Shown in pieces: positions 1 to 64,000 of a stretch of DNA of 64,000 nucleotides; position 1 is the first letter of the stretch; each line of letters begins with the position of its first letter. Location: NCBI GenBank assembly GCA_937891465.1, contig CALAHF010000019.1, forward strand, positions 55,683-119,682, given 5' to 3'. Under the pieces are notes generated by a model. The model worked only from the letters and a program-made list of their open reading frames with translations, had not been told where the DNA came from and ran no database searches. Position numbers and translations under genes: made by a program. Source of the DNA: an uncultured Verrucomicrobiales bacterium (GTDB lineage: Bacteria; Verrucomicrobiota; Verrucomicrobiia; Verrucomicrobiales; DEV007).

Positions 1-2
1 GC

Positions 3-461
3 AGCGCCACCACTGTTTCCATCGCAGGCGGGGAATGCCTCACTGTAGAATACGAGTGGCGCACTTTCATCGAACGCGACTGTTTCGACATCGGCCAGCC
101 GGACGCAGGATTCATGGGTGGCTTCGGTGAATTTATGAAGGTCGCGAAGCGATTTGAAAAACAAGATCGCAAAATTGCCACGCATGCGTGGGGCGCTGGC
201 GGCGTTTTGATGCAGAACATTCACGGCGGATTTGCCTGCCCTAACACGGCGATACTGGAAATTCCACCGGCCTACGGTCCGCTACATTCCGAGGTGATTG
301 GTGATTCGTTTCAAATGAAAGATGGAAACGTCTTGCCTCCGACAGAACCCGGCCTTGGGATTGTTTTGACGAATGAAACGAAGGCAGCATTTCCATTCAA
401 ACCGGGCAGTGGTGAATACAATAATGTTCCCGGAAAAATTCTCCCAGAACATCAGGAATGA
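3..461 (+). CDS. Enolase-superfamily (mandelate racemase/muconate lactonizing) enzyme, 3' part
   Basis: The 5' end lies outside the window; 152 codons remain, read in the frame starting at base 3. The visible part is the C-terminal half of the TIM barrel: a GGE motif near the start that matches the third metal-ligand position, then QPD followed by GGFGE, then THAWGAG, where the Asp of QPD and the His of THAW sit where the Asp-His dyad of mandelate-racemase-type enzymes is expected, and a PGLGIVL tail typical of the family. These enzymes abstract a proton alpha to a carboxylate in sugar-acid dehydratases, racemases and cycloisomerases; the substrate cannot be told from this fragment. It overlaps the next gene by 4 bp (ATGA), implying translational coupling and a shared pathway with a 2-hydroxyacid dehydrogenase. 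Confidence 0.8.
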   Translation, partial: SATTVSIAGGECLTVEYEWRTFIERDCFDIGQPDAGFMGGFGEFMKVAKRFEKQDRKIATHAWGAGGVLMQNIHGGFACPNTAILEIPPAYGPLHSEVIGDSFQMKDGNVLPPTEPGLGIVLTNETKAAFPFKPGSGEYNNVPGKILPEHQE

Positions 462-1465
462 AAAAAGTATTCGTAAATATGCGACCACCCCCGGAAGTCA
501 TAGCGCGACTTGAGGCCACCGGAAATTTCGAATTCGACATCGTCGAACCACACGTCGAAGGCCCTGGAAACTCCTTTGGCGAAGATCGAATCGCAGAAGC
601 TGACGTTCTATTTTGCGATCACCCGCCAGAGAATTTCGAAGCGATGAAAAAGCTCTCGATGATTCAATTGGCATCGGTCGGCTTCACGCAACTCGCCGGT
701 CTGGGATTAACTGAGAAAGGGATTCAAGCCTGCAATGCGCGCGGTGTTTTTGATGTGCCGATTGCAGAATGGAACATCGCGATGCTGATCAACCTAGCGC
801 GGAATTTCCGGGGCATGATCCGGAATCAGGAAACTGGCACGTGGGATCGCGACGCTCGATTTCAAAATGAAATTCGGGGCGCGACTGTTGGTATCTTGGG
901 ATACGGCGGCATTGGTCGCGAAACAGCGAGGATGGGAAAACTGCTGGGATTAAAAATCCATGCGATGACGCGAAGCGGACCGACAACTTATGAAAACGTT
1001 TATGGCATTCCTGGAACTGGCGATCCAAAGGCAGAACTGCCCGATCAATTTTTCACCCAAGATCAAAAAACAGAATTCCTTTCGGGACTAGATTATTTGA
1101 TTTTGGCGATCCCGCTCAGTCCCGCAACCGAGGGCATCATCGGCGAAGCTGAGCTGCGCGGCCTGCCCGATCACGCCTACGTCCTAAATCCTGCACGTGG
1201 CCCACTGATTCAAGAAACCGCCCTGCTTCGCGCTCTTCAAGAAAACTGGATTGCGGGGGCAGCACTCGACACACATTATCACTATCCAATGCCGCCCGAT
1301 CATCCGCTCTGGAAAATGCCAAACGTGATCATGACCCCTCACATTTCGGGCTCCAGTGGCAGCCCTCATTTTCTAACGCGGGTTTGGGATATTTTTGAGC
1401 AAAATTTAGAACGTCTGGAAGCAGGCAACACGTTGCTCAATGAAATCACCCCCGAGGCTCTTTAG
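458..1465 (+). CDS. D-isomer-specific 2-hydroxyacid dehydrogenase family protein
   Basis: 335 aa, normal length for the family. The NAD-binding Rossmann domain is in the middle, with GILGYGGIGRETARMG as the GxGxxG loop (about residues 147-162). The substrate-side Arg is in NPARGP and the catalytic His in TPHISG. The region that normally holds the catalytic Glu (xxEP) reads THYHYP, so that Glu appears to be replaced by Tyr or shifted; the chemistry may differ from classical phosphoglycerate or lactate dehydrogenases. It starts inside the stop of the enolase-superfamily gene and its own stop overlaps the convergent downstream gene by 4 bp. It probably reduces or oxidises a 2-keto or 2-hydroxy acid from the same catabolic route. 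The family is clear; the substrate is unknown. Confidence 0.85.
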   Translation: MKKVFVNMRPPPEVIARLEATGNFEFDIVEPHVEGPGNSFGEDRIAEADVLFCDHPPENFEAMKKLSMIQLASVGFTQLAGLGLTEKGIQACNARGVFDVPIAEWNIAMLINLARNFRGMIRNQETGTWDRDARFQNEIRGATVGILGYGGIGRETARMGKLLGLKIHAMTRSGPTTYENVYGIPGTGDPKAELPDQFFTQDQKTEFLSGLDYLILAIPLSPATEGIIGEAELRGLPDHAYVLNPARGPLIQETALLRALQENWIAGAALDTHYHYPMPPDHPLWKMPNVIMTPHISGSSGSPHFLTRVWDIFEQNLERLEAGNTLLNEITPEAL

Positions 1466-3798
1466 GTAAGTCGAGCGAATCCGCTATGTTTCACCGGACC
1501 TCCAATTCGACCCTCGATATTCCCGTCAGAAATCGCTTCAGCGAGAATAGCAAAAACGTCATCAAGCGCCGATAGATAAGCTGAAACATGGCGAAGCTCA
1601 TGGGCCATCGTAGCGTTAAATCCTGCGCTAGCGAGGTAGCCGCGTTTGAGCATTTCAGCGGTCATCAACGTAGTCAGCGCAGCAGCCTCTGGGTGATCAA
1701 TTACAAGAATGGCCAACTCAGGACGGCCCGAGAGCTTGATCTGGATGCTGTGTTTTTCAGCCAACTGTTGCCAGCCCTCGATTAGAAGGGTGCCTATCTT
1801 ATTGAGATGTGATGGCACATCAACCGCCATCATTTTCCGAACGCACGCGAGAGCAGCAGCAGGCCCAACACCTTCGGTCCAGAATGTGCTGGAGATGAAA
1901 GATCGTTGCGCGGCCTGCATCACTTCGCGTTTTCCGATGATGGCACCGATTGGAAACCCATTGCCAAGAGCTTTGGCAAACACCGCGATGTCGGGTGTGA
2001 CACCGAATTTCAGATGTGCACCACCGAGACAGAGACGCCAGCCGCAGGAAATTTCGTCGAAGATGAGCGGTGTAGAGATCTCGTCGCAGCGCTCGCGAAC
2101 GCCTTCCAAAAACCCTAGTTCGGGGTCGGTGAAGCGCGTTGGTTCCATCACAATGGCAGCAAGTTCGTCACCGTGCTCAGCAATGAGCGCATCCAATTCT
2201 TCGAGCGTGTTGTAATGAAATGTCAGGGTGTTTCCTGCGAGCCCGGAAGGCACCCCTGTGGGATCGAGCCCCGGAAGAAGATGCCCACCGAGTGCATCTG
2301 AATTTTTGTCCGATAGATTTGCGGCAAGATACCAATCGTGCCAGCCGTGATAACCGCACAACGCGATTTTACCCCTGCCAGTCGAAGCGCGAGCAATCCG
2401 AACCGCAGCGGCCATGGACTCCCCTCCCCCGCGAGTGAAACGTGCATTGTCTGCCCACGGATGGATTTCGAGAAGCAATTCGGCTAGTTCGACTTCATCG
2501 TAAGTTTGCAGCGTCGCCATCGAACCAAGACTGACCCGACGAATTACGGCAGCATTCACATCGGGATCAGCGAATCCGAGGATCGTCGATAGAATGCCAT
2601 TCAGGCTCATGTCGATGAACTTTCGCCCGGAAATATCGATCACCTCGCAACCACGCGCTTCACGGTAATAAGCGGGCCACTGATCCGGCGCGAACATCTC
2701 GGGACGTTTGCTGAGCAACTGAGTGCCGCCGGGAATGATCTCTTTTGCGTTCTGATAGGCGGCTTGCACATCCGGCATTTCACGAGGAAGCGGCAAGTCG
2801 AGCAGTCGTCGAGCAGCCAGACAGAATATTTCTTCGACGTCCGTCGCATCAAGGTTCTGGTTCTGACAGGCTTGCTTTAAGGCAAGCAACGATTCGATTC
2901 CAAGAAGGGTTGGCTTCGCGGAGCGGGCTTTCGAAAAGTCCGCACGGATTTCATCCAGCCACAAGAAGTCATCCGCGAGATCGACGCAACGGCTCCGCAT
3001 TTCTGTGACACAAAAGTCAGCGCCAAAGAGCAATCGGGTAGGACCAAACACTTTTAGAATCGCTTCAAATGCTGAAGCTTCGCAAACGGCGGATGTGTCG
3101 AAATAAACATTTTCCAATCCGCGAATGGACTCAATTCCTTCAACGGTATGCTTCCCACAGAATCCACGGGCCGCGTGGGCAAGGATGAGTTTGGCGTTCG
3201 GATATTTTTCGCAATGCTCGCGGATGTAACGCTGGTTTTCTAGTTCGGCGAGGGCTCGCGGAAGCACCATGTGAAGCATGATAGACAGCCCGTGCTTTTC
3301 CGCTAGTTCCCATCCCCATTCGGGAATAAATTCTTCAGTCGGAGCAAAGAAGGTGTCCTTCCGCTCAGCGAAAAGATGATAAACTTTAAACCCGACGAAA
3401 TTGTCTTCTTTCAATTGCTTCTCAACTTCGGCAGGATCTTGTCGTGGCGTCAGGATCATCAATCCGCGCGAGTTCGGATCGCCTTTCATCTCATCAGCGA
3501 GATGACGATTGGCAGCAGCAACATCCAGGATTCGTGTTGGAAATGGAAAGAACAAGCCTCCCGACGGACACCGATCAGGCATCCATAACGAAAGCCGTTC
3601 GTCGTAGGTGGCGCGCGTCACCACGTCCGGACCAGCAGCAGCGAGAGATGGAGTAGGTTTCCCTAAGTCAACATTTCGCCACAAATGCGCATGCGCATCA
3701 AACGATTCCGGCGGTACAAAATCAGCGAGATGACGATCCCACAGATCGAGATCGATTTCGCCAACCTCGGCCCAGACGTAAGGATTCACCTCACTCAT
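1462..3798 (-). CDS. Amidohydrolase - class III aminotransferase fusion protein
   Basis: 778 aa made of two enzymes. Residues about 30-350 resemble the amidohydrolase-2 TIM barrel: HxH in DAHAHLW (His36, His38), LAHAARG, and LFGADF near its end, the usual metal-site pattern. Residues about 355-778 resemble fold-type I class III (glutamate-1-semialdehyde aminomutase-like) aminotransferases: GGGESMAAAVRIARA for phosphate binding, YHGWHDW, FDEISCGWR for the Asp contacting the PLP ring nitrogen, and FAKALGNG with the Schiff-base Lys. It is the last gene of a minus-strand unit and starts 8 bp inside the end of the propeller-protein gene. I infer coupled decarboxylation or hydrolysis and transamination or epimerisation of an amino-acid-like intermediate. 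There is no signal peptide, so it is probably cytoplasmic. Confidence 0.8.
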   Translation of the reverse strand: MSEVNPYVWAEVGEIDLDLWDRHLADFVPPESFDAHAHLWRNVDLGKPTPSLAAAGPDVVTRATYDERLSLWMPDRCPSGGLFFPFPTRILDVAAANRHLADEMKGDPNSRGLMILTPRQDPAEVEKQLKEDNFVGFKVYHLFAERKDTFFAPTEEFIPEWGWELAEKHGLSIMLHMVLPRALAELENQRYIREHCEKYPNAKLILAHAARGFCGKHTVEGIESIRGLENVYFDTSAVCEASAFEAILKVFGPTRLLFGADFCVTEMRSRCVDLADDFLWLDEIRADFSKARSAKPTLLGIESLLALKQACQNQNLDATDVEEIFCLAARRLLDLPLPREMPDVQAAYQNAKEIIPGGTQLLSKRPEMFAPDQWPAYYREARGCEVIDISGRKFIDMSLNGILSTILGFADPDVNAAVIRRVSLGSMATLQTYDEVELAELLLEIHPWADNARFTRGGGESMAAAVRIARASTGRGKIALCGYHGWHDWYLAANLSDKNSDALGGHLLPGLDPTGVPSGLAGNTLTFHYNTLEELDALIAEHGDELAAIVMEPTRFTDPELGFLEGVRERCDEISTPLIFDEISCGWRLCLGGAHLKFGVTPDIAVFAKALGNGFPIGAIIGKREVMQAAQRSFISSTFWTEGVGPAAALACVRKMMAVDVPSHLNKIGTLLIEGWQQLAEKHSIQIKLSGRPELAILVIDHPEAAALTTLMTAEMLKRGYLASAGFNATMAHELRHVSAYLSALDDVFAILAEAISDGNIEGRIGGPVKHSGFARLT

Positions 3799-5356
3799 CA
3801 GTTACGTAAACCGAATAGATTTTCACATCGCCGGCATCAGGGAGTTCAACGCGAAGCGCGTAAGACTTCCCTGCGAGAATTGGATTTGCGAGCGACACTG
3901 CGACACGTGTTCCCGATTCCGTTACCTTCGCCACGGCCCCTTCGACCGGTTTCGCATTCTCATCTAGCAGCTGAACGGTGAGTGGCGCATCAGCCGAAAC
4001 CCCCTCTACGTTAACGATCACTTTGGCGGGTGCTGTCGATTTGAAATGCGCCGTTTCAAAATGTGCGGGTGAATCGGCGATCTTTCTCGAAGCAAATCCG
4101 AATCCATCGCGACGAAGTGTCGCCAGTCCGATTTCCATCGTTTTCAGCTTTCCACCGGTGTCCCAGTGCGAATACCACATCATCGTCTTATCTCCCTCGT
4201 TGACGAACGCGTGGCCTTGCAATAAAGCGATGTCATCCCACTCGCCGGGTTCGCCTCGCGTGATGACTTTGTGATCCGGGATCGGTTCGCGGAAGTGAAT
4301 TCCATTGTTACTGACGACCAAACCAAGATCGACCCGCACGCCTTTGTTCCAATATTTGCCGTCCTCCGGTTTCTTCGGCGCATCCTGCCAGAGCCCATTC
4401 AGCCCGACGATGACGTTGCCGCGATTCCACATTCCTGCGCCCATGTGACCTTGCTGACCTTTGACTGGCGTCGATGTGAGTTGCCCAACCCGGGCGAGGC
4501 CGAATGCCTTCGAATCCGACCAGTTATCAAAATCTGATGATCGATATGTCATCGTTCCACGACCAACATCACTTCCATCCATTCGCCACATCCATGGTGA
4601 AATCAGTTGGCCGGGAGCGTAATAGAAATTTCCAAATTTATAGAGCGCCGAAACCTCGAAGCGCTCGTTGCCGGCATTCATTGGACGATCTCCAACGACT
4701 TTCCAACTCAACCCGTCAGCACTGGTTGCCGCGATGAAAGCACCCCAACGACGTTCGTCGGGTCCGACCTTGCTTCGTCCTCCCCGCACATCTTTGAATT
4801 CCGGATGTGCAATGTAAACCGCTTTGTAGCGACGATTCGGATCGGGATCCTCTGGCTCATGGAGAATGCTGAGAAAGTCATTTACCTTAGCGAGCGACGG
4901 CACTTCGGATTTGATCAGGCAAATATTGTTCTTTTTGTTGCCTTTAAATTCGACCAGTCCGAGTTCTGGTTTCGTCCATGTGACTCCGTCATCACTCTCG
5001 GCATAACACATCGGCCGCCACCAACCGGGAGCTTGGCCCGCCTTGAGATCAGTCTCGAACATTCCGAGATACCACATCCGAAATTTGCCATCGAGCTTCA
5101 AGACGGTTCCGTAAAGAATCGCATGGCCGTGATCCGGGGCGCCTTCGGGCCCACGTTTCAGCACGGGGTTCTTCGGATGTTTCTCCGCGCGTACCGGTGT
5201 CACAAATAAATTATTTCGCCAGGGAATCGCACGATCATCGAACGAAAAGAAAACGGCTTCATCAGTTTCGGGGCCACCGTCGACGGATACTCCAGCCTTT
5301 GCTGATGGGAAAAATGGAATCGCCGACAGACAGATTGTGTAGAAGAGTTTTTTCAT
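3791..5356 (-). CDS. Exported glycosidase-like five-bladed beta-propeller protein
   Basis: 521 aa with a clear signal peptide (MKKLFYTICLSAIPFFPSAKAG). The body has repeats of the kind seen in GH32/GH43/GH117-type propellers: RMWYLGMF, CYAESDDGVTWTKP, AATSADGLSWK, TYRSSDFDNWS and TMMWYSHWD. The C-terminal ~90 residues look like a separate beta-sandwich. No catalytic triad can be assigned with confidence, so glycoside hydrolase is a fold-level statement. It lies 21 bp after the sialidase-like gene and overlaps the fusion gene by 8 bp, so the three are probably one transcript. The likely role is periplasmic or outer-surface processing of a glycan. Confidence 0.65.
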   Translation of the reverse strand: MKKLFYTICLSAIPFFPSAKAGVSVDGGPETDEAVFFSFDDRAIPWRNNLFVTPVRAEKHPKNPVLKRGPEGAPDHGHAILYGTVLKLDGKFRMWYLGMFETDLKAGQAPGWWRPMCYAESDDGVTWTKPELGLVEFKGNKKNNICLIKSEVPSLAKVNDFLSILHEPEDPDPNRRYKAVYIAHPEFKDVRGGRSKVGPDERRWGAFIAATSADGLSWKVVGDRPMNAGNERFEVSALYKFGNFYYAPGQLISPWMWRMDGSDVGRGTMTYRSSDFDNWSDSKAFGLARVGQLTSTPVKGQQGHMGAGMWNRGNVIVGLNGLWQDAPKKPEDGKYWNKGVRVDLGLVVSNNGIHFREPIPDHKVITRGEPGEWDDIALLQGHAFVNEGDKTMMWYSHWDTGGKLKTMEIGLATLRRDGFGFASRKIADSPAHFETAHFKSTAPAKVIVNVEGVSADAPLTVQLLDENAKPVEGAVAKVTESGTRVAVSLANPILAGKSYALRVELPDAGDVKIYSVYVTDE

Positions 5357-5377
5357 GAAAAATTCAGGGCAGTTTTC

Positions 5378-6586
5378 TTACGCTTCAGGAAGTTTCCATC
5401 GAGCCTGACGCAAGACAGCCAGCTTCGAATCTTTCATTTTTTCATACCAAACGGTCAACAACGTTCCGTCATCCAGCTCAACTGTGCTCGGATACCCCAG
5501 ATCACCTCCGGCCCCGTCACCCGAGATAATCATTGGTTCGCCCCACGTTTTTCCATTATCCAAACTCACTCGTGCCTGATTGCCAAACGGAGTACGACGA
5601 TGGCCGTAGGTCATGAGCAGACGGTCATCTTTGAGCTTCATCAAATGCGACGGCAGTCCAAAGGTGATCGGTCGTGGCGTGCTCCACGTTTTTCCGCCAT
5701 CGGACGATTCCGTTTGCAGGGTCCAACCGGAATTCTCTTTGTTATGATTCCGAATCTGCACAACGATCGTTCCATCAGCCGCTTCGACACCATGTAATTC
5801 ATGATAACTCTTTGTCGGATCATCCCCCTCACGAGTCGGGATATCTGAAACCCACTGCCACGTTTTCCCATCATCTTTCGATTCACAGACACCGATTTTT
5901 TTATCATCGGTCCAGAGCTGCTTGCCAGGATAAAGCAACCGGCCGTCCTTCAATTGTATCGGACCGTGAGGGCTGTTCGCAATTGTTGGAATCCGCTCGC
6001 CCCACGTTTTTCCGCCGTCCTCGGAACGAATCAACCATACCCCGAGTTCCGCTTTTCGCTCTTCGTCAGTGAGCCGATCATGACACGCCATCCAACGTCG
6101 CAATTCCTCATCACCAAAGTCTTTGGTCTGCCAACCGTCTTGCCCGAGCCCGCTCATCTGCTTGCCCTTTTTCATATACGACTCGTAGGCCAACGATGTG
6201 AACGTTGTTGCAATCAAAGTCCCCTTATCCGTTTCAAGAAAGCCAGAATCCCGATCATCAATCGCTCCATCCAAAAGGACGCGCGGCCACGTCCATGTTT
6301 TGCCGTCGTCCTTCGACGTCATCGAAACGATTTGTCCAAAAGGGCAAACGTGCGCGAGCCGTCCTCCCGACCAACTCACCCAGAGTTCACCATTTTTCCG
6401 GCGAGCTAACGTCGGCCATCCGCAATAATATTCCGGTCGTTGGGAAATGATTTTCGTTTCGAGAATAGTCGCACCCCCGGTTTCTTGAGCCACAAGAGGC
6501 GTTGCGGCCATCGCGCCGATCGAGGCGGCTCCGGCTGTTTTCAGGAACTGACGTCGGGCGGTGGGATTCGTTGATTCTGGATTCAT
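5378..6586 (-). CDS. Tat-exported sialidase/neuraminidase-like BNR-repeat protein
   Basis: 402 aa. The N-terminus has a twin-arginine signal (ARRQFLKTAGAASIGAMAA). Five Asp-box/BNR motifs of type SxDxGxTW follow: SKDDGKTW, SEDGGKTWGE, SKDDGKTWQW, SSDGGKTWS and SLDNGKTWGE, spaced as in a six-bladed sialidase propeller. An early RRKNGELWVSWSG stretch fits the first blade. Such proteins in Verrucomicrobia and Planctomycetes are often annotated exo-alpha-sialidase, but the catalytic Tyr/Glu and Arg triad was not verified, so the substrate could be another sugar. It lies between the large HEAT/beta-helix gene and the propeller gene; a dispersed repeat sits just upstream at 6614-6660. Confidence 0.75.
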   Translation of the reverse strand: MNPESTNPTARRQFLKTAGAASIGAMAATPLVAQETGGATILETKIISQRPEYYCGWPTLARRKNGELWVSWSGGRLAHVCPFGQIVSMTSKDDGKTWTWPRVLLDGAIDDRDSGFLETDKGTLIATTFTSLAYESYMKKGKQMSGLGQDGWQTKDFGDEELRRWMACHDRLTDEERKAELGVWLIRSEDGGKTWGERIPTIANSPHGPIQLKDGRLLYPGKQLWTDDKKIGVCESKDDGKTWQWVSDIPTREGDDPTKSYHELHGVEAADGTIVVQIRNHNKENSGWTLQTESSDGGKTWSTPRPITFGLPSHLMKLKDDRLLMTYGHRRTPFGNQARVSLDNGKTWGEPMIISGDGAGGDLGYPSTVELDDGTLLTVWYEKMKDSKLAVLRQARWKLPEA

Positions 6587-6613
6587 ATCGTAAATTAATT
6601 GTCAGGAGTGTTT

Positions 6614-6660
6614 TCGAAGTAGCAGGGTTGCTTCATCGAACAGACCCTGTTGCTTCGTGA
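6614..6660. repeat. Dispersed 50-bp repeat, copy 1
   Basis: Two halves, GTAGCAGGGTTGCTTC and GAACAGACCCTGTTGCTTCG, flank the centre TTCATCGAA. This copy is nearly palindromic and lies in the 79-bp gap between the 1158-aa gene and the sialidase-like gene. Confidence 0.85.
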
Positions 6661-6665
6661 GAGAT

Positions 6666-9600
6666 TTATTTTCTTATAAGTGGTTTCAGTGAGGCTTCAT
6701 CAGCGCCAATACCTTTCGGCACTTTCGGGGTAGCTACCCACTTCGAGGTAGGTTCGCTACCCGTCACTTTTTGGAAGTCTGCAAAGGTTTCCGGCGTGTA
6801 GCCAGTATGAACAACTCGCAGGCTTTTCAGATCATAAATATTACCGTCACCACGCCAGACTGTGTTCCGGTAAATCTGCACTTCGGGGTGAAATTTTCCT
6901 TTCCGAAAGACACACTTTTGAAAGTCCACCGCCCCCTTCGGCCCCAGCAACACATTGAGCCCGTCGAAGGTGCAGTTCTCTGCAAAAAGTTCCCCGCCGC
7001 GATTGAGGCGCAGCTCCTGAGCTTCCCCGCCAACACGAGTGATCAACACATTTCGCATCGTCAGCTGACAGCGCTGACCATCTTTTAACAAATTCCCATC
7101 CAACCAAAAAGCTCTCGCGGCGGTGCTCTCGATCACCGCATTCTCGATCGAATGTTTCAGGCCGATAAAATACAAATCGAAGCCGTGGCAGCCTTTGATG
7201 AAAACGTTTTTGTAATGCGTCTGACTCGTCCCCGTGTCGCACAGCCCGGTTGCATTTCCGATACTAACAAACCCATTAATTTGACAATCCACATCTTCGT
7301 GAGCACTAAATCCATCGTCTCCACAATTGATCGCCGCGATGTTTTCATACACCAAATTTCGCTGCGCCCCGTGAACGTTGAAGCCGTCATTATAAACGTG
7401 CATGCCCGTGATATTTTTTACCGTCAGCCACGATCCCGCGATGCTTTGGACCACAGCGCTGCTCCGTTTTGGATAACGAATATTCGCTTCGTCAAGTTTC
7501 TGTCCCGGCTCTAGCTTTAGATAAAATGCGTCGTCATCCTCCCGCACAAACGTCCATTCACCCGGCGCGAGATCCTCCGGTTTTTTTAACGGTTCGCTCG
7601 GTCCTTTCGAACAACGTCCCATGCGCTGCATCTTTCCATCCCACAGTAAAAACCAGCGACCAACAATCGCGTCGTCGGTTGTTTTGTAAATCTTCTGCCT
7701 CCGGTAAAGATCAGGCGACACCAAGATCCACTCCTCGCTGGTGACCAATTCACTGCCATCTAAAATCGCGCCATGGCCGTCCAGCGTAATTGGTTTTCCA
7801 GGCTCGCCGTGTTTGTTTGTAAAATCCGCGCTCTCATAATACGTCCCCGGCGTCAGATGAATTGTGTCACCTGGTTGAGCCAATTTCATAGCGCGGGCAA
7901 TCGTTTTCACCGGTGCCGATCTGCCATTGTTAGCGTCATCGCCAGCTTTCGGATCGACATGGAGTTCCGGCGCAACCGATAAGTCTTGTGTCCCATCCGG
8001 ACGTCTTGCCATGGCCGCTTCATTTTCCTCCGGCGTTACATCAGCGAAGGTGGCTGTCTTCTGCGTCAAATCCACCACGCGCCACGCCAAGTCAGCCAGT
8101 CGCGGATCTTCCTGCTGATCCCGAATCGCTTGCAACGCCTCTTCTCCCTCTTCGCCAAATTCAAGGATCGCATTTCCGATCACGCGCCAGCCCCAGTCGT
8201 TGTCCGCCCGATTCGGATCACTGTGACGCCGGAACGTGTCTAACAAAGCCGCCAAAATCTTCGGGCGAAGCGCTTTCAGTTCGGTCTCGTTCCGTGCCAC
8301 GATCTTTTCAAGAGAAACTGCCGCGCGATTCGCCACCGCGACGTCTTCATGCGTCAATGTCTCCAGCAAAGTCGCAACCGCTTCAGGGTTCTTCCGTAAG
8401 TTTCCCAGCGCCTCCGCAGCGGCAAAGCGAGGAAAGCGTTCGCTATCGCTTAGGCCTTTCTGAAGCGTCGAAAGCATTGCCGGCCTCGCCGTAGTGATCA
8501 GCGAACGCATCGCCGCTTCCCTAACACGACCATCTTTCGCCTCCAATGCGGCTCGCTCGATTTCTTCTGACGGAAACGGCTGCAACCTCCGCAATGCAAT
8601 GATCGCGCACTCCCGCAACATGTGATTCCCGTGTAGTTCCACCGCATCCAGCAGCGCTTTGGCCGAACCAGCGCCATGATTCTTTGACAAAGCTAACGCA
8701 GCCACACAACGAACCCCGTTCTCCGGATCACGCAGCCCTTTCTCGAGAAACGGCACTGCGGCGGGATCTTTCGATACGCCCAACGCTTGCAACGCGAGCC
8801 GACGCTCGATCAAATTCTCCGCCTCCGCCAACGGCGACAGTTGCTCGACTCCGGCTTCCAACTTCTCATCAATCACCTGCTGCAACGCCCGCATCCGTTT
8901 CGAAACATCCTCCGACTTCAGCGACTCGACCGTTTGCTCAGGGATAAACCCGCGCGACAAATGTTGAATGTCATCGCTCACCGCCAGGATCGTTGGCATA
9001 CCTGCCTCCTGATATTTCTTCCAGCCATCACGAAACGGTCCCGACGTAATCACACTAACAGACGTGTGCGTTCCCTTCGCTAGAAATTGAAGATCCTCCA
9101 GCGCCTTCATCTGTGACTGGCCGCTGTTGTTTCCGTAAATCAAAAGCTCATCAACCAATCCATCGCGCACCCACGTGGTCACATCCATGAAGTGAGCGCC
9201 TGCGGTTTTCGTCAGCTCTGGCACATTCCACGACAACGGTTGCGACGGATCATTCGAATCAATCACCATGCCGAGCTTGATCTCATGCTTCGCCAACTCC
9301 GCTTTTAGCTCACGAAGAAACTCCGTCACGTAACTTCCGCGCAACCGCAGCCAATCCTCCCGCGACGCGCCCCGACGAAACGGTTCCGTGCGAAGATCGA
9401 CCTTATATTGACGCTTAAAGTCCTCCACAATCGGATCACTAAACCCAAACTCTTCCTCAAAGCGCAGCGAGTAATTTTCCACATACGTCAGCAGCGCGAG
9501 ACCATCATAGCCCGCCGCGACCGCTTGCCGCACCGTCATATCCACGACCGCCTTACGCGCCTCAGGATACGCCAACTCGATCGGTCCACCCTGCTGCCGC

Positions 9601-10142
9601 ACCCCGTGTTTATCCGCCGAGGCCCACTCCGGGTGCTCCAGTTTCAGCTTCGATTCATAGCAAAACGGATAGTCCGTAAAACCCGGCGTATCCGCAGGCG
9701 AACCCCAGTCCCACAGCGTGCCCATCCCCCAAATTTCCATCCCGCGGTCATGCGCCGCCTTCACCGCCAGCTGATCCGGCTTCACCTCCGGGTAAAGCTC
9801 ATTCAACCACGTCCAAAACGAATACGAACGCGGATTCTCCGCCCGCGCATGCATCGTTTCCAGCCAGCAAGACGCTTCGTGCCCGCGCCAGTATATCCGA
9901 CGCGCGTGTTGCACATCCCGAAACAAATTAAACGTCGCCTTGATGCTCGCCGGGGAATCGATCGGCAGCGACGAACCCAAAAAGTGATTGTCCCCCGTGC
10001 TGACATACACATCGATGATCGGCTCCTCTCCCTCGCTATTCCCCGGCAGCAATAAGGCGGCCATCACAACAGAAAGCCAAATGGCGGCGCGCTTTATCGA
10101 GGACAGTTTAATCATAGGCATTCTATATTTCGCTTTCCGCAT
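6666..10142 (-). CDS. Large exported multidomain protein: TIM-barrel-like, HEAT repeats, parallel beta-helix
   Basis: 1158 aa. There is a hydrophobic signal segment at about 17-38 (IWLSVVMAALLLPGNSEG); Met8 or Met10 could be the true start instead of Met1. Residues about 40-420 read like a glycosidase-type TIM barrel (WGMGTLWDWGSP, GYDGLALLTYVENYS, GMVIDSNDPSQP). Residues about 430-700 are helical pairs typical of HEAT/PBS-lyase repeats (RRLALQALGVSKDPAAVPFL, PRFAAAEALGNLRKNPEAVA). From about 745 a DUF1565-like start (VDPKAGDDANNGRSAPVKTI) leads into a right-handed parallel beta-helix with short Asn/Gly-rich rungs. It is the first gene of the minus-strand unit. I infer a secreted polysaccharide-binding or -cleaving protein; the activity is unknown. 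Confidence 0.7.
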   Translation of the reverse strand: MRKAKYRMPMIKLSSIKRAAIWLSVVMAALLLPGNSEGEEPIIDVYVSTGDNHFLGSSLPIDSPASIKATFNLFRDVQHARRIYWRGHEASCWLETMHARAENPRSYSFWTWLNELYPEVKPDQLAVKAAHDRGMEIWGMGTLWDWGSPADTPGFTDYPFCYESKLKLEHPEWASADKHGVRQQGGPIELAYPEARKAVVDMTVRQAVAAGYDGLALLTYVENYSLRFEEEFGFSDPIVEDFKRQYKVDLRTEPFRRGASREDWLRLRGSYVTEFLRELKAELAKHEIKLGMVIDSNDPSQPLSWNVPELTKTAGAHFMDVTTWVRDGLVDELLIYGNNSGQSQMKALEDLQFLAKGTHTSVSVITSGPFRDGWKKYQEAGMPTILAVSDDIQHLSRGFIPEQTVESLKSEDVSKRMRALQQVIDEKLEAGVEQLSPLAEAENLIERRLALQALGVSKDPAAVPFLEKGLRDPENGVRCVAALALSKNHGAGSAKALLDAVELHGNHMLRECAIIALRRLQPFPSEEIERAALEAKDGRVREAAMRSLITTARPAMLSTLQKGLSDSERFPRFAAAEALGNLRKNPEAVATLLETLTHEDVAVANRAAVSLEKIVARNETELKALRPKILAALLDTFRRHSDPNRADNDWGWRVIGNAILEFGEEGEEALQAIRDQQEDPRLADLAWRVVDLTQKTATFADVTPEENEAAMARRPDGTQDLSVAPELHVDPKAGDDANNGRSAPVKTIARAMKLAQPGDTIHLTPGTYYESADFTNKHGEPGKPITLDGHGAILDGSELVTSEEWILVSPDLYRRQKIYKTTDDAIVGRWFLLWDGKMQRMGRCSKGPSEPLKKPEDLAPGEWTFVREDDDAFYLKLEPGQKLDEANIRYPKRSSAVVQSIAGSWLTVKNITGMHVYNDGFNVHGAQRNLVYENIAAINCGDDGFSAHEDVDCQINGFVSIGNATGLCDTGTSQTHYKNVFIKGCHGFDLYFIGLKHSIENAVIESTAARAFWLDGNLLKDGQRCQLTMRNVLITRVGGEAQELRLNRGGELFAENCTFDGLNVLLGPKGAVDFQKCVFRKGKFHPEVQIYRNTVWRGDGNIYDLKSLRVVHTGYTPETFADFQKVTGSEPTSKWVATPKVPKGIGADEASLKPLIRK

Positions 10143-10259
10143 CCACCTGACAAGTGCCGCATTCTAGTAAAAATCGAACTCCAAGCCGAATATTAGAAGA
10201 AACCGTAAAAAGACACAAACATGGCAGCATTCAAAATCGACCGAAAGAAATTTTCGTTG

Positions 10260-10361
10260 TACGATCCAATCGTATTGATTCATCGAACCAAACCTATTGA
10301 TTCGTGAAGCGCTTTCGATCCAATACTATTGGATCGCCAAACCAACCCTATTGATTCGTGA
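10260..10361. repeat. Two adjacent copies of the dispersed 50-bp repeat (copies 2 and 3)
   Basis: Copy 2 is about 10260-10307 and copy 3 about 10314-10361, head to tail in the divergent gap between the 1158-aa gene and the sulfatase. Both end in ATTGATTCGTGAA. The GTG of the last motif is the most upstream start codon available to the sulfatase, and no better start lies downstream before the signal peptide. Confidence 0.85.
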
Positions 10362-12544
10362 AACTCTTTTTCTCCTTCCTTCTTGCAGCGCTAATTTCCT
10401 CGGCTGCAATCGCTGCAGACAAACCTAATATTGTCTTTTTCTTCACCGACGACCAGACCTCCAGCACGATTGGTTGCTATGGGAACCCCATCGTAAAGAC
10501 GCCGAATATCGACGGCCTTGCGGCACGGGGAACTCGCTTCAACAATGCGACGGTTTGCCAGGCGATTTGCTGGGTTAGCAGGACTACGATTCTCACAGGA
10601 CTCACTGGACGAAGCTACGGCACGGCAAGTAATCCGGACCAAGCTCGCCCGGACGCTGTCGAGACGCTTTACACTGATATTCTTCGCAAGAACGGCTATC
10701 GGACTGGCCAATTCGGAAAGTGGCACGCTAAAATGCCGAAGGGCTATGTGAAGGAAGATCACTTCGACGAAATGCAAGTGATCGGCCGAAATCCATTTTA
10801 CAAAAAAATGCCGGACGGAACGCTGCGTCACGAGACAGAAGTGATTGTGGATCGCGGAATCGAATTCATCAAGAATCAGCCGAAAGACAAGCCATTCGCA
10901 GTGAACATGTGGTTCAATGCCTGCCATGCGGAAGACGGTGATCGTCGCCCCGGGATTGGCCATTTTGCCTGGCCGCGCGCTGTTGACGGCATGTATGAAG
11001 AAACCGAAATGTATCGCCCGAAGCTGGATGATCCTGCGATTTTTGATGCTCAGCCGGATTTCCTGAAGACAACAATCAACCGCGAGCGCTACTTTTGGCG
11101 CTGGAATACGCCGGACAAATACCAGACGAACATGCGCGCCTATTTTCGCATGGTAAGCGGAATCGATGGGGCCATCGGCCGTTTCATGGCAGCATTGGAA
11201 GTAGCCGGTTTGGCAGAAAATACGATCATCGTTTACTCGGCTGACAACGGCTATCACATGGGAAATCGCGGCTTTGCTGGCAAGTGGTCGCACTACGAAG
11301 AATCCCTTCGAGTGCCCTTGATCGTGTGCGATCCGCGTGTCCCGAAAGAGCAGCAGGGAAAAGTTTCCGAAGCGCCGGCAATGAACCTCGACCTCCCATC
11401 GACGTTTCTCGATTGGGCTGGTGTTGAAGTCCCGGATCGCTACGAGGGCGCGAGTTTGAAACCAATTATTGAAGACAAAGCCCCCGCTGATTGGCGCTCG
11501 GAGTCTTTTCACGAACACTTTGCAGTGCGGAATCGTATTCCTGCGTTTGAAGGATTACGAAACGGGAATTTCAAATACGTGCGGTATTTTGATCACGAAG
11601 ATTACGAGTTTCTCCACGACCTGAAAGCTGATCCCGACGAATTGGTGAACCTTGCAGGCGATCCGAAACATGCCGCGATGCTCACGGAAATGCGCGAGCG
11701 GACGACGAAACAAGTCGCTGAATACGGTGGCCCGCTTGATCCGCTCAAAGGTGCTTTCACCGCATCAACCGTTCCACATCCAAAAGCCAGCGCCGCTGTA
11801 ACTGACAAGCCCGGCAAGGATGGTTTTGTAACTCTGCTTCGCGGTCGAGGTCTCGGCGGATGGACGGGTGACCCGAAATATTGGTCGGTGAAAGACGGGG
11901 TTCTCACCGGCGTGACCGATGGCTCTCTTAAGATGAACCGATTTATCACCTACAAAGGGTCGACCATTCAAAATTTTGATCTGCGGGTGAAAGTCAAAGT
12001 CACCAAAGGCGGAAACAGCGGCCTGCAATATCGCGGACAGATGCGACCTGAAATCGATCTCGATATCGTGAGCGGTTACCAGTGCGATGTCGTTGCCAAC
12101 ATTTCGAAATACAACGGGATGCTCTACGAAGAAAAAGGTCGCCGCATTCTCTCTCACACCGGCGAAAAAGTGATCGTTGACGAAAAAGGCCAGCCATGGA
12201 TTACCGGCAAAATGGAAGTCAAAGAATTCGCCCCTGACGAGTGGCACGACTACCGCGTTCTTGTTCAGGGAAATCACCACCAGCACTGGATCGATGGTCA
12301 CCCGACTGCTGATTTAATCGACCTTGACGAAGAAGGCCGTTCACTGGAGGGCGTTCTCGCCGTTCAAGTTCACGTTGGCCCGGCGATGACGATTCAATAT
12401 AAAGATTTCAAGATCAAACACCTTCCGGATGACATGCCGTTGAAGACAGCAAAGGACGCTCCGATCCCAGATGATGCGTTGGGTGTGCGACCTCAGGGCA
12501 AGCTGCCGAGGGATTGGAAGGCGCCAATTCATGGTGAGCAGTGA
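10358..12544 (+). CDS. Exported sulfatase with C-terminal DUF1080 (3-keto-disaccharide hydrolase-like) domain
   Basis: 728 aa. A signal peptide (residues 1-20) is followed at once by PNIVFFFTDDQTS, which carries the metal-binding Asp pair (Asp31, Asp32). The formylglycine motif is C71-W-V-S-R75, with Val where the classical CxPSR has Pro, followed by TTILTG. Later S1-family marks are GKWHAKMP, SADNGYHMG and HFAVRN. Residues about 485-705 match DUF1080, a beta-sandwich: LLRGRGLGGW, WSVKDGVLTG, SGLQYRGQ and DEWHDYRV. The fusion suggests removal of sulfate from a polysaccharide and handling of the sugar in one exported protein. The start codon is a GTG supplied by the adjacent dispersed repeat and has no visible Shine-Dalgarno sequence. 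The family is clear; the substrate is unknown. Confidence 0.9.
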   Translation: MKLFFSFLLAALISSAAIAADKPNIVFFFTDDQTSSTIGCYGNPIVKTPNIDGLAARGTRFNNATVCQAICWVSRTTILTGLTGRSYGTASNPDQARPDAVETLYTDILRKNGYRTGQFGKWHAKMPKGYVKEDHFDEMQVIGRNPFYKKMPDGTLRHETEVIVDRGIEFIKNQPKDKPFAVNMWFNACHAEDGDRRPGIGHFAWPRAVDGMYEETEMYRPKLDDPAIFDAQPDFLKTTINRERYFWRWNTPDKYQTNMRAYFRMVSGIDGAIGRFMAALEVAGLAENTIIVYSADNGYHMGNRGFAGKWSHYEESLRVPLIVCDPRVPKEQQGKVSEAPAMNLDLPSTFLDWAGVEVPDRYEGASLKPIIEDKAPADWRSESFHEHFAVRNRIPAFEGLRNGNFKYVRYFDHEDYEFLHDLKADPDELVNLAGDPKHAAMLTEMRERTTKQVAEYGGPLDPLKGAFTASTVPHPKASAAVTDKPGKDGFVTLLRGRGLGGWTGDPKYWSVKDGVLTGVTDGSLKMNRFITYKGSTIQNFDLRVKVKVTKGGNSGLQYRGQMRPEIDLDIVSGYQCDVVANISKYNGMLYEEKGRRILSHTGEKVIVDEKGQPWITGKMEVKEFAPDEWHDYRVLVQGNHHQHWIDGHPTADLIDLDEEGRSLEGVLAVQVHVGPAMTIQYKDFKIKHLPDDMPLKTAKDAPIPDDALGVRPQGKLPRDWKAPIHGEQ

Positions 12545-12605
12545 CATCGGTTTGGGAAGTGAAACCCATTTTTAACATGTCTGATCTCCACTTCCTCGAT
12601 CCCGT

Positions 12606-12932
12606 TTACAAGGCGTTTCGCTGACGACGTTGCAACAACATCACCAACCCAATTACACCTCCAAGCGGCACCAGGATGGCAACGGCTGAAAAGTTCCAGA
12701 TGCCACATTGGAAATCCCGTCCGTGAATTCGACTGGCGTTCTGGATTTGGACTCGGGTAAACCGAATGCCGGGACGTCCCATGCTCTCGATTTCCGAGAC
12801 GCTGCATTTGTGTTTCCCAATCTCGAAAGCCCAATAATGCTGATAGTCCAATCCGCCAGCTCTGGCGGATCCCGCTATCAACAAAACCACAATCAGAGCG
12901 AGGCAGTGTTTCCTGAGACAAATTGAAATCAT
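12606..12932 (-). CDS. Small exported protein with C-terminal membrane tail (hypothetical)
   Basis: 108 aa, no family recognised. It has a convincing signal peptide (KHCLALIVVLLIAGSARAGG), an ~55-residue body with two Cys, and a C-terminal hydrophobic helix followed by RRQRNAL. This layout resembles proteins with a C-terminal sorting or anchor signal, but no PEP-CTERM or LPxTG motif is present. It lies between and convergent to the sulfatase. The signal peptide and the tail make it more likely to be real than the overlapping frames. Confidence 0.5.
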   Translation of the reverse strand: MISICLRKHCLALIVVLLIAGSARAGGLDYQHYWAFEIGKHKCSVSEIESMGRPGIRFTRVQIQNASRIHGRDFQCGIWNFSAVAILVPLGGVIGLVMLLQRRQRNAL

Positions 12933-13004
12933 ACGGGATCAGTTTCTGAATCATCCTGTCGGTTTTCAATCTATCAGGCAATGATTTAATGCTATCGTAA
13001 GGAC

Positions 13005-13802
13005 TTGGAAGACCTATTCACCGCATCTGATTTTGCCTGGACCATTCGCATGCGGCGTGATCAGCCGTCAGCTTTTTTTGATCAACGGGATCTCAGCGGC
13101 GCTTTGTTGAAAAACCGAAATCACTGGCTCGACACTTCGCCCGAACTCTGTTTGGCGAACGCGACAAACGGCGATCAACTTGTCAGTGACGTCTGGAATC
13201 TAGCTGAACAGTGGGGACACGTGGAACCTCAAGCTGATCGCTCTCTCGAAAATCTCGGCCGCCAATGGGAAGCTGATTTCATTCTTCTAAATTCCGCCGA
13301 TTTCAAAATGGCCGGAGGATGCGTCTGCTTTCCTTCGTCGTGGAATCTTCAAGAATCGACGGGTAAAAGTCTTGGCGAAGTCCATGGGACGGTTCCCCTG
13401 CTCACTGAACAAATTGGAGACAAAATTGATCGTTTTCTTCACAAAATCCCAGATGGCCAGGCGTTCCTTCGCAAGAACTGGGGGCTGACTCGCTCGCCCC
13501 ACCTCAATTATCATCCGGCACTGAAACGGCCCCAAATGGACGTGACGGTCACAATGTCTGACGTGTATTTACGCATCGAACACCAGGCATTTGTTCGACT
13601 GCCCAGCGGAGTTTTGCTGGGAGTCAGAATTGAACCTGTAAATTTGAAACAGGTTATCGAAGAGGCGCCCCAAACGGCTCGTAGGTTGCGGGTGCAACTA
13701 AAGACAATGCCAGACGAAGTCGCCATTTATAAAGGTTTAGACCAGGCAATTCCAAGAATTGTGGAATTGCTTGATCAAAATCTCGATGGTAATCCGGCCT
13801 GA
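13005..13802 (+). CDS. DUF3445 family protein (haem-dependent oxidative N-demethylase-like)
   Basis: 265 aa, close to the usual size. The core motifs fit DUF3445: WEADFILLNSADFKMAGGCV, then CFPSSWNLQESTGKSLGEVHG with the conserved Trp and the His of the IH.PVP-type segment (here VHGTVPLL), and the later NWGLTRSP and RIEHQAFVRLP. Characterised relatives bind haem and oxidise N-methyl amines such as dimethylamine. The apparent start is TTG at 13005, only 2 nt from an AAGGA; an internal ATG at codon 17 (13053) is an alternative. It is convergent with the DUF4407 gene, the stops being about 9 bp apart. Confidence 0.75.
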   Translation: MEDLFTASDFAWTIRMRRDQPSAFFDQRDLSGALLKNRNHWLDTSPELCLANATNGDQLVSDVWNLAEQWGHVEPQADRSLENLGRQWEADFILLNSADFKMAGGCVCFPSSWNLQESTGKSLGEVHGTVPLLTEQIGDKIDRFLHKIPDGQAFLRKNWGLTRSPHLNYHPALKRPQMDVTVTMSDVYLRIEHQAFVRLPSGVLLGVRIEPVNLKQVIEEAPQTARRLRVQLKTMPDEVAIYKGLDQAIPRIVELLDQNLDGNPA

Positions 13803-13811
13803 TAAATCAAA

Positions 13812-15545
13812 TCACTGCTTTCCAGCTGCCGCAGCCCGGGCCGCGTCTTTGTCAAAAAACGATCCCATTCGCACTCGTAAATCACCGTAAAAAGTGTCAG
13901 CCATTTCCTCGAGCATTTCAGCTCGTTTGGAAATTTTTTCGGATTGTGCGGCGGCAAGATGCTCTCGCTCGACGTCGACACGATCTTGAAATTCAGAATC
14001 CAAATCCATCAGGTTTTCGATAAACGCTTTGGCTGATTTAGTCTGATCGATTCCTTCGATCAAAGCGCGCTCAAGCGGTTTATTTTGGGTGAGGTGCAGC
14101 AGCTTCCCATCGGAAAGCTCATCCATGTATTCGTTGTAGCTGCTGAGAAATGCCTCGCGCTCGCGTGCGAAGCGGACTTCTTCGCAATCAACCAGCGTGT
14201 CGTATGGCCCCGGTTTCGAGAAAAACTTCACAACCAATGGGATCGTATCGACCAGCATGAAAAGCGCGGCAAGAATGAGATAGGCCCACAAAGCGAACTC
14301 ACCACCTTCAGCTCCGTTTTCAAACATGCGATGAAGCGCCAGGGTTTGGGTAAGCAAATCGCGACGCGGCTCTTCTTTGATGCCATCAATCCGATCCTGC
14401 TCCTGCGTTCCGATGGAAGCTAACTCGCCCTGCAAGCGATTCATTTCAGTCAAACGAGAATCAATCTGCGTCGTAATCGTTGATCGAATCGAGTTTTGCT
14501 GCACCACAAATTGATCCGCCTGCTGGCTTTGAACTTGCTGCTTCAAAACAGCTACCCGGGCACGCTCTTCTTTTTGGCGATCCGCCCGATCTGCTGCGAT
14601 GAGCATGAATTCATCCAAAATGGCATCTTCTGTCGCCTTCACTTGTCCACGCAATTCGTTCCGCTGCTCCGTCAAATAAGCGAGCATTTCGCCCGTTCGC
14701 TTAGCTTCTTCACGGCGCCACGCAAGTTGGTCATCGCGAATGCTCCGCGCTCGAGGCCCCAGACCCACAATTCCAGAACGTTGCCCATTCACTTCATTTT
14801 CAAACTGAGTCTGCCAATCATTCAATTCGCCCTGCAATTTCGCATAGCTCGCCGTCAGCTTGGTGTCTTCAGCATCGATCGACGCAATTTTTGCAACAAA
14901 GGCCGCCGTATCCGTTTTTACCCGTTCATCGTGTTGCGCTTTTAAATCGGGATCCAGATCTGCTGTGGGATCGGGCTCATTGATTGAAGTGTCTTCCACC
15001 AAAAACTCCGCACGGAAAGTATCATCAAATTTTTGTCGCTGAGCCGAGATATCCGTCTCAAGTGCTGCAATTTTGTCCTCGACCTCTTTTTTATCGATCG
15101 TCGCTAAGTCACGAACGCCTGCCAATTCCGTTTCACGCTCTTCTTCGACTACTGAAGAAATTGTGTCATTAAAAAGCAACAACGTCAGTGGGTGCGAAAT
15201 CGTCAGCCCCATTAACACGGCAACAAAGATTCGCAGGAAAAACTGACTCATTTTCCGGGAGAATCCCTGAAACGACCGATAGGTGGCCAGCAACGCCCGG
15301 TCGATCGTGAGAATGATAAATCCCCACGCAAGTGAAACCGGAAGGATAACTTTCCAGCTATCAGTAATCGTCGACAGGGCATACGCGCATGCGATAAAGG
15401 CAAATACAGTTGGCACTAAGACGGTTGCACCAAATGCGACGTATTTCCGCTGCTCCCAGGTAGGGCATTGCTCGAGCGTTTCCGTGCCCGCGCCGGATAG
15501 CCAAAAGAAAAATTGCTTAGATCTGCTACGCTTCGGTGGATTCAT
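13812..15545 (-). CDS. DUF4407 membrane protein with long periplasmic/cytoplasmic coiled coil
   Basis: 577 aa. The N-terminus (FFFWLSGAGTETLEQCPTWE followed by RKYVAFGATVLV) is the DUF4407 signature. Three membrane helices lie at about 36-58, 66-82 and 103-125, then a Glu/Lys/Arg-rich coiled coil at about 140-390, a fourth helix at about 418-440 (LWAYLILAALFMLVDTIPLV), and a second short coiled coil to the end. The function of the family is unknown; it is widespread in Bacteroidetes and PVC genomes. It is monocistronic as far as the sequence shows. Confidence 0.85.
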   Translation of the reverse strand: MNPPKRSRSKQFFFWLSGAGTETLEQCPTWEQRKYVAFGATVLVPTVFAFIACAYALSTITDSWKVILPVSLAWGFIILTIDRALLATYRSFQGFSRKMSQFFLRIFVAVLMGLTISHPLTLLLFNDTISSVVEEERETELAGVRDLATIDKKEVEDKIAALETDISAQRQKFDDTFRAEFLVEDTSINEPDPTADLDPDLKAQHDERVKTDTAAFVAKIASIDAEDTKLTASYAKLQGELNDWQTQFENEVNGQRSGIVGLGPRARSIRDDQLAWRREEAKRTGEMLAYLTEQRNELRGQVKATEDAILDEFMLIAADRADRQKEERARVAVLKQQVQSQQADQFVVQQNSIRSTITTQIDSRLTEMNRLQGELASIGTQEQDRIDGIKEEPRRDLLTQTLALHRMFENGAEGGEFALWAYLILAALFMLVDTIPLVVKFFSKPGPYDTLVDCEEVRFAREREAFLSSYNEYMDELSDGKLLHLTQNKPLERALIEGIDQTKSAKAFIENLMDLDSEFQDRVDVEREHLAAAQSEKISKRAEMLEEMADTFYGDLRVRMGSFFDKDAARAAAAGKQ

Positions 15546-15770
15546 TGGAAATGAGAAGGTTAAGGATGAATGAAAGAAACAATTCCTTCACCTAAATCTT
15601 TAGGGAATCCTGATTGTTTGTAAATCCTCAATTTTTCTAGCCCATACGGGCCAACACAACCATGAAGTAGATCCATACCGGCGCGCCAGACGTAGATCTT
15701 GCAAAGTTGTGCCTCCCATATTCGAGGCATTGACTTTAACTAAAAAACACGGCTTAATTGTCATGTTGAT

Positions 15771-16091
15771 ATGAAAAAACTAATTGCAACTATTACCCTG
15801 GCGCTCCTCGCTTTCGCACCTGCTGCGATGGCTGAAGACGTAACCTACACGGCCGGCATGACCGGCGTCACATGAGGCGGATGTAAAAAGGATGTCAGTT
15901 CGGCATTCGAAAAACTTTCCGGCTTTAAAAATATTAAAATCGAAAAAGGCGATGCTGCTGGAACTCAGAAAGTAACTGTGATTACTGATGGTTCTGCGGA
16001 AATCACCAAAGAACAGGCCGTTGAAAGCCTCGGAAAGAAAGCTGCTCGCTACGTCGTTAAGACATGGGGCAAAGCTGACGCCAAAAGCTGA
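15771..16091 (+). CDS. Predicted selenoprotein: exported HMA-like protein with UxxC motif (in-frame TGA = Sec35)
   Basis: 106 aa if the TGA at 15873-15875 is read as selenocysteine. Residues 1-21 are a clean signal peptide (MKKLIATITLALLAFAPAAMA). The mature part, TYTAGMTGVT-U-GGCKKDV, has the layout of MerP/HMA-type proteins, in which CxxC binds metal; here the first Cys is Sec and the second is Cys38. After the TGA the frame stays open for 71 codons with the expected HMA sequence (SSAFEKLSGFKNIKIEKG, QKVTVITD, KEQAVESLGKKAARYVVKTW), so this is not a decayed tail. A hairpin with SECIS geometry follows the TGA, and a terminator follows the stop. SelA, SelB, SelC and SelD genes are not in the window and must exist elsewhere. 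The alternative is a recent nonsense mutation or a sequencing error of TGT/TGC to TGA. Confidence 0.82.
15890..15908 (+). promoter_or_regulatory. Candidate bacterial SECIS hairpin of the HMA-like selenoprotein
   Basis: Fourteen nt after the in-frame TGA the mRNA can form GGAUGUC (15890-15896), loop AGUUC (15897-15901), GGCAUUC (15902-15908): 7 pairs, of which two are G-U. The loop has G at position 2 and begins 21 nt after the TGA. This fits the bacterial SECIS consensus of a short upper stem, a G in the first two loop positions and an apical loop about 16-37 nt from the UGA. Confidence 0.7.
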
Positions 16092-16137
16092 ATTCATTCA
16101 GTTTTAGTGAAATAACTTTCTACTAAAAGATTCAACA

Positions 16138-16180
16138 AAGAAAGCCGCAGTGGATTCGTCCGCTGCGGCTTTTTCTTTGG
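16138..16180 (+). terminator. Intrinsic terminator after the HMA-like selenoprotein gene
   Basis: AAAGCCGCAG and CTGCGGCTTT form a 10-bp stem around a short loop and are followed by a T-rich run. It starts 47 bp after the stop codon. Confidence 0.85.
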
Positions 16181-16227
16181 ATAAAATGAGGAATGTGAGG
16201 AATTGAAATGTTTTAATTTTTCTTGCA

Positions 16228-16330
16228 GGAAAACCGCCCTCTGGTCGGTTCGCAGAGTCAAGATGAGAGCTATGAAAGGTTGTTCAAAACCCCGCTTGTG
16301 CTGCGCAAACCGGCCAGAGGACGGTTCTCC
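16228..16330. repeat. Long imperfect inverted repeat between the two selenoprotein genes
   Basis: The arms 16228-16253 and 16305-16330 (26 nt each) are complementary at 22 positions and enclose a 51-nt loop. As minus-strand RNA three of the four differences become G-U pairs, leaving one A-C mismatch; as plus-strand RNA three are true mismatches. A T6 run follows the right arm on the + strand. It could be a structured RNA, a terminator-like element or a MITE-like relic. Confidence 0.6.
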
Positions 16331-16453
16331 TTTTTTAATTTCACAATGTTTTGTTCAGAAATATAAACTCCAGAGTCGTTCTGCTCTGCTTGAAAAGCCC
16401 CGCAATTCCTGCCTAAAACGCAAGGCTGCGGCTCCGCTGAAATGGCCTTACAC

Positions 16454-16493
16454 AAAAAAGCCGCACCGAACTTAAACGTCCGATGCGGCTTTT
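16454..16493 (-). terminator. Intrinsic terminator after the thioredoxin-like selenoprotein gene
   Basis: On the minus strand AAAAGCCGCA and TGCGGCTTTTTT pair around a loop and end in a U run, 31 bp after the stop at 16525. The stem resembles the terminator of the convergent HMA-like gene. Confidence 0.8.
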
Positions 16494-16524
16494 GAGAATT
16501 GTTTCGCGAGAAAAACGTTGCCGT

Positions 16525-17262
16525 TTACTCGCTGGCAGCTTCAGGCGTAGCCGCCTTCTTGATCAACTCTTGATCCGCTTCCGAGAGCTTGGTGACGTCA
16601 TATTCAAACTTCCGGCCATTTGGAAATTTAAAGTGGCCCGTTGTCCCAACAACTTCGACCAGGGCAGCTTCAATTGCTTTCCCTTCGGAATTCGTCCAAC
16701 TGCGATTCGCAATCAGGTCAGCTTTCCGCGGAGCCAGGCCAGTGCTGCTTGCACCCAAATCCATTGGAGCCGTCGCGTCTTTCAACGCAGATTTAATAGC
16801 TTTTTCAGTCTCATCTGCCATTGGATGACCGACATAAATCAGTTTTCCAGACACATCAAAAACTGCAGTGCGGGGAATCCCGTTTCCGAGCCTTGGCCCG
16901 GAAATACTTTTTGTCACGGTGTATCCAATTTTATTCTTATCGACGAGTTTCTTAATATCTTCTTCCGAACTCCCCTGAACTTCAGGAGCTACAACGACGA
17001 GACCTTTTTTACTCAACTTCTTTTCCATCTGAACCAGATGGGGCATTGCTGCTAAGCAAGGGCCTCACCGGGTTCCCCAATATTCGATCGTAACGACCTT
17101 TCCTTCCAGCTTCGAAAGATCGACTTCCGCACCTGAAATATGATTGCCGAGTTTGAACTCGGACAAGTTGTGATCAGGAACTGAATCCTGACCAACCGCC
17201 GTGATTCCACCAAACGCGAGGCAAAATGCGGCACCTGGTCCAAACAGAATTTTTTTCTTCAT
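16525..17262 (-). CDS. Predicted selenoprotein: exported TlpA/thioredoxin-like protein with UGPC active site and SHD1-like domain
   Basis: 245 aa if the TGA at 17065-17067 is Sec66. The start is the ATG at 17262, 7 nt after an AGGA; an in-frame GTG lies two codons upstream. There is a signal peptide up to about residue 24. The thioredoxin fold is unmistakable: VVTIEYWGTR-U-GPC-LAAMPHL, where WCGPC is expected, then LVVVAPEVQG, the cis-Pro loop GNGIPRTAVFD, and KLIYVGHP. Residues about 175-240 (NRSWTNSEGKAIEAALVEV, PNGRKFEYDVTKLSEADQEL) resemble the SHD1 domain common in PVC bacteria. A perfect 7-bp hairpin follows the TGA at SECIS distance. Without readthrough the gene would give a 65-aa stub and a tail lacking the redox centre. 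It likely acts as a periplasmic thiol/selenol oxidoreductase. Confidence 0.88.
17025..17041 (-). promoter_or_regulatory. Candidate bacterial SECIS hairpin of the thioredoxin-like selenoprotein
   Basis: Twenty-three nt after the in-frame TGA lies CCAUCUG-GUU-CAGAUGG, a perfect 7-bp stem whose 3-nt loop begins with G. The loop begins 30 nt after the UGA. Stem, loop length, G position and distance all fit the bacterial SECIS consensus. Confidence 0.8.
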
Positions 17263-17430
17263 CTCCACATCCTAAATCGGCAAAACCTTACTGTCCATTA
17301 TAGAAAGACGTCCTCCATTCGGATTCCTCATTTCCACTACCAGAGAGAAAGGCGGCCCATCCAGTACCACATTTTCACGGATTGGAATTCATCGAAAATT
17401 CACTCATACTCCTCTTTGAAGGCATTTTTT

Positions 17431-19863
17431 ATGAAGCGAACCTATTTCTTCCTTTTCCCAATATGGGCAGTGAGCTCCATGATGGACAGCTCAGCTCAGG
17501 AGAACACAGCGTTTCAAAAAAAGCTCGAGCCCTTTCTCGAACAGCACTGTTACGAATGTCACGACGATGTCGTCGCCAAAGGTGGGCTGGATCTATTCGA
17601 ACTGGGCCACGACCTGGCGGATCCAGCGACATTTACCAAATGGGCCCGAATCTATGATCGCGTTGCTTCCGGCGAAATGCCGCCCCGCAAAGTAAAAGAG
17701 CGCCCCACTGCAGGCCAGCTTTCCGGATTTCGGAGCTCCCTCGCGCAACCGCTGGCAAATGCTCATACATCAGAAAAAGGAACCGTCTTACGCCGATTGA
17801 ACCGGGCCGAATACGAAAACACACTCAACGATATCTTCGGCACCAACCTGCGACTCGCTGACGACTTACCGGAAGACGCAAAATCTCACGAATTCGACAA
17901 CGTGGGCGAAGCGCTCAGTATTTCGATGGTGCAAATGCAGCGCTATCTTGATGCCATCAATAAGGTGCTCGATACTGCCATTCAGAAAACTATCACCAAA
18001 CCGGAGAGCAAAATCATCGAAGCAAGTTACGGAACTTCAAAAGGACTCGAAAAATTCATCGGCGACAAATGGCTGCGACGTCCGGACGGAGCCATCGTCT
18101 TTTTCCAAAAACTTGGTTACCCAACCGGCATGCTGCGAGAAGCGAATTTCAGAACTGCCGGTCGATACAAGATCCGCGTGACAGGTTACGCTTTCCAATC
18201 CGAAGAGCCTGTTACGTTTTCCATTGGCGGAACGACCTTTGCCCGTGCTGCTGAACGGCCGACCTGGGGCTATTTTGAATTCCCTCCTAACATCCCGACC
18301 ACAATTGAAATCGAACAATGGGTCGAATCCAATTACATGGTGCAAATTGAAGCGATGAAAATCGCTGACAACAATTACGAGATTAAAAACAAAGGAGTCG
18401 CCAATTACAAAGGCCCCGGTCTCGCGATCCTCAGCGTCGAAGTGGAAGGCCCCATCGTCGATGAATTCCCCACCCGTGGCCACAAACTCATCTTCGGAGA
18501 AACGCCGCGAACCGAAATCATGCCGAGCAATCCGACAACCCGGGAAAAATCCTGGTATGTGCCCAAATGGAAACTCAGTTTTGAAGACCCGACCGCATCA
18601 GCAAAAAAAGTTTACCTTCGCGTTGCCGAAAAAGCGTTTCGTCGCCCCGTTACCGATTCCGACATCACTGCCTATCTGAAATTGTTCGAAGCTGAATTCG
18701 CCGCTGAACCTGATTTCGAAGCAGCCCTTCTCACCGGCTTGAAGGCCATTTTTTGTTCACCAGATTTTCTTTTTCTTCGAGAGAAACCTGGGCCACTCAA
18801 CGATCACGCTCTCGCAACGAGACTCTCGTATTTTCTGAACAGAACATCGCCCGACGGTGAACTGCTCGCTACCGCAAACTCGGGGAAGCTGTCCAATGAC
18901 TCGGCAGAAATTCTCCGCCAGATGAATCGTTTATTGAAAAATGATAAGAGCAAAAATTTCGTCCACGATTTCACAAACGCCTGGCTGGACCTCCGCGACA
19001 TCGACTTCACAGCGCCCGACCGCGATTTGTTTCCCGAGTTCGATTCGTTTTTACAAGACTCCATGATTTCCGAAACTCGCACTTTTTTCCGCGAACTGAT
19101 TTCTAAAAACCTCCCCGTCAAAAACGCAATTCGCTCCGACTTCGCGATGCTCAACAACCGCCTCGCTGATCATTACGGGATCAGCGGCGTGACCAGCCCG
19201 ACCGTTCAACGAATCAATCTTCCTGCCGATAGCCCACGAGGTGGATTCCTCAGTCAGGGTAGCATTTTAAAAGTCTCCGCCAATGGCACCAACACATCGC
19301 CCGTGCTTCGTGGCGCGTGGGTGATGGAACGAATTCTCGGCAAAACTCCACCTCCACCCCCTCCCGGAATCCTCGGTGTCGAGCCCGATATTCGTGGTGC
19401 CGAAACCCTTCGTCAGCTTCTCAAAAAACATCGCGACGCTGAAAACTGCAACGCCTGTCACGCCATGATTGATCCACCGGGCTTTGCCCTCGAAAGTTTC
19501 AATCCGATCGGAGGCTGGAGGGATCAATACCGTACCTTGGGTGATGGTGAAAAAGTCGACATCGTCATCCTGGGACGCAGAGTGCAATACAAACTTGGCT
19601 CGCCAGTCGATGCTGCCGGCCAACTCGCCGACGAGCGCGCCTTCGCCGGCTTCAATGAGTTCCGCGACCTACTTGCCGAAGACGAAGATGTCATCGCAAA
19701 AACCCTGGCGACGAAGTTCCTCACCTTCGCCACGGGCCGCGAAATGGGATTCTCAGATCGCCCCGAAATCAACACGATCGTCAAACAATCCCGCGAAAAA
19801 GGTCACGGCTTTCGCGATTTGTTAGGACTCGTCGTCACCAGTGATATTTTTCGGAAGAAGTGA
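17431..19863 (+). CDS. Exported DUF1587/DUF1592/DUF1588/DUF1585 cytochrome-like protein
   Basis: 810 aa. I chose ATG 17431 (GAAGG 8 nt upstream) over a TTG five codons earlier; it gives a signal peptide (KRTYFFLFPIWAVSSMMDSSAQ). A CYECH haem-c motif sits near the N-terminus, followed by GEMPPRK, the usual mark of planctomycete cytochrome domains. DUF1587 is next (LRRLNRAEYENTLNDIFG), then DUF1592 in the middle (LATRLSYFLNRTSPDGEL), DUF1588 with a second CxxCH (NCNACHAMIDPPGFALE followed by a GGWR turn), and DUF1585 at the end (FLTFATGREM, LVTSDIFRKK). These proteins occur beside DUF1552 proteins, and the DUF1552 gene at 22120 is the likely partner. The biochemical role is unknown. Confidence 0.9.
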   Translation: MKRTYFFLFPIWAVSSMMDSSAQENTAFQKKLEPFLEQHCYECHDDVVAKGGLDLFELGHDLADPATFTKWARIYDRVASGEMPPRKVKERPTAGQLSGFRSSLAQPLANAHTSEKGTVLRRLNRAEYENTLNDIFGTNLRLADDLPEDAKSHEFDNVGEALSISMVQMQRYLDAINKVLDTAIQKTITKPESKIIEASYGTSKGLEKFIGDKWLRRPDGAIVFFQKLGYPTGMLREANFRTAGRYKIRVTGYAFQSEEPVTFSIGGTTFARAAERPTWGYFEFPPNIPTTIEIEQWVESNYMVQIEAMKIADNNYEIKNKGVANYKGPGLAILSVEVEGPIVDEFPTRGHKLIFGETPRTEIMPSNPTTREKSWYVPKWKLSFEDPTASAKKVYLRVAEKAFRRPVTDSDITAYLKLFEAEFAAEPDFEAALLTGLKAIFCSPDFLFLREKPGPLNDHALATRLSYFLNRTSPDGELLATANSGKLSNDSAEILRQMNRLLKNDKSKNFVHDFTNAWLDLRDIDFTAPDRDLFPEFDSFLQDSMISETRTFFRELISKNLPVKNAIRSDFAMLNNRLADHYGISGVTSPTVQRINLPADSPRGGFLSQGSILKVSANGTNTSPVLRGAWVMERILGKTPPPPPPGILGVEPDIRGAETLRQLLKKHRDAENCNACHAMIDPPGFALESFNPIGGWRDQYRTLGDGEKVDIVILGRRVQYKLGSPVDAAGQLADERAFAGFNEFRDLLAEDEDVIAKTLATKFLTFATGREMGFSDRPEINTIVKQSREKGHGFRDLLGLVVTSDIFRKK

Positions 19864-19864
19864 T

Positions 19865-19942
19865 CAAGGAGCGGCGTCTTTCCAAACGCCGACGAAGAAT
19901 GCAGCCGAGGTTGTCGGGCGCTTGGAAAGACGGCCCTCCTTG
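19865..19942. repeat. Palindromic element (stem-loop family 2), complete copy
   Basis: The left arm CAAGGAGCGGCGTCTTTCCA (19865-19893 in full) pairs with the right arm 19913-19942 over about 29 nt with few mismatches, around a 19-nt loop. A half copy of the same sequence occurs at 38257-38295. It directly follows the DUF1592 gene and may also act as a terminator. Confidence 0.75.
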
Positions 19943-20044
19943 GCACTCGAAGAACCAACAGCAATATATGACCGGCGATACCGCCTGTCAGGACCCCACC
20001 AATTCGCGACAACGCTTTTGTTGAAGTTCAACGAGTAACCCTCA

Positions 20045-20092
20045 CGCGATTTGGTAGGGTTGGTTCATCGAATCAATAAGGTCTGTTCGTTG
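20045..20092. repeat. Dispersed 50-bp repeat, copy 4
   Basis: TTGGTAGGGTTGGTTCATCG followed by AATCAATAAGGTCTGTTCG. It overlaps the last codons and the stop of the alpha-2-macroglobulin remnant. Confidence 0.8.
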
Positions 20093-21759
20093 GAACTTCC
20101 CACCATCTTCGGCGCATACATCGCTTCGGATTTTGCGGGTAGCGCGTGAAATTTTCCGGGGATCTCTGCCCGAGTCTGGTATCGGGTAATGTGCTCGCCC
20201 TGCGGCATCCACCGCACGAAGTGGGCGCCCCGTTCGTCCCGGAACTCTCGATACGTCGACATCTCCCCGGCTCCGCCGTAATGATATCCGCTCGTAAATT
20301 CCACGGGCTCAAACCCAGCTGCTTTTGGATCTTCGATCACCAAGTATTCAGCGGCGTTTCAAGTTTCGCTTTGGTATCCCAGTGATTTGGACGCGGCTCT
20401 AATTTTGTCTTCCATTTCGTTGCAGGACGCTTTTCGAGATACGAGTCTCCTCGTTCCATCATCCGACCAGCCAGACCGTTCATGTCAAAATAGTCGCGAT
20501 CCAATTTGTCGGGATCGGACTTCAAATACGATTTCGTTTCACGGATCAATTTTTTCAGATCGATCTTTTGCGCCGTAAAATTCACAGTCTTGGCATTTCG
20601 AAATGTCACCGAAACAGTCGCAGGATCACCCGCTGGCTGGAGCTTTCCAGGCTCAAAACCGATCCAGTTCCCAAGAATTTGATTGCGTCAATCAAGATGC
20701 CTTTCTTTTGATCGTTTCTGCGTTTCGGCATCCGCCTTCACTTTGAAGCATCGCCGCCGCCTTCGAATACTGCCCGCGATTTTCGTAAATCCCGACGATC
20801 TTCGTCCGCGCCCGCATTTTCCAGGTCCTGACGGATTCTTCGATTCCTTTGTAAAGTTCGAGAAAGCGGTGACCAGCAGGCAAACGGACACCGGAAGCTC
20901 CGGTAGCGAGTTGGGCCACCGTTTCTTCATCCGCCAACAAATGCCACGCGTAGAGTGGTTTTTTTATTGCACGGTCAGGGGCAAACCGCTCTCCAGTTGT
21001 TATCACCGAAAACTGCCGCTCCAGAAATTCGGCATGCTTAAAATCCACTTCACTCCGGAGTTTCGGAGTCGCTGTGGCTGCTTTTTCAAGTAACCAACGC
21101 CAGCGTTCTCCATTGGTTGTTGCGACAGCGTAACTCTCAGGAATTTCGTGAAACAGCGGGTTTCCATCCCCATCAACCGCAGCAGCCGCGGCGACAAAAT
21201 CACCCCAGTGAAGATGTTGAATTTCCTCAACGGGTGGATTTTCGTAATCGGTCAGGCTGTGCAATTTCCACGGCTCCATCGCCCGATTTGAAACGCGCTC
21301 AGCAAAAGCCAGCCAATAGGCTCCCGCTTCCTTGGCCTCAGCTGGCGTTGCCTTTTCAGCAAAAGGAATCGCTTTTTCATACCAACGGAGCCATTCGAAT
21401 CGGTTCGTGGGATTTTCTTCATCCGCTTTGCGAAATCTGGCAGAAATAAATTCAGCCCGCGAAACCGCTGTCGGAATGATCTGCCAATTTTCCGGATGCT
21501 TTGTGAGAATTCCCCGGAGCGTTTCGATATCGAATTCATTCGAACTCAATCGGCCTGCGCATTCTTTCGCTGCTTTCAGGTTTTCCAAAACGCCTGCGGT
21601 TTCATCGGACTCTGACTCCAACAACTCCAGATAGATCACCAACGCGTCTTTAAAATTCCCGTCCTTTTGAAGCTGCTTCGCTTTCGCCTGCTCGTCCTGC
21701 GCCATCAACAACTGACATGAACAAAGCAAGATGATGAAAAGATGGGGAAGGGTTTTCAT
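20065..21759 (-). pseudogene. Alpha-2-macroglobulin family protein, remnant with large internal deletion and frameshift
   Basis: Three minus-strand pieces belong to one former gene. 20692-21759 encodes a signal peptide and ~335 residues of the helical N-terminal part of large PVC alpha-2-macroglobulins. The reading then continues in another frame as NWIGFEPGKLQPAGDPATVS and VTFRNAKTVNFTAQKIDLKKL down to KLETPL near 20350. There the sequence jumps to EYLVIEDPKAAGFEPVE, which is the extreme C-terminal segment of the family, again in another frame, ending in AEIPGKFHALPAKSEAMYAP. The whole middle (macroglobulin domains, bait and thioester regions, probably over 1000 residues) is missing. The final codons EQTLLIR and the stop come from a dispersed repeat. 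I infer a dead gene. Confidence 0.75.
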
Positions 21760-22119
21760 AAATCAAAACGAGATCGTAACAGAAACGGACAACGAATTCG
21801 ATACGTTAGACCGTTCTCTATTCTTTCGAAGTGAATGACGTGTTTTGTGACAAGCAGGATTTTTCGCGATGAATCTTGAGAACAAATTGATAGCCGCAAA
21901 AAGGCTCAAAAGACGCAAAAAATAGCGTGTCGAAGTTGGAGCATCGGCTTCGGCCCGTGGCTCCGCAGAACTTTTTGCAAGTTCGGCTACGTTTCGGATT
22001 CTACGAACCAATAGGGTGCATTCGATGAACGGATACTGTTGCTTCGTGAGAATGTTTCGTCTCTTCGCGTATCAATTTATTTCGTGGAATTTGCGAATTT
22101 GCGGTATGATTTTCTTGTC
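21760..22119. other. Intergenic region between A2M remnant and DUF1552 gene
   Basis: About 360 bp of divergent spacer. A copy of the dispersed repeat lies at 22001-22050. A GC-rich stretch at 21935-21995 has weak self-complementarity. I see no further gene and no clear promoter. Confidence 0.5.
22001..22050. repeat. Dispersed 50-bp repeat, copy 5
   Basis: CGAACCAATAGGGTGCATTCG, then ATGAACGGATACTGTTGCTT and CGTGAG. The second half is degenerate. It lies upstream of the DUF1552 gene. Confidence 0.75.
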
Positions 22120-23430
22120 ATGAATGCTCCCCACATTGCTTCAAAAAACGCCCTCGACCGACGTCACTTTTTGCGGGGTGCGGGAGCTTCGATGCTTTCG
22201 CTTCCATTTCTCGACGCAATGATTCCCGCGTTTGCACAAGGGGCCGCGACTGATGAATCGCCGAGACGATTTGTCGCGATGTGCGCAACGCTGGGATTTC
22301 ACACGCCGTTTTTGTTTCCCCAACAAACGGGACGCGATTATGAAATGACACCCTATTTGGCGAAGCTGAAAGATCACCGGGACAACCTGACTGTTCTGTC
22401 AGGGCTTTCGCATCCGTCTCAACAGGGAAACAATGGCCATGCCTCGGAAATGACGTGGCTGACTTCTGCGCAGCGTCCTGGTTTGGCAGGTTTTAAAAAT
22501 TTGATATCGTTGGATCAAGTCATCGCGGACAAAGTGGGCATCGAAACGCGTTATCCATTTCTAGCGCTGGGAACAAGCAGTCGTTCGATGTCGTGGACTT
22601 CGACAGGCGTTGAAATTCCGGCTGAAAGTTCACCGGCTAAACTTTTCAAAGCGCTGTTTGTTGATGGAACGGAAGCAGAGATCGCCCAGGAGATGCGCGA
22701 TTTAAAACGCGGTCGCAGCATTCTCGATACGGTTTTGGGAGAAGCGAAAAAACTCGAAACGGAGCTAGGTCATCGCGATAAAGAAAAACTCGAAGAGTAT
22801 CTAACGTCAGTTCGTGATTTGGAAGTTCGGCTTCAGCAAAGCGAAGGTTGGGCGGTGAAACCGAAGCCGCAGGTTGATGCCGAAGTGCCTCGCGATGTGC
22901 AGGATCGGAACGATGCGATCGCGAAGCAGCGAGTCATGAACGATCTGATTCTGCTGGCTTTTCAAAATGATTCGACCCGTGCGGTGACGTTTCAGCTCGG
23001 CGGGATGAATGCGGTTCCGTCGAATATTCCCGGCGTGCAAACGGATTGGCACAATCTTTCTCACCACGGAAAAGATCCCAAGAAAATCGATGAACTTAAA
23101 ATCATCGAAGAAGCTGAGTTTGATGTGCTCAACGAATTTTTGACGAAGCTGAGCGGGATTCAGGAAAACGGAAAGTCGCTGCTCGACCATACGGCCGTGC
23201 TTTACGGATCAAACCTTGGCAACGCCAGCTCGCACAGTCCCAAAAACGTGCCGTTGGTTCTCGCAGGCGGTGGTTTCAAACACGGGCAGCATCTCAATTC
23301 GACAATCGATGAGAAAACAGAAACGCCGCTTTCGAATTTGTTCGTGACGCTAGCGCAGCGAATGGGTGTGGAAACCGATGCATTCGGCAGTAGCTCAAGC
23401 GCGGGGATCCCAGGATTGGAGCTGGCGTAA
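22120..23430 (+). CDS. Tat-exported DUF1552 protein
   Basis: 436 aa starting at ATG 22120; an upstream in-frame ATG at 22039 lies in the repeat region and gives an atypical N-terminus. The twin-arginine signal reads DRRHFLRGAGASMLSLPFLD. The body has the DUF1552 hallmarks: RFVAMCATLGFHTPFLFP, NLTVLSGLSHP, GHASEMTWLT, SLDQVIAD, SMSWTSTGVEIP and VLYGSNLGNASSHSPKNVPL. These proteins accompany DUF1592 cytochrome-like proteins; here the pair is split by the A2M remnant. The stop overlaps the ATG of the next gene (TAATG). The enzymatic role is not established. Confidence 0.9.
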   Translation: MNAPHIASKNALDRRHFLRGAGASMLSLPFLDAMIPAFAQGAATDESPRRFVAMCATLGFHTPFLFPQQTGRDYEMTPYLAKLKDHRDNLTVLSGLSHPSQQGNNGHASEMTWLTSAQRPGLAGFKNLISLDQVIADKVGIETRYPFLALGTSSRSMSWTSTGVEIPAESSPAKLFKALFVDGTEAEIAQEMRDLKRGRSILDTVLGEAKKLETELGHRDKEKLEEYLTSVRDLEVRLQQSEGWAVKPKPQVDAEVPRDVQDRNDAIAKQRVMNDLILLAFQNDSTRAVTFQLGGMNAVPSNIPGVQTDWHNLSHHGKDPKKIDELKIIEEAEFDVLNEFLTKLSGIQENGKSLLDHTAVLYGSNLGNASSHSPKNVPLVLAGGGFKHGQHLNSTIDEKTETPLSNLFVTLAQRMGVETDAFGSSSSAGIPGLELA

Positions 23431-23864
23431 TGCGGCGGGTGAAAATCACCCCGGTTCTGTGTGTGATGGCGGCGCTCGTTGCGATTGCCTTGTGGCCGTT
23501 GAGTTATGATCTGGTGAGAGTTGCTACGGTTTCGCTCGGGAAATACCGGATTGTCGCGACAAGTTTCAATGGAAATCTAAATCTGTCTTCCCGTATCAGC
23601 CCAAAGCATTCCTCTAACGATCAGTTCAACATCCGATTTTCGAGCAATGGCATAAATCTCGTGGAGGCCGGTTCCGATTCCGCAAAAGTTTATATCATTC
23701 AAGGCACACCCTCCAAGATCCGACGCCCATTTGGTAAACCTCATTTTCAAATTTTTGAGGCGCACGTATTAAGCCGATTCACCTTCCAAACGCCCCACTG
23801 GATCGTCGCGTTCATTTTTTTTGATTGGAACACTCTGGCAAATTTTCGGAAAACGCCCCGATGA
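23430..23864 (+). CDS. Hypothetical membrane-anchored protein
   Basis: 144 aa, no family recognised. One N-terminal membrane segment (VLCVMAALVAIALWPLSY) is followed by a soluble ~85-residue part and a hydrophobic aromatic stretch near the end (HWIVAFIFFDWNTLANFRK). It starts in the TAATG overlap with the DUF1552 gene, which argues that it is translated. Confidence 0.6.
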   Translation: MRRVKITPVLCVMAALVAIALWPLSYDLVRVATVSLGKYRIVATSFNGNLNLSSRISPKHSSNDQFNIRFSSNGINLVEAGSDSAKVYIIQGTPSKIRRPFGKPHFQIFEAHVLSRFTFQTPHWIVAFIFFDWNTLANFRKTPR

Positions 23865-23914
23865 CGCCGTTGAGTCTGACTGACAGCTGGAATTTTTGCT
23901 GATACGATTTCGGC

Positions 23915-24751
23915 ATGAAATGTTGGAAAAAATTCTCCGTTTGGTCAGCAATGATGGTTCTCCTTTTAATCGGAAACTCGTCGCTTCCCACTTTGCGCGC
24001 TCAAAAAGCTCCTGAACCCACAAAACTCCGGATTCTTTGCTACAATATTCACTGGGCGCTGGGAATGGATGGGAAATATGATGTCGAGCGCATCGCGGAC
24101 GTGATCAACAAAGCGAAACCGGATCTGGTGGCGCTGCAGGAAGTCGATGTTGGAGTTGAACGCTCGGGTCGAGTTCACGAGGCGCAGCGGCTTTCTGAGC
24201 TCACAGGAATGGACGTGCGAATGGGACCAACGCAGCATTATCAGGGCGGACTTTTTGGAAACGCGGTGCTTTCGCGACTTCCGATTAAAGACGTCGAGAT
24301 TCATCCCCTGCCTTACACTGAAGAAACCGAGGAACTGCAGACTTACCCGCGTGGGTGTGTCGTGGTAACGGTCGAAGCGCCGAATGGAAAACCGCTTCGA
24401 TTTGTCAGCACTCATTTTCAGCACAACTTGCCGGAAGATCGCGTTGCTCAAGCTCATGCGATCAACAAACTACTCGCGGCGGACGACTCAGGAATTCCAA
24501 CCATTTTGGCGGGCGATATGAATGCCAAGCCTAACGAAGAGCCGATTCAGGTGCTTCTCAAACGCTGGACGAACGTTATCAACGATCCGCCAGCACCGAC
24601 CGTCCCGGTGAAAGATCCAAAATACCGGATTGATTATATTTTTCATCGCTCCAGCGATTCTTTCAAAATTAACGAAACCTACGTGATCGACGAGAAAATT
24701 GCATCCGATCACCTGCCCGTCTTCGCTGAATTGGAGTGGATGTCGAATTAA
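23915..24751 (+). CDS. Exported endonuclease/exonuclease/phosphatase family protein
   Basis: 278 aa with an N-terminal signal segment (MMVLLLIGNSSLPTLRAQ). It carries the full set of EEP motifs: RILCYNIHWALG with Asn, DLVALQEVD with the metal Glu, GNAVLSRLP, VSTHFQHN with the His, LAGDMNAKPNEEP with Asp-Asn, RIDYIFHR and SDHLPVFAEL with the catalytic His. Relatives cleave phosphoesters in DNA, inositol phosphates or sphingomyelin; with a signal peptide an extracytoplasmic phosphodiesterase is likely. The substrate is unknown. Confidence 0.88.
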   Translation: MKCWKKFSVWSAMMVLLLIGNSSLPTLRAQKAPEPTKLRILCYNIHWALGMDGKYDVERIADVINKAKPDLVALQEVDVGVERSGRVHEAQRLSELTGMDVRMGPTQHYQGGLFGNAVLSRLPIKDVEIHPLPYTEETEELQTYPRGCVVVTVEAPNGKPLRFVSTHFQHNLPEDRVAQAHAINKLLAADDSGIPTILAGDMNAKPNEEPIQVLLKRWTNVINDPPAPTVPVKDPKYRIDYIFHRSSDSFKINETYVIDEKIASDHLPVFAELEWMSN

Positions 24752-25076
24752 CAGGCATACGGTTCCCGAAACCAAGCCCAAGTGCATTTTCATCATGGAA
24801 AATGTCATGATTGACTTCAAAACCGCGTGATTCTTTAATTTCCCGGCAATTTCTCGTCAAAAATCAAGCAGCTCGTTAAAAACCGGCCCTGTACGGCATG
24901 AAAACTGCTGCCAAATACAATACTTCAACCCTTGGTTCGAATTCGAAAAATTCGGACGAGTCCGGTGTGCTTTGCGCTCCGGATTCGCCGTGCGTCGCGC
25001 CTTCGCACTTTTTCGAAGACGGGATTCAGGGATTGGATGTCAACTAACTCAAAAACAACCCACTGAAAAAATCCCC
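24752..25076. other. Intergenic region upstream of the first ammonium transporter
   Basis: About 325 bp. It holds a candidate -24/-12 element at 24894-24910 and a copy of the GGGATTCAGG-type repeat at about 25020-25040. Nothing else was recognised. Confidence 0.5.
24894..24910 (+). promoter_or_regulatory. Candidate sigma-54 (-24/-12) promoter of amt1
   Basis: CGGCATGAAAACTGCTG has GG (24895-24896) and GC (24907-24908) separated by exactly 10 nt, with GGCA and TGCT preserved. It is weaker than the element before amt2 but lies about 170 bp upstream of the start codon of a nitrogen gene. Confidence 0.45.
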
Positions 25077-26372
25077 ATGATCAAATATCTCAACTGGATG
25101 GTTCTGCTCGCGGCAGGACTCATCACGCTGGCTGCCCCCGCAGCATTGGCTCAAGAGGCGCCTCCTGTCGCCGTCACTGCCGAAGAAGCTAAAACCGTCG
25201 GAAACAACGCCTGGATGCTAACCTCGACAGCGCTGGTTCTCTTCATGACCATTCCAGGACTCGCGCTTTTCTACGGCGGCCTCGTAAGTAAGAAAAACGT
25301 GCTCTCTGTGTTAATGCACTGTTTCGCTCTGACCGCAGTACTCAGCATCGTATGGCTGATTTGTGGTTACTCGATGACAATCGGAAACGACGGCGGTTGG
25401 TTCGGCGGCTTCAACCACATCATGCATAATGGTGTCGGATCCGACGGGATTTTAAACTCTGCGTTTCAAATGACGTTTTTCATCATCACTCCGGCACTCA
25501 TCGTAGGAACCTTCGTTGAGCGGATCAAATTCTCCGCGATGCTGCTTTTCTCGGTGCTTTGGGCATTACTCGTTTACGCGCCCATTTGCCACATCACGTG
25601 GTTTGGTGGTGAAGGGGAGAATCAGTCTCTTTTTTCAAAATGGGGAGTTGAAGATCTCGCTGGCGGAGTTGTCGTTCACATCACGGCCGGTGTCGCAGCG
25701 CTCATCGCATGCATAATGGTTGGAAAGCGGAAACACCCGACCCCTCCGCATAATTTACCGATGACAGTCATTGGAACCGCGATGCTTTGGGTCGGTTGGT
25801 TTGGCTTCAACGCAGGCAGCCAGGGCGGCGCATCGGATGCTGCTGCAATGACTCTTTTCGTGACTCACATTTCAGCCGCAACCGGCGCGTTTGTTTGGAT
25901 GATGATTGATTGGATCACTGAAAAGAAACCAACCGTTCTCGGAACTGTGACGGGCGCCATTGCCGGCCTGGCCGCGATCACTCCTGCATCCGGCGTAGCA
26001 ACCCCGGGCGGCGCGCTCATCATCGGCGCAACTTCCGGTATCGTTTGCTGGTGGGCATCCGTTAAACTTAAAAACGCACTGGGATACGATGACTCACTCG
26101 ACGTGGTCGGTGTTCACGGGGTCGGCGGCGTTGTTGGAACACTTCTCGCTGCGGTTGTTGGCTCTACGCTTTTCGGTGGGGAATTCGACATGTTGAAGCA
26201 ACTCGGTATTCAAGCCCTCGCATCGGTCGTTACGATCGTTTACACCGGAGTTGTTACTGTGATTATTCTCCTTGTTGTGAAAGTGATCTGCAAGGGCCTA
26301 CGCGTTTCGGAAGAAGATGAGCGACTTGGATTGGATCAATCAGCCCATGGCGAAGCCGCTTATAATGACTGA
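25077..26372 (+). CDS. amt: Ammonium transporter Amt (first copy)
   Basis: 431 aa from ATG 25077; the longer frame upstream runs through a repeat and has no signal. A cleavable signal (MVLLAAGLITLAAPAALAQE) precedes eleven predicted membrane helices, as in AmtB. Family motifs are GLALFYGGLVSKKNVLSVLM, a periplasmic-gate Trp/Phe region, VVVHITAGVAAL with the first pore His, VGWFGFNAGSQGG, and VVGVHGVGGVVGT with the second pore His; the C-terminus is HGEAAYND. It carries ammonia or ammonium into the cell. It is followed by a repeat copy and a strong terminator, so amt1 and amt2 are separate units. No glnK gene is linked. Confidence 0.93.
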   Translation: MIKYLNWMVLLAAGLITLAAPAALAQEAPPVAVTAEEAKTVGNNAWMLTSTALVLFMTIPGLALFYGGLVSKKNVLSVLMHCFALTAVLSIVWLICGYSMTIGNDGGWFGGFNHIMHNGVGSDGILNSAFQMTFFIITPALIVGTFVERIKFSAMLLFSVLWALLVYAPICHITWFGGEGENQSLFSKWGVEDLAGGVVVHITAGVAALIACIMVGKRKHPTPPHNLPMTVIGTAMLWVGWFGFNAGSQGGASDAAAMTLFVTHISAATGAFVWMMIDWITEKKPTVLGTVTGAIAGLAAITPASGVATPGGALIIGATSGIVCWWASVKLKNALGYDDSLDVVGVHGVGGVVGTLLAAVVGSTLFGGEFDMLKQLGIQALASVVTIVYTGVVTVIILLVVKVICKGLRVSEEDERLGLDQSAHGEAAYND

Positions 26373-26386
26373 TCTGTTTTCAGTCT

Positions 26387-26435
26387 CCACGATCAGATAG
26401 GGTTGGTTCGCCAATCCAATAGGGTCTGTTCGTAA
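26387..26435. repeat. Dispersed 50-bp repeat, copy 6
   Basis: CACGATCAGATAGGGTTGG followed by TTCGCCAATCCAATAGGGTC and TGTTCGTAA. It lies between the amt1 stop and its terminator. Confidence 0.8.
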
Positions 26436-26440
26436 TTTTG

Positions 26441-26478
26441 AAAACCCTCGCCCGGCTCGTTCCGGACGAGGGTTTTTT
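26441..26478 (+). terminator. Intrinsic terminator of amt1
   Basis: AAAACCCTCG and CGAGGGTTTT form a 10-bp stem with an inner CCGG/CCGG pairing, followed by a T run. Confidence 0.9.
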
Positions 26479-26601
26479 CGTTTCTTCCCGTTCAAGTTCC
26501 TCACCGGCTTTGAGAAATTAATCATTTTTTTAGGATTCCTTTTTTCAAAAAACACGCATTTGGCAGTCGCCCTCAGAAAAACACTAACCCAATTAATAAC
26601 C

Positions 26602-26621
26602 TGGTTACAAACGTGTTACCA
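26602..26621. promoter_or_regulatory. Inverted repeat, possible enhancer-binding site upstream of amt2
   Basis: TGGTTAC-N6-GTTACCA, one mismatch in 7-bp arms, lies about 50-70 bp upstream of the -24 element. A dyad here fits a site for an NtrC-type activator, but it does not match the enteric NtrC consensus closely. Confidence 0.35.
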
Positions 26622-26669
26622 CGTCCATGAGATTAGACCAAAACCGCATAATCGATTTTCCACCAAAAG

Positions 26670-26687
26670 TTGGCACGCGCCATGCTT
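26670..26687 (+). promoter_or_regulatory. Sigma-54 (-24/-12) promoter of amt2
   Basis: TTGGCACGCGCCATGCTTA has GG (26672-26673) and GC (26684-26685) spaced by 10 nt, and a perfect TTGGCACG half. The transcription start would be near 26697, about 80 nt before the ATG. This implies RpoN- and activator-dependent expression under nitrogen limitation. Confidence 0.8.
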
Positions 26688-26776
26688 AACCCTCTGCCGA
26701 CAAGAATAACGAACTCTCACGGGGTTCATCAACTCAAAGACCCTGAGAGAGGTCAACCACACTAACAACACTCAAA

Positions 26777-28165
26777 ATGAAAAATCGATTCAACCTTCGA
26801 AACTGGCTCATGCTGGGAACCATGGCGTTCGCGCTCCTAGGAGGCGACGCCTTCGCACAGAACACAGCACCTGCCGCAGATCCTACTCCAGTAGCTGAAG
26901 CTGCTGCCGCTGGACCCGAAAGCGCTTACTCATCTGACGAATATATTGCCTCAGACGGATACTCAACTTTCGCGGTCAATAACCTCTGGATCTGTATTGC
27001 AGCAGCTCTGGTCTTCATCATGCACCTCGGTTTCGCCACTCTCGAGTGCGGACTGACGCAGAAGAAAAACACCGTCAACATTCTGTTCAAGAACGTTTGG
27101 ATTATCTCGACCGGTATTCTGCTCTACGCAGCATGGGGTTTTAACGCGATGTATCCGGGCGACTTTAACGGCTTCTTTGCGATGGGTAGCTGGTTCGGAG
27201 GCAATCTTAACGACGCTTCGCTGACAACCGCTGAATACAACGCCGGTTATACTTGGTGGGGTGACTTCATCTTCCAGTCAATGTTCGCAGCGACTGCGGC
27301 AACCATCGTTTCCGGTGCCGTTGCTGAGCGCGTAAAACTTCCAACCTTCATGCTTTTCGCAGTGATCCTCGTAGGCTTCGCTTACCCAATCACGGGTAGC
27401 TGGAAGTGGGGCGGTGGCTGGCTCGACGCCAAAGGTTTCTACGATTTTGCTGGTTCAAGTATCGTTCACGCCTTCGGTGGTTTCGCAGCTCTTGCTTGTG
27501 TTCTCATCCTCGGGCCTCGCGCTGGCAAATACACCAAGAGCGGGGTTCGCCCAATTCTCGGACACAGCCTTCCGCTTGCAGCGATCGGCGTATTCCTCCT
27601 CTTCCTCGGTTGGTTCGGTTTCAACGGCGGATCAGCTCTCTCAGCTGACCCGAAAGCTGTTTCTTATGTTTTCACCACGACCGCTCTTGCCGCTTGTGCC
27701 GGTGCCGTTGCTTCGATCTTTGTTTCATGGATCATCATCAAGAAGCCTGACCTTTCAATGGCCCTCAACGGAATCCTTGCTGGCCTCGTTGGTATCACCG
27801 CCGGTGCTGACACCGTTGGTGAAGGAAGCGCAATCCTGATCGGCCTCATCGCTGGTGTGATCGTTGTTTTCTCGATCCTCTTCTTCGACAAAATCAAGAT
27901 CGACGATCCAGTGGGTGCGATCTCCGTTCACGGAGTCTGCGGTATCTGGGGAACGGTTGCAGTGGGCATCTTCTCATTCAACCCTGAGCACAAATTCTTC
28001 ACCCAGTTGCTTGGAACGCTCTCCATGAGTGCCTTTGCGTTCATCTTCGCTTTCGCAGTCTTCTTCATCCTCAAACTCCTCATGGGTGTGCGTGTTAGCG
28101 CCGAGGAAGAAGCCGAAGGTTTGGACGTCGCTGAGCACGGTGCTCCGGCCTACAACTTGAACTAA
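26777..28165 (+). CDS. amt: Ammonium transporter Amt (second copy)
   Basis: 462 aa with a signal peptide (LGTMAFALLGGDAFAQ) and then an acidic, Ala-rich periplasmic lead of ~30 residues. The Amt core follows: HLGFATLECGLTQKKNTVNI, WWGDFIFQSMFAATAATIV, VAERVKL, SSIVHAFGGFAALACV (first pore His), LFLGWFGFNGGSALSAD and AISVHGVCGIWGTVAVGIF (second pore His), ending HGAPAYNLN. The CGLTQKKN form groups it with Amt proteins of the Amt/GlnK-associated type. It is preceded by the best sigma-54 promoter in the window and followed by a strong terminator, so it is monocistronic. Confidence 0.93.
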   Translation: MKNRFNLRNWLMLGTMAFALLGGDAFAQNTAPAADPTPVAEAAAAGPESAYSSDEYIASDGYSTFAVNNLWICIAAALVFIMHLGFATLECGLTQKKNTVNILFKNVWIISTGILLYAAWGFNAMYPGDFNGFFAMGSWFGGNLNDASLTTAEYNAGYTWWGDFIFQSMFAATAATIVSGAVAERVKLPTFMLFAVILVGFAYPITGSWKWGGGWLDAKGFYDFAGSSIVHAFGGFAALACVLILGPRAGKYTKSGVRPILGHSLPLAAIGVFLLFLGWFGFNGGSALSADPKAVSYVFTTTALAACAGAVASIFVSWIIIKKPDLSMALNGILAGLVGITAGADTVGEGSAILIGLIAGVIVVFSILFFDKIKIDDPVGAISVHGVCGIWGTVAVGIFSFNPEHKFFTQLLGTLSMSAFAFIFAFAVFFILKLLMGVRVSAEEEAEGLDVAEHGAPAYNLN

Positions 28166-28211
28166 GTGAGATTGAGTTCTTACTAAGAACAACATTCTAA
28201 ATTACTCGAAG

Positions 28212-28242
28212 CGGGGAAGGAAAATTCCTTCCCCGTTTTTTC
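28212..28242 (+). terminator. Intrinsic terminator of amt2
   Basis: CGGGGAAGGAA and TTCCTTCCCCG form an 11-bp perfect stem followed by six T. Confidence 0.92.
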
Positions 28243-28664
28243 GTGTACCGCTCTGAAAAGTTTCTGGTCATTTTCGACACCGCGGAGAAAAGGTCTGCCT
28301 ATAGCGATTTCACGCTCGGACCTCACGTTAGGCACTCAAATCGGCGAAACCCACTGCGCCTCAATCCGCGTTAAGGATTCGGTCGCCATATTTCAGGGTG
28401 AGAGAGAAGCCATCCGATAAAAGCAATCAAGAAATCGGATTCCCATCCAAGCACTCTTAGATTCTCAATTCCCTCTTCAGTGATACCCACATTCAAATGC
28501 AATAGGTTTCCCCGCTCACTCCTTGCTGCCTTCTCACAGATCACCCAATAGAATCGCAAGCAGCTTGATCTTCACACCTAAAAACGATTGAAGCTTAACT
28601 CTGCACAAAAACTCGGCTTTGAAAGCCCACTCCATCTCGATCGATTTATCGAGTCCTCTAGACA

Positions 28665-28700
28665 CAAAAAAACCTCCGATTTTTCAATCGAAGGCTTCTT
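28665..28700 (-). terminator. Intrinsic terminator of the GreA-like gene
   Basis: On the minus strand CCTTCGAT and ATCGGAGG form an 8-position stem with one mismatch, followed by seven T. Confidence 0.75.
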
Positions 28701-28727
28701 CGTAAAGGTTTTGTTGGTATTACCAAA

Positions 28728-30566
28728 TTACGCTACTGCAATCGACGCCACTTTATAGCGATCGACTTCATCTTCAGATCCAGTAGGAAGCGCGACGTCT
28801 TCACCGACTTTCTTCTCGAGAAGCAATTTGCCCCGCTCAGAAAGGTAAGCGATCACGTTCTTATCTGCGTCGTAATCCCAGGCACCCATGATGGAATACT
28901 CCAACTTGTCGCCACCGTCGGTGCTTTCAAGCGTTACTCGGGTTCCAATTGAAACCTGCGTCGTGTCTGGATCGCTGAAATCGTATGGGTTCGCAACTTT
29001 CAGCTCGCGCTCCCAGTCAGCTTTCCGCTTCATAAGCACCCGCTGGTATTCCTTAGCGGACTTATACTCGAAGTTCTCACGCAAATCGCCGTATGAGCGA
29101 GCAATCTTGATGTCTTCGCGGTTTTGAGGGATCTCCTCTTTAACCAACTTATCAAAATCAGCTTTCCGAGTGACCATACTTTCCTCAGATACGAAGATGA
29201 CGTCGTCTTCGTATTTATCACTGCCACGCACAAGGTCCTGAACTTCAGGGTGCATCTTAATGACACGCGCCATCAGCGATTTCCGCGTCAGCTCATCGAA
29301 CGATGCTGAAGTAATCAGACGACTCGCAAAGTTCCGAATCGTGTTGATGTCCGCATCCGCAATCAAATCAGGAATCAAATCCGGATCATCAGCAATCAAG
29401 TCACGCAAGCGGTTCGCCGCACGAGCTGCAGTTTCTTCCTGAAGTTGGTCAGTTTCGAGCGAACTCATGACCGCCAAGCTCAATGATGGGTCAAAAATAA
29501 CTTCAGCAAGGTTTTTACGCTCGCGACAAATCCATGCCAATGAGTCAGAAGACAACGAACGCTGTTGCAAACCAGTATCGAAAAAGTCGATCACCCGGTC
29601 AGCGCCTTCATTATCAGCCACGATTGATGCAACTTCAGAAATCGTTCTCAGGTTACTTTCAGGAATCAACTTCAGAATCTCTGAAATCCACTCGTCACCG
29701 AAAGCTTCCGGATAAGCACGCAAAACACCGCGAAGACGAGTCAACGAGAGCTCTTGAAGCAATTCAGGGATCTTATCGTTGTGACTTTTGATGATTCCCG
29801 CAATTGTCGGGCCGCCTTCAGGCAATTCGATGCCCTTAACCTTGGTTCCGACATCATCACGAGTCAGAACCAATTCGACAGCAGCAGGAAAATGGAGACG
29901 CAAACCTTTTGAAGCCGCATCATTCAAACCATCCACAACCGGGAGCATTTGTTTAGCCGGATCATCAAAAGCAGTGAGGTCGTTCAACATCACGTCGACA
30001 GCCTTCGCTTTGCTCTTCAAATCACGGGCACTTTCAAAATCCTGAATGAGAGCTTCTGACGGATCCAAGTTCTCATCGCGAAGCTCCAACGGGTCCGTGC
30101 GTTTGGTCGGAACCACAAACAGGCGGTCGCCACGCAGTTTCTTTTTCGTGCTTTCCCACCAGGTTTTGTATTTTCCCTCTGCAATGACGCGACCTTTCAG
30201 CATCACCTCAAAATTATCGATCGAAACTTTGCCGCCTACACTGGCGATCGCAAGACGAGCCAAACCAATAGGATCTTCCTTCGCCATTTCCTGCAACTCC
30301 TCCACCTTCGAGTGGCGTTTCGCGTAGAAATGGTCTTCATCAACCGGAGTCACAGAACTCGCGACAAACTTCATGCCCATCTCATGAGCCGGCTTGTCTT
30401 CGAAATCGATGACTACTTTTGTGTTTAAACGATCCCAGTCATTAATCTTTCCTGCCCCCCAGCTTTTGTGATGACAAAAGGTACCAGGTGGAAGGAGATC
30501 CAGCTTTTCAGCTGTCTCCATGTCGATTTTATCGCGGGCGACTAGTTTTTCGAGGTCAGAATGCAT
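28728..30566 (-). CDS. greA: Long GreA/GreB-like transcription elongation factor
   Basis: 612 aa from Met at 30566 (a start 21 codons upstream, at 30629, is possible). The last ~170 residues have Gre-factor features: DLRENFEYKSAKEYQR matches the GreA coiled-coil signature DLSENAEYHAAKE, and VSIGTRVTLES leads into the FKBP-like C-terminal domain ending in VGEDVALPTGSEDEVDRYKV. The first ~440 residues are an added region: a short all-beta start (PPGTFCHHKSWGAGKI, reminiscent of a CarD/Tudor-like fold) and then helical repeats. Very long GreA proteins are known in Chlamydiae, also PVC members. It should act on stalled RNA polymerase; whether the acidic catalytic tip is kept needs an alignment. 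Confidence 0.8.
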   Translation of the reverse strand: MHSDLEKLVARDKIDMETAEKLDLLPPGTFCHHKSWGAGKINDWDRLNTKVVIDFEDKPAHEMGMKFVASSVTPVDEDHFYAKRHSKVEELQEMAKEDPIGLARLAIASVGGKVSIDNFEVMLKGRVIAEGKYKTWWESTKKKLRGDRLFVVPTKRTDPLELRDENLDPSEALIQDFESARDLKSKAKAVDVMLNDLTAFDDPAKQMLPVVDGLNDAASKGLRLHFPAAVELVLTRDDVGTKVKGIELPEGGPTIAGIIKSHNDKIPELLQELSLTRLRGVLRAYPEAFGDEWISEILKLIPESNLRTISEVASIVADNEGADRVIDFFDTGLQQRSLSSDSLAWICRERKNLAEVIFDPSLSLAVMSSLETDQLQEETAARAANRLRDLIADDPDLIPDLIADADINTIRNFASRLITSASFDELTRKSLMARVIKMHPEVQDLVRGSDKYEDDVIFVSEESMVTRKADFDKLVKEEIPQNREDIKIARSYGDLRENFEYKSAKEYQRVLMKRKADWERELKVANPYDFSDPDTTQVSIGTRVTLESTDGGDKLEYSIMGAWDYDADKNVIAYLSERGKLLLEKKVGEDVALPTGSEDEVDRYKVASIAVA

Positions 30567-30720
30567 TCTTTGTTTTAACAATAAAGCGAATGTGGGGCAT
30601 TTTTCGAAGGAAAAATTCACTTTTATCAAAGAAAATTAAAAAACGGCTCAAAAATCTCTCTGAAATTTCTCTTTTTTGAGTTGCCAAAATGCTTTTCACC
30701 TGTCTAATCTGAAAACCAAC

Positions 30721-31134
30721 ATGAAGAAAATCGCCGTTGCACTCCTTTTCATCGCCCTTGTCGCCCCTTTGATGGCTGACATTCAGGCTCCGCCAAAGTC
30801 GAAGCAAACCTCGACTCACAAACTAACGCGTGGTCTCACGAACATTATTTATGGGTGGTCTGAGCTTCCTACATCAATTTATCGCTCAGCGGAGCAAGGT
30901 GACCCAATCGCTGAAGTTTGGGTTGGCGGCATCATTCGCGGGCTTGAGCGCACCGGACAGCGCCTCAGTTATGGCGTCTACGAAGTGGTAAACTGGCGCA
31001 AGCCTCTCTTCAAAGAGACTTACCGCCCGCCATACACCAGCATCAATTATGATCCAATTAGCGGTTATGAAGAATTTCCTCCACAAATTGGAAACCTCTC
31101 AACCGTGAATTACTCCCGCGGTCGCTCGTGGTAG
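30721..31134 (+). CDS. TIGR04073-like exosortase-associated exported protein
   Basis: 137 aa from ATG 30721, with a clear signal peptide (KKIAVALLFIALVAPLMADI). The mature part reads KLTRGLTNIIYGWSELPTS, then GGIIRGLERTGQRLSYGVYE and VVNW, which is the pattern I associate with TIGR04073, a small family found with exosortase systems in Verrucomicrobia. No exosortase lies in the window. The tail is Tyr/Pro rich and polar. It is followed by a terminator. Confidence 0.7.
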   Translation: MKKIAVALLFIALVAPLMADIQAPPKSKQTSTHKLTRGLTNIIYGWSELPTSIYRSAEQGDPIAEVWVGGIIRGLERTGQRLSYGVYEVVNWRKPLFKETYRPPYTSINYDPISGYEEFPPQIGNLSTVNYSRGRSW

Positions 31135-31174
31135 AAAGCAACGATACGGTTCGAAGTCTTTAAGATTTCGCAAA

Positions 31175-31205
31175 GAGCTCGCCTCAATGATGGCGAGCTT
31201 TTTTA
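31175..31205 (+). terminator. Intrinsic terminator after the TIGR04073-like gene
   Basis: AGCTCGCC-TCAATGAT-GGCGAGCT followed by six T; the stem is a perfect 8 bp. Confidence 0.9.
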
Positions 31206-31207
31206 TG

Positions 31208-31257
31208 TCCACGAACCAATAGGGTATGATCGACGACTCAACAGGGTATGATCGTAA
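31208..31257. repeat. Dispersed 50-bp repeat, copy 7
   Basis: ACGAACCAATAGGGTATGATCG then ACGACTCAACAGGGTATGATCG. Both halves are in direct orientation. The ATG used as pgeF start (31226) is inside the element. Confidence 0.85.
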
Positions 31258-31933
31258 ATCCAACTTCACGTTGGTTGATCGTTTTGTCGAAACCTTCCCT
31301 GCCCTCGAGGCCATCCCTGGTTTGATTCACGGATTTGTTCTTCGAAATCCCGAAATTGATGTCGCAGTTGACCGTGATGAAGCCCTTGAGCGCCTTCAAC
31401 CCTGTTACGATTCAATTTTATCTGAATTGGAGATCCCACGAGACCATTTTTGGACCGGGGAACAAGTGCACGCCGATTCCATTTTTGTCGTGGAGTCCGG
31501 ACCCGCCGCGCATATCCCCGACACCGACGGGTTTGTAACCTCACAACCCGGGCAATATTTGGGAATTTTTGTCGCTGATTGCGGAGCCGTTTTCATAGTC
31601 GATCCGGTAAAACGAGCCTGTGGCTTGGTGCATTCAGGAAAAAAAGGCTCCGAATTGGAGATCTCGCGTCGCGCCATTGAACTGATGGTCGAGCGCTTTG
31701 GATCCAATCCTTCAGATCTGATTGTTCAAGTCAGCCCATGCATTCGGCCACCTGCCTACGAAATAGATTTTGCTGGGCAAGCCAGGGAAAGTTGTCAGAA
31801 AGCTGGAGTTCAATCCATTTTTGATGATGAAACCTGCACCAGTTTGGATTTGGAACGCTATTACAGCTATCGCGCCGAACTGGGAAAGACGGGACGGATG
31901 CTCGCAATTTTAGGCTTCAAAAAAACTGACTGA
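31226..31933 (+). CDS. pgeF: PgeF/YfiH-type polyphenol oxidase (laccase-fold) family protein
   Basis: 235 aa. The family motifs are TGEQVHAD with a metal-ligand His, DTDGFVTSQPGQYLGIFVADCGAVF with the Cys ligand, and ACGLVHSGKKG where most members have HAGWRG; the C-terminus carries DLERYYSYRAELGKTGRMLAIL. Characterised members (PgeF) remove mis-incorporated residues from peptidoglycan precursors or oxidise purine nucleosides. The usual HAGWRG is altered to HSGKKG, so activity may differ. The ATG start lies in a dispersed repeat, and about the first 10 residues are repeat-encoded; a TTG at 31271 is the alternative. It is 8 bp upstream of ispE and probably co-transcribed with it. Confidence 0.8.
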   Translation: MIDDSTGYDRKSNFTLVDRFVETFPALEAIPGLIHGFVLRNPEIDVAVDRDEALERLQPCYDSILSELEIPRDHFWTGEQVHADSIFVVESGPAAHIPDTDGFVTSQPGQYLGIFVADCGAVFIVDPVKRACGLVHSGKKGSELEISRRAIELMVERFGSNPSDLIVQVSPCIRPPAYEIDFAGQARESCQKAGVQSIFDDETCTSLDLERYYSYRAELGKTGRMLAILGFKKTD

Positions 31934-31941
31934 TTTCGATC

Positions 31942-32787
31942 ATGGCTGATTCAACTTCAATCCAAGCACCAGCAAAGACAAACCTGTCACTCCGCGTTCT
32001 AAATAAACGTGAGGACGGTTTTCACGAGATTGAAACACGAATGATTCGACTCTCGCTCGCTGATCGAGTTGACCTAAGTTGGACAACCGATGATCGAATC
32101 GAGCTTACCTGCTCAGATCCAGAACTGCCTACCGGAGAGGAAAATCTGGCAACAAAAGCAGTCCGCGCCCTGGAGGAGCGAGTTAGAAAGAAATTCTCAT
32201 TGCGAATTCACATCGAAAAGAAGATCCCTTCAGGAGCAGGATTAGGTGGGGGAAGCAGTGATGCCGCGGCGATTCTCACCGGAGTGAACGAAATGGCTAG
32301 CCTTGGTTTATCTATTGAAGAATTGGCCCAAATTGGAGCAACTGTAGGATCCGACGTTTCGTTTTTCGTCTACGATTGCGCCTGCGATTGCACAGGTCGA
32401 GGCGAAGCCGTAACCCCATTGCCTGATTTTAATCCAGGGTTGCCCCTCGTGCTGGCAAAACCCGATTTTGGGGTCTCAGCGGGATGGGCATATCAGAAAT
32501 TTTTAAATTCGAAGGAATTACCTGGCATTTCCTACGTCCCTCAAATTTGTCCTTGGGGTTTGATGATGAATGACCTGGAACAGCCCGTTTTTCAAAAGCA
32601 CCTTGTGCTGGCGAGTATGAAAATGTGGTTATTGAATCAGGCTGAAGTCCACGCCGCAATGATGAGTGGATCCGGATCTACCATGCTAGCAGTCTTAAAT
32701 AAGAGCGATGCGGGCATTGAACTCGCCGAGCGAATTCGTGCCAGGTTTGGCCAATCGACGTGGACTTGGGTAGGACATTCTCTGTAA
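31942..32787 (+). CDS. ispE: 4-diphosphocytidyl-2-C-methyl-D-erythritol kinase IspE
   Basis: 281 aa, typical length. The GHMP-kinase marks are all there: QAPAKTNLSLRVLNKREDGF at the N-terminus with the catalytic Lys, IPSGAGLGGGSSDAAAIL as the ATP-binding loop, GSDVSFFVYDCACDCTGRGE, and MMSGSGSTMLAVL near the end. It phosphorylates CDP-methylerythritol in the MEP route to isoprenoids. It starts 8 bp after the pgeF stop. Confidence 0.93.
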   Translation: MADSTSIQAPAKTNLSLRVLNKREDGFHEIETRMIRLSLADRVDLSWTTDDRIELTCSDPELPTGEENLATKAVRALEERVRKKFSLRIHIEKKIPSGAGLGGGSSDAAAILTGVNEMASLGLSIEELAQIGATVGSDVSFFVYDCACDCTGRGEAVTPLPDFNPGLPLVLAKPDFGVSAGWAYQKFLNSKELPGISYVPQICPWGLMMNDLEQPVFQKHLVLASMKMWLLNQAEVHAAMMSGSGSTMLAVLNKSDAGIELAERIRARFGQSTWTWVGHSL

Positions 32788-32987
32788 GAGAGATCTTTAT
32801 TCGCGCCTCTCAACTCGAAATGTGACCACCACTCAGGTCACGTCGACTCTCAATTTCCCGTATGAAAAATGGAGTGATGCCATCTTTCTTAGAATTTATT
32901 GAACATTTATACGTCTAAGTATTACTAAGACATTAAACACTTGTTTCTCCAAACAAAATATTCTATGGAACGGGACCTCTTCGCAAA

Positions 32988-33518
32988 ATGAACTCCCAAC
33001 CACATCACGAGCTGCCTACGAGAGCACAGTGTTTGCTGACGAACGCTTTTTCCATCCTAATAGTGGATGACATGAAGGCGAATCGAATGCTGCTGGAGCG
33101 TCTTTTGGGAAGAGTTGGTTATCACACGGTAGAAGCTGCTGATGGTCTTTCAGCACTCAGCCAACTTGAAGCGTGTTTGCCGGATCTGGTGATTTTGGAC
33201 GTGGAAATGCCGGGAATCGACGGAATTGAAGTCGTTCGCCGCTTTCGTGAATCCGAATCTGAGGAGGAGGTTGCACCCCTGCCTATCATTATTGCCTCCG
33301 GGAATCCATCGGAAGCAATGGAAGAATCAGCCCTGGAAGAAGGAGCCGATCTTTTTCTGACCAAACCTTTCGATTTTCCTATCTTGCTTTCTGAAATCCG
33401 CACGATGCTTCGCGCTCGCCGAACGGTTGTCGACCGCGTTCAAAGAGCGAAAGAATTAGAATCAGGAGACCGAGTTGCACCCAATACACTCTCAGTGGCC
33501 CTATCCACCAAGGATTAA
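32988..33518 (+). CDS. Single-domain response regulator (CheY-like receiver)
   Basis: 176 aa. The receiver domain spans about residues 20-145: acidic pair Asp27/Asp28 in ILIVDDMK, phospho-acceptor Asp71 in VILDVEMPG, the switch Ser of IIIASGNP, and Lys in FLTKPFDF. A 30-residue tail has no output domain, so it should signal by protein contacts. There is no histidine kinase next to it. It is convergent with ftsZ, the ends being 20 bp apart. Confidence 0.9.
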   Translation: MNSQPHHELPTRAQCLLTNAFSILIVDDMKANRMLLERLLGRVGYHTVEAADGLSALSQLEACLPDLVILDVEMPGIDGIEVVRRFRESESEEEVAPLPIIIASGNPSEAMEESALEEGADLFLTKPFDFPILLSEIRTMLRARRTVVDRVQRAKELESGDRVAPNTLSVALSTKD

Positions 33519-33538
33519 ACTGGATTCAGACCTTCTGT

Positions 33539-35704
33539 TTACTTCTTCCGCTTGCGGAGAAATGTCGGCACATCAAGATCTTCTCCATCAACAATCGTCG
33601 GATCGGTTTTTTCAAAACGACCTTTCGAGCCAGGATCCAACGGCAGCATTTCCTGCGAACCCGCCGATTCCACAACCGGCGGAGTCGCCTCCTGCTCTGC
33701 TGGAGGAGTTGGCGCCGCTGATTTTGCAGCAACCTTCTTCCGGACAATCCGCTTCTTTTCCGGCTGTACGGGCTGACCGCCCGTATCATCTGCCTTTGCA
33801 GACACACGCTGCGTGCCTGTCTCGCCTGGAACAATCCGAGTAAGGCGAATTTTTTGCGAATTATCTAAATTAGCGACAACCGAATCGGTCTCAGGGCTAT
33901 CCACCTCAATTAGAGATTCATCGTCACTCGCAAATGGGGTCAGAGGACGAGGAGCACGACGTGGCGGTGGAACCACTTGTTTCTTCGCAGGCGGTGAAAC
34001 CACTTGCTCAAGTTCTTCTTCCTGCTCCGGTTCTCCCGCACCAAACGCTTGTGCAATCGGATTGGTGACCAGTTGCATTGGAGCCTGAACAACAGGACGA
34101 CGCTGAATTTCCGGATCAACAACAGTCCTTGATTGAGACTGAATTTGAGGATTCAAGACCGAGGGAGCTTCCTCTTCAGCTACGACGTCTTCTTCTTCGA
34201 AATGCTCCTCTTCCGGCTCTACTGGAGACTCGTCTTCAAGAACTGGCGGAGCAGGTTCAGGTTCCGGCTCAATTTCTGGCGGGGCCACCGGTGCCTCTAC
34301 AACAGGAAGTGCAGGAGCTACAGGAACGGGTTCCGGCTCAGTTGCTGCAGCAACTGGCTCAGGTTCGGGTTCCGGCTCAGCCGCGACGACCGGTGGTTCA
34401 GGAGCTACAGGCTCTGGATCCGGATCGACAGGATCTGGCTCAGGAGCTGCCGCGACTGGTTCTGGCTCAGACTCTACTTCTGAAGCAACTTCTGCCTCAG
34501 GCTCCGAAGTTTCCTCCGGTGCACCGGCACTCCTGGAAACAGGAGGGGCTGCCGGTGCGAGTTCAGGCTTTTTTTCGACGGCCTCTGCTGCCGATACTGC
34601 CTCCGCTAAAGGGGATTGTGGAGCAGTCTGAGCTGCCGCTGCTGCGGTAGCAACTGATGACGGAACCGAAGAAATTCGCGCCGGAGGAGGCGAACCTCCA
34701 TCATCGTCACCGCCGTGCCCTCTGCGAGGTCCATTCAGCGATGAAATCACCGTTACTGAAAGTGCACTTCCAAGACGTTTATCAGTCCCGGTTCCAAAAA
34801 GAATCTGTGTTTTATCACCGATGTGCTTCGAAACTTCCTGCATCACCAGCTCAACTTCGAAAAGGGTCATTGAGTCTCCTCCCGACACCTGCACCATAAC
34901 ATTTCGTGCATTCTCCAACAATTTGCCTTTGTCCAAAAGCGGGCATTTCAACGCCTGCTCGATGGCTTCATGCGCCCGGCTGTCACCTTTAGCAACGCCA
35001 TATCCAAAAAGGCAGCGAGAGTCCTCTGCGTCGAGCGCGGACAACAAATCATCCATGCCGATACGGATGATACCAGGATCAGCCACGACATTCATTGTGG
35101 CGCGCACACTCTGACTGATAATCTTATCCGCCGCAGCAAAGGCCTCTGTCACACCATCTTTAGGCACGATCAGCTCGCCCATCCGGTCGTTATCAAACGT
35201 GATGACCGCATTTGCATAGCCTGAAATTGTATCCAGAGCTTCCAACGCCTGATCCATCCGACGCTTACCCTCGAAAGTGAATGGCAATGTGCAAAATACG
35301 ACGAGAAAAACACCCTCCTCTTTCGCGATCCGGCACACTTCAGGAGCAGCGCCAGAGCCGGTTCCACCGCCAAGACCGGCAGAAACAAAAACCATTTTGT
35401 AACCACGAACAGCATTGCGAATCTCGTCGACAGCCTCAAGCGCGGCTTGCTTACCAAGTTCAGGATCACCACCAGCGCCCATTCCTTTCAAAAGAGTCGC
35501 TCCAAGTTGGATCTTATTGCTGGAAACCGAAGTCGACAGGGCTCGCAAGTCAGTATTTAGCGTCAAGAGTTCAGCTTCTTCACTGCCTTCTAAAGCCATC
35601 CGGTCCAGGACGTTTGCTCCGGCACCGCCAACACCGATGACTTTAACTGAAAAGTCACCTCCGCTGCCGATTTCGGACTGGTCGTCTGTATTGTATTCAA
35701 TCAT
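33539..35704 (-). CDS. ftsZ: Cell division GTPase FtsZ with a very long acidic linker
   Basis: 721 aa, about twice the usual length. Residues about 15-325 are the tubulin-like GTPase: GVGGAGANVLDRM, the GGGTGSGAAP signature loop, FTFEGKRRMDQA and FDNDRMGELI. Residues about 330-705 are a low-complexity Pro/Glu/Val-rich linker with PEPEPV-like tandem units, then basic Lys-rich stretches. The last residues, DLDVPTFLRKRKK, are the conserved C-terminal peptide that binds FtsA. It polymerises into the division ring. It follows ftsA by 96 bp on the minus strand. The repetitive linker has strong codon periodicity, which gives long false frames on the other strand. Confidence 0.96.
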   Translation of the reverse strand: MIEYNTDDQSEIGSGGDFSVKVIGVGGAGANVLDRMALEGSEEAELLTLNTDLRALSTSVSSNKIQLGATLLKGMGAGGDPELGKQAALEAVDEIRNAVRGYKMVFVSAGLGGGTGSGAAPEVCRIAKEEGVFLVVFCTLPFTFEGKRRMDQALEALDTISGYANAVITFDNDRMGELIVPKDGVTEAFAAADKIISQSVRATMNVVADPGIIRIGMDDLLSALDAEDSRCLFGYGVAKGDSRAHEAIEQALKCPLLDKGKLLENARNVMVQVSGGDSMTLFEVELVMQEVSKHIGDKTQILFGTGTDKRLGSALSVTVISSLNGPRRGHGGDDDGGSPPPARISSVPSSVATAAAAAQTAPQSPLAEAVSAAEAVEKKPELAPAAPPVSRSAGAPEETSEPEAEVASEVESEPEPVAAAPEPDPVDPDPEPVAPEPPVVAAEPEPEPEPVAAATEPEPVPVAPALPVVEAPVAPPEIEPEPEPAPPVLEDESPVEPEEEHFEEEDVVAEEEAPSVLNPQIQSQSRTVVDPEIQRRPVVQAPMQLVTNPIAQAFGAGEPEQEEELEQVVSPPAKKQVVPPPRRAPRPLTPFASDDESLIEVDSPETDSVVANLDNSQKIRLTRIVPGETGTQRVSAKADDTGGQPVQPEKKRIVRKKVAAKSAAPTPPAEQEATPPVVESAGSQEMLPLDPGSKGRFEKTDPTIVDGEDLDVPTFLRKRKK

Positions 35705-35800
35705 GAGAATTTTTGCAAAAGGGGAGTCACTATGCTGCTTAGTATTTTGTTGTCAATTGGTCAGGATTCTTTGTTTTTTTTACAAAATCAAGAACATGAA

Positions 35801-37009
35801 TCACTTTCCGCCAAAAATTCTTCCAAAAAGGCCGCCGATGCCACCAGCTCGCGGTCGTTGTTCCTCAAGTAATTGAGCGTAACGAATCAAACCAACCGGA
35901 GTCGCGTATTGCGGATTTTCAAACAATGCAGCCGGCCCTGACATGGATGCCAACTCATTTCTTTGCACAGGAACTTCAAAAATTTCCTGCGCCAAATCAT
36001 CAATTCCTCGCATCAGACTCGTCCCGCCCGTCAGGTAAATTCCTTTCCCGAGACGTTCTAAAAGTCCTTCCGCATCCAAGTTTTCACGGACGTGCATGAA
36101 CAGTTCTTCCAGACGAGCCGCCATGATTTCACTAACCAATCGTTTTTCGATTTTCGAGCCCGCAAAATGGGAATCTGCTTCCAAATCAATCACATCACCT
36201 TCAGCTGAGTGATTCACATTGGCACTGCCATGCTCAACCTTGAGCCGTTCAGCCCGAGCTAACGGAATTTTCAGGACCATCGACAAATCATTCGTGATGT
36301 GATCGCCCCCGACGCCGATGCAGCCCGAAGCCACCACAGCACCTTCCGAATAACAAACGTAATCAGTTGTTCCGCCGCCAATATCAATGAGCAAAGCTCC
36401 CTGTTGCTTGGCTTCGCGATTTAAAACAACCTGAGAAGCCGCAATCGGTCCGAAAACGATGTCCTCAACCTCCAACGGCACTTCACGAACGCAGCGAATC
36501 GCATTTTGAATTCGTGTCTTCACACCGTGAATAATGTGATAATCCGCCTCCAACGTCTGCCCGAGCATTCCCACCGGATTCAGGACCTTCTCCTGACCAT
36601 CAACATAATAATGCTGAATGATCGAATGAATGTAAGCATTCTCTTTTGGCAAAGAAACATCGCGGGCGATTTCCTTCACCTCTTCCAAATCTTCCTCGGT
36701 GATCTCCGTCTGATCATCCGCCACCCGGATGGTGCCCCGGTTATTCAAGCCCTCGATATGCGCACCCGTCACCGCGAGGAACACATTTTTCACCATCACA
36801 TCGCTGCGATCTTCCGCCTTTACCAGAGCATCATGAAGACAAGTCTGCGCCGTTTCCGCATCGACGATCTCACCTTTTCGCACGCCAGCCGACGGATGAT
36901 GCCCCACGCCGAGAATTTTGATGGCACCGTCACTGCGCACCTCCCCGACGACAACACAGATTTTTGATGTGCCGATTTCGAGACCAACGTAGATAGAGGA
37001 GCGAGCCAT
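35801..37009 (-). CDS. ftsA: Cell division protein FtsA
   Basis: 402 aa, normal length. Actin-like ATPase motifs: VGLEIGTSKICVVVGEV (phosphate 1), ALLIDIGGGTTDYVCY (phosphate 2) and GIYLTGGTSLMRGID (adenosine), with the extra 1C subdomain around residues 85-165. The C-terminus GGLFGRIFGGK is a short amphipathic helix suited to membrane attachment. It tethers FtsZ to the membrane. It lies between ftsQ (112-bp gap) and ftsZ, as in other dcw clusters. Confidence 0.95.
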   Translation of the reverse strand: MARSSIYVGLEIGTSKICVVVGEVRSDGAIKILGVGHHPSAGVRKGEIVDAETAQTCLHDALVKAEDRSDVMVKNVFLAVTGAHIEGLNNRGTIRVADDQTEITEEDLEEVKEIARDVSLPKENAYIHSIIQHYYVDGQEKVLNPVGMLGQTLEADYHIIHGVKTRIQNAIRCVREVPLEVEDIVFGPIAASQVVLNREAKQQGALLIDIGGGTTDYVCYSEGAVVASGCIGVGGDHITNDLSMVLKIPLARAERLKVEHGSANVNHSAEGDVIDLEADSHFAGSKIEKRLVSEIMAARLEELFMHVRENLDAEGLLERLGKGIYLTGGTSLMRGIDDLAQEIFEVPVQRNELASMSGPAALFENPQYATPVGLIRYAQLLEEQRPRAGGIGGLFGRIFGGK

Positions 37010-37121
37010 TAACGGGGGAAGTGAGACTGTTAGTTTTGTAAAATTAGCGCAATATCCGCAGTTAGGTAAGCATTTCTGTGATTTTTGGAATAATTAATTG
37101 GTAATCTTCAAAAAAGATTCA

Positions 37122-38192
37122 TCAACCGCCATTTAAAATTGATTTCAACTGCTTTGTTCTCCCCCGCTCTTCCGGTGAAATCGGAGTCGCCCGAATCGGG
37201 TTCGCAGCAGTTCCTTCTGGCGCCATTTCAGACGAATTTCCGCCATTCATCTGGCGCAACAGCTCAGGATCCGGCGGATTGAAAAATGTTACCGGAATAT
37301 TCCGGGCCACCAACACATTCACCGTCGCCAGCTCGCGGCCAACCGATTCCGAATGCGAAGTAATTTGCTGCAAGTCCGCCAGCCCACGATCAACTTCACG
37401 GATTCCGAACGTGACTTCCATGCCATTGTTATAAACCGCTTGCAGCGACCACGGGTTCTCCAGCTTCACCAGATGAATCTCCAGCCCCATCCCCTCAAAC
37501 ATCGCCGCACTCTTTTCCAGCAGATCAATCGCTGCCGCCACTTGGCGCGATTCGATCACCGTGTTTTCCGCCGGCTTCGAAATATCATTCGTCCCGATTA
37601 CTGGAAGGCTCATGAAACGCTTCAGCAAATGCTGGCAGCGGAAAACCCGCCCTTCGTTATCCAAAAGAAAACCCGTCGCTGAATTGCGCGGCGGAATGTC
37701 GTGACGTGGACTGGCCAGCCATGCGATCGGCTGCCGCTCTTCAACCACAATTTCCAAACGATCCGGTAACTCGCGGCTCACCTTTGCTTTTGTCACCATT
37801 GGCAAATTCGAAATCCGGTTTTGAACCTCCACCAGATCGATCTCCATCAAATTCATTCCCAGCTCAATGCGAGCAGCTGTCACGATATTCGATTCCGTCA
37901 ACGCCCCGCCCGTGATCACCGAGAGGCGGTTCAATTTGAATTCCGAATTCTCAAAGAAAATCTGATCGTAAACCCACTTCACCGAAACACCGACCCCTGC
38001 AAACCCGACAATCATCGCCGTCACTTTAGCAATACTCGCCCACCGCATCGACGAACGTTTCCGCCGCGCCTTCCGCGAATTCACCTTCACATCAAGCTGA
38101 TGCATCCCGATTCGTTGCCGACGCGGACGAATCCGGCGGTTCCTAATCGACTTCAGCCATCCTAAAAGCATCCCCCCTTTTTTCTTTTGCAT
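37122..38192 (-). CDS. ftsQ: Cell division protein FtsQ
   Basis: 356 aa. The cytoplasmic tail is strongly basic (residues 1-48), then there is one membrane helix at about 50-75, a POTRA domain (FKLNRLSVITGGALTESNIV, LPMVTKAKVSRELPDRLEIV, EERQPIAWL), and the FtsQ beta domain with LDNEGRVFRC. The C-terminal ~50 residues are disordered. It links the FtsA/FtsZ ring to the FtsB/FtsL complex in the periplasm. The gap to ddl upstream is 167 bp and contains two repeat elements, which is unusual for this cluster. Confidence 0.9.
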   Translation of the reverse strand: MQKKKGGMLLGWLKSIRNRRIRPRRQRIGMHQLDVKVNSRKARRKRSSMRWASIAKVTAMIVGFAGVGVSVKWVYDQIFFENSEFKLNRLSVITGGALTESNIVTAARIELGMNLMEIDLVEVQNRISNLPMVTKAKVSRELPDRLEIVVEERQPIAWLASPRHDIPPRNSATGFLLDNEGRVFRCQHLLKRFMSLPVIGTNDISKPAENTVIESRQVAAAIDLLEKSAAMFEGMGLEIHLVKLENPWSLQAVYNNGMEVTFGIREVDRGLADLQQITSHSESVGRELATVNVLVARNIPVTFFNPPDPELLRQMNGGNSSEMAPEGTAANPIRATPISPEERGRTKQLKSILNGG

Positions 38193-38256
38193 TTGTGGAA
38201 ATTACACTAATCCTTAGTAATCTTCAAATATAATCCACTAACAATAACGCCCCCAC

Positions 38257-38295
38257 CAAGGAGCATCGTTTTTCCAAGCGCCGACGGAGCCTCCA
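38257..38295. repeat. Half copy of palindromic stem-loop family 2
   Basis: CCAAGGAGCATCGTTTTTCC and AAGCGCCGACG match the left arm of the element at 19865-19893 with a few substitutions; the right arm is missing or much shortened. Confidence 0.6.
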
Positions 38296-38303
38296 GCCAT
38301 TTT

Positions 38304-38351
38304 TATGAACCAACAGGGTCTGTTCGATGAACCAATAGGGTACGTTCGTAA
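38304..38351. repeat. Dispersed 50-bp repeat, copy 8
   Basis: GAACCAACAGGGTCTGTTCG then ATGAACCAATAGGGTACGTTCG. Both halves are in direct orientation and each is bounded by GAAC and GTTC. It lies between ddl and ftsQ. Confidence 0.85.
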
Positions 38352-38359
38352 AATCCCAA

Positions 38360-39286
38360 TTACGCCAACGAATCCTCGATGATACGCAAGCACAATGCTT
38401 CGTAGTCCATTCCCGCAGCACCGGCAGATTTTGGCAACAGCGAACTCTCCGTCATTCCCGGGATCGTATTCACTTCCAATACGAAAAACGCGCCGTCTAC
38501 TTCGCGAAGCAACAAATCGACCCGTGAATATACTTCGATACCGAGCGCGTTGTGGGCTTTCAAAGATTCCGCCAATACAGCCTCAGTAACGTCTTTGGGC
38601 AAATCTGCAGGGCAAAAATAATCCGTTCCGCCATCACCGGTCATCCACGGATACTTGTTTTTCATATCGTAGAATCCAGAACGCGGCTGGATATGAATGA
38701 TCGGCGTCGCCTTTCCGCCAACCACACCAACGGTCAGCTCTTTTCCCGAAATCAGCTCTTCAACGAGGACATCATCCGAAAACTTTCCTGCATCTGCGAT
38801 CGCCGCTGTCCATTCTTCAGCCGTGTGAACGAGATGAACGCCAACACTTGATCCCTCGCGCGGCGGCTTGGCGACGCAGGGCAAAAACGGAGCTTCTGGC
38901 GTTGATTTTGCGTCCACCACTTGCCAACGCGGTGTGGCGACCCCTTTTTCTTCGAACCGCTTTTTGCTCTCGATTTTATCGAAAGCCAGCTTCGAACTGG
39001 CTGCCCGAGCACCCGTGTATTTCACGCCTCGTTCCTCCAATTCCGCCTGCAGCGTTCCATCTTCGCCGTATGTGCCATGAATTACGTTGAATGCCAGATC
39101 GATTCCCTCCGGCAATTCAAATCCAGCTTCTTTCACATCGACCAGAATAACTTTGCTGACATTTCCTTCGAGTGCACTGACCACTCCTTTTGCCGAAGCC
39201 AATGAAACATCGCGTTCCGATCCCGGACCTCCGGCCAAAACTGCGACAGTCAATTCTTTGAAATTTACAGATGCGTTGTTGCTCAT
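38360..39286 (-). CDS. ddl: D-alanine--D-alanine ligase
   Basis: 308 aa, typical of DdlB. Motifs: VAVLAGGPGSERDVSLASAK at the N-terminus, HGTYGEDGTLQAELE, GSSVGVHLV in the ATP-grasp loop, and VLEVNTIPGMTESSLLPKSA with the Mg-binding Glu/Asn and the substrate-contacting SLLPK. It makes the D-Ala-D-Ala dipeptide for peptidoglycan. It is the first gene of the ddl-ftsQ-ftsA-ftsZ unit; murC and murB, often just upstream, are not here. Confidence 0.95.
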   Translation of the reverse strand: MSNNASVNFKELTVAVLAGGPGSERDVSLASAKGVVSALEGNVSKVILVDVKEAGFELPEGIDLAFNVIHGTYGEDGTLQAELEERGVKYTGARAASSKLAFDKIESKKRFEEKGVATPRWQVVDAKSTPEAPFLPCVAKPPREGSSVGVHLVHTAEEWTAAIADAGKFSDDVLVEELISGKELTVGVVGGKATPIIHIQPRSGFYDMKNKYPWMTGDGGTDYFCPADLPKDVTEAVLAESLKAHNALGIEVYSRVDLLLREVDGAFFVLEVNTIPGMTESSLLPKSAGAAGMDYEALCLRIIEDSLA

Positions 39287-39594
39287 ACTTTTTATCTAAC
39301 GCGCAAAAAACACCCCTCATTTCAGAATGAAAGCGAAAAGTGGTGGGGAAGAGCGAAGGGGTCAGGGGTCAGGGGTCAGGGAAGGCTGAATCCTAATCAT
39401 CGGATTTAAACTTCTAAATTTACCTTTTGAAATTAAGAAACACAGCGCTCCCATTGCTCCATTCAGTATTTTCCTCCTAAAAATTTGTATGTCCCAAATT
39501 CAGCGTTTCATTTTCAGTTCTATTGCTACCATTCACTCATCGCATCTACCTCAGTCCTGAATCCCAAATCCTGATCCCCGACCCCTTCAAGAAA
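39287..39594. other. Intergenic region upstream of the class IV aminotransferase
   Basis: About 308 bp between divergent genes. It contains a 7-bp tandem repeat (39357-39381) and a CCTGAATCC/CCTGATCCCCGA repeat (39553-39585) immediately before the start codon. No clear promoter boxes were identified. Confidence 0.5.
39357..39381. repeat. Short tandem repeat, 7-bp unit
   Basis: Unit GGGGTCA repeated three times plus a partial unit. It belongs to the same G-rich ATCAGG/TCAGGG sequence family seen at 46275-46382 and at the right end of the window. Confidence 0.75.
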
Positions 39595-40533
39595 ATGCCC
39601 AGCACTCCAACCGATCACGAAATTCCAGCCGCTGTTTTGCCGGATCCACGAAATCATGACATTCAAACCTGGGTCGGCGATCGACTTTGGCCGCGCGATG
39701 AAGCCCGCGTTTCGGTTTTTGATTCAGTCGTTCAAGGCGGTGACGCCGTTTGGGAAGGTTTGAGAATTTATAATGGCCGAATTTTCGCGCTCGATCATCA
39801 CCTCGACCGCATGATGGCGAGTGCCAAAGCACTCGCCTTCGAAAACATTCCGACGCGGGAAACCATTAAACAGGCCATTTTCAAAACCCTCGAAGCAAAC
39901 GGAATGCGCGACGAATCCCACATCCGGCTCACCCTGACACGCGGGAAAAAAGTGACGTCCGGCATGTCGCCGACCAACAATCAATACGGCTGTACCCTCA
40001 TCGTTTTGGCGGAATGGAAATTGCCGGTTTACGACAACGAAGCTGGCATCCGGCTAATCACGTCAGTCATTCGGCGGAACAGCCCGGCGTTTCTCGATTC
40101 AAAAATCCACCACAACAATTTGCTGAACAATATCCTCGCGAAAATTCAGTCCAACCTAGCTGGCTGCGATGACGCGCTCATGCTCGACGACAATGGGTTT
40201 GTTGCTGAAACGAACGCGACCAACGTTTTCATGGTAAAAGGAGGAACGCTGATCACTCCAACCGGAGACGCCTGCCTGCCGGGGATCACGCGAAAGCTCG
40301 TCATCGAAATTTGTGAAGCTCACGACATTCCCTGCATCGAACGCAACGTTTCGCTCGTCGAATTTCACACCGCCGACGAATGTTTCACTACCGGAACGAT
40401 GGGCGAGCTCAGTCCCGTAACCGAGATCGACGGTCGAACCATCGGCGACGGATCAGTCGGTCCCATGACACATCGACTGCAAGGGCTCTACCACGCAAAA
40501 ACAGCGCTGGAGGGAGAACCCCTGCAGTTTTAA
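39595..40533 (+). CDS. Class IV (branched-chain-like) aminotransferase
   Basis: 312 aa from ATG 39595; the 24 codons before it are repeat-derived and were rejected. Fold-type IV PLP enzyme: DSVVQGGDAVWEGLRIYNGR, the catalytic Lys in DSKIHHNNLLNNILAK, VAETNATNVF, the phosphate-binding LPGITRKLV and ECFTTGTMGELSPV. It probably transfers amino groups between branched-chain or D-amino acids and 2-oxoglutarate; IlvE and Dat subtypes cannot be separated by eye. It is convergent with the DUF4190 gene, 11 bp apart. Confidence 0.88.
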   Translation: MPSTPTDHEIPAAVLPDPRNHDIQTWVGDRLWPRDEARVSVFDSVVQGGDAVWEGLRIYNGRIFALDHHLDRMMASAKALAFENIPTRETIKQAIFKTLEANGMRDESHIRLTLTRGKKVTSGMSPTNNQYGCTLIVLAEWKLPVYDNEAGIRLITSVIRRNSPAFLDSKIHHNNLLNNILAKIQSNLAGCDDALMLDDNGFVAETNATNVFMVKGGTLITPTGDACLPGITRKLVIEICEAHDIPCIERNVSLVEFHTADECFTTGTMGELSPVTEIDGRTIGDGSVGPMTHRLQGLYHAKTALEGEPLQF

Positions 40534-40544
40534 AAAGGCAGGCG

Positions 40545-41189
40545 TTATTCGAATTTCTCGACAGTGCCGACAAGTTCTGCGGGGCTCAAAGCTTGGACGC
40601 GACCATCGACAAATCCAACCACTCGCTTTCCTGCAAAAAACGCTTTCGGAGAAAGCAAAATAGGCTCGTCTGCCGGGCTCACCGATTTGAAACCTGCGCG
40701 ATAGAGAAACATCTCCCCTTTGGTGCCACTAGCTCGGTGAGAATGCATCACCAGATCATTATCGATGTAACCCTCATCCAATAAATCGGTCAGCTTCTCA
40801 GGAAAGTCGCCGTCAAAATCAGCTGCATAGACATTGATGCCTAAAAGCGTTTGCCTCATATTGTTGATCTCCTTAGATTCCGCGGCCCGTTCCTGAACCC
40901 CAATCACACCCGGGAGGACAACGGCAGTAACCATCGAGACGGGTATGAGTCCCGCAATGACTCCAACACATCCACAGATCAAACCCGCAAGCGATAGTCC
41001 CTTCCCACCAACATTTGCAGGATCAGCATCCGCTTTTTTCATCCCCATCACCCCGAGGATAATCGCCGGGATTGATCCCAAAATCCAAAGACAAGTGATC
41101 GACAAAATTCCCAACACGAGCGACCAAACGGCTGCGCCTGATGCTTTGGGACGAGGGATTACTTGACCGGAATAGACGGGCTCATTCAT
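40545..41189 (-). CDS. DUF4190 membrane protein with pilin-like C-terminal part
   Basis: 214 aa. Two membrane helices (AVWSLVLGILSITCLWILGS and a Gly-rich LSLAGLICGCVGVIAGLIP) frame the GMKKADADP loop typical of DUF4190. The C-terminal ~110 residues (KEINNMRQTLLGINVYAADF, DGDFPEKLTDLLDEGYI) look like the soluble part of type II secretion pseudopilins common in Verrucomicrobia. It overlaps the SRPBCC gene by 4 bp, so the two are co-translated. The function is unknown. Confidence 0.75.
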   Translation of the reverse strand: MNEPVYSGQVIPRPKASGAAVWSLVLGILSITCLWILGSIPAIILGVMGMKKADADPANVGGKGLSLAGLICGCVGVIAGLIPVSMVTAVVLPGVIGVQERAAESKEINNMRQTLLGINVYAADFDGDFPEKLTDLLDEGYIDNDLVMHSHRASGTKGEMFLYRAGFKSVSPADEPILLSPKAFFAGKRVVGFVDGRVQALSPAELVGTVEKFE

Positions 41190-41896
41190 ATTCGCGAGAA
41201 TACGAATCCCCCTTCAGGTTGGCAAGGCTGGATTTCTAAGCCCCTGCGATTCGATGAACGTCCTGCAGTCGCTGTTTTCGCCTGGCGCCGTGTGACTTCC
41301 TGACGAACTTCACGGAGCGCTTCCGGAAGGCTGTTTTTCAGGGAATTTTTCACCATGAAATTTGGCACCGCAAACCCGGGCTTCAGCCCCAGTTTGTATA
41401 CCACCAAGGTTTTGTTTCCGCCATCAATTGGAAACAATTTCCAATATCCATCGATCGCTTTCAAATCTCCGCTGTGCCGCGAAAACGTCATCGAATGAGG
41501 AGCTTCATCGACGTTCTTGATCACGTAGGTCACTTTCTTCAAAGCACCAATTTTGATCGTTTGCTCAATCAGGGCATACTCATCAGTCTCTTCGATCACC
41601 GTCACCTTTTGAAGATTTTTTACGTAATCCTCGGCTCCCTTTTTATCGGCAATTACATCCCAAACAGCCTGCATTGGAAAATCAACGACGACAGCCACCG
41701 TTGCTGCGTGATCATCATCTTTTCCCCCTTTGCCCATTTCATTTTTTAAAATAATGACCTTCTCATCGTTCAGCTTTTTCCACTGCGATGCTTCGGGAAC
41801 CCAATCGGTTACCTGGGATTGAGCACTCACAATTGATAGGCTTGCAAAGAGAAGTGAAAGCGTCAGGAAAGCTGACGAAAAAAGGAGTTTAAACAT
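41186..41896 (-). CDS. Exported SRPBCC/START-like protein
   Basis: 236 aa with a signal peptide (SSAFLTLSLLFASLSIVSAQ). The body reads as a helix-grip fold: VAVVVDFPMQAVWDVIADKK, LQKVTVIEETDEYALIEQT, MTFSRHSGDLKAIDGYWKL and TLVVYKLGLKPGFAVPNFMV, which resembles polyketide-cyclase/coenzyme Q-binding Coq10 families. It may bind a lipid or hydrophobic ligand in the periplasm. It is coupled to the downstream DUF4190 gene. Confidence 0.75.
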   Translation of the reverse strand: MFKLLFSSAFLTLSLLFASLSIVSAQSQVTDWVPEASQWKKLNDEKVIILKNEMGKGGKDDDHAATVAVVVDFPMQAVWDVIADKKGAEDYVKNLQKVTVIEETDEYALIEQTIKIGALKKVTYVIKNVDEAPHSMTFSRHSGDLKAIDGYWKLFPIDGGNKTLVVYKLGLKPGFAVPNFMVKNSLKNSLPEALREVRQEVTRRQAKTATAGRSSNRRGLEIQPCQPEGGFVFSRI

Positions 41897-42026
41897 TTGG
41901 GGGGAGGAACGGGGGTTTGAGAAATGATTCCAACGACGAAATCGTCAGATTCGGTTGCCACTCCAATAGACGTCACCTGATTCCAATTATTAGAATTATT
42001 TTTGAAAACCTTATAAAGAGATAAAC

Positions 42027-42078
42027 TCCACGATCCGAAGCTATCGGATCGTTCAACCAACCCCATTGATTCGTGAAA
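42027..42078. repeat. Dispersed 50-bp repeat, copy 9
   Basis: CACGATCCGAAGCTATCGGATCG then TTCAACCAACCCCATTGATTCG. The first half has diverged into a short ATCCGAAG/CTATCGGAT hairpin. Confidence 0.7.
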
Positions 42079-42271
42079 CTCGATCGAACGCAAATTTACG
42101 AATTTTCTATAATTAACAGCAATTCAGATGATCTACGCAAAGCCGTAACATACCTTATCTGTAAAACGGTCATGAATCACCTGTGGGTGGGCGTTCCGGC
42201 GGCTTATAAAAGCCTCTCACCCCACTATCTTAACAAATGCGGCCTCCAGACATCCCTTCCTCGCTCATTTT

Positions 42272-42481
42272 TCAATTCAGTGAAAATCTCGCGATCAGTG
42301 TCCCCTGAATTGATCTTTCAACGCAAAACTCGACGCATGTCATCGGGGCTCCACAGGTGTCGAAGGATGTCGATTTTTCACTAATTTGCTTCGGTCTTTC
42401 ATCCTCCTTTTTGACCTCGGAAAAACCGGATATGCTTCCGACCAGCCAAGCCGTAATCACGAAAATGCGGAGTATTTTCAT
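42272..42481 (-). CDS. Possible small exported protein (uncertain)
   Basis: 69 codons from ATG 42481. The start resembles a signal peptide (MKILRIFVITAWLVGSISGF), followed by a charged, Cys-containing tail with no recognised family. There is no clear ribosome site. It may be a real small protein, a remnant or a chance frame. Confidence 0.25.
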   Translation of the reverse strand: MKILRIFVITAWLVGSISGFSEVKKEDERPKQISEKSTSFDTCGAPMTCVEFCVERSIQGTLIARFSLN

Positions 42482-42620
42482 GGGTCGGACGTAGCCGAAA
42501 ACCAAACCTCTTAGAAGCTTCTTCCGCCAGATGGAAATGGCGAGATTTCACCGCTCGTTTTGGAAAACCCCTCGAAAACGCCCTCGACTTCGCCCCCTTG
42601 TCGAACCAACGTGCCGACGC

Positions 42621-43859
42621 ATGAAAAACGTCCGTCGGCTCCCCATTATTTTTATCGTCATCACGCTGATGATCGATGCGATGGGCATTGGAATTATCGT
42701 TCCCGTGATGCCGGATTTACTCAGCGATATCAGCAAAAGTGATCTCGCTTCCGCTGCTGTCTGGGGAGGGATTCTTGCCACCGTTTTTGCCGTCATGCAG
42801 TTCGTTTGCGGCCCCCTGCTCGGCAACCTCTCCGATCGATACGGCCGCCGCCCCATCCTGCTGATATCGCTCGCAGTCATGGCTGTGGATTACCTGGTGA
42901 TGGCGATTGCAGGCTCCATTTGGATACTTCTCATCGCCCGGATCGTCGGAGGAATCACTGCGGCGACCTCCGCCACCGCGAACGCCTTTATCGCGGACAT
43001 TTCCAAACCCGAAGAAAAATCCGCCAACTTCGGGCTCGTCGGCGCGGCCTTCGGAATTGGGTTCGTCATCGGGCCCATGATTGGTGGGCTTTTAGGCGAT
43101 CAATTCGGCCCGCGCGCTCCTTTTTATGCGGCCGCCGGCGTTGCGGCACTCAATCTCATTCTCGGATTCTTCGTCCTGCCTGAAACGGTCACCGATAAAA
43201 TTAGACGGCCGTTCAAATGGGCCAAAGCCGATCCTTTCGCCGCGTTTCGCGACATCAGCAGCTTCCCCGGCCTTTCCAGACTTCTTGTTTTCTCTTTCCT
43301 CTTGGAATTTGCCTTCATCGTCTACCCCGCCATTTGGCCCTACTTTACCAAAGAGCGCTTTGGCTGGAGCCCTGGTATGGTGGGGCTTTCGCTCGGTGCC
43401 TACGGCATTTCCATGGCCCTCGTTCAGGCCGGTTTGATCCGCATCGTCATTCCGAAATTCGGCGAAGCACGTTGCATCCTCTTTGGCCTGATCATTGAAA
43501 TTTTCGGCTTTCTCGCGCTCGCCTTCGTCACCAATGGTGTCGTCGCCCTCATTATTATTCCGATCACTGCCCTCGGAGCACTCGTGACGCCGTCGCTTCA
43601 GGGAATCATGTCTCGCGCCACCTCCGATGACCGCCAGGGCGAACTTCAGGGAGTCATCACCTCGGTCCGCTCGGTTGCAATGATCCTTGCCCCGCTCGTG
43701 ATGACGCAACTTTTCAAACGGTTTGCCTCAAAAGGGGCCGATCCCTATCTCCCGGGCGCTCCCTTTTTGCTTTCAATGGTCTTGGTCATCGGCTGCTTTT
43801 TCGTGTTCCAATCGTATAAAAAAAGCACTCACACAATCCCCGATTCCACGATCAAATAG
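42621..43859 (+). CDS. TetA-like MFS transporter
   Basis: 412 aa from ATG 42621; the upstream 30 codons are Arg-rich and not membrane-like. Twelve predicted membrane helices. The MFS loop motif is GNLSDRYGRRPILLISL, and the Tet-family pattern continues in MIDAMGIGIIVPVMPDLL, ATANAFIADISKPEEKSANF and GPMIGGLLGDQFGPRAPFY, then GIMSRATSDDRQGELQGV. It is a proton-driven efflux pump; whether it exports tetracyclines or another compound cannot be told. Its last codons and stop lie inside a dispersed repeat. Confidence 0.88.
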   Translation: MKNVRRLPIIFIVITLMIDAMGIGIIVPVMPDLLSDISKSDLASAAVWGGILATVFAVMQFVCGPLLGNLSDRYGRRPILLISLAVMAVDYLVMAIAGSIWILLIARIVGGITAATSATANAFIADISKPEEKSANFGLVGAAFGIGFVIGPMIGGLLGDQFGPRAPFYAAAGVAALNLILGFFVLPETVTDKIRRPFKWAKADPFAAFRDISSFPGLSRLLVFSFLLEFAFIVYPAIWPYFTKERFGWSPGMVGLSLGAYGISMALVQAGLIRIVIPKFGEARCILFGLIIEIFGFLALAFVTNGVVALIIIPITALGALVTPSLQGIMSRATSDDRQGELQGVITSVRSVAMILAPLVMTQLFKRFASKGADPYLPGAPFLLSMVLVIGCFFVFQSYKKSTHTIPDSTIK

Positions 43860-43895
43860 GGTTCATTCATCGAACAGACAGGGTTCGATCGAAAA
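43845..43895. repeat. Dispersed 50-bp repeat, copy 10
   Basis: CACGATCAAATAGGGTTCATTC then ATCGAACAGACAGGGTTCGATCG. It overlaps the 3' end of the MFS gene; the TAG stop at 43857-43859 is part of the AATAGGG core. Confidence 0.85.
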
Positions 43896-43900
43896 GCCAG

Positions 43901-45328
43901 TCACACCAACTCGCGAATCACCTCTCCTTCGCCGACGAGATACTGCGGCCGACCGGTTGGATCAATCAACTGCGCACTCGTCAGATCGATACCCAAATTG
44001 TGATACAGCGTCGCAAAAACATCCTGAAAATGCACGGGCCGCTCGGTGGCCTCCGCCGCGCTGCGATCAGACGCACCAATCACCTGCCCAACGTTCATTC
44101 CGCCGCCAGCCATCATTCCCATCGACAACTTCGGCCAATGATCTCGCCCACCATTCGCATTAAACTTCGGTGTCCGGCCAAACTCACCCCACGCAACAAT
44201 CGTCACATCGTCGAGCATGCCGCGCTCATCCAAGTCCGTCACCAGCGCCCACAGCGCGTGATCCACAATCGGCCCTAGCTGCTCCATTCGGGAATTGTTA
44301 TTCCGGTGCGTGTCAAAATCACTGATCGAAACACTCACCACTCGTGCCCCCGCTTCCACCAACCGCCGCGCCATCAGCATTTTTCGAGCAGCCATCGGCC
44401 CCTCACTCGTTACCTGCGCGAGAGAATCAGTCCGCATGTCCGGCGTGTATTTTGCCAGCACCCTCGGATCTTCCTTCTCCAAATCCATTGCCTCAGCCAA
44501 TCGGCCGGACGTTAAAATATTCATGGCCTGCTGGGTGAATTCATCCATCGCCGCGATCTGATCACTCCCTTTATCCAACTGCCGCTTCACCGTATCCAAA
44601 TTTGAAAGCAACGAGGCTCGATCTTCCAAGCGCCCCATCGTCATACCATCACTGAGCCCAAGCTGAGCGCCCTGCCCTTTTGCACCAAGCCGTTTCAGCT
44701 CGCCTTTCATTGAAGACTCCAATTCACGATGAAATATCTTCGAAATATCCGGTCGGAAAGGCTGATTCACCGGCCCGAGAAAACCCGGCCTTGCCGAATT
44801 CCTCACCTTTCCCCGGCCCTGCAAGATATCGACAAACGCCGGGATCGGATCATCCGGTTTGCCCAGCAATTTATTTACGATGCATCCCATCGCAGGCCGA
44901 CCGCCAATGCTCTGCAGATCGCGCTGCGCAAATCCCGACTGACACTGAAACGCATCATGCCGCGCCGCCGAACCGACCAGTGACCTCAAAAACACAAACT
45001 TATCCGCAATCGACGCCACCTTCGGCATCAGTTCAGTGAGGTGCACCCCCGGCAAATTTGTCGGAATCGACGCAAACGGACTTCGCAAATCCGACGGCGC
45101 CTCCGGCTTTGGATCAATTAAATCCATCTGAGGCGGCCCGCCATCCAGGTGAATGTTGATGATCGCTTTGTGGCTCGATCCTACGCCCGAAGTTGCTTCC
45201 GCCCGCAACAAATCCGCCAGCGAAAAGCTGCTCCCAATTCCAGCGAGAGTTCCCGCTTTGAGAAAGCTCCGCCGCGCAACCCCATCGCATCGGGTTTGCT
45301 TAGAACGGTCGCCGAGAATCGTCAGCAT
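43901..45328 (-). CDS. Tat-exported DUF1501 protein
   Basis: 475 aa from Met 45328 (an upstream in-frame Met at 45409 gives an atypical start). The N-terminus MLTILGDRSKQ with CDGVARRSFLKAGTLAG is the classic DUF1501 twin-arginine signal. Family marks: INIHLDGGPPQMDLIDPKPE, NLPGVHLTELMPKVA, DKFVFLRSLVG, LVEAGARVVSVS, WGEFGRTPKFNANGGRDHW and GASDRSAAEATERPVHFQDV. These sulfatase-fold-like proteins normally sit next to DUF1553/PSD1 cytochrome genes; no such neighbour is present. The function is unproven. Confidence 0.92.
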   Translation of the reverse strand: MLTILGDRSKQTRCDGVARRSFLKAGTLAGIGSSFSLADLLRAEATSGVGSSHKAIINIHLDGGPPQMDLIDPKPEAPSDLRSPFASIPTNLPGVHLTELMPKVASIADKFVFLRSLVGSAARHDAFQCQSGFAQRDLQSIGGRPAMGCIVNKLLGKPDDPIPAFVDILQGRGKVRNSARPGFLGPVNQPFRPDISKIFHRELESSMKGELKRLGAKGQGAQLGLSDGMTMGRLEDRASLLSNLDTVKRQLDKGSDQIAAMDEFTQQAMNILTSGRLAEAMDLEKEDPRVLAKYTPDMRTDSLAQVTSEGPMAARKMLMARRLVEAGARVVSVSISDFDTHRNNNSRMEQLGPIVDHALWALVTDLDERGMLDDVTIVAWGEFGRTPKFNANGGRDHWPKLSMGMMAGGGMNVGQVIGASDRSAAEATERPVHFQDVFATLYHNLGIDLTSAQLIDPTGRPQYLVGEGEVIRELV

Positions 45329-45427
45329 GGGGTTACAATAAACGGATTGCTGAAACTGGGTAGTGCGCGGTTGCGGGAGGTCAGGTAAACCGCCCTTCAT
45401 CAATCGCATCCACTTTGGGAATCACAT

Positions 45428-45478
45428 TTCACGATCAAACAGGGTTGATTCATCGATCAAACCCTGTTGATTCGTGAA
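45428..45478. repeat. Dispersed 50-bp repeat, copy 11 (most symmetrical copy)
   Basis: TTCACGATCAAACAGGGTTG, then ATTCATCGATCAAACCCTG and TTGATTCGTGAA. The outer arms TTCACGA and TCGTGAA, and the AACAGGGTT/AACCCTGTT cores, are almost perfect inverted repeats. It ends 2 bp before the ATG of the next gene. Confidence 0.9.
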
Positions 45479-45480
45479 CT

Positions 45481-46266
45481 ATGACAGAAGGCTCCGATTT
45501 CCAATCTTATCTCGACTTTGCCCGCACGACGGCTCGGGAAGCGGGCGCGTTGACGCTGGAATATTTTCAGACAGACGCGGCTCCGGCGGAATACAAATCG
45601 GATGACACGCCGGTGACGATTGCGGATAAAAAAGCGGAAGAATTGATTCGTGAGCGGATCACGGCTGCCTATCCAGATCATCAAATCGTGGGCGAAGAAT
45701 TCGGCGAAGACAAGGAATCGACGGCGTCACATCGCTGGATTATTGATCCGATTGATGGCACAAAATCATTCGTTCACGGAGTCCCACTTTATGCAGTGCT
45801 TCTCGCGTTGGAGATTGATGGTCGGGTCGAAGTCGGTGTCGCATATTTCCCGGGGCTCGACGAGATGGTTTCCGGAGCGACAAATCTCGGAGCGTGGTGG
45901 AACGACAAACCGTGCAAACTTTCTGAAGAAGCGGCGATTGATCGCGCGGTGTGTTGCCACATCGACACAGCGTATTTTGGGAAAAATGGAAAGGGCGAGG
46001 CGTGGAACCGTTTGCAAAAAGCGGTCTACTACAACGCCGGCTGGTGCGATGCCTACGGCTACTTGCTCGTTGCGACCGGTCGTGCCGAAGTCATGCTCGA
46101 TCCGGTGATGGCGGTGTGGGATTGCGGTCCTTTCCCTCCAATTTTTCGCGAAGCGGGCGGGTATTTCGGCGATTGGCAAGGCAACGACGGCAAGATCCAT
46201 GCCGGGGAAGCGATGGCGACGACGAAGGCGCTGTTGCCCGATGTGCTGGCGCTTTTGAAAGGGTGA
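45481..46266 (+). CDS. Inositol-monophosphatase-fold phosphatase, histidinol-phosphatase (HisN)-like
   Basis: 261 aa. The metal-site motifs are DDTPVTIADKKAEE, VGEEFGED with Glu, the signature WIIDPIDGTKSFVHGVP, and VWDCGPFPPIFREAGGYFGD. The segment GWCDAYGYLLVATGRAEVML is characteristic of the HisN branch, so dephosphorylation of histidinol phosphate is the best guess, with inositol monophosphatase as the alternative. The start codon is 2 bp downstream of a repeat that may have replaced its original leader. Confidence 0.85.
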   Translation: MTEGSDFQSYLDFARTTAREAGALTLEYFQTDAAPAEYKSDDTPVTIADKKAEELIRERITAAYPDHQIVGEEFGEDKESTASHRWIIDPIDGTKSFVHGVPLYAVLLALEIDGRVEVGVAYFPGLDEMVSGATNLGAWWNDKPCKLSEEAAIDRAVCCHIDTAYFGKNGKGEAWNRLQKAVYYNAGWCDAYGYLLVATGRAEVMLDPVMAVWDCGPFPPIFREAGGYFGDWQGNDGKIHAGEAMATTKALLPDVLALLKG

Positions 46267-46274
46267 AGGCGGAA

Positions 46275-46382
46275 GGAATCGGGGATCAGGAGTCGGGATT
46301 CAGGGCTAGCTTCAGACTGCTGGGCACGAAAAAAGGATTCAGAGCACAATGCCCTGAATCCTGATTCCAAAATCCTAATTCC
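46275..46382. repeat. Inverted repeat of the GGGATTCAGG family, probable bidirectional terminator
   Basis: The arms 46275-46306 and 46351-46382 (32 nt) are imperfectly complementary (for example GGATTCAGGGC with GCCCTGAATCC). It fills the gap between two convergent genes. Related sequence occurs at 25020-25040, 39553-39585 and the right end. Confidence 0.7.
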
Positions 46383-46390
46383 TTCTTATC

Positions 46391-47737
46391 CTACAACGCC
46401 CAACCATCGCGGTAGTTGTGATTCACCAGCTTGTCCGCATCGGCGTTGCCAGTAGTCATTTTCTCGGCGTCCCAATTCAAGACGGTTCCAGGACCAACGA
46501 TCGTGCCAATCGCACCTAGCAAAAGCGTCTCAGTCAGAGGAACGGCGACATCAAAATTAGACTTCGCCATCTCAGGTTTACCAGCTCGGATCGCAGCGTA
46601 GAATTCCTTGTAGTGGCCGGAAGATCGTTCTTCGGTTTTCTCGGGTGACTCAAATTTCGACCGATTTGCATCGATGATCTCTGGATTTCCGCCATGGCTG
46701 CCATGCATCATGGTGTGCTTGCTACCGTGAAAAACACATCCATTATCGGGAGTCTTCTTATCATCAGCCATTCCGTCAACACGAGGAATTTTATACTGTC
46801 CGTCATACCACGTCAGCTTGACGGGCGGAGCGTCACCGCGAGCCGCAAAAGTGTAATGAATGATGCAGCTTGAGGGGTGAGAATCCTTTTCGCTGCTCGG
46901 CGTTTTGCGGTCAGCCTTTTCAATTTCGATAGTTTCAGGCAATCCAAGATCGAGAGCCCACATGGGGTGATCGATGATGTGCGCGCCCATATCGCCGAGT
47001 GCCCCGGTGCCGTAATCAATCAAGCCACGCCATTTGAACGGTGCGATTTTGCTGGAGAATGCTTTCTCAGGCGCAGGCCCAAGCCAGAGATCCCAGTTCA
47101 TCCATGGTGGAACGTCTTCGGCGGCTGGACGCACAATATCCTGCGGCCAAATAGGGCGGTTTGTGCGGCACTCAACTCGCTCGACAACGCCGATCGAACC
47201 GGATTTCACAAATTCATTGGTCCGACGCGCGCCTTCAGCAGCGTGCCCGGTGTTGCCCATTTGAGTGCAAAGCCCGCGAGCTTTGGCTTCTTTATGAAGC
47301 GCGCGTGCTTCGGAAATTGTAAGCGTCAGCGGCTTCTCGACATACACGTGTTTGCCCATTTTGATCGCCGCCATCGCAGCAACGGCGTGCGTGTGATCAG
47401 GGGTGGAAATGGCAACGGCGTCAATGTTGTCGCCCTCTTTTTCCAGCATCTCCCGCCAGTCGGTGTAAAACTTTGCGTTGGGATATTTCTGGATCGAACC
47501 CGCGCAGCGCTTTTCATCAACGTCAGCAAAAGCATACACATTTTCACCCGCAGAAGCTGTTCCGCCGATGTTGGCCGCGCCGCGACCACCCGCTCCGATG
47601 AAAGCCACGTTCAGCTTTTCATTGGGAGATTGCGCCCACACATTGCCCGGTAGGACATTCAATGAAGCACCCGCCGCTCCGGCTGCCGTGGCACCGATAA
47701 ACCGGCGTCGTGAAAAATTTGAGGAGTTTGTTGTCAT
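46391..47737 (-). CDS. Tat-exported Gfo/Idh/MocA family oxidoreductase
   Basis: 448 aa. A twin-arginine signal (SRRRFIGATAAGAAGASLNV) precedes the Rossmann domain (LNVAFIGAGGRGAANIGG, AVAISTPDHTHAVAAMAAIK, KHVYVEKPLT with the catalytic Lys). The C-terminal alpha/beta domain contains PPWMNWDLWLGPAP and GALGDMGAHIIDHPMWALDL, as in PVC members. It should oxidise or reduce a sugar with a tightly bound NAD(P) in the periplasm. It is monocistronic or the last gene after fabD (116-bp gap). Confidence 0.92.
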   Translation of the reverse strand: MTTNSSNFSRRRFIGATAAGAAGASLNVLPGNVWAQSPNEKLNVAFIGAGGRGAANIGGTASAGENVYAFADVDEKRCAGSIQKYPNAKFYTDWREMLEKEGDNIDAVAISTPDHTHAVAAMAAIKMGKHVYVEKPLTLTISEARALHKEAKARGLCTQMGNTGHAAEGARRTNEFVKSGSIGVVERVECRTNRPIWPQDIVRPAAEDVPPWMNWDLWLGPAPEKAFSSKIAPFKWRGLIDYGTGALGDMGAHIIDHPMWALDLGLPETIEIEKADRKTPSSEKDSHPSSCIIHYTFAARGDAPPVKLTWYDGQYKIPRVDGMADDKKTPDNGCVFHGSKHTMMHGSHGGNPEIIDANRSKFESPEKTEERSSGHYKEFYAAIRAGKPEMAKSNFDVAVPLTETLLLGAIGTIVGPGTVLNWDAEKMTTGNADADKLVNHNYRDGWAL

Positions 47738-47853
47738 AAAGAATTTAAGAAATCTTCCTAAATTCTAAAAGTCTGCCATCTGGAAACAAGCCCCGATTTG
47801 TGGCCCATTTGAGTGGGGTGATTCGACAACCCGCCTCTTTTCATTCGAAAAAT

Positions 47854-48786
47854 TTACTCAGCAGCCGACAGCGTTTCGATCGCCGCTTTTAACGAATCTG
47901 CATCGCTCACGGAGATCACGGTGGCGCTGCGATCAATCCGCTTCATCAATCCGGCAAGGACCTTACCGGGGCCAAGTTCGAGAAATGTCGTCTCGCCGCG
48001 TTTGATGAATTGCCGAATCGATTCAGTCCACCGAACGGAGCCACTGACTTGGGCTTCGAGTGTTTTGCGAATGTCGTTAGCGTCAGAAACTTCCCGCGCT
48101 TCGAAATTACAAACCACAGGAACGCTTGGCGTTTTTACATCGAGATTAGCCAACTCGCCGGCCAGCTTTTCCTGAGCAGGCATCATCAAACGTGAATGGT
48201 AGGCACCGGCGACATCCAATTTTTTGGCCAATTTGATTCCAGCCGCTTTTGCATTCTCGAGCGCTTTGTCGATTCCTGCCGTGGTTCCCGAAAGCACGAT
48301 TTGTCCCGGCGCATTGAAGTTCGCGACATCCACATCACTTTCTACCGCCAAATTTTTCACCACGTCTTCATCGCCGCCGATCATCGCAGCCATTGCGCCT
48401 TCGGTTGAATCCGTCGCTTCTTCCATAAACTGGCCGCGCTTCGCAACGATTCCCAATCCAGTTTCAAAGTCGAACGTTCCTGCAGCAGTATGTGCGGTGA
48501 ATTCTCCGAGCGAAAGCCCGGCTGTTCCCGCAATCTCAACATGCTCACGAATCAATTCCAAACAAGCCAGACCGTGAACGAAGAGCGCAGGCTGACAGCG
48601 TGACGTGCGGGTCAGTTCTTCCTGCGGCCCTTCGAACATCACATCCGAAAGTGAAAAGCCGAGAATTTCATCCGCTTTTGCAAACAGGCTTTGAGCCGAC
48701 GGATACTTCGCAGCCAAATCTTTACCCATGCCAACAGCTTGAGCACCTTGACCAGCGAATAGAAGAACAACACGTTTTTTTGCCAT
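47854..48786 (-). CDS. fabD: Malonyl-CoA:ACP transacylase FabD
   Basis: 310 aa from Met 48786. Motifs: VLLFAGQGAQAVGMGKDL, the nucleophile in AGLSLGEFTAHTAAG, QCQ-like region replaced by RGQFMEEATDSTEGAM, and VAGAYHSRLMMPAQEKL with the catalytic His; the C-terminus has FLELGPGKVLAGLMKRI. It loads malonyl groups on ACP for fatty-acid synthesis. It lies 88 bp after the AsmA-like gene; other fab genes are not in the window. Confidence 0.93.
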   Translation of the reverse strand: MAKKRVVLLFAGQGAQAVGMGKDLAAKYPSAQSLFAKADEILGFSLSDVMFEGPQEELTRTSRCQPALFVHGLACLELIREHVEIAGTAGLSLGEFTAHTAAGTFDFETGLGIVAKRGQFMEEATDSTEGAMAAMIGGDEDVVKNLAVESDVDVANFNAPGQIVLSGTTAGIDKALENAKAAGIKLAKKLDVAGAYHSRLMMPAQEKLAGELANLDVKTPSVPVVCNFEAREVSDANDIRKTLEAQVSGSVRWTESIRQFIKRGETTFLELGPGKVLAGLMKRIDRSATVISVSDADSLKAAIETLSAAE

Positions 48787-48874
48787 GATTTTTTGTGCGC
48801 CCAATCAAGACAGGAAACAGAATGATGCAAGTTTTCAGTTCAAACTGAACGCGACTTTCCAACGAATCGAAAAA

Positions 48875-51800
48875 TCACTCAGCCCCTTCAGCCGCGACCT
48901 TTTTCTTGCGCCAATCGTGCACATTCACGTTCAGCTCCCGCTTCCCGGTATCCCCTTCCAGCTTCATTTGCAGCCAGCCATCCCGATTTAAAAAGTAAAG
49001 TTCCCCGCTGCCGGATTCGTATTCAAAAACCTTAAACGTCTCCAATCCCAGCTTCGTAATACTTTGCTGAAGCATCGACCACTCGTCCGGAAGCTCCTTT
49101 AAAATTTCATCCACTTTTGTCACGTTGAACTTCCCGGGTTCGAGAATCTGAAAATCCCCCGTGGTCTCGCCAAATTCCAGCCCAACGCCCTGTGACACGA
49201 TTTTTGCGGTGACTTTTCCATCCATAAAAAATTGCTCTGGCGCGATTATTCCAGTCAGCGGCCCCATTTCCATCTCGGTTCCAGCCATCCATGCATCCCA
49301 CTTTCCGGTTTCATTCAGGTAAATATTGAACTGCCCCTCGGCGTAGCCGGAATAGGCGTTTCCTCCGAATTTTCCGTATATCCCATCGGCGTCGTAAGTG
49401 ACCGTCAAATACATATTTTCAGCTTCAAATTGCTTCCACGCTGCCCGATCGAGCTCGAACGTCTGCACCAAATTGTTGTCAGCTTGTTTCAGAGGAATAT
49501 TAAAATCGATAACTCCCTTCAACCCGAAAAGTTGGACTTTCTGATTCGGAAATTCATAGACATATTGCTCATCGGGAATCTCCAATTTGAGCGCGATTTC
49601 GCCTTTCTCCATGTTCGTCTCGGCCTCGAAGGGAAACGGTACGATTCCTACTGGATACCCAACCGGTGCGATGATGATTTTTCCAAAATGCGCTGCAATC
49701 GTTCCGATTTCCCAACTGGGAACTTCTGCATCAGCAGCGGCTTCAATAGCAAGATCAGCCCCTGGTTTTTCTTCAAGCCCCTCTGAAGTTCCCTCATTTT
49801 GCGCCCGATACTTTTTCTGATATTCAATCCACCAAAACAGCCCCTGCCCCACGTAAAGATTCGGCCCCAGGAGATCGATCTTTTCAATCCGCTGCCTCAT
49901 CAAGCCCGCCAACGAAAATTCCACAAACACCGTCGGTAACTCCGCCACGCGAATGAATCCGTCATAGGGGTCCATGATTTCGATTCCCGTTAGCTCGATT
50001 TTTTGCAGCTTTTCGTTTTTCAAAAGCCCCTCACCGGTCAACAGCACATCCTCAATCGTGGTCTCAAGCGCAAATTCCAGCCCCTCGATTTGCGGAACCA
50101 AAGACTCAAATTGCACCTGACTTTGGGTGACCTGCAGAGTCCCTATTTCCCAACCTTTTTCGGGCGGCGCCGGTGAATTCAAAGCCGAATCAGCCAGAGC
50201 TGGCGTTGCCGCATTATCAGCAGCCACCGGATTCTCAATTTTTTCCTCATTTTGCTTCCCTGCCTCGGGCTTACCAGCATCTTCCCCCTTCAACGCGTCA
50301 GCGCTCTCCTCAGCGCCTTCCTCTCCAGCCATTGTTTTCAATCCCTCGCCGATCTTTATCGCCGCTCCGGAAATTTTCACCTTCTCGATCCGTTGGTCAC
50401 GTTGTAAACCAACTGCCGTCAGATCAATCATCAGTTGCTCTACAAACACAACATCATGTTCTGAAACCCCCGCAATCCGAATCGGACGAGCTTCACCCTG
50501 TATCGGATCATTCGGGAAAAGCCCTCCCAATCGCGGCGGTTCATCCACCTTGACCGGTTTCGACGTCGTGGCTGCCCGCGCATGATTTCGCACCCGCATA
50601 TCCGAAAAAATCGCACGATAACCTGGATTCGATTCAGCGTCAGAATTCACGACCGCCGGTTCAGTCATGATTGAAAAATCGCCAATGACCTTTGGCACTT
50701 TTCCGCCCCCAATTTTTGTATCAACCACCACCCGGCCATCCGATATTTTCAAATCCCCAACCCGCCAGATTGGTTTTTTCTCCGCTACTTCCGATTCTAA
50801 ATCAGGCACAGTTTCTTCAGCGTTTTCCACTGTTTTAGACTCGAACCATTTTCCGCCGGATGCGTCAGTCACCTCAAAAACCGGCTGAACGATCGCCAAC
50901 GAATCCACCTGATGTTGCTTTATCAAATCCGACCATTCAAACTCCGCGCGCGCTGCGGGGAAAGATGCAATCGGCCCGATTTCTGAATCTACCGCGACGC
51001 CGGGACTCCACATTTCAAAGGTATCCAGCCAAACCCGCTGCAAACCAGTCGTTGTGAATCCAGCCTCCCCGCCAATCTCCAGTCCGGCAAAATTTGCATT
51101 CACTCCCGAATGAATTTCCGGCATCATTTCGCCCAAATCCGACATCACAAAATCGGCATCCCAAATTTCAAATTGGGTCACAAAAAACGGCTTTCCAGTC
51201 TCCGTGGATTTCTCTTTTTTTGGCGACTTTTCATCCGATTCTGCTTTCTGAAAAACCTTCATGGTTTCCTTCGAAAGCAAGACGTTGGGATTTTTCAAAA
51301 TTAGCGAGTTTACGCGGTTCAGTTCGAATAAGTCCAACCAATCCGCCCGCAGCTCGATCGATTCGACCTCCGCCAAACCGTCACCAACGACAACATCTGC
51401 GAGTTTCAAATCCAACATTTCCCCCGCGTAAAACATCACCTCACCCCAGCGGAAATCGGACCAATCGAATCCCGTTCCAAAAGAAATATTTGGCACGCCA
51501 TCAAACTCCTGAACGGCAAACTCGCCTTCTCTCAGAAAAACGCGCTTAATCTGCAGCGAGCCGTAATTCGTTTTTTCACGATCCAATAGAGTTGGTTCGT
51601 CGAACGTACCCTGTTCGTTCGTAGAATCCGATTTCGGGAACCAGGCGGGAGTGAATGTCACTTTCGGAGAAAAGATCCCAAACTCCTCGACTGAAATCCG
51701 CTGAAAATTGGGCGATAGCAACAAAGTGACGTCAATGTCATCGATTGTTCCAAATTCTGCTTCGAGGCCAATTTCGATATTCGAAAAACGGAGCCGCATG

Positions 51801-52459
51801 GGATCCTGCGTCATCCATTCATCCGACGCCATATCGAGAGCCGAAGTTTCGAACTCCCAATCAAAAACAACCGGCGGAGCGCTCTCAAGGCTCAGTTCAA
51901 ATTCCCCGTCTTTCACGAGAAATGAATTTGCGAATTTTCCGAGAAAACTCAGATCGACCGCAGCTTTCTGGTCTTCGTCTGCCGCCTTTTGCTCACCAAT
52001 GCCAAAAGCCCGCAACGTCCGATCATCAACTCGAATCGTCGGTTCGATCATCGTAATCGTCTTAACCTTACGACTTTCTCGAACCTCTTTAAAATCATAC
52101 GTGATCTCTAATTTTTTCACACGTGTGGGCCGGGCATCGGCTGGAGCATCTTTCGGAGTGAGATACAGCCCTTTAATTTCAACGCGGCCCGTCTCCGGAA
52201 AATTGATTTCCTCCAAATGAACTTCGTAATTTTCCGCGAGACCTCCCAGTGCCCGATTCACAATTCGCTCCCGATTTTGAAAGGCTACGAAACCAACGAT
52301 TACGATGAGCACTACACCTATTAGAGCCATCGACAAAAACCAGCCAAAGGCCTTCGCCAACCACATCCCGATACGCCGTTTCCGAGTGCGTTGCACTCGG
52401 ACGGGAGATTCGGACTTGGATTTTTTCGGAGACGTTTGTTTGTGTTCGGGTTTCGCCAA
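48875..52459 (-). CDS. Giant AsmA-like membrane-anchored protein
   Basis: 1194 aa. A basic cytoplasmic tail, then one membrane helix at about 38-60 (FLSMALIGVVLIVIVGFVAF), then a long beta-rich periplasmic body with repeating elements of the type LEEINFPETGRVEIKGLYL, AEVESIELRADWLDLFELN and IEKIDLLGPNLYVGQGLFWW. This is the pattern of AsmA/YdbH/TamB-like proteins, which span the periplasm and carry lipids between membranes. Residues about 279-295 (STNEQGTFDEPTLLDRE) are encoded by an in-frame dispersed repeat. A low-complexity Ala/Glu stretch lies at about 715-770. It is divergent from the GYF gene and upstream of fabD. The family placement is by architecture only. Confidence 0.6.
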   Translation of the reverse strand: MAKPEHKQTSPKKSKSESPVRVQRTRKRRIGMWLAKAFGWFLSMALIGVVLIVIVGFVAFQNRERIVNRALGGLAENYEVHLEEINFPETGRVEIKGLYLTPKDAPADARPTRVKKLEITYDFKEVRESRKVKTITMIEPTIRVDDRTLRAFGIGEQKAADEDQKAAVDLSFLGKFANSFLVKDGEFELSLESAPPVVFDWEFETSALDMASDEWMTQDPMRLRFSNIEIGLEAEFGTIDDIDVTLLLSPNFQRISVEEFGIFSPKVTFTPAWFPKSDSTNEQGTFDEPTLLDREKTNYGSLQIKRVFLREGEFAVQEFDGVPNISFGTGFDWSDFRWGEVMFYAGEMLDLKLADVVVGDGLAEVESIELRADWLDLFELNRVNSLILKNPNVLLSKETMKVFQKAESDEKSPKKEKSTETGKPFFVTQFEIWDADFVMSDLGEMMPEIHSGVNANFAGLEIGGEAGFTTTGLQRVWLDTFEMWSPGVAVDSEIGPIASFPAARAEFEWSDLIKQHQVDSLAIVQPVFEVTDASGGKWFESKTVENAEETVPDLESEVAEKKPIWRVGDLKISDGRVVVDTKIGGGKVPKVIGDFSIMTEPAVVNSDAESNPGYRAIFSDMRVRNHARAATTSKPVKVDEPPRLGGLFPNDPIQGEARPIRIAGVSEHDVVFVEQLMIDLTAVGLQRDQRIEKVKISGAAIKIGEGLKTMAGEEGAEESADALKGEDAGKPEAGKQNEEKIENPVAADNAATPALADSALNSPAPPEKGWEIGTLQVTQSQVQFESLVPQIEGLEFALETTIEDVLLTGEGLLKNEKLQKIELTGIEIMDPYDGFIRVAELPTVFVEFSLAGLMRQRIEKIDLLGPNLYVGQGLFWWIEYQKKYRAQNEGTSEGLEEKPGADLAIEAAADAEVPSWEIGTIAAHFGKIIIAPVGYPVGIVPFPFEAETNMEKGEIALKLEIPDEQYVYEFPNQKVQLFGLKGVIDFNIPLKQADNNLVQTFELDRAAWKQFEAENMYLTVTYDADGIYGKFGGNAYSGYAEGQFNIYLNETGKWDAWMAGTEMEMGPLTGIIAPEQFFMDGKVTAKIVSQGVGLEFGETTGDFQILEPGKFNVTKVDEILKELPDEWSMLQQSITKLGLETFKVFEYESGSGELYFLNRDGWLQMKLEGDTGKRELNVNVHDWRKKKVAAEGAE
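51575..51625. repeat. Dispersed 50-bp repeat, copy 12, inside a coding region
   Basis: CACGATCCAATAGAGTTGG then TTCGTCGAACGTACCCTG and TTCGTTCGTAGAA. It lies in frame in the AsmA-like gene without introducing a stop. Confidence 0.85.
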
Positions 52460-52569
52460 AACGAACCCACCCGTAGGATTTTCTAACCCATTTGTCAGGT
52501 GAAAATCGTCCGTCAGTTGATTTTGCTTCCAAATCGTTAACGATGAGGATAACTTAAATCGAGAGAGTC

Positions 52570-53454
52570 ATGGATATTCTACAGGGAGTTAACTACTTAT
52601 ACACGTCAAACGGCCAGCAAGTGGGGCCGGTGGAAGGTGCCCATTTGGTGCAACTCGCTCAGCAAGGTCATGTGACAGCAACGGATCATATTTGGACTGA
52701 AGGAATGGCAGAATGGGTTCCGGCAACGACATTCAATCAGCTCGCCTCTCTCTACCAGGCACAGCAGCAACAATTACAGGCACAGGCTCAAGTTCAGCAA
52801 GCCAGCTTGTCCCCTCCGATAGGAGGTGGCGGAGCACCAACGGTAACTCGAAGGGGAAACTCAAGTCGCACAGGCGGCAGTAGAGGCCGATCCACTTTGG
52901 GAACACTGCCCGCAAGACGACAATTTCAAGCAGCGCGCAAGGGAGCTAGCGCGAATCTGATTTACACCCTCTTTTTTCTGCCAATCATCCTCTTTTTGAT
53001 TCCGATGGGTTTTGGAATGCTGGCAGCGAGCGGGGGTCAGCAACCTAGTGATGAAGCCGCTGGCATTCTAGGAATCACCGCGCTTATTTGTATCGTAGCT
53101 GGATACATCTGCCTCATAGCTTACGGGGTCGTGACTTATGTTTATCTTTATCGAGCATGGTATTACATTCAGGACATTCCGGGTCTTGCTCGCACAACAC
53201 CCGGAGCAGCCGTTGGAATGCTGTTCATTCCGTTTTTTAACCTCTATTGGATTTTCAATGTCTTCCCCGGTTGGGCAACTGACTACAATCGCTACCTCGA
53301 TGCGAAAGGAGCAACTACCGTTCCCCGCGCTTCCAACGGTTTGGCAATCGCTGCGATGTTGATTCCTCTGGCCCACCCGTTCATGATGGCGGACATGTGC
53401 AAGGGCATCAACAACCTCGCCAATCCAATTGATCGGGCGCTGCAAGGCGAGTGA
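52570..53454 (+). CDS. GYF_2-domain membrane protein
   Basis: 294 aa. The N-terminal ~55 residues (NYLYTSNGQQVGPVEGAHLV, HIWTEGMAEWVPA) form a GYF_2 domain. A Gln-rich then Gly/Arg/Ser-rich linker follows, and from about residue 130 there are four membrane helices (IYTLFFLPIILFLIPMGFGM, ITALICIVAGYICLIAYGVV, GAAVGMLFIPFFNLYWIFNV, LAIAAMLIPLAHPFMMADMC). The short FFNLYWIFNVFPGWA motif recurs in PVC proteins of this architecture. The function is unknown; GYF domains bind proline-rich peptides. Confidence 0.8.
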   Translation: MDILQGVNYLYTSNGQQVGPVEGAHLVQLAQQGHVTATDHIWTEGMAEWVPATTFNQLASLYQAQQQQLQAQAQVQQASLSPPIGGGGAPTVTRRGNSSRTGGSRGRSTLGTLPARRQFQAARKGASANLIYTLFFLPIILFLIPMGFGMLAASGGQQPSDEAAGILGITALICIVAGYICLIAYGVVTYVYLYRAWYYIQDIPGLARTTPGAAVGMLFIPFFNLYWIFNVFPGWATDYNRYLDAKGATTVPRASNGLAIAAMLIPLAHPFMMADMCKGINNLANPIDRALQGE

Positions 53455-53465
53455 TCGAGACGGAG

Positions 53466-54056
53466 TTATTTTAATTTCAGCATCACCTCATTTCGACGAA
53501 GTGGGCCGGGAGTCCACGGCGGATCGAAGTAAGCAAACGTGGGATTCCCAACCGTTTTTAATTTCTTCTCCTTCACCAACGCTCGCAACTTTCCGAGCGC
53601 TTTTTGGTTCTTCGCTTTCGTATTCGTTCCAGAAAATTTAAGGACAACAAACGTGGCTCCGGGAACTTTCACAACCTTCACGTCTTTCCCCTTCGGCGTT
53701 GGAACTCCCGACGCAGCGACGTCTTTCGGAACGACAAACTGCATTGATTTCGCCTCGCCCTCAGCATCGGATGGCATAAATACCGGAGTGGTCATGGCGA
53801 TTTTCTGATCCGCTTCATTTTCACCCGAAATAAATTTAAACAATCGACCAAAGCCGGAATTTCTCTGGCCCTTGGTTGTATTTGAAGGCGTGCTCACGGT
53901 AGTGAGCTGCGGATATTTTCGGATCTGAAATTTCCCATCGGTCTCCACGACTTCATATTCCGCCGTCTCGTAGCCTGCTCGCGACGTTTGAATCCCGAGC
54001 CAAAAAACAGTGATAAAAACTGCGATTCCGATTCCGATGAACATTCTCTTTTTCAT
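53466..54056 (-). CDS. SOUL haem-binding family protein
   Basis: 196 aa with an N-terminal membrane or signal segment (MFIGIGIAVFITVFWLGIQT). The SOUL domain is clear: YETAEYEVVETDGKFQIRKY, GRLFKFISGENEADQKIAMT, TPVFM, MQFVVPKDV and the C-terminal NPTFAYFDPPWTPGPLRRNE. Relatives bind haem or porphyrins. It is convergent with the GYF gene, 11 bp apart. Confidence 0.9.
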   Translation of the reverse strand: MKKRMFIGIGIAVFITVFWLGIQTSRAGYETAEYEVVETDGKFQIRKYPQLTTVSTPSNTTKGQRNSGFGRLFKFISGENEADQKIAMTTPVFMPSDAEGEAKSMQFVVPKDVAASGVPTPKGKDVKVVKVPGATFVVLKFSGTNTKAKNQKALGKLRALVKEKKLKTVGNPTFAYFDPPWTPGPLRRNEVMLKLK

Positions 54057-54187
54057 TTTCAGGTAGTTACGAACTTCGGGCGCCTTTCAGACGTGATTTA
54101 ACACTCCTATCGACGTTGCCACTCCGCCACAATCGCGCCACTGTTTTGAGGATTGCCGCGTATGTCGATTTCCGATACGATTGCGGC

Positions 54188-55717
54188 ATGAGTCTTTCAG
54201 ATAAATCCCTGACAAATCAACAAAAGCAACCTGCGTCCACCCGACGGCAAGCTCTCAAGGCAACGGCCGGTTTCGGGCTTGCCCTGGCATGGCCAAATTC
54301 CAAAGTGCTCGGCGCGAATGATGACATCCGCGTGGGCGTGATCGGCGCGAACGGTCGTGGAAAATCTCACATCGATGCCTGGCAGAAACTGAACGGCGTT
54401 CGATGCGCTGCGATTTGTGATATCGATCCGAAAGTGCTTGATGCACGCGTCACGAAGAGTGCCGACGTTCAGGGATTTGCCGTGCAGGGTTATAATGACA
54501 TGCGCGAGATGTTTGAAAAAGGCGACATCGACGCGATGTCTTCTGCGACGCCAAACCACTGGCACACGCTTTCCGGAGTGTGGGCGATGCAGGCGGGGAA
54601 AGATTGCTACGTTGAGAAACCAATTTCGCACAACGTGTGGGAAGGTCGACAGTTGGTTAAACTCTCGCGAAAGCTCGATAAAATTTGTCAGGGCGGAACC
54701 CAAAGTCGCGCTTCAGGTTCGATCAAAGCTGCCGTGAAATACGTTCAGGATGGCAAGCTTGGAAAAATTAAATACGTGAAAGGCATGTGCTACAAGCCTC
54801 GCCAGTCGATCGGAGATCCCGGTCCACAGGGCGGCGAACTTCCTGCAGGCGTTGATTACGATATTTGGAGCGGTCCGGCGGACATGGAAACGCCGCTTCG
54901 CCGCAAGCGCTTTCACTACGACTGGCACTGGTTTTACGAATACGGAAATGGTGACATGGGCAACCAGGGCATTCACCAAATGGACGTCGGACGCTGGTTT
55001 ATCGGCGAGGACAAAATCGCCCCGCGCACCTTTTCAATCGGTGGCCGACTCGGTTACGAAGACAGCGCAACGACTCCGAATACGCAAATCGTGTATCATG
55101 ATTACGATTCCGCACCCTTGATTTTCGAAACTCGCGGCCTTCCAAAAGCCAAAGAATTTCAGGAAAACAACTGGGGCAAAAACATGAACAAGCCCGAAGA
55201 ATTTCCCGAGATGAGCGGAATCTCTGTGGTGGTGGTTTGCGAAGGCGGCAACGTTTTCTGCGATGCTGGCGGTCGAGTTTCAGTAACCGATGCCGATGGC
55301 AAAAAGATGGATTCCCCGGAGAAGATGGAGACGACCGACATCTTTGCGAACTTCATCGACGCGGTTCGCACTCGGAAACGTGAAGAGCAATATGCGGAGT
55401 GCGAGGAAACTCACATTTCATCCGCCCTTTGCCACACCGGTTTGATTTCTCACCGTCTCGGCAAGTTGATGAGCAACGATCAGATTTTAGAGCAAATTAA
55501 AAGCGATCCAACCCTCACTAATCGCTATCTTGCGATGGCCGATCACCTCAAGCTCAACAAAGTCGACATCTCGAAAGAGACCGTCACGATGGGGCCGATG
55601 ATCAAATTCAATCCTGATACCGAGTGGGCCGAAGGAAATGGCGAACTTGATGCAGCGGCCAATAAGCTCTGCACCCGCGAGTATCGCGCGCCTTACACCG
55701 TGCCGGAAGTGGTGTAA
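54188..55717 (+). CDS. Tat-exported Gfo/Idh/MocA family oxidoreductase (second)
   Basis: 509 aa from ATG 54188; an earlier in-frame start at 54116 would put 24 odd residues before the Tat signal (STRRQALKATAGFGLALAWP). Rossmann part: IRVGVIGANGRGKSHIDAW, ISSATPNHWHTLSGVWAMQ-like segment read here as DAMSSATPNHWHTL, and KDCYVEKPISHNVWEG with the catalytic Lys. C-terminal part: HYDWHWFYEYGNGDMGNQG and IHQMDVGRWF. It is the PVC type in which the domain acts outside the cytoplasm on a sugar. It is monocistronic, followed by a repeat and a terminator. Confidence 0.92.
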   Translation: MSLSDKSLTNQQKQPASTRRQALKATAGFGLALAWPNSKVLGANDDIRVGVIGANGRGKSHIDAWQKLNGVRCAAICDIDPKVLDARVTKSADVQGFAVQGYNDMREMFEKGDIDAMSSATPNHWHTLSGVWAMQAGKDCYVEKPISHNVWEGRQLVKLSRKLDKICQGGTQSRASGSIKAAVKYVQDGKLGKIKYVKGMCYKPRQSIGDPGPQGGELPAGVDYDIWSGPADMETPLRRKRFHYDWHWFYEYGNGDMGNQGIHQMDVGRWFIGEDKIAPRTFSIGGRLGYEDSATTPNTQIVYHDYDSAPLIFETRGLPKAKEFQENNWGKNMNKPEEFPEMSGISVVVVCEGGNVFCDAGGRVSVTDADGKKMDSPEKMETTDIFANFIDAVRTRKREEQYAECEETHISSALCHTGLISHRLGKLMSNDQILEQIKSDPTLTNRYLAMADHLKLNKVDISKETVTMGPMIKFNPDTEWAEGNGELDAAANKLCTREYRAPYTVPEVV

Positions 55718-55737
55718 TTGTTAGTGAATTTATTCTA

Positions 55738-55784
55738 CAAAACAACAGGGTTGGTTCATCGAATCAACCCTGTCGATTCGTAAG
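55738..55784. repeat. Dispersed 50-bp repeat, copy 13
   Basis: AACAACAGGGTTGGTTCATC then GAATCAACCCTGTCGATTCG. The AACAGGGTTG and CAACCCTGTC cores are inverted. It lies between the oxidoreductase stop and its terminator. Confidence 0.88.
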
Positions 55785-55792
55785 GAAAACGA

Positions 55793-55832
55793 TCAATGCC
55801 GCCGTGAATTCGTTCACTGCGGCGTTTTTGTT
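55793..55832 (+). terminator. Intrinsic terminator after the second Gfo/Idh/MocA gene
   Basis: GCCGC-C-GTGAA and TTCAC-T-GCGGC form a 10-bp stem with one mismatch, followed by five T. Confidence 0.85.
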
Positions 55833-55854
55833 TTCGTGGTCTGCAAATTAAACC

Positions 55855-56040
55855 TCAATCGTGAATCCCGCGTGCGAATCCGCCGACCTCGCCGTCGCCA
55901 TCATCGCTGAACGATATAAACATGGGGCGACAGCACACCTCGCAGTCGTAATCGATGTCGCACGGCGTTTCCTCAAGCGGAGGCAATGCCACTAAAAATT
56001 CTTCGAAACACGTCGGGCACGTGACGGGGCAAGTGTCCAT
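55855..56040 (-). CDS. CPXCG-motif cysteine-rich protein
   Basis: 61 aa. Pattern: VTCPTCFEEFLVALPP near the start, then YDCEVCCRPMFISFSDD, matching the CPxCG/DCxVCCRPI family (a small zinc ribbon of unknown role). The first knuckle is CPTCF rather than CPYCG. It lies 14 bp after the zinc-ribbon gene and is very likely co-transcribed with it. Confidence 0.85.
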   Translation of the reverse strand: MDTCPVTCPTCFEEFLVALPPLEETPCDIDYDCEVCCRPMFISFSDDGDGEVGGFARGIHD

Positions 56041-56054
56041 TTTGGCTCAGTTGA

Positions 56055-56792
56055 TCACTCGCAGCGGCTCACCACTTTGTCCGCTTCGTCCGTCCACCAG
56101 TATAAAATCCGGCCACAGTTTTGGCAGTGCGTCACCACATTTTCGTTCCTCACATCAAGTTCGGTCGACTTCGTCACGCGCATGTGACACCCCTGACAAG
56201 CGCCATCAATTAAGCCCACAACGGCCCAGCCGTCCTTTGCTTTAAAAAGTCGCGCGTAAGTATCGAGCAAATCTTCATCCACCTTCTCCGCGTAGCCACT
56301 GCGGTTCGTTACGAATTCGACACGCTCTTTCTTCATGTTCTCCATCGCTATTTTAAGATTAGCAATGTCATCATCCACCATCGTTTGCGAGTCGTCCCGG
56401 TCTTCTGCCGCCGATTTCATCCGAACCTTGATTTCTTCAGCGAGCTCCATCAGCTCGAGTTCGCGATCCTCCGTCGCTATGATTTCAGCTTCATAGCGCC
56501 CAATTTCTCCACCCATTTTGCGGAATTCCTCGTTTTTTTTCGTCTCGTATTGCTGAACCTTCAGCTTCCCGATCGAGTCCCGACGCGTCTCAATATCGAG
56601 TTCGAGATTTTTCATCGCGATCTCATTCTGCGTCAGTTCCCCCTTTATGCCGTCGAACGTCGCCTGGTCATCCTCCAAACGATTGCGAATCTCCTCCTCT
56701 TTTTTTGGAATGTTGACGAGTTCCTGATCGATTTCCCGGATTTTCCGGTCGCGATCTTGAATGACGAGGAGGTGTTCGATTTCAGGGAGCAT
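56055..56792 (-). CDS. Coiled-coil protein with C4-type zinc ribbon (DUF164/CT398-like)
   Basis: 245 aa. Residues about 5-180 form a long antiparallel coiled coil (heptads rich in Glu/Lys/Ile). The C-terminal zinc ribbon has two CxxC knuckles: GACQGCHMRVTK and VTHCQNCGRILYW. This is the CT398/HP0958 (FlgZ) family; members bind partners through the coiled coil, in chlamydiae linked to secretion and sigma-54. No flagellar genes are in the window. It is the first gene of a two-gene unit with the CPXCG protein. Confidence 0.88.
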   Translation of the reverse strand: MLPEIEHLLVIQDRDRKIREIDQELVNIPKKEEEIRNRLEDDQATFDGIKGELTQNEIAMKNLELDIETRRDSIGKLKVQQYETKKNEEFRKMGGEIGRYEAEIIATEDRELELMELAEEIKVRMKSAAEDRDDSQTMVDDDIANLKIAMENMKKERVEFVTNRSGYAEKVDEDLLDTYARLFKAKDGWAVVGLIDGACQGCHMRVTKSTELDVRNENVVTHCQNCGRILYWWTDEADKVVSRCE

Positions 56793-56886
56793 TTCAGTGG
56801 GCTACTTTTACAAAATGATCAGTAAACATTTTTCGGTGATCAGTCCAGTGAAATGGGCGCGGCTGGGAATCGTTTCGTGAAAAATA

Positions 56887-57792
56887 TTATTTCTTCATTT
56901 CGAATTTTTCTCCCGTTAGCCACTTTTCAATCATCTTATCGCCGAGGATTTTTCCGACAATCCGGTATTTTGAATCAGCCAGCGGATTCACTCCCAAAAC
57001 CGGCTCGGCCGTCACTGAAAACGGAGGGCGATAATAGGACGAATGAACAAAGGCGAGAGAAGTTCCATCGTTCGCAACAAATCCAGTGTGCGTATCCAAG
57101 CCAACAATATAAATCCCGTGGCCTTGTTTTCGGATCGCGCTTGCGATGTCGCCGATCGGTTTTTGATACGTAATTTTTGTATCCACCGCCACTGAATCGA
57201 CCACTGTTTCGATAATCGTTTGAGAAGGCTGCTGCGCGAGTTTGATCCGTTCCAGATTGAATTCCGCATCGCGCAGGCAAGTCGTCACAAAATATCCGCA
57301 GGCAATTTTTCCCTCACCTGGAGATTGAGTAACTCCGTTAAAATCCCATGTCGTTCCATACCACGCAGGAAAAAGATCACTGACCAATCCAGTGAACACG
57401 GCAGCCCGAGCTTCGCTGATCAACTGCGGTCGTTTTGAAAGCGGAGCCGTTTTCCACAGCGTCCCCAAACGTTGTTGATTCAATGACAACGCTTTCAGGT
57501 TTTGTTGATACTCCGTCTGTTTTTTAGAAATCAGCAGCGCGTGCTTTTCATCACCGTCCGAGTTCGATTTCAAACTGCGAAACACAATTTGCCCCCGCTT
57601 CACCTCGACAGCAGCAGCGCTCTCATCGTCCGCGTTCTCGGAATCACCCGCTTCATCCACTTTCACATTCGCCACCAACTCCAATTTGTTTTCACGCTCA
57701 AGTGAGATTCGAGCAGCACCAAATTGTTCAAGCCCAATTGCCGTTGCGGCAACTACCACCGCGATCCCAACAATTATCGAAATATATTTCAT
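56887..57792 (-). CDS. Membrane-anchored papain-like cysteine-peptidase-fold protein (putative)
   Basis: 301 aa with one N-terminal membrane helix (YISIIVGIAVVVAATAIGLE). The C-terminal ~170 residues look like an NlpC/papain-type fold: WYGTTWDFNGVTQSPGEGKI, then IACGYFVTTCLRDAEF with a candidate catalytic Cys, GIYIVGLDTHTGFVANDGTS with a candidate His, and LAFVHSSYYRP. I infer a peptidase or amidase from the order Cys-His-polar residue; no family name is certain. It lies upstream of the zinc-ribbon gene with a 94-bp gap. Confidence 0.6.
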   Translation of the reverse strand: MKYISIIVGIAVVVAATAIGLEQFGAARISLERENKLELVANVKVDEAGDSENADDESAAAVEVKRGQIVFRSLKSNSDGDEKHALLISKKQTEYQQNLKALSLNQQRLGTLWKTAPLSKRPQLISEARAAVFTGLVSDLFPAWYGTTWDFNGVTQSPGEGKIACGYFVTTCLRDAEFNLERIKLAQQPSQTIIETVVDSVAVDTKITYQKPIGDIASAIRKQGHGIYIVGLDTHTGFVANDGTSLAFVHSSYYRPPFSVTAEPVLGVNPLADSKYRIVGKILGDKMIEKWLTGEKFEMKK

Positions 57793-57941
57793 TGATCAAA
57801 ATACGTTGGGCGAGGCGTTGTTCTTTCAAAAATTTGGCAACAGTTCTGGTGACTGGTTGGTAAAAAACGTCGCATCAAGAACAGCGCCATTTTGCGAATC
57901 AACCTGTTTATTTTCGGAAACCTGCACGCCTCACCACAAAA

Positions 57942-59081
57942 TCAAATAGCCTGCACGCCATCATCACCAATATCCTCCACTGGCGAACGTTTTCCATCTT
58001 CCACACTAAGCTGCTTCGCTCGCTCTTCGCCGAGGGTATCAACGCGTAAATCCCAGATCTGATCGTCAATGTCGTGAAATTTCTCCATCGACCACGCGTA
58101 TGGCTTTTGCATTCGAGCTTTGGCGCGTTCGATGCGAATCAACGCGTCATCCACCGTCGAATGCGGCAGCGTTGCGATGACTTTCTTGGCCTGCTCGACG
58201 AGGTCAATCCGATGGCAAATCATCGCCATGTCGTTCCCCGCTTCGATACACGCCGCGATCGTTTCATCGAAACTGACTTCATTTAAAATCGCGCCCATAT
58301 CCAGATCGTCCGTCATCACGAGACCGTCGTAACCGAGCTGATTCCGCAAAAATTGTCCGATCACATTTTTGGAAAGTGAAGCAGGCCAGCGAGGACGATC
58401 CGCATCCCAACACGGAAAGTGAGCGTGACAAGTCATGATCGAATCCAAATCCTGCAGCATCGCCGTGTAAGGCACCAATTCTTCGCCCAACAATTCATCC
58501 ACCGTACGGTTGATGATCGGCAATTCCTCATGCGGATCACATTCTGAAAGCGCGTAACTCGGGAAATGCTTGCCGCAGCTTAACACCCCTTCTTTTCGCA
58601 AGGTGTGATTAAAAAGCGACGCATTCTCGATCACTTCCTTCGGAGTTGTCCCGTAACACCGGCCTTTCAGCGAATTATCAGCCTCATCATCGTAGGAAAT
58701 ATCCAGCACCGGACACAAATCGAGGTTGAAACCAAACATCCGCAAAATCTGCCCCGTCAGCGTTCCGTGACGTTTGATCAAACCATGGTCACCCTTTTCA
58801 CGCAGTTGCTGCGCATTCGGTGGCTCGTTGCCAATCAAACGCAAACGCGACACCCGACCGCCCTCTTGATCGATCGTGATGAACGGCTCAATATCACTCA
58901 AATCACGCAAATCATCGATTAACTTGCGTAATTGTTCAGGTGAGTTGATATTACGGCCGAATAAGATATAGCCTCCGGGCTGCAGCTTTCTGAACCGCTC
59001 AGCTGTTTCCACATCTAATTCGGGACCTGGTACTCCGGTTAACAATAGTTGGCCGAGGAGACGTTCTTCCATGTTTTGCAT
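57942..59081 (-). CDS. nagZ: Glycoside hydrolase family 3, NagZ-like beta-N-acetylhexosaminidase
   Basis: 379 aa, one-domain GH3 as in NagZ. Motifs: GGYILFGRNI, TIDQEGGRVSRLRL, KHFPSYALSECDPHEELPII with the conserved loop His-Asp acid/base pair, MTCHAHFPCWDADRP and LVMTDDLDMGAI with the nucleophile Asp. NagZ releases GlcNAc from muropeptides. There is no signal peptide, consistent with a cytoplasmic enzyme. It is divergent from a NamZ-like exo-muramidase gene, the pair forming a peptidoglycan salvage module. Confidence 0.9.
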   Translation of the reverse strand: MQNMEERLLGQLLLTGVPGPELDVETAERFRKLQPGGYILFGRNINSPEQLRKLIDDLRDLSDIEPFITIDQEGGRVSRLRLIGNEPPNAQQLREKGDHGLIKRHGTLTGQILRMFGFNLDLCPVLDISYDDEADNSLKGRCYGTTPKEVIENASLFNHTLRKEGVLSCGKHFPSYALSECDPHEELPIINRTVDELLGEELVPYTAMLQDLDSIMTCHAHFPCWDADRPRWPASLSKNVIGQFLRNQLGYDGLVMTDDLDMGAILNEVSFDETIAACIEAGNDMAMICHRIDLVEQAKKVIATLPHSTVDDALIRIERAKARMQKPYAWSMEKFHDIDDQIWDLRVDTLGEERAKQLSVEDGKRSPVEDIGDDGVQAI

Positions 59082-59175
59082 GATTTAGTTAAGAAAAATT
59101 AATTATGAGCGGAAAAGTTACGATTGCGAGTAAAAACACCTTATTTTGTAAGAAGGAAAATCGACTTCTGTCCGG

Positions 59176-59227
59176 TTCACGAAGTAACAGGGTACGTTCT
59201 TCGAACCAACCCTATTGCTTTGTGAAA
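59176..59227. repeat. Dispersed 50-bp repeat, copy 14
   Basis: TTCACGAAGTAACAGGGTACG then TTCTTCGAACCAACCCTATTG and CTTTGTGAA. The outer arms are inverted. It lies between nagZ and namZ. Confidence 0.85.
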
Positions 59228-59233
59228 TCCGAT

Positions 59234-59378
59234 TCCGAGGTGGGGCGAAGCGTCTCGCTGAGCCACGTGGTCCGGGAAACTCAATTCCGACCCCATGGCT
59301 CCGCTCCGAAGCTGGAAGGTGATTTCAATGTTCTTTCGGATCACGCGGTTCGTCAGGGACGACTCGCCCCACCTCGGA
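59234..59378. repeat. Imperfect inverted repeat upstream of the NamZ-like gene
   Basis: TCCGAGGTGGGGCGAAGCGTC (59234-59254) is complementary to GACGACTCGCCCCACCTCGG (59358-59378), and inner segments (CCACGTGGTCCG with CGGATCACGCGG) extend the pairing. It gives a long stem of about 145 nt in all. It may be a mobile-element relic or a structured leader. Confidence 0.6.
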
Positions 59379-59407
59379 GATTTCTCGGCATTTCGAATGT
59401 TTTCGAC

Positions 59408-60694
59408 GTGTTTCACTCACGTTCCCTAAAAACGATTTTGAACGCCGCAGCGATTCTGAGTATTTCACTGCTCGCTTTTTCCTGCAAAAACGGCCCCTCG
59501 CCTTCGGTTACTCCGGGCGGTGGTAGTTCGGTCAGCGGCGGTCGCGTGATGCTCGGAATTGATGTTCTGGAGGCCGATCAGTTTGCTTTCTTAAAGGGAA
59601 AACGCGTCGGCTTGATCACTAACCAGACAAGCGTGAATGGTCGCGGAATTCGCACGCGCCAGGTGTTGCATCGCGACCCACGGGTGAATTTGGTGGCACT
59701 TTTTACTCCGGAGCACGGGCTCGACGGAACAGAAAAAGCAGCGGCTCACATTTCGACGCGGCGAGATCCCCTCACCGGATTGACGGCCCATTCGCTCTAT
59801 GGCCCAACGCGCAAGCCTTCGACCAGCATGCTTCGCGGGGTCGATGTGATGCTTTTTGATCTGCAAGATATTGGCTCGCGAAGTTATACTTACATTTCCA
59901 CAATGGTTCTCGCGATGGAGGCTTGCGGCGAAAACGGCGTGCAATTTGTCGTGCTGGATCGACCAAATCCACTGGGCGGAAATCGGATCAACGGTCCCGG
60001 AATTGAAAAGCGGTGGATCAGTTTTGTCGGGCAAGTTCCAGTGCCCTATGTTCACGGAATGACGTCGGGCGAGATTGCGCGGATGACCAACGCAAAAGGC
60101 TGGAATAAGCGGCGTTGCAATCTAGTGGTGGTGCCGATGCGCGGCTGGAATCGCGGGATGAATTGGGAAAATACGGGGCTGCACTGGATTGCGACGTCGC
60201 CAAACATTCCCCACACGCATTCGCCTCATTACTATGCAGCGACGGGGATTTTCGGAAGTCTGAGCGGCGGCGACATTGGCATTGGAACGAATCGCCCATT
60301 CGAATACATTGGCGGAAAAGGCGTGAATGCGCGGCAGTTGAAGAGCGATTTCGATTCGATGAATTTCTCGGGCGTTAACTTCGACACTTACCAATCCACA
60401 CGGAAACCGGGCTGGGCGGGCGTTCAGTTAAAAATTAACCCGAATGCTCAAGCTGACATCGTCGGGTTGAACGTATTTTTCATCGATTCGATCAATCGCC
60501 GAATGACGGGCAGCCGCGATTTGTTTGCGACCACCTCTTCGAGTTCGATGAATATTTTCAATAAAGTCTACGGAAGCGAGAGTATCAAAAGTCAGCTGAA
60601 AAGCGGTGTAGATCCTCGCAAAATCGTCGATTCGTGGCGCGGCTATCACGCGCAATTTCGCTCGCAACGGGCTCCGTATTTGTTGTATCGCTAG
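59408..60694 (+). CDS. namZ: NamZ-like (DUF1343) exo-beta-N-acetylmuramidase lipoprotein
   Basis: 428 aa if the GTG at 59408 is used. The frame is open from 59105, but that part is repeat and hairpin sequence. A lipoprotein signal follows (LNAAAILSISLLAFSC, Cys in the lipobox). The DUF1343 body: KGKRVGLITNQTSVNGRGIR, NLVALFTPEHGLDGTEKA, VDVMLFDLQDIGSRSYTYIS with the catalytic-site pattern, FVVLDRPNPLGG and GWAGVQLKINP. NamZ removes terminal MurNAc from peptidoglycan fragments outside the cytoplasm, complementing the divergent NagZ-like gene. The start codon is uncertain and there is no visible Shine-Dalgarno sequence. Confidence 0.85.
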   Translation: MFHSRSLKTILNAAAILSISLLAFSCKNGPSPSVTPGGGSSVSGGRVMLGIDVLEADQFAFLKGKRVGLITNQTSVNGRGIRTRQVLHRDPRVNLVALFTPEHGLDGTEKAAAHISTRRDPLTGLTAHSLYGPTRKPSTSMLRGVDVMLFDLQDIGSRSYTYISTMVLAMEACGENGVQFVVLDRPNPLGGNRINGPGIEKRWISFVGQVPVPYVHGMTSGEIARMTNAKGWNKRRCNLVVVPMRGWNRGMNWENTGLHWIATSPNIPHTHSPHYYAATGIFGSLSGGDIGIGTNRPFEYIGGKGVNARQLKSDFDSMNFSGVNFDTYQSTRKPGWAGVQLKINPNAQADIVGLNVFFIDSINRRMTGSRDLFATTSSSSMNIFNKVYGSESIKSQLKSGVDPRKIVDSWRGYHAQFRSQRAPYLLYR

Positions 60695-60700
60695 GCAAGG

Positions 60701-61066
60701 TCATTGGTTTTCACCACCTCGCACCTTTAGCCGAAACGCCGCCATTAATCCAACTACGACTAAGATGGCACCTGGCCATGCCGGCGGTGCACTTGATTCA
60801 ACAATACCACTGACCATCTCACGAAGGTTACCGTATCGGATCTCTCCACCAGAACTCAGTGAACCGTTTTCAGGGAATATTTCCTGAACATCACTCTCGG
60901 TGAGCTTGCCTTCCGCAACCTTTTCTGAAGCCCAATTTTTCAAATTCGCTTCAAATACTATTGCGTAAGTCTCGTACCCTTTAGCCATCGTTGGCGGCAT
61001 GAACAATGCATAGAACAACCAAAATACTCCGAGTATAATCAGTATCGAAACGGTTAGAGATTTCAT
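60701..61066 (-). CDS. Small two-helix membrane protein (hypothetical)
   Basis: 121 aa, no family recognised. Membrane helices at both ends (LTVSILIILGVFWLFYALFM and AWPGAILVVVGLMAAFRLKV) flank a polar periplasmic loop of ~65 residues with TESDVQEIFPENGSLSSGGE. It is convergent with the NamZ-like gene, the ends being 6 bp apart, and sits just downstream of the pyruvyl-transferase-like gene. Confidence 0.65.
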   Translation of the reverse strand: MKSLTVSILIILGVFWLFYALFMPPTMAKGYETYAIVFEANLKNWASEKVAEGKLTESDVQEIFPENGSLSSGGEIRYGNLREMVSGIVESSAPPAWPGAILVVVGLMAAFRLKVRGGENQ

Positions 61067-61091
61067 TCTGCGGTAGATCGTGAGGCCATTT

Positions 61092-62393
61092 CTATCGCTC
61101 TATTTTCGCAAGCTCACCTTCCAGCACGCCCATCGTTTCGCGCTGTTTATTTTCGACAATTCCCCGAGCCTTCGCGGCTTTCGCTTTGGCGGCTTCGGGA
61201 TTTTTCGCCATTTCTAAAATAGCCGGAACAATCTTCGGGACGTCGCTTTCGTCATCCATATTGAACAACCAATCGCCGAGGCCGATGTCTTCCCACATGT
61301 AACCTTTCGAAGTCTGCTCCTCCCACCGGCAAACGATCGCGGGCGTTCCATGACCGATGCACATGATCGGAGAATGCATCTCATTTCCAAAAAGTCCCAC
61401 GCTCCGGGAATGCACGCTGGTCGCCTCTCCGGTGAGCCAATAGTCGGGCCGCCACACAACGCGTTTTTTGATTTCTGCAGGCAGCGGATCGTAAAGCATT
61501 TCTTTTCCGACAGCCATTTGGGTTTGATCCTCAGGACAAACCAGAACTTTCAAATCCGTCTGCTTCACGACTTCGATAATCGCCTGCCGAAGCTGAGCGT
61601 GATCATGCTCCTTCATGGCTTCGTTTCGAGCGTGCTTCACTTCGTCGAGCGGGCGGTTTTTCGCAGGAATCGTCCAATACGGCGTGTAACGAAGCCGGGG
61701 AATGCAGCACATGAATTTGCCAGCTTCCAATTCATTCGCCCTCATAAATGCCTCGGCTTTTTCATCGTCTCGTAGATCGCACGCGAAGGCTCCATCGGGG
61801 CCGAACGCCATCACGGGAGCTTTGCAGCCTCTGGATTTGGCGAGCGCGAGGGACTTTGAATCTCGAAAGAAAACAAACCGCGCGCCGCTCAACACATCGA
61901 TCGTTTTTGCCATCAAATCGTCGCTCGTCACCTCCGTTTTATGAGATTGTTTGAGCGGCAAAGTGATCCCGTAAATCCCGTAAGGCTTGCCGGTTTCTTC
62001 ATGCCAACGAACAACGTCGCGCTCAGCAACCAACGACGGGCCCGAGCTGTGAAGTAGAAAATCGCAATCTTCAAACGCCTTTGCGAGGGCCTCTTTCCCC
62101 TGGGCGATTTTAAGTTTTGAAAAGCGATCCATCAGCAACTGATCGACACCATTTTTCAAATTGCTTGGCCAGAGCCAAATCTCCGCTTCGGGTAGGTGCT
62201 TTTCCAAAATCGCCAACACACCGGGGGTATGAGCGATGTCGCCGATGTTCACGGTTTGCCAGGACGAACGCAGCAAAATCCGGGGAGGACGATCTTCGCT
62301 ACCTTTTTCCAACCCGAATACGCGCCGGTTCCAGATTGCGGAAACGGCGGCGGTAGAAGCAAGAAAAGCGCGTCGGTTGACTGTGGAATCCAT
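61092..62393 (-). CDS. Tat-exported polysaccharide pyruvyl transferase-family protein
   Basis: 433 aa from Met 62393 (a Met 12 codons upstream adds non-signal residues). The signal resembles Tat ([17 protein letters not shown]). The body fits PS_pyruv_trans: [56 protein letters not shown] and [20 protein letters not shown] with the conserved His, then [17 protein letters not shown]. Family members add pyruvate ketals to exopolysaccharides, normally in the cytoplasm. Export of such a protein is unusual and suggests a different role, as found in PVC relatives. Confidence 0.8.
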
Positions 62394-63876
62394 GAATAAA
62401 ATGATTCGCTCAATCAAATACAGTCGCAAGAGGCTTGAATCCGTTTATCCAAAACAGGTTCTGCACAAGTTGTTCACAAATTGTTAAGATTTAGCGATCT
62501 ACACTAAATTAAAGGTTGACTTTTTTGAAATCCATTGCTCTATTTCACTTAGTTCTTTGACAGATTTAGAGGCCAATCGGATGTTTTCTAACAGATGAAA
62601 GGCCTCGCCAGTTGGACAGGTTTGACCCTGTTCAACGCCTTCATAAAGTGGAGGTGAAACCACGGATTTCGAAAGAAGTCGCCTCGGCGATGGACCTCGG
62701 AGTTTCTGGAGATTCACCATGCCATTTAAAGTCGGGAGTTCGTGAACCACAAGACTTTGGGAGATATCACTTCGGTGAAATTTTTCGCCCGCCGCAGACA
62801 TCACGTTTTTGTCCGAAATGAAGTGAAATTTCAGAATTTATCGTTTCCAAAATCATTTACTTGAGTGAGTTGAATGAGGTTGAAAAAGGGTGAAATCGGG
62901 AAGATCATCGAATTTTGAGCAGAAAACGGGAATAGAAACGGCGATGTTGTCGAACTGGGGATCGGGGAACCAAGCCGGACTTTGGCCAATTGCCGAAGAC
63001 TGGTTTTTAGATGGCGACATCGTTCATACCGCTGAAAGGAGCCGGATCAGGACCGTTTTATGAATGCTTTGTGAACTGGAATTTCGATCAGATCGAAATC
63101 ACGGATAACCAGTTCAGGCCCGGATGATCAAAGGTCTGCGCAAGATATCTTTCTTTAAAAGGAGAGATGGACGGCGGGAACCTGAAAGATTCTGAGTTTG
63201 AACGAAATTATTGGCGATTTCAGGAAGTGAAAAACGAAGGGAATCGGGGCATTTTGTGAATGAGAGTGAACCAGTGAATCTCAACACCATGAGCACCCCG
63301 GACACTGAAGAAAGTGAGAATCGTAGCTGAAATGGGACGGCGAATTTTTGAGATGACAGGCCGTTTGCCTAGATTTGATGAAATCAGCAGAAACACGGAC
63401 CGCAAATGATTCGATCTGACGACTGTGACCACCCAACGCCACATGTTTTGTGAAGGTAAAAGATCGCCACATTGATTGATCGGCACGGAAACCCGAACCT
63501 GTCTGAAAGTGAAACATTCGGCTTTTCGAAGTAATGTTCCCACCGAAGACGTGAGTTCAAAACGGTTTCCAGCATCTAGAACGATTGATCGATAGCGGAG
63601 CAGGACGTGAAGCACCTTGCCTCGGGTTTGAATGTCTACCGGAAACGCTTCATCCAACCAGACATATTAGACAGCGATCGTAAAGCAGAGCCTCTGGGTT
63701 TTGTAAAAAGTCAGATATTCTGATCAGGCCGATGGTCACCCGTTTCGACGGAGAACCCGATCTCAGGAAATTCTTCCCGAGGTCGACCGGTCTGGTCTAG
63801 AATTCACCACCATTCATTCGATCCACGTAACTCAGGTCTTGGGATATCAAATTGGACGAAACGATGAAAAGAGAGG

Positions 63877-63903
63877 CCTTCGATGTTAAATCGAGGGTTT
63901 TTT
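63877..63903 (+). terminator. Intrinsic terminator at the end of the gene-poor region
   Basis: CCTTCGAT-GTTAA-ATCGAGGG, 8 pairs with one G-U, followed by six T on the + strand. It implies a transcript arriving from the left although no gene is recognised there. Confidence 0.75.
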
Positions 63904-63976
63904 GTCGTTATAGGGAGGAGCTGGGAGAAAAATTAAATATTCGAACCTTGCGTCAAGCTACTGATTTTCAAAGTAT

Positions 63977-64000
63977 CCCCTGATCCCCTGATCCCCTGAT
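63977..64000. repeat. Tandem repeat of CCCCTGAT at the window edge
   Basis: Three exact copies of the 8-bp unit CCCCTGAT run to the last base, so the array continues beyond the window. It is related to the GATCAGG/CCTGATCC repeats at 39553-39585 and 46275-46382. Confidence 0.8.

What the first reader, a model, noticed from the sequence alone, without database searches (positions are those of the whole stretch)
15771..16091. A new-looking selenoprotein: exported HMA-like protein with Sec in a UxxC motif
Seen: one in-frame TGA at 15873 at exactly the first Cys position of the expected metal/redox CxxC, coding sequence continuing for 71 codons, and a 7-pair hairpin with a G in the second loop position 21 nt after the TGA. 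Known: bacterial SECIS elements have this geometry, and Sec commonly replaces the first Cys of CxxC. Inference: a periplasmic selenol protein for metal capture or redox chemistry. It is invisible to standard gene callers, which would report a 34-residue stub or an antisense frame.
Basis: partly seen in the sequence, partly recalled or inferred. Interest (0 to 1): 0.93.

Follow-up and report, generated by a model that had tools for sequence, protein, structure and literature searches.

The report
Selenocysteine-armed exported metal-binding protein
A small bacterial gene with a stop codon in its middle, found in the same form in dozens of Verrucomicrobia, likely makes a secreted protein that would hold a metal ion with the rare selenium amino acid selenocysteine.

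Summary
An in-frame TGA (15873-15875) stands at the first Cys of an HMA-domain CxxC; 71 codons follow, with a 7-bp hairpin whose loop starts 21 nt downstream. In 111 homologue rows read, this codon is TGA (59) or TGC/TGT (52), never anything else. In 67 Sec-form sites from two orders of Verrucomicrobiia, four core hairpin pairs are all standard in 66, with compensatory changes, and loop position 2 is G in 67; in 36 Cys forms 0 and 1. The genome has SelA, SelB, SelD and a contig-cut tRNA-Sec. Of 53 genomes with the TGA form, 52 match selA, 49 over the cut-off. In relatives the gene is divergent from mnmH (18 of 23 in two genera) or follows a ZnuA-like protein (7 of 7 in another). Sec insertion is near certain; soft-metal binding by Sec-x-x-Cys is inferred from fold and context. 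HMA selenoproteins (MerP, UxxU) are catalogued, but this gene scores far below both NCBIfam models and I saw no such entry in a 2026 inventory of 119 families: a new variant of a known kind. A second likely selenoprotein gene (TlpA-like, UGPC) lies 440 bp away.

The parts
15771..16091 (+). Gene of the HMA-domain selenoprotein, 106 residues with Sec at 35, plus stop
   Evidence: Pfam HMA 29.2 bits; homologues with the same architecture
15771..15836 (+). Predicted signal peptide (about residues 1-22)
   Evidence: Read by eye from the sequence (MKKLIATITLALLAFAPAAMA); no signal-peptide program was run; low model confidence there
15873..15875 (+). In-frame TGA, read as selenocysteine 35
   Evidence: TGA or Cys codon in 111 of 111 homologue rows read
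15882..15884 (+). TGT, the second residue (Cys38) of the Sec-x-x-Cys site
   Evidence: TGC/TGT in 111 of 111 rows
15890..15908 (+). SECIS hairpin: stem 15890-15896 with 15902-15908, loop AGUUC 15897-15901
   Evidence: Fold; covariation
16525..17262 (-). Convergent neighbour: TlpA/redoxin-like gene with its own in-frame TGA (WGTR-U-GPC), likely a second selenoprotein
   Evidence: TGA in 21 of the 24 genomes of the family with a match, 74 searched; 12 of 12 loci read have WGTR-U-GPC
17065..17067 (-). In-frame TGA of the TlpA-like neighbour
17025..17041 (-). Hairpin CCAUCUG-GUU-CAGAUGG after the neighbour's TGA, likely its SECIS
   Evidence: z -1.94, 10 of 200 shuffles as good

Best explanation
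This gene encodes a small, predicted exported protein of the heavy-metal-associated (HMA) fold whose in-frame TGA very likely inserts selenocysteine, giving a Sec-x-x-Cys loop that would bind a soft metal ion outside the cytoplasm. Shown by sequence: the TGA/Cys-codon exchange at one position, the covarying SECIS hairpin, the Sec machinery in the genome, and the HMA assignment. Inferred: SelB with Sec-tRNA(Sec) decodes the UGA; the first 21-22 residues direct export; the selenolate of Sec35 and the thiolate of Cys38 together hold a soft ion such as Cu(I), Ag(I), Cd(II) or Hg(II), probably tighter than the Cys pair of the Prosthecobacter relatives; the protein then stores the ion or hands it on. 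In close relatives the gene is divergent from mnmH and sometimes near selD, selA and a predicted selenate transporter, so its expression is probably tied to selenium use. My split: Sec insertion 0.97, export 0.9, metal binding as the main job about 0.55.
Confidence: 0.6

Rival explanations
1. Same selenoprotein, but redox rather than metal capture: the UxxC cycles between selenol/thiol and selenenylsulfide outside the cytoplasm, perhaps with the TlpA-like Sec protein encoded next to it as electron partner.
For: UxxC is the commonest redox motif among catalogued selenoproteins (PMC13188914 table). The TlpA-like gene with UGPC is 440 bp away, convergent; 18 of the 21 genomes with the TGA form of TlpA are among the 53 with the HMA TGA form.
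Against: The HMA fold is not a thioredoxin fold and its relatives bind metals. The two genes are adjacent only in the window among the 56 loci, and many HMA-Sec genomes of genus g2 have no TlpA match.
Confidence: 0.25
2. The protein serves selenium economy itself: an exported Sec-bearing carrier, store or sensor of selenium, made only when selenium is plentiful.
For: Divergent from mnmH, with a NifS-type desulfurase next in 17 of 18; selD, selA and a TIGR04553 protein ('putative selenate ABC transporter substrate-binding protein') within 2.8-14.4 kb in 6 loci. Two proteins carry two HMA-Sec domains.
Against: Cys versions exist in genomes without selA, which a selenium carrier would not need; the metal-site geometry of the HMA domain is kept; in most other genera no selenium gene was found next to it.
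Confidence: 0.12
3. The TGA is an ordinary stop, a sequencing error or a disabled gene.
For: Standard frame calling ends at residue 34.
Against: The same TGA in 58 distinct genes of the order and 7 genomes of another order; protein-like codon change behind it; hairpin covariation; coupling to selA.
Confidence: 0.01
4. TGA is read as tryptophan.
For: P0002 and P0003, predicted proteins in the database, carry W there, probably from a prediction under another code (my inference).
Against: Of 111 rows read none has TGG at this position, the alternatives are Cys codons; P0002 also runs through the terminal TGA; 11 of 24 long open frames (350 aa or more, by a mechanical scan) in the window end in TGA.
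Confidence: 0.01

Closest known systems
MerP, mercury resistance periplasmic binding protein (NCBIfam TIGR02052)
   Same: Small, leader plus one HMA domain; the match runs from residue 1 to 73; MerP is among the solved relatives
   Different: 25.8 bits against a cut-off of 92.55; Sec in place of the first Cys; no mer gene was noticed in the neighbourhoods, which were not searched for them
UxxU metal-binding (seleno)protein NF041115, listed as 'putative mercuric reductase' in reviews
   Same: HMA-like stretch with Sec at the first position of the CxxC
   Different: 19.4 bits against a cut-off of 95; two Sec (UxxU) there, one (UxxC) here
Mercuric transport protein MerP selenoprotein of the GOS metagenome (two sequences, PMC2398784 table 2)
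   Same: Named MerP and Sec-containing
   Different: Sequences, motif and organism were not available to me; a comparison was not possible
Cation-transporting P-type ATPase with UxxC (TIGR01525, in the PMC13188914 table)
   Same: UxxC in a metal-transport family
   Different: A large membrane pump, here a free exported domain
Copper chaperone CopZ / Atx1 HMA domains
   Same: Predicted fold and CxxC place
   Different: 21.6 and 21.5 bits against 91 and 85; leader and Sec here
Cys orthologues in Prosthecobacter and relatives, annotated 'heavy-metal-associated domain-containing protein'
   Same: Same length, leader and domain; the 14 Cys proteins of family f4 are nested in the Sec forms in the tree
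   Different: CAGC and similar in place of U-x-x-C; no SECIS core in the 36 Cys forms tested

Membership tests
Bacterial selenoprotein | In-frame TGA aligned with Cys codons of homologues | tested here: met
   59 TGA and 52 TGC/TGT rows of 111
Bacterial selenoprotein | bSECIS: loop of 3-9 nt, stem of 4-16 bp, G in the first two loop positions, 16-37 nt from TGA to loop, energy at most -7.5 kcal/mol (PMC13188914) | tested here: met
   Loop 5, stem 7, G at loop position 2, 21 nt, -17.1 kcal/mol for the 53-nt stretch; covariation. bSECISearch itself was not run
Bacterial selenoprotein | SelA, SelB, SelD and tRNA-Sec in the genome | tested here: met
   496, 283 and 278 bits, all over cut-off; tRNA-Sec 51 bits, gathering score 47, cut at its 3' side by a contig end; ARAGORN did not report it
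Bacterial selenoprotein | Selenium in the protein | not testable with these tools
   Needs 75Se labelling or mass spectrometry
HMA domain (PF00403) | Pfam gathering score | tested here: met
   29.2 bits, cut-off 24.8, with C for Sec
HMA domain (PF00403) | Ferredoxin-like beta-alpha-beta-beta-alpha-beta fold with the CxxC before helix 1 | tested here: met
   Model of mean pLDDT 85.9, strands and helices in that order, residue 35 just before helix 36-46; HMA domains top the fold list, mixed with unrelated folds at like Z
HMA domain (PF00403) | Metal binding | not testable with these tools
   Needs purified protein
MerP (TIGR02052) | Score above the curated cut-off 92.55 | tested here: not met
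   25.8 bits
UxxU metal-binding selenoprotein (NF041115) | Score above the curated cut-off 95 | tested here: not met
   19.4 bits
Copper chaperone CopZ (NF033795, NF047957) | Score above the curated cut-offs 91 and 85 | tested here: not met
   21.6 and 21.5 bits

The most novel reading that the evidence does not exclude
An old family of exported metal-binding proteins, spanning two orders of Verrucomicrobiia, uses selenocysteine as a metal ligand rather than as a redox centre, is wired into the cell's selenium economy, and exists even as double-domain proteins with two Sec; selenium supply would then set how much soft metal (mercury, copper) the cell can catch outside the cytoplasm.
Probability: 0.35. 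Interest if true: 0.82.

Novelty: new variant of a known kind. Interest (0 to 1): 0.7.

Why it matters
Most selenoproteins of known function are redox enzymes. A widespread exported HMA protein with Sec would be a case where Sec may serve as a metal ligand, and one small soluble domain makes that directly testable. The natural Sec and Cys forms (TGA genes beside the Prosthecobacter Cys proteins and the Cys form of G129) offer a ready comparison of selenolate and thiolate metal sites. Normal gene calling cuts the gene to a 34-residue stub, so the family is probably missed in many Verrucomicrobia genomes (inference). The covariation at synonymous third positions makes this a very clear example of a bacterial SECIS.

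Tried and rejected
Rejected: sequencing error or pseudogene, and Trp reading (see rivals). Rejected: membership in MerP, CopZ or NF041115, by score.

Led nowhere or against: Rfam over the whole window gave nothing at gathering score; ARAGORN found no tRNA in the window and did not report the cut tRNA-Sec in L009, which the covariance model did. The scan of named genomes used a pattern with a Cys codon at the Sec position, so it could not find TGA forms; its 2 loci lie on contigs of the same lengths as G129:C16 and G054:C40, both Cys forms. The database search with the read-through protein found only 4 proteins: two with W, two truncated pieces. TIGR03167 in the window's own genome gave three partial mnmH pieces, all under the cut-off and all at contig ends. 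Phylum search with the single sequence: 11 of 387 genomes matched, the two outside the order weakly and without TGA; the profile search over 384 genomes of the class then gave 27 with matches, 7 of them (family f86, another order) with the TGA form. A promoter and terminator scan of 15500-16600 found 1 and 2 sites against 0.9 and 1.5 in shuffles.

Papers, what I saw: PMC13188914 outline, section 5, section 7 parts 1 and 2 of 3, and passages; PMC2398784 passages with table 2; PMC9312934 passages; PMC4807772 passages; PMC1794560, PMC5322559 and PMC5029168 term look-ups without hits; the others only as listings. That I found no such family in print rests on searches of an open-licence library and on the table of PMC13188914; subscription papers and supplements were not searched.

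Limits of the counts: I read 110 loci fetched after (111 rows), not every match of that call; further listed rows without internal stops and the unlisted weaker rows were not read. L035 and L051 hold the same gene. 36 of the 52 Cys rows went into. In one search a genome counts as TGA form only if such a locus was read; of the 52 selA matches, 49 are over the cut-off, G121 and G196 are partial, and that of G214 (18.9 bits) is probably not selA, though G214 and G196 have selB over the cut-off. L051 was not among the loci.

Full report
OBSERVATION. The frame 15771-16091 reads MKKLIATITLALLAFAPAAMAEDVTYTAGMTGVT-U-GGCKKDVSSAFEKLSGFKNIKIEKGDAAGTQKVTVITDGSAEITKEQAVESLGKKAARYVVKTWGKADAKS, with TGA at 15873-15875 and a terminal TGA at 16089-16091. 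Standard calling would end it at 34 residues; a 105-aa antisense frame exists. The hairpin GGAUGUC-AGUUC-GGCAUUC (15890-15908) starts 14 nt and its loop 21 nt after the TGA; the 53-nt stretch folds at -17.1 kcal/mol, z -2.97, 3 of 200 shuffles as good. It meets the published bSECIS constraints (PMC13188914 section 5).

HOMOLOGUES. A search of 288 genomes of the order found matches in 141. I read 110 fetched loci, 111 rows: at the Sec position 59 rows have TGA (58 distinct genes), 52 have TGC or TGT, none anything else, and the second Cys codon is TGC/TGT in all 111. Base differences after the TGA fall at codon positions 37/35/125 over 3 close pairs and, beyond the hairpin, 830/652/1781 over 55 pairs, as in translated sequence. 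A profile search over 384 genomes of the class found 7 genomes of another order (family f86) whose proteins read GATU[GA][GS]C..., with TGA and hairpin in the same register. A single-sequence search over 387 genomes of the phylum gave 11 with matches, the two outside the order weak and without TGA. Names: the window's family f1 holds G054, whose contig has the length of DDTJ01000059.1 (Akkermansiaceae bacterium UBA2367), and family f4 holds G037, whose contig has the length of that of P0044 (Prosthecobacter vanneervenii, order Verrucomicrobiales).

SECIS. Counting from the T of the TGA as 0, over 67 Sec-form sites (58 from the order, 7 from f86, and the second domains of two double proteins): pair 20-32 is C-G 52, U-A 12, U-G 1, A-U 1, G-C 1; pair 19-33 is A-U 51, G-U 5, G-C 5, U-A 4, C-G 1, broken 1; pair 21-31 is G-C 67; pair 23-29 is C-G 63, U-A 4. 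Bases 20 and 32 are both codon third positions, so much of this change is silent in the protein. Four core pairs are all standard in 66 of 67 Sec forms and in 0 of 36 Cys forms; loop position 2 is G in 67 of 67 and in 1 of 36. On 53 distinct sequences, 23 cells changed on both sides against 6.1 in shuffles (0 of 500 as high), and sliding the partner by 1 to 3 columns lowers pairing from 87.9% to 35-42%. Against: in the same call, pairs with a double change (4 against 2.5) and further pair types (10 against 8.0) were reached by 48 and 35 of 500 shuffles; the outer two pairs form in only 39 and 45 of 67; RNAalifold's consensus is weak, -0.23 kcal/mol; and my crude single-hairpin scan found nothing in 10 of 58 Sec forms, though 41 of 58 reached -7 kcal/mol against 5 of 36 Cys forms.

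MACHINERY. The window's genome (5.97 Mb, 229 contigs) has selA at 496 bits, selB 283, selD 278, in a 749-codon frame, and a tRNA-Sec at 51 bits (gathering score 47), cut at its 3' side by a contig end, with UCA as the anticodon by my reading of the alignment. Of the 288 genomes 95 match selA, 91 over the cut-off. Of 53 genomes with the TGA form, 52 match selA and 49 are over the cut-off; G121 and G196 are partial, G214's match is probably spurious, and G224 (53% complete) has none; G214 and G196 have selB at 328 and 294 bits, G224 none over the cut-off. Of 33 genomes where only Cys forms were read, 4 match selA. Sixteen genomes hold both forms.

EVOLUTION. A tree of 94 proteins needs only 3 changes between Sec and Cys (shuffled mean 29.1), with the 14 Cys proteins of family f4 nested in the Sec forms; most of the other Cys proteins (21 rows, family f1) form a separate branch of paralogues, and the Cys form of G129 sits on a long branch. 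The rooting is by midpoint and many forks are unresolved (109 columns). My reading: Sec is old in this clade and was exchanged for Cys in lineages without the Sec machinery. G023 and G158 have proteins with two HMA-Sec domains, each TGA with its own hairpin (the contig of G158 ends in the second domain), and L052 (G023) has an extra C-terminal part.

CONTEXT. One search examined 57 loci, 56 distinct. mnmH (tRNA 2-selenouridine synthase; 446 and 430 bits in the two tested) lies divergently 112-216 bp upstream in 18, all among the 23 loci of genera g1 and g2; a NifS-type desulfurase follows in 17 of the 18. In 6 loci selD, selA and a protein of TIGR04553 ('putative selenate ABC transporter substrate-binding protein'; 255 bits in the one tested, cut-off 250) lie 2.8-14.4 kb off. 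In genus g7 a ZnuA/AdcA-like metal-binding protein (best 73 bits, far under its cut-off) lies 152-227 bp upstream in the same direction in 7 of 7. For the remaining loci neither was found; some of those contigs are short. In the window neither is adjacent; instead a TlpA-like gene with its own TGA converges at 440 bp.

MECHANISM. I read the protein as an exported HMA domain whose Sec35 and Cys38 bind a soft metal (inferred from the fold, from the known metal sites of its relatives, and from the general chemistry of selenolates, recalled). The selenium neighbours suggest shared regulation with selenium use (inferred); the ZnuA-like neighbour in g7 suggests metal handling (inferred). A redox role cannot be excluded.

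NOVELTY. The 2026 inventory (119 families and subfamilies, PMC13188914 table 1) lists a MerT-type protein, a UxxC P-type ATPase and the UxxU NF041115 protein; I saw no exported UxxC HMA (PF00403) family in it. The 2008 GOS table lists two MerP selenoprotein sequences, which I could not compare. Hence a new variant of a known kind, with unusual breadth and a very clear SECIS.

Noticed in passing
16525-17262 (minus strand): TlpA/redoxin-like gene with WGTR-U-GPC, TGA at 17065-17067 and a hairpin CCAUCUG-GUU-CAGAUGG behind it; 21 of 24 genomes with a match (74 of the family searched) have one TGA inside, and 12 of 12 loci read have WGTR-U-GPC. UxxC proteins of this kind are already catalogued. 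A weak SHD1 match lies at its C-terminus (17.5 bits, cut-off 23.7).
   Followed up: partly
L051 (G023) and L024 (G158): Proteins with two HMA-Sec domains in tandem, each TGA with its own hairpin; the contig of G158 ends inside the second domain.
   Followed up: partly
L137, L138, L139, L141, L147, L148: Selenium gene clusters: mnmH, NifS-type desulfurase, selD, selA and a TIGR04553-type binding protein within about 15 kb of the HMA-Sec gene.
   Followed up: partly
G000:C172:12-557, G000:C224:4277-4816, G000:C166:131543-131935 (L198-L200): Three partial mnmH pieces in the window's own genome, all at contig ends and under the cut-off, so mnmH is probably broken by the assembly.
   Followed up: no
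L018 (G000:C43): selD lies within a 749-codon open frame, so it may be a fusion with another enzyme.
   Followed up: no
L052 (G023:C126): HMA-Sec protein of 183 residues with an extra C-terminal part that by eye resembles the SHD1-like end of the TlpA-like neighbour.
   Followed up: no
L090 (G000:C160): The window's genome also holds a Cys paralogue (KLTGVECTACKK), on a separate branch of the tree.
   Followed up: no
16144-16174: By eye, an inverted repeat AGCCGCAG...CTGCGGCT followed by T's, a likely terminator for the HMA gene; the scanner does not take loops this long and did not list it.
   Followed up: no
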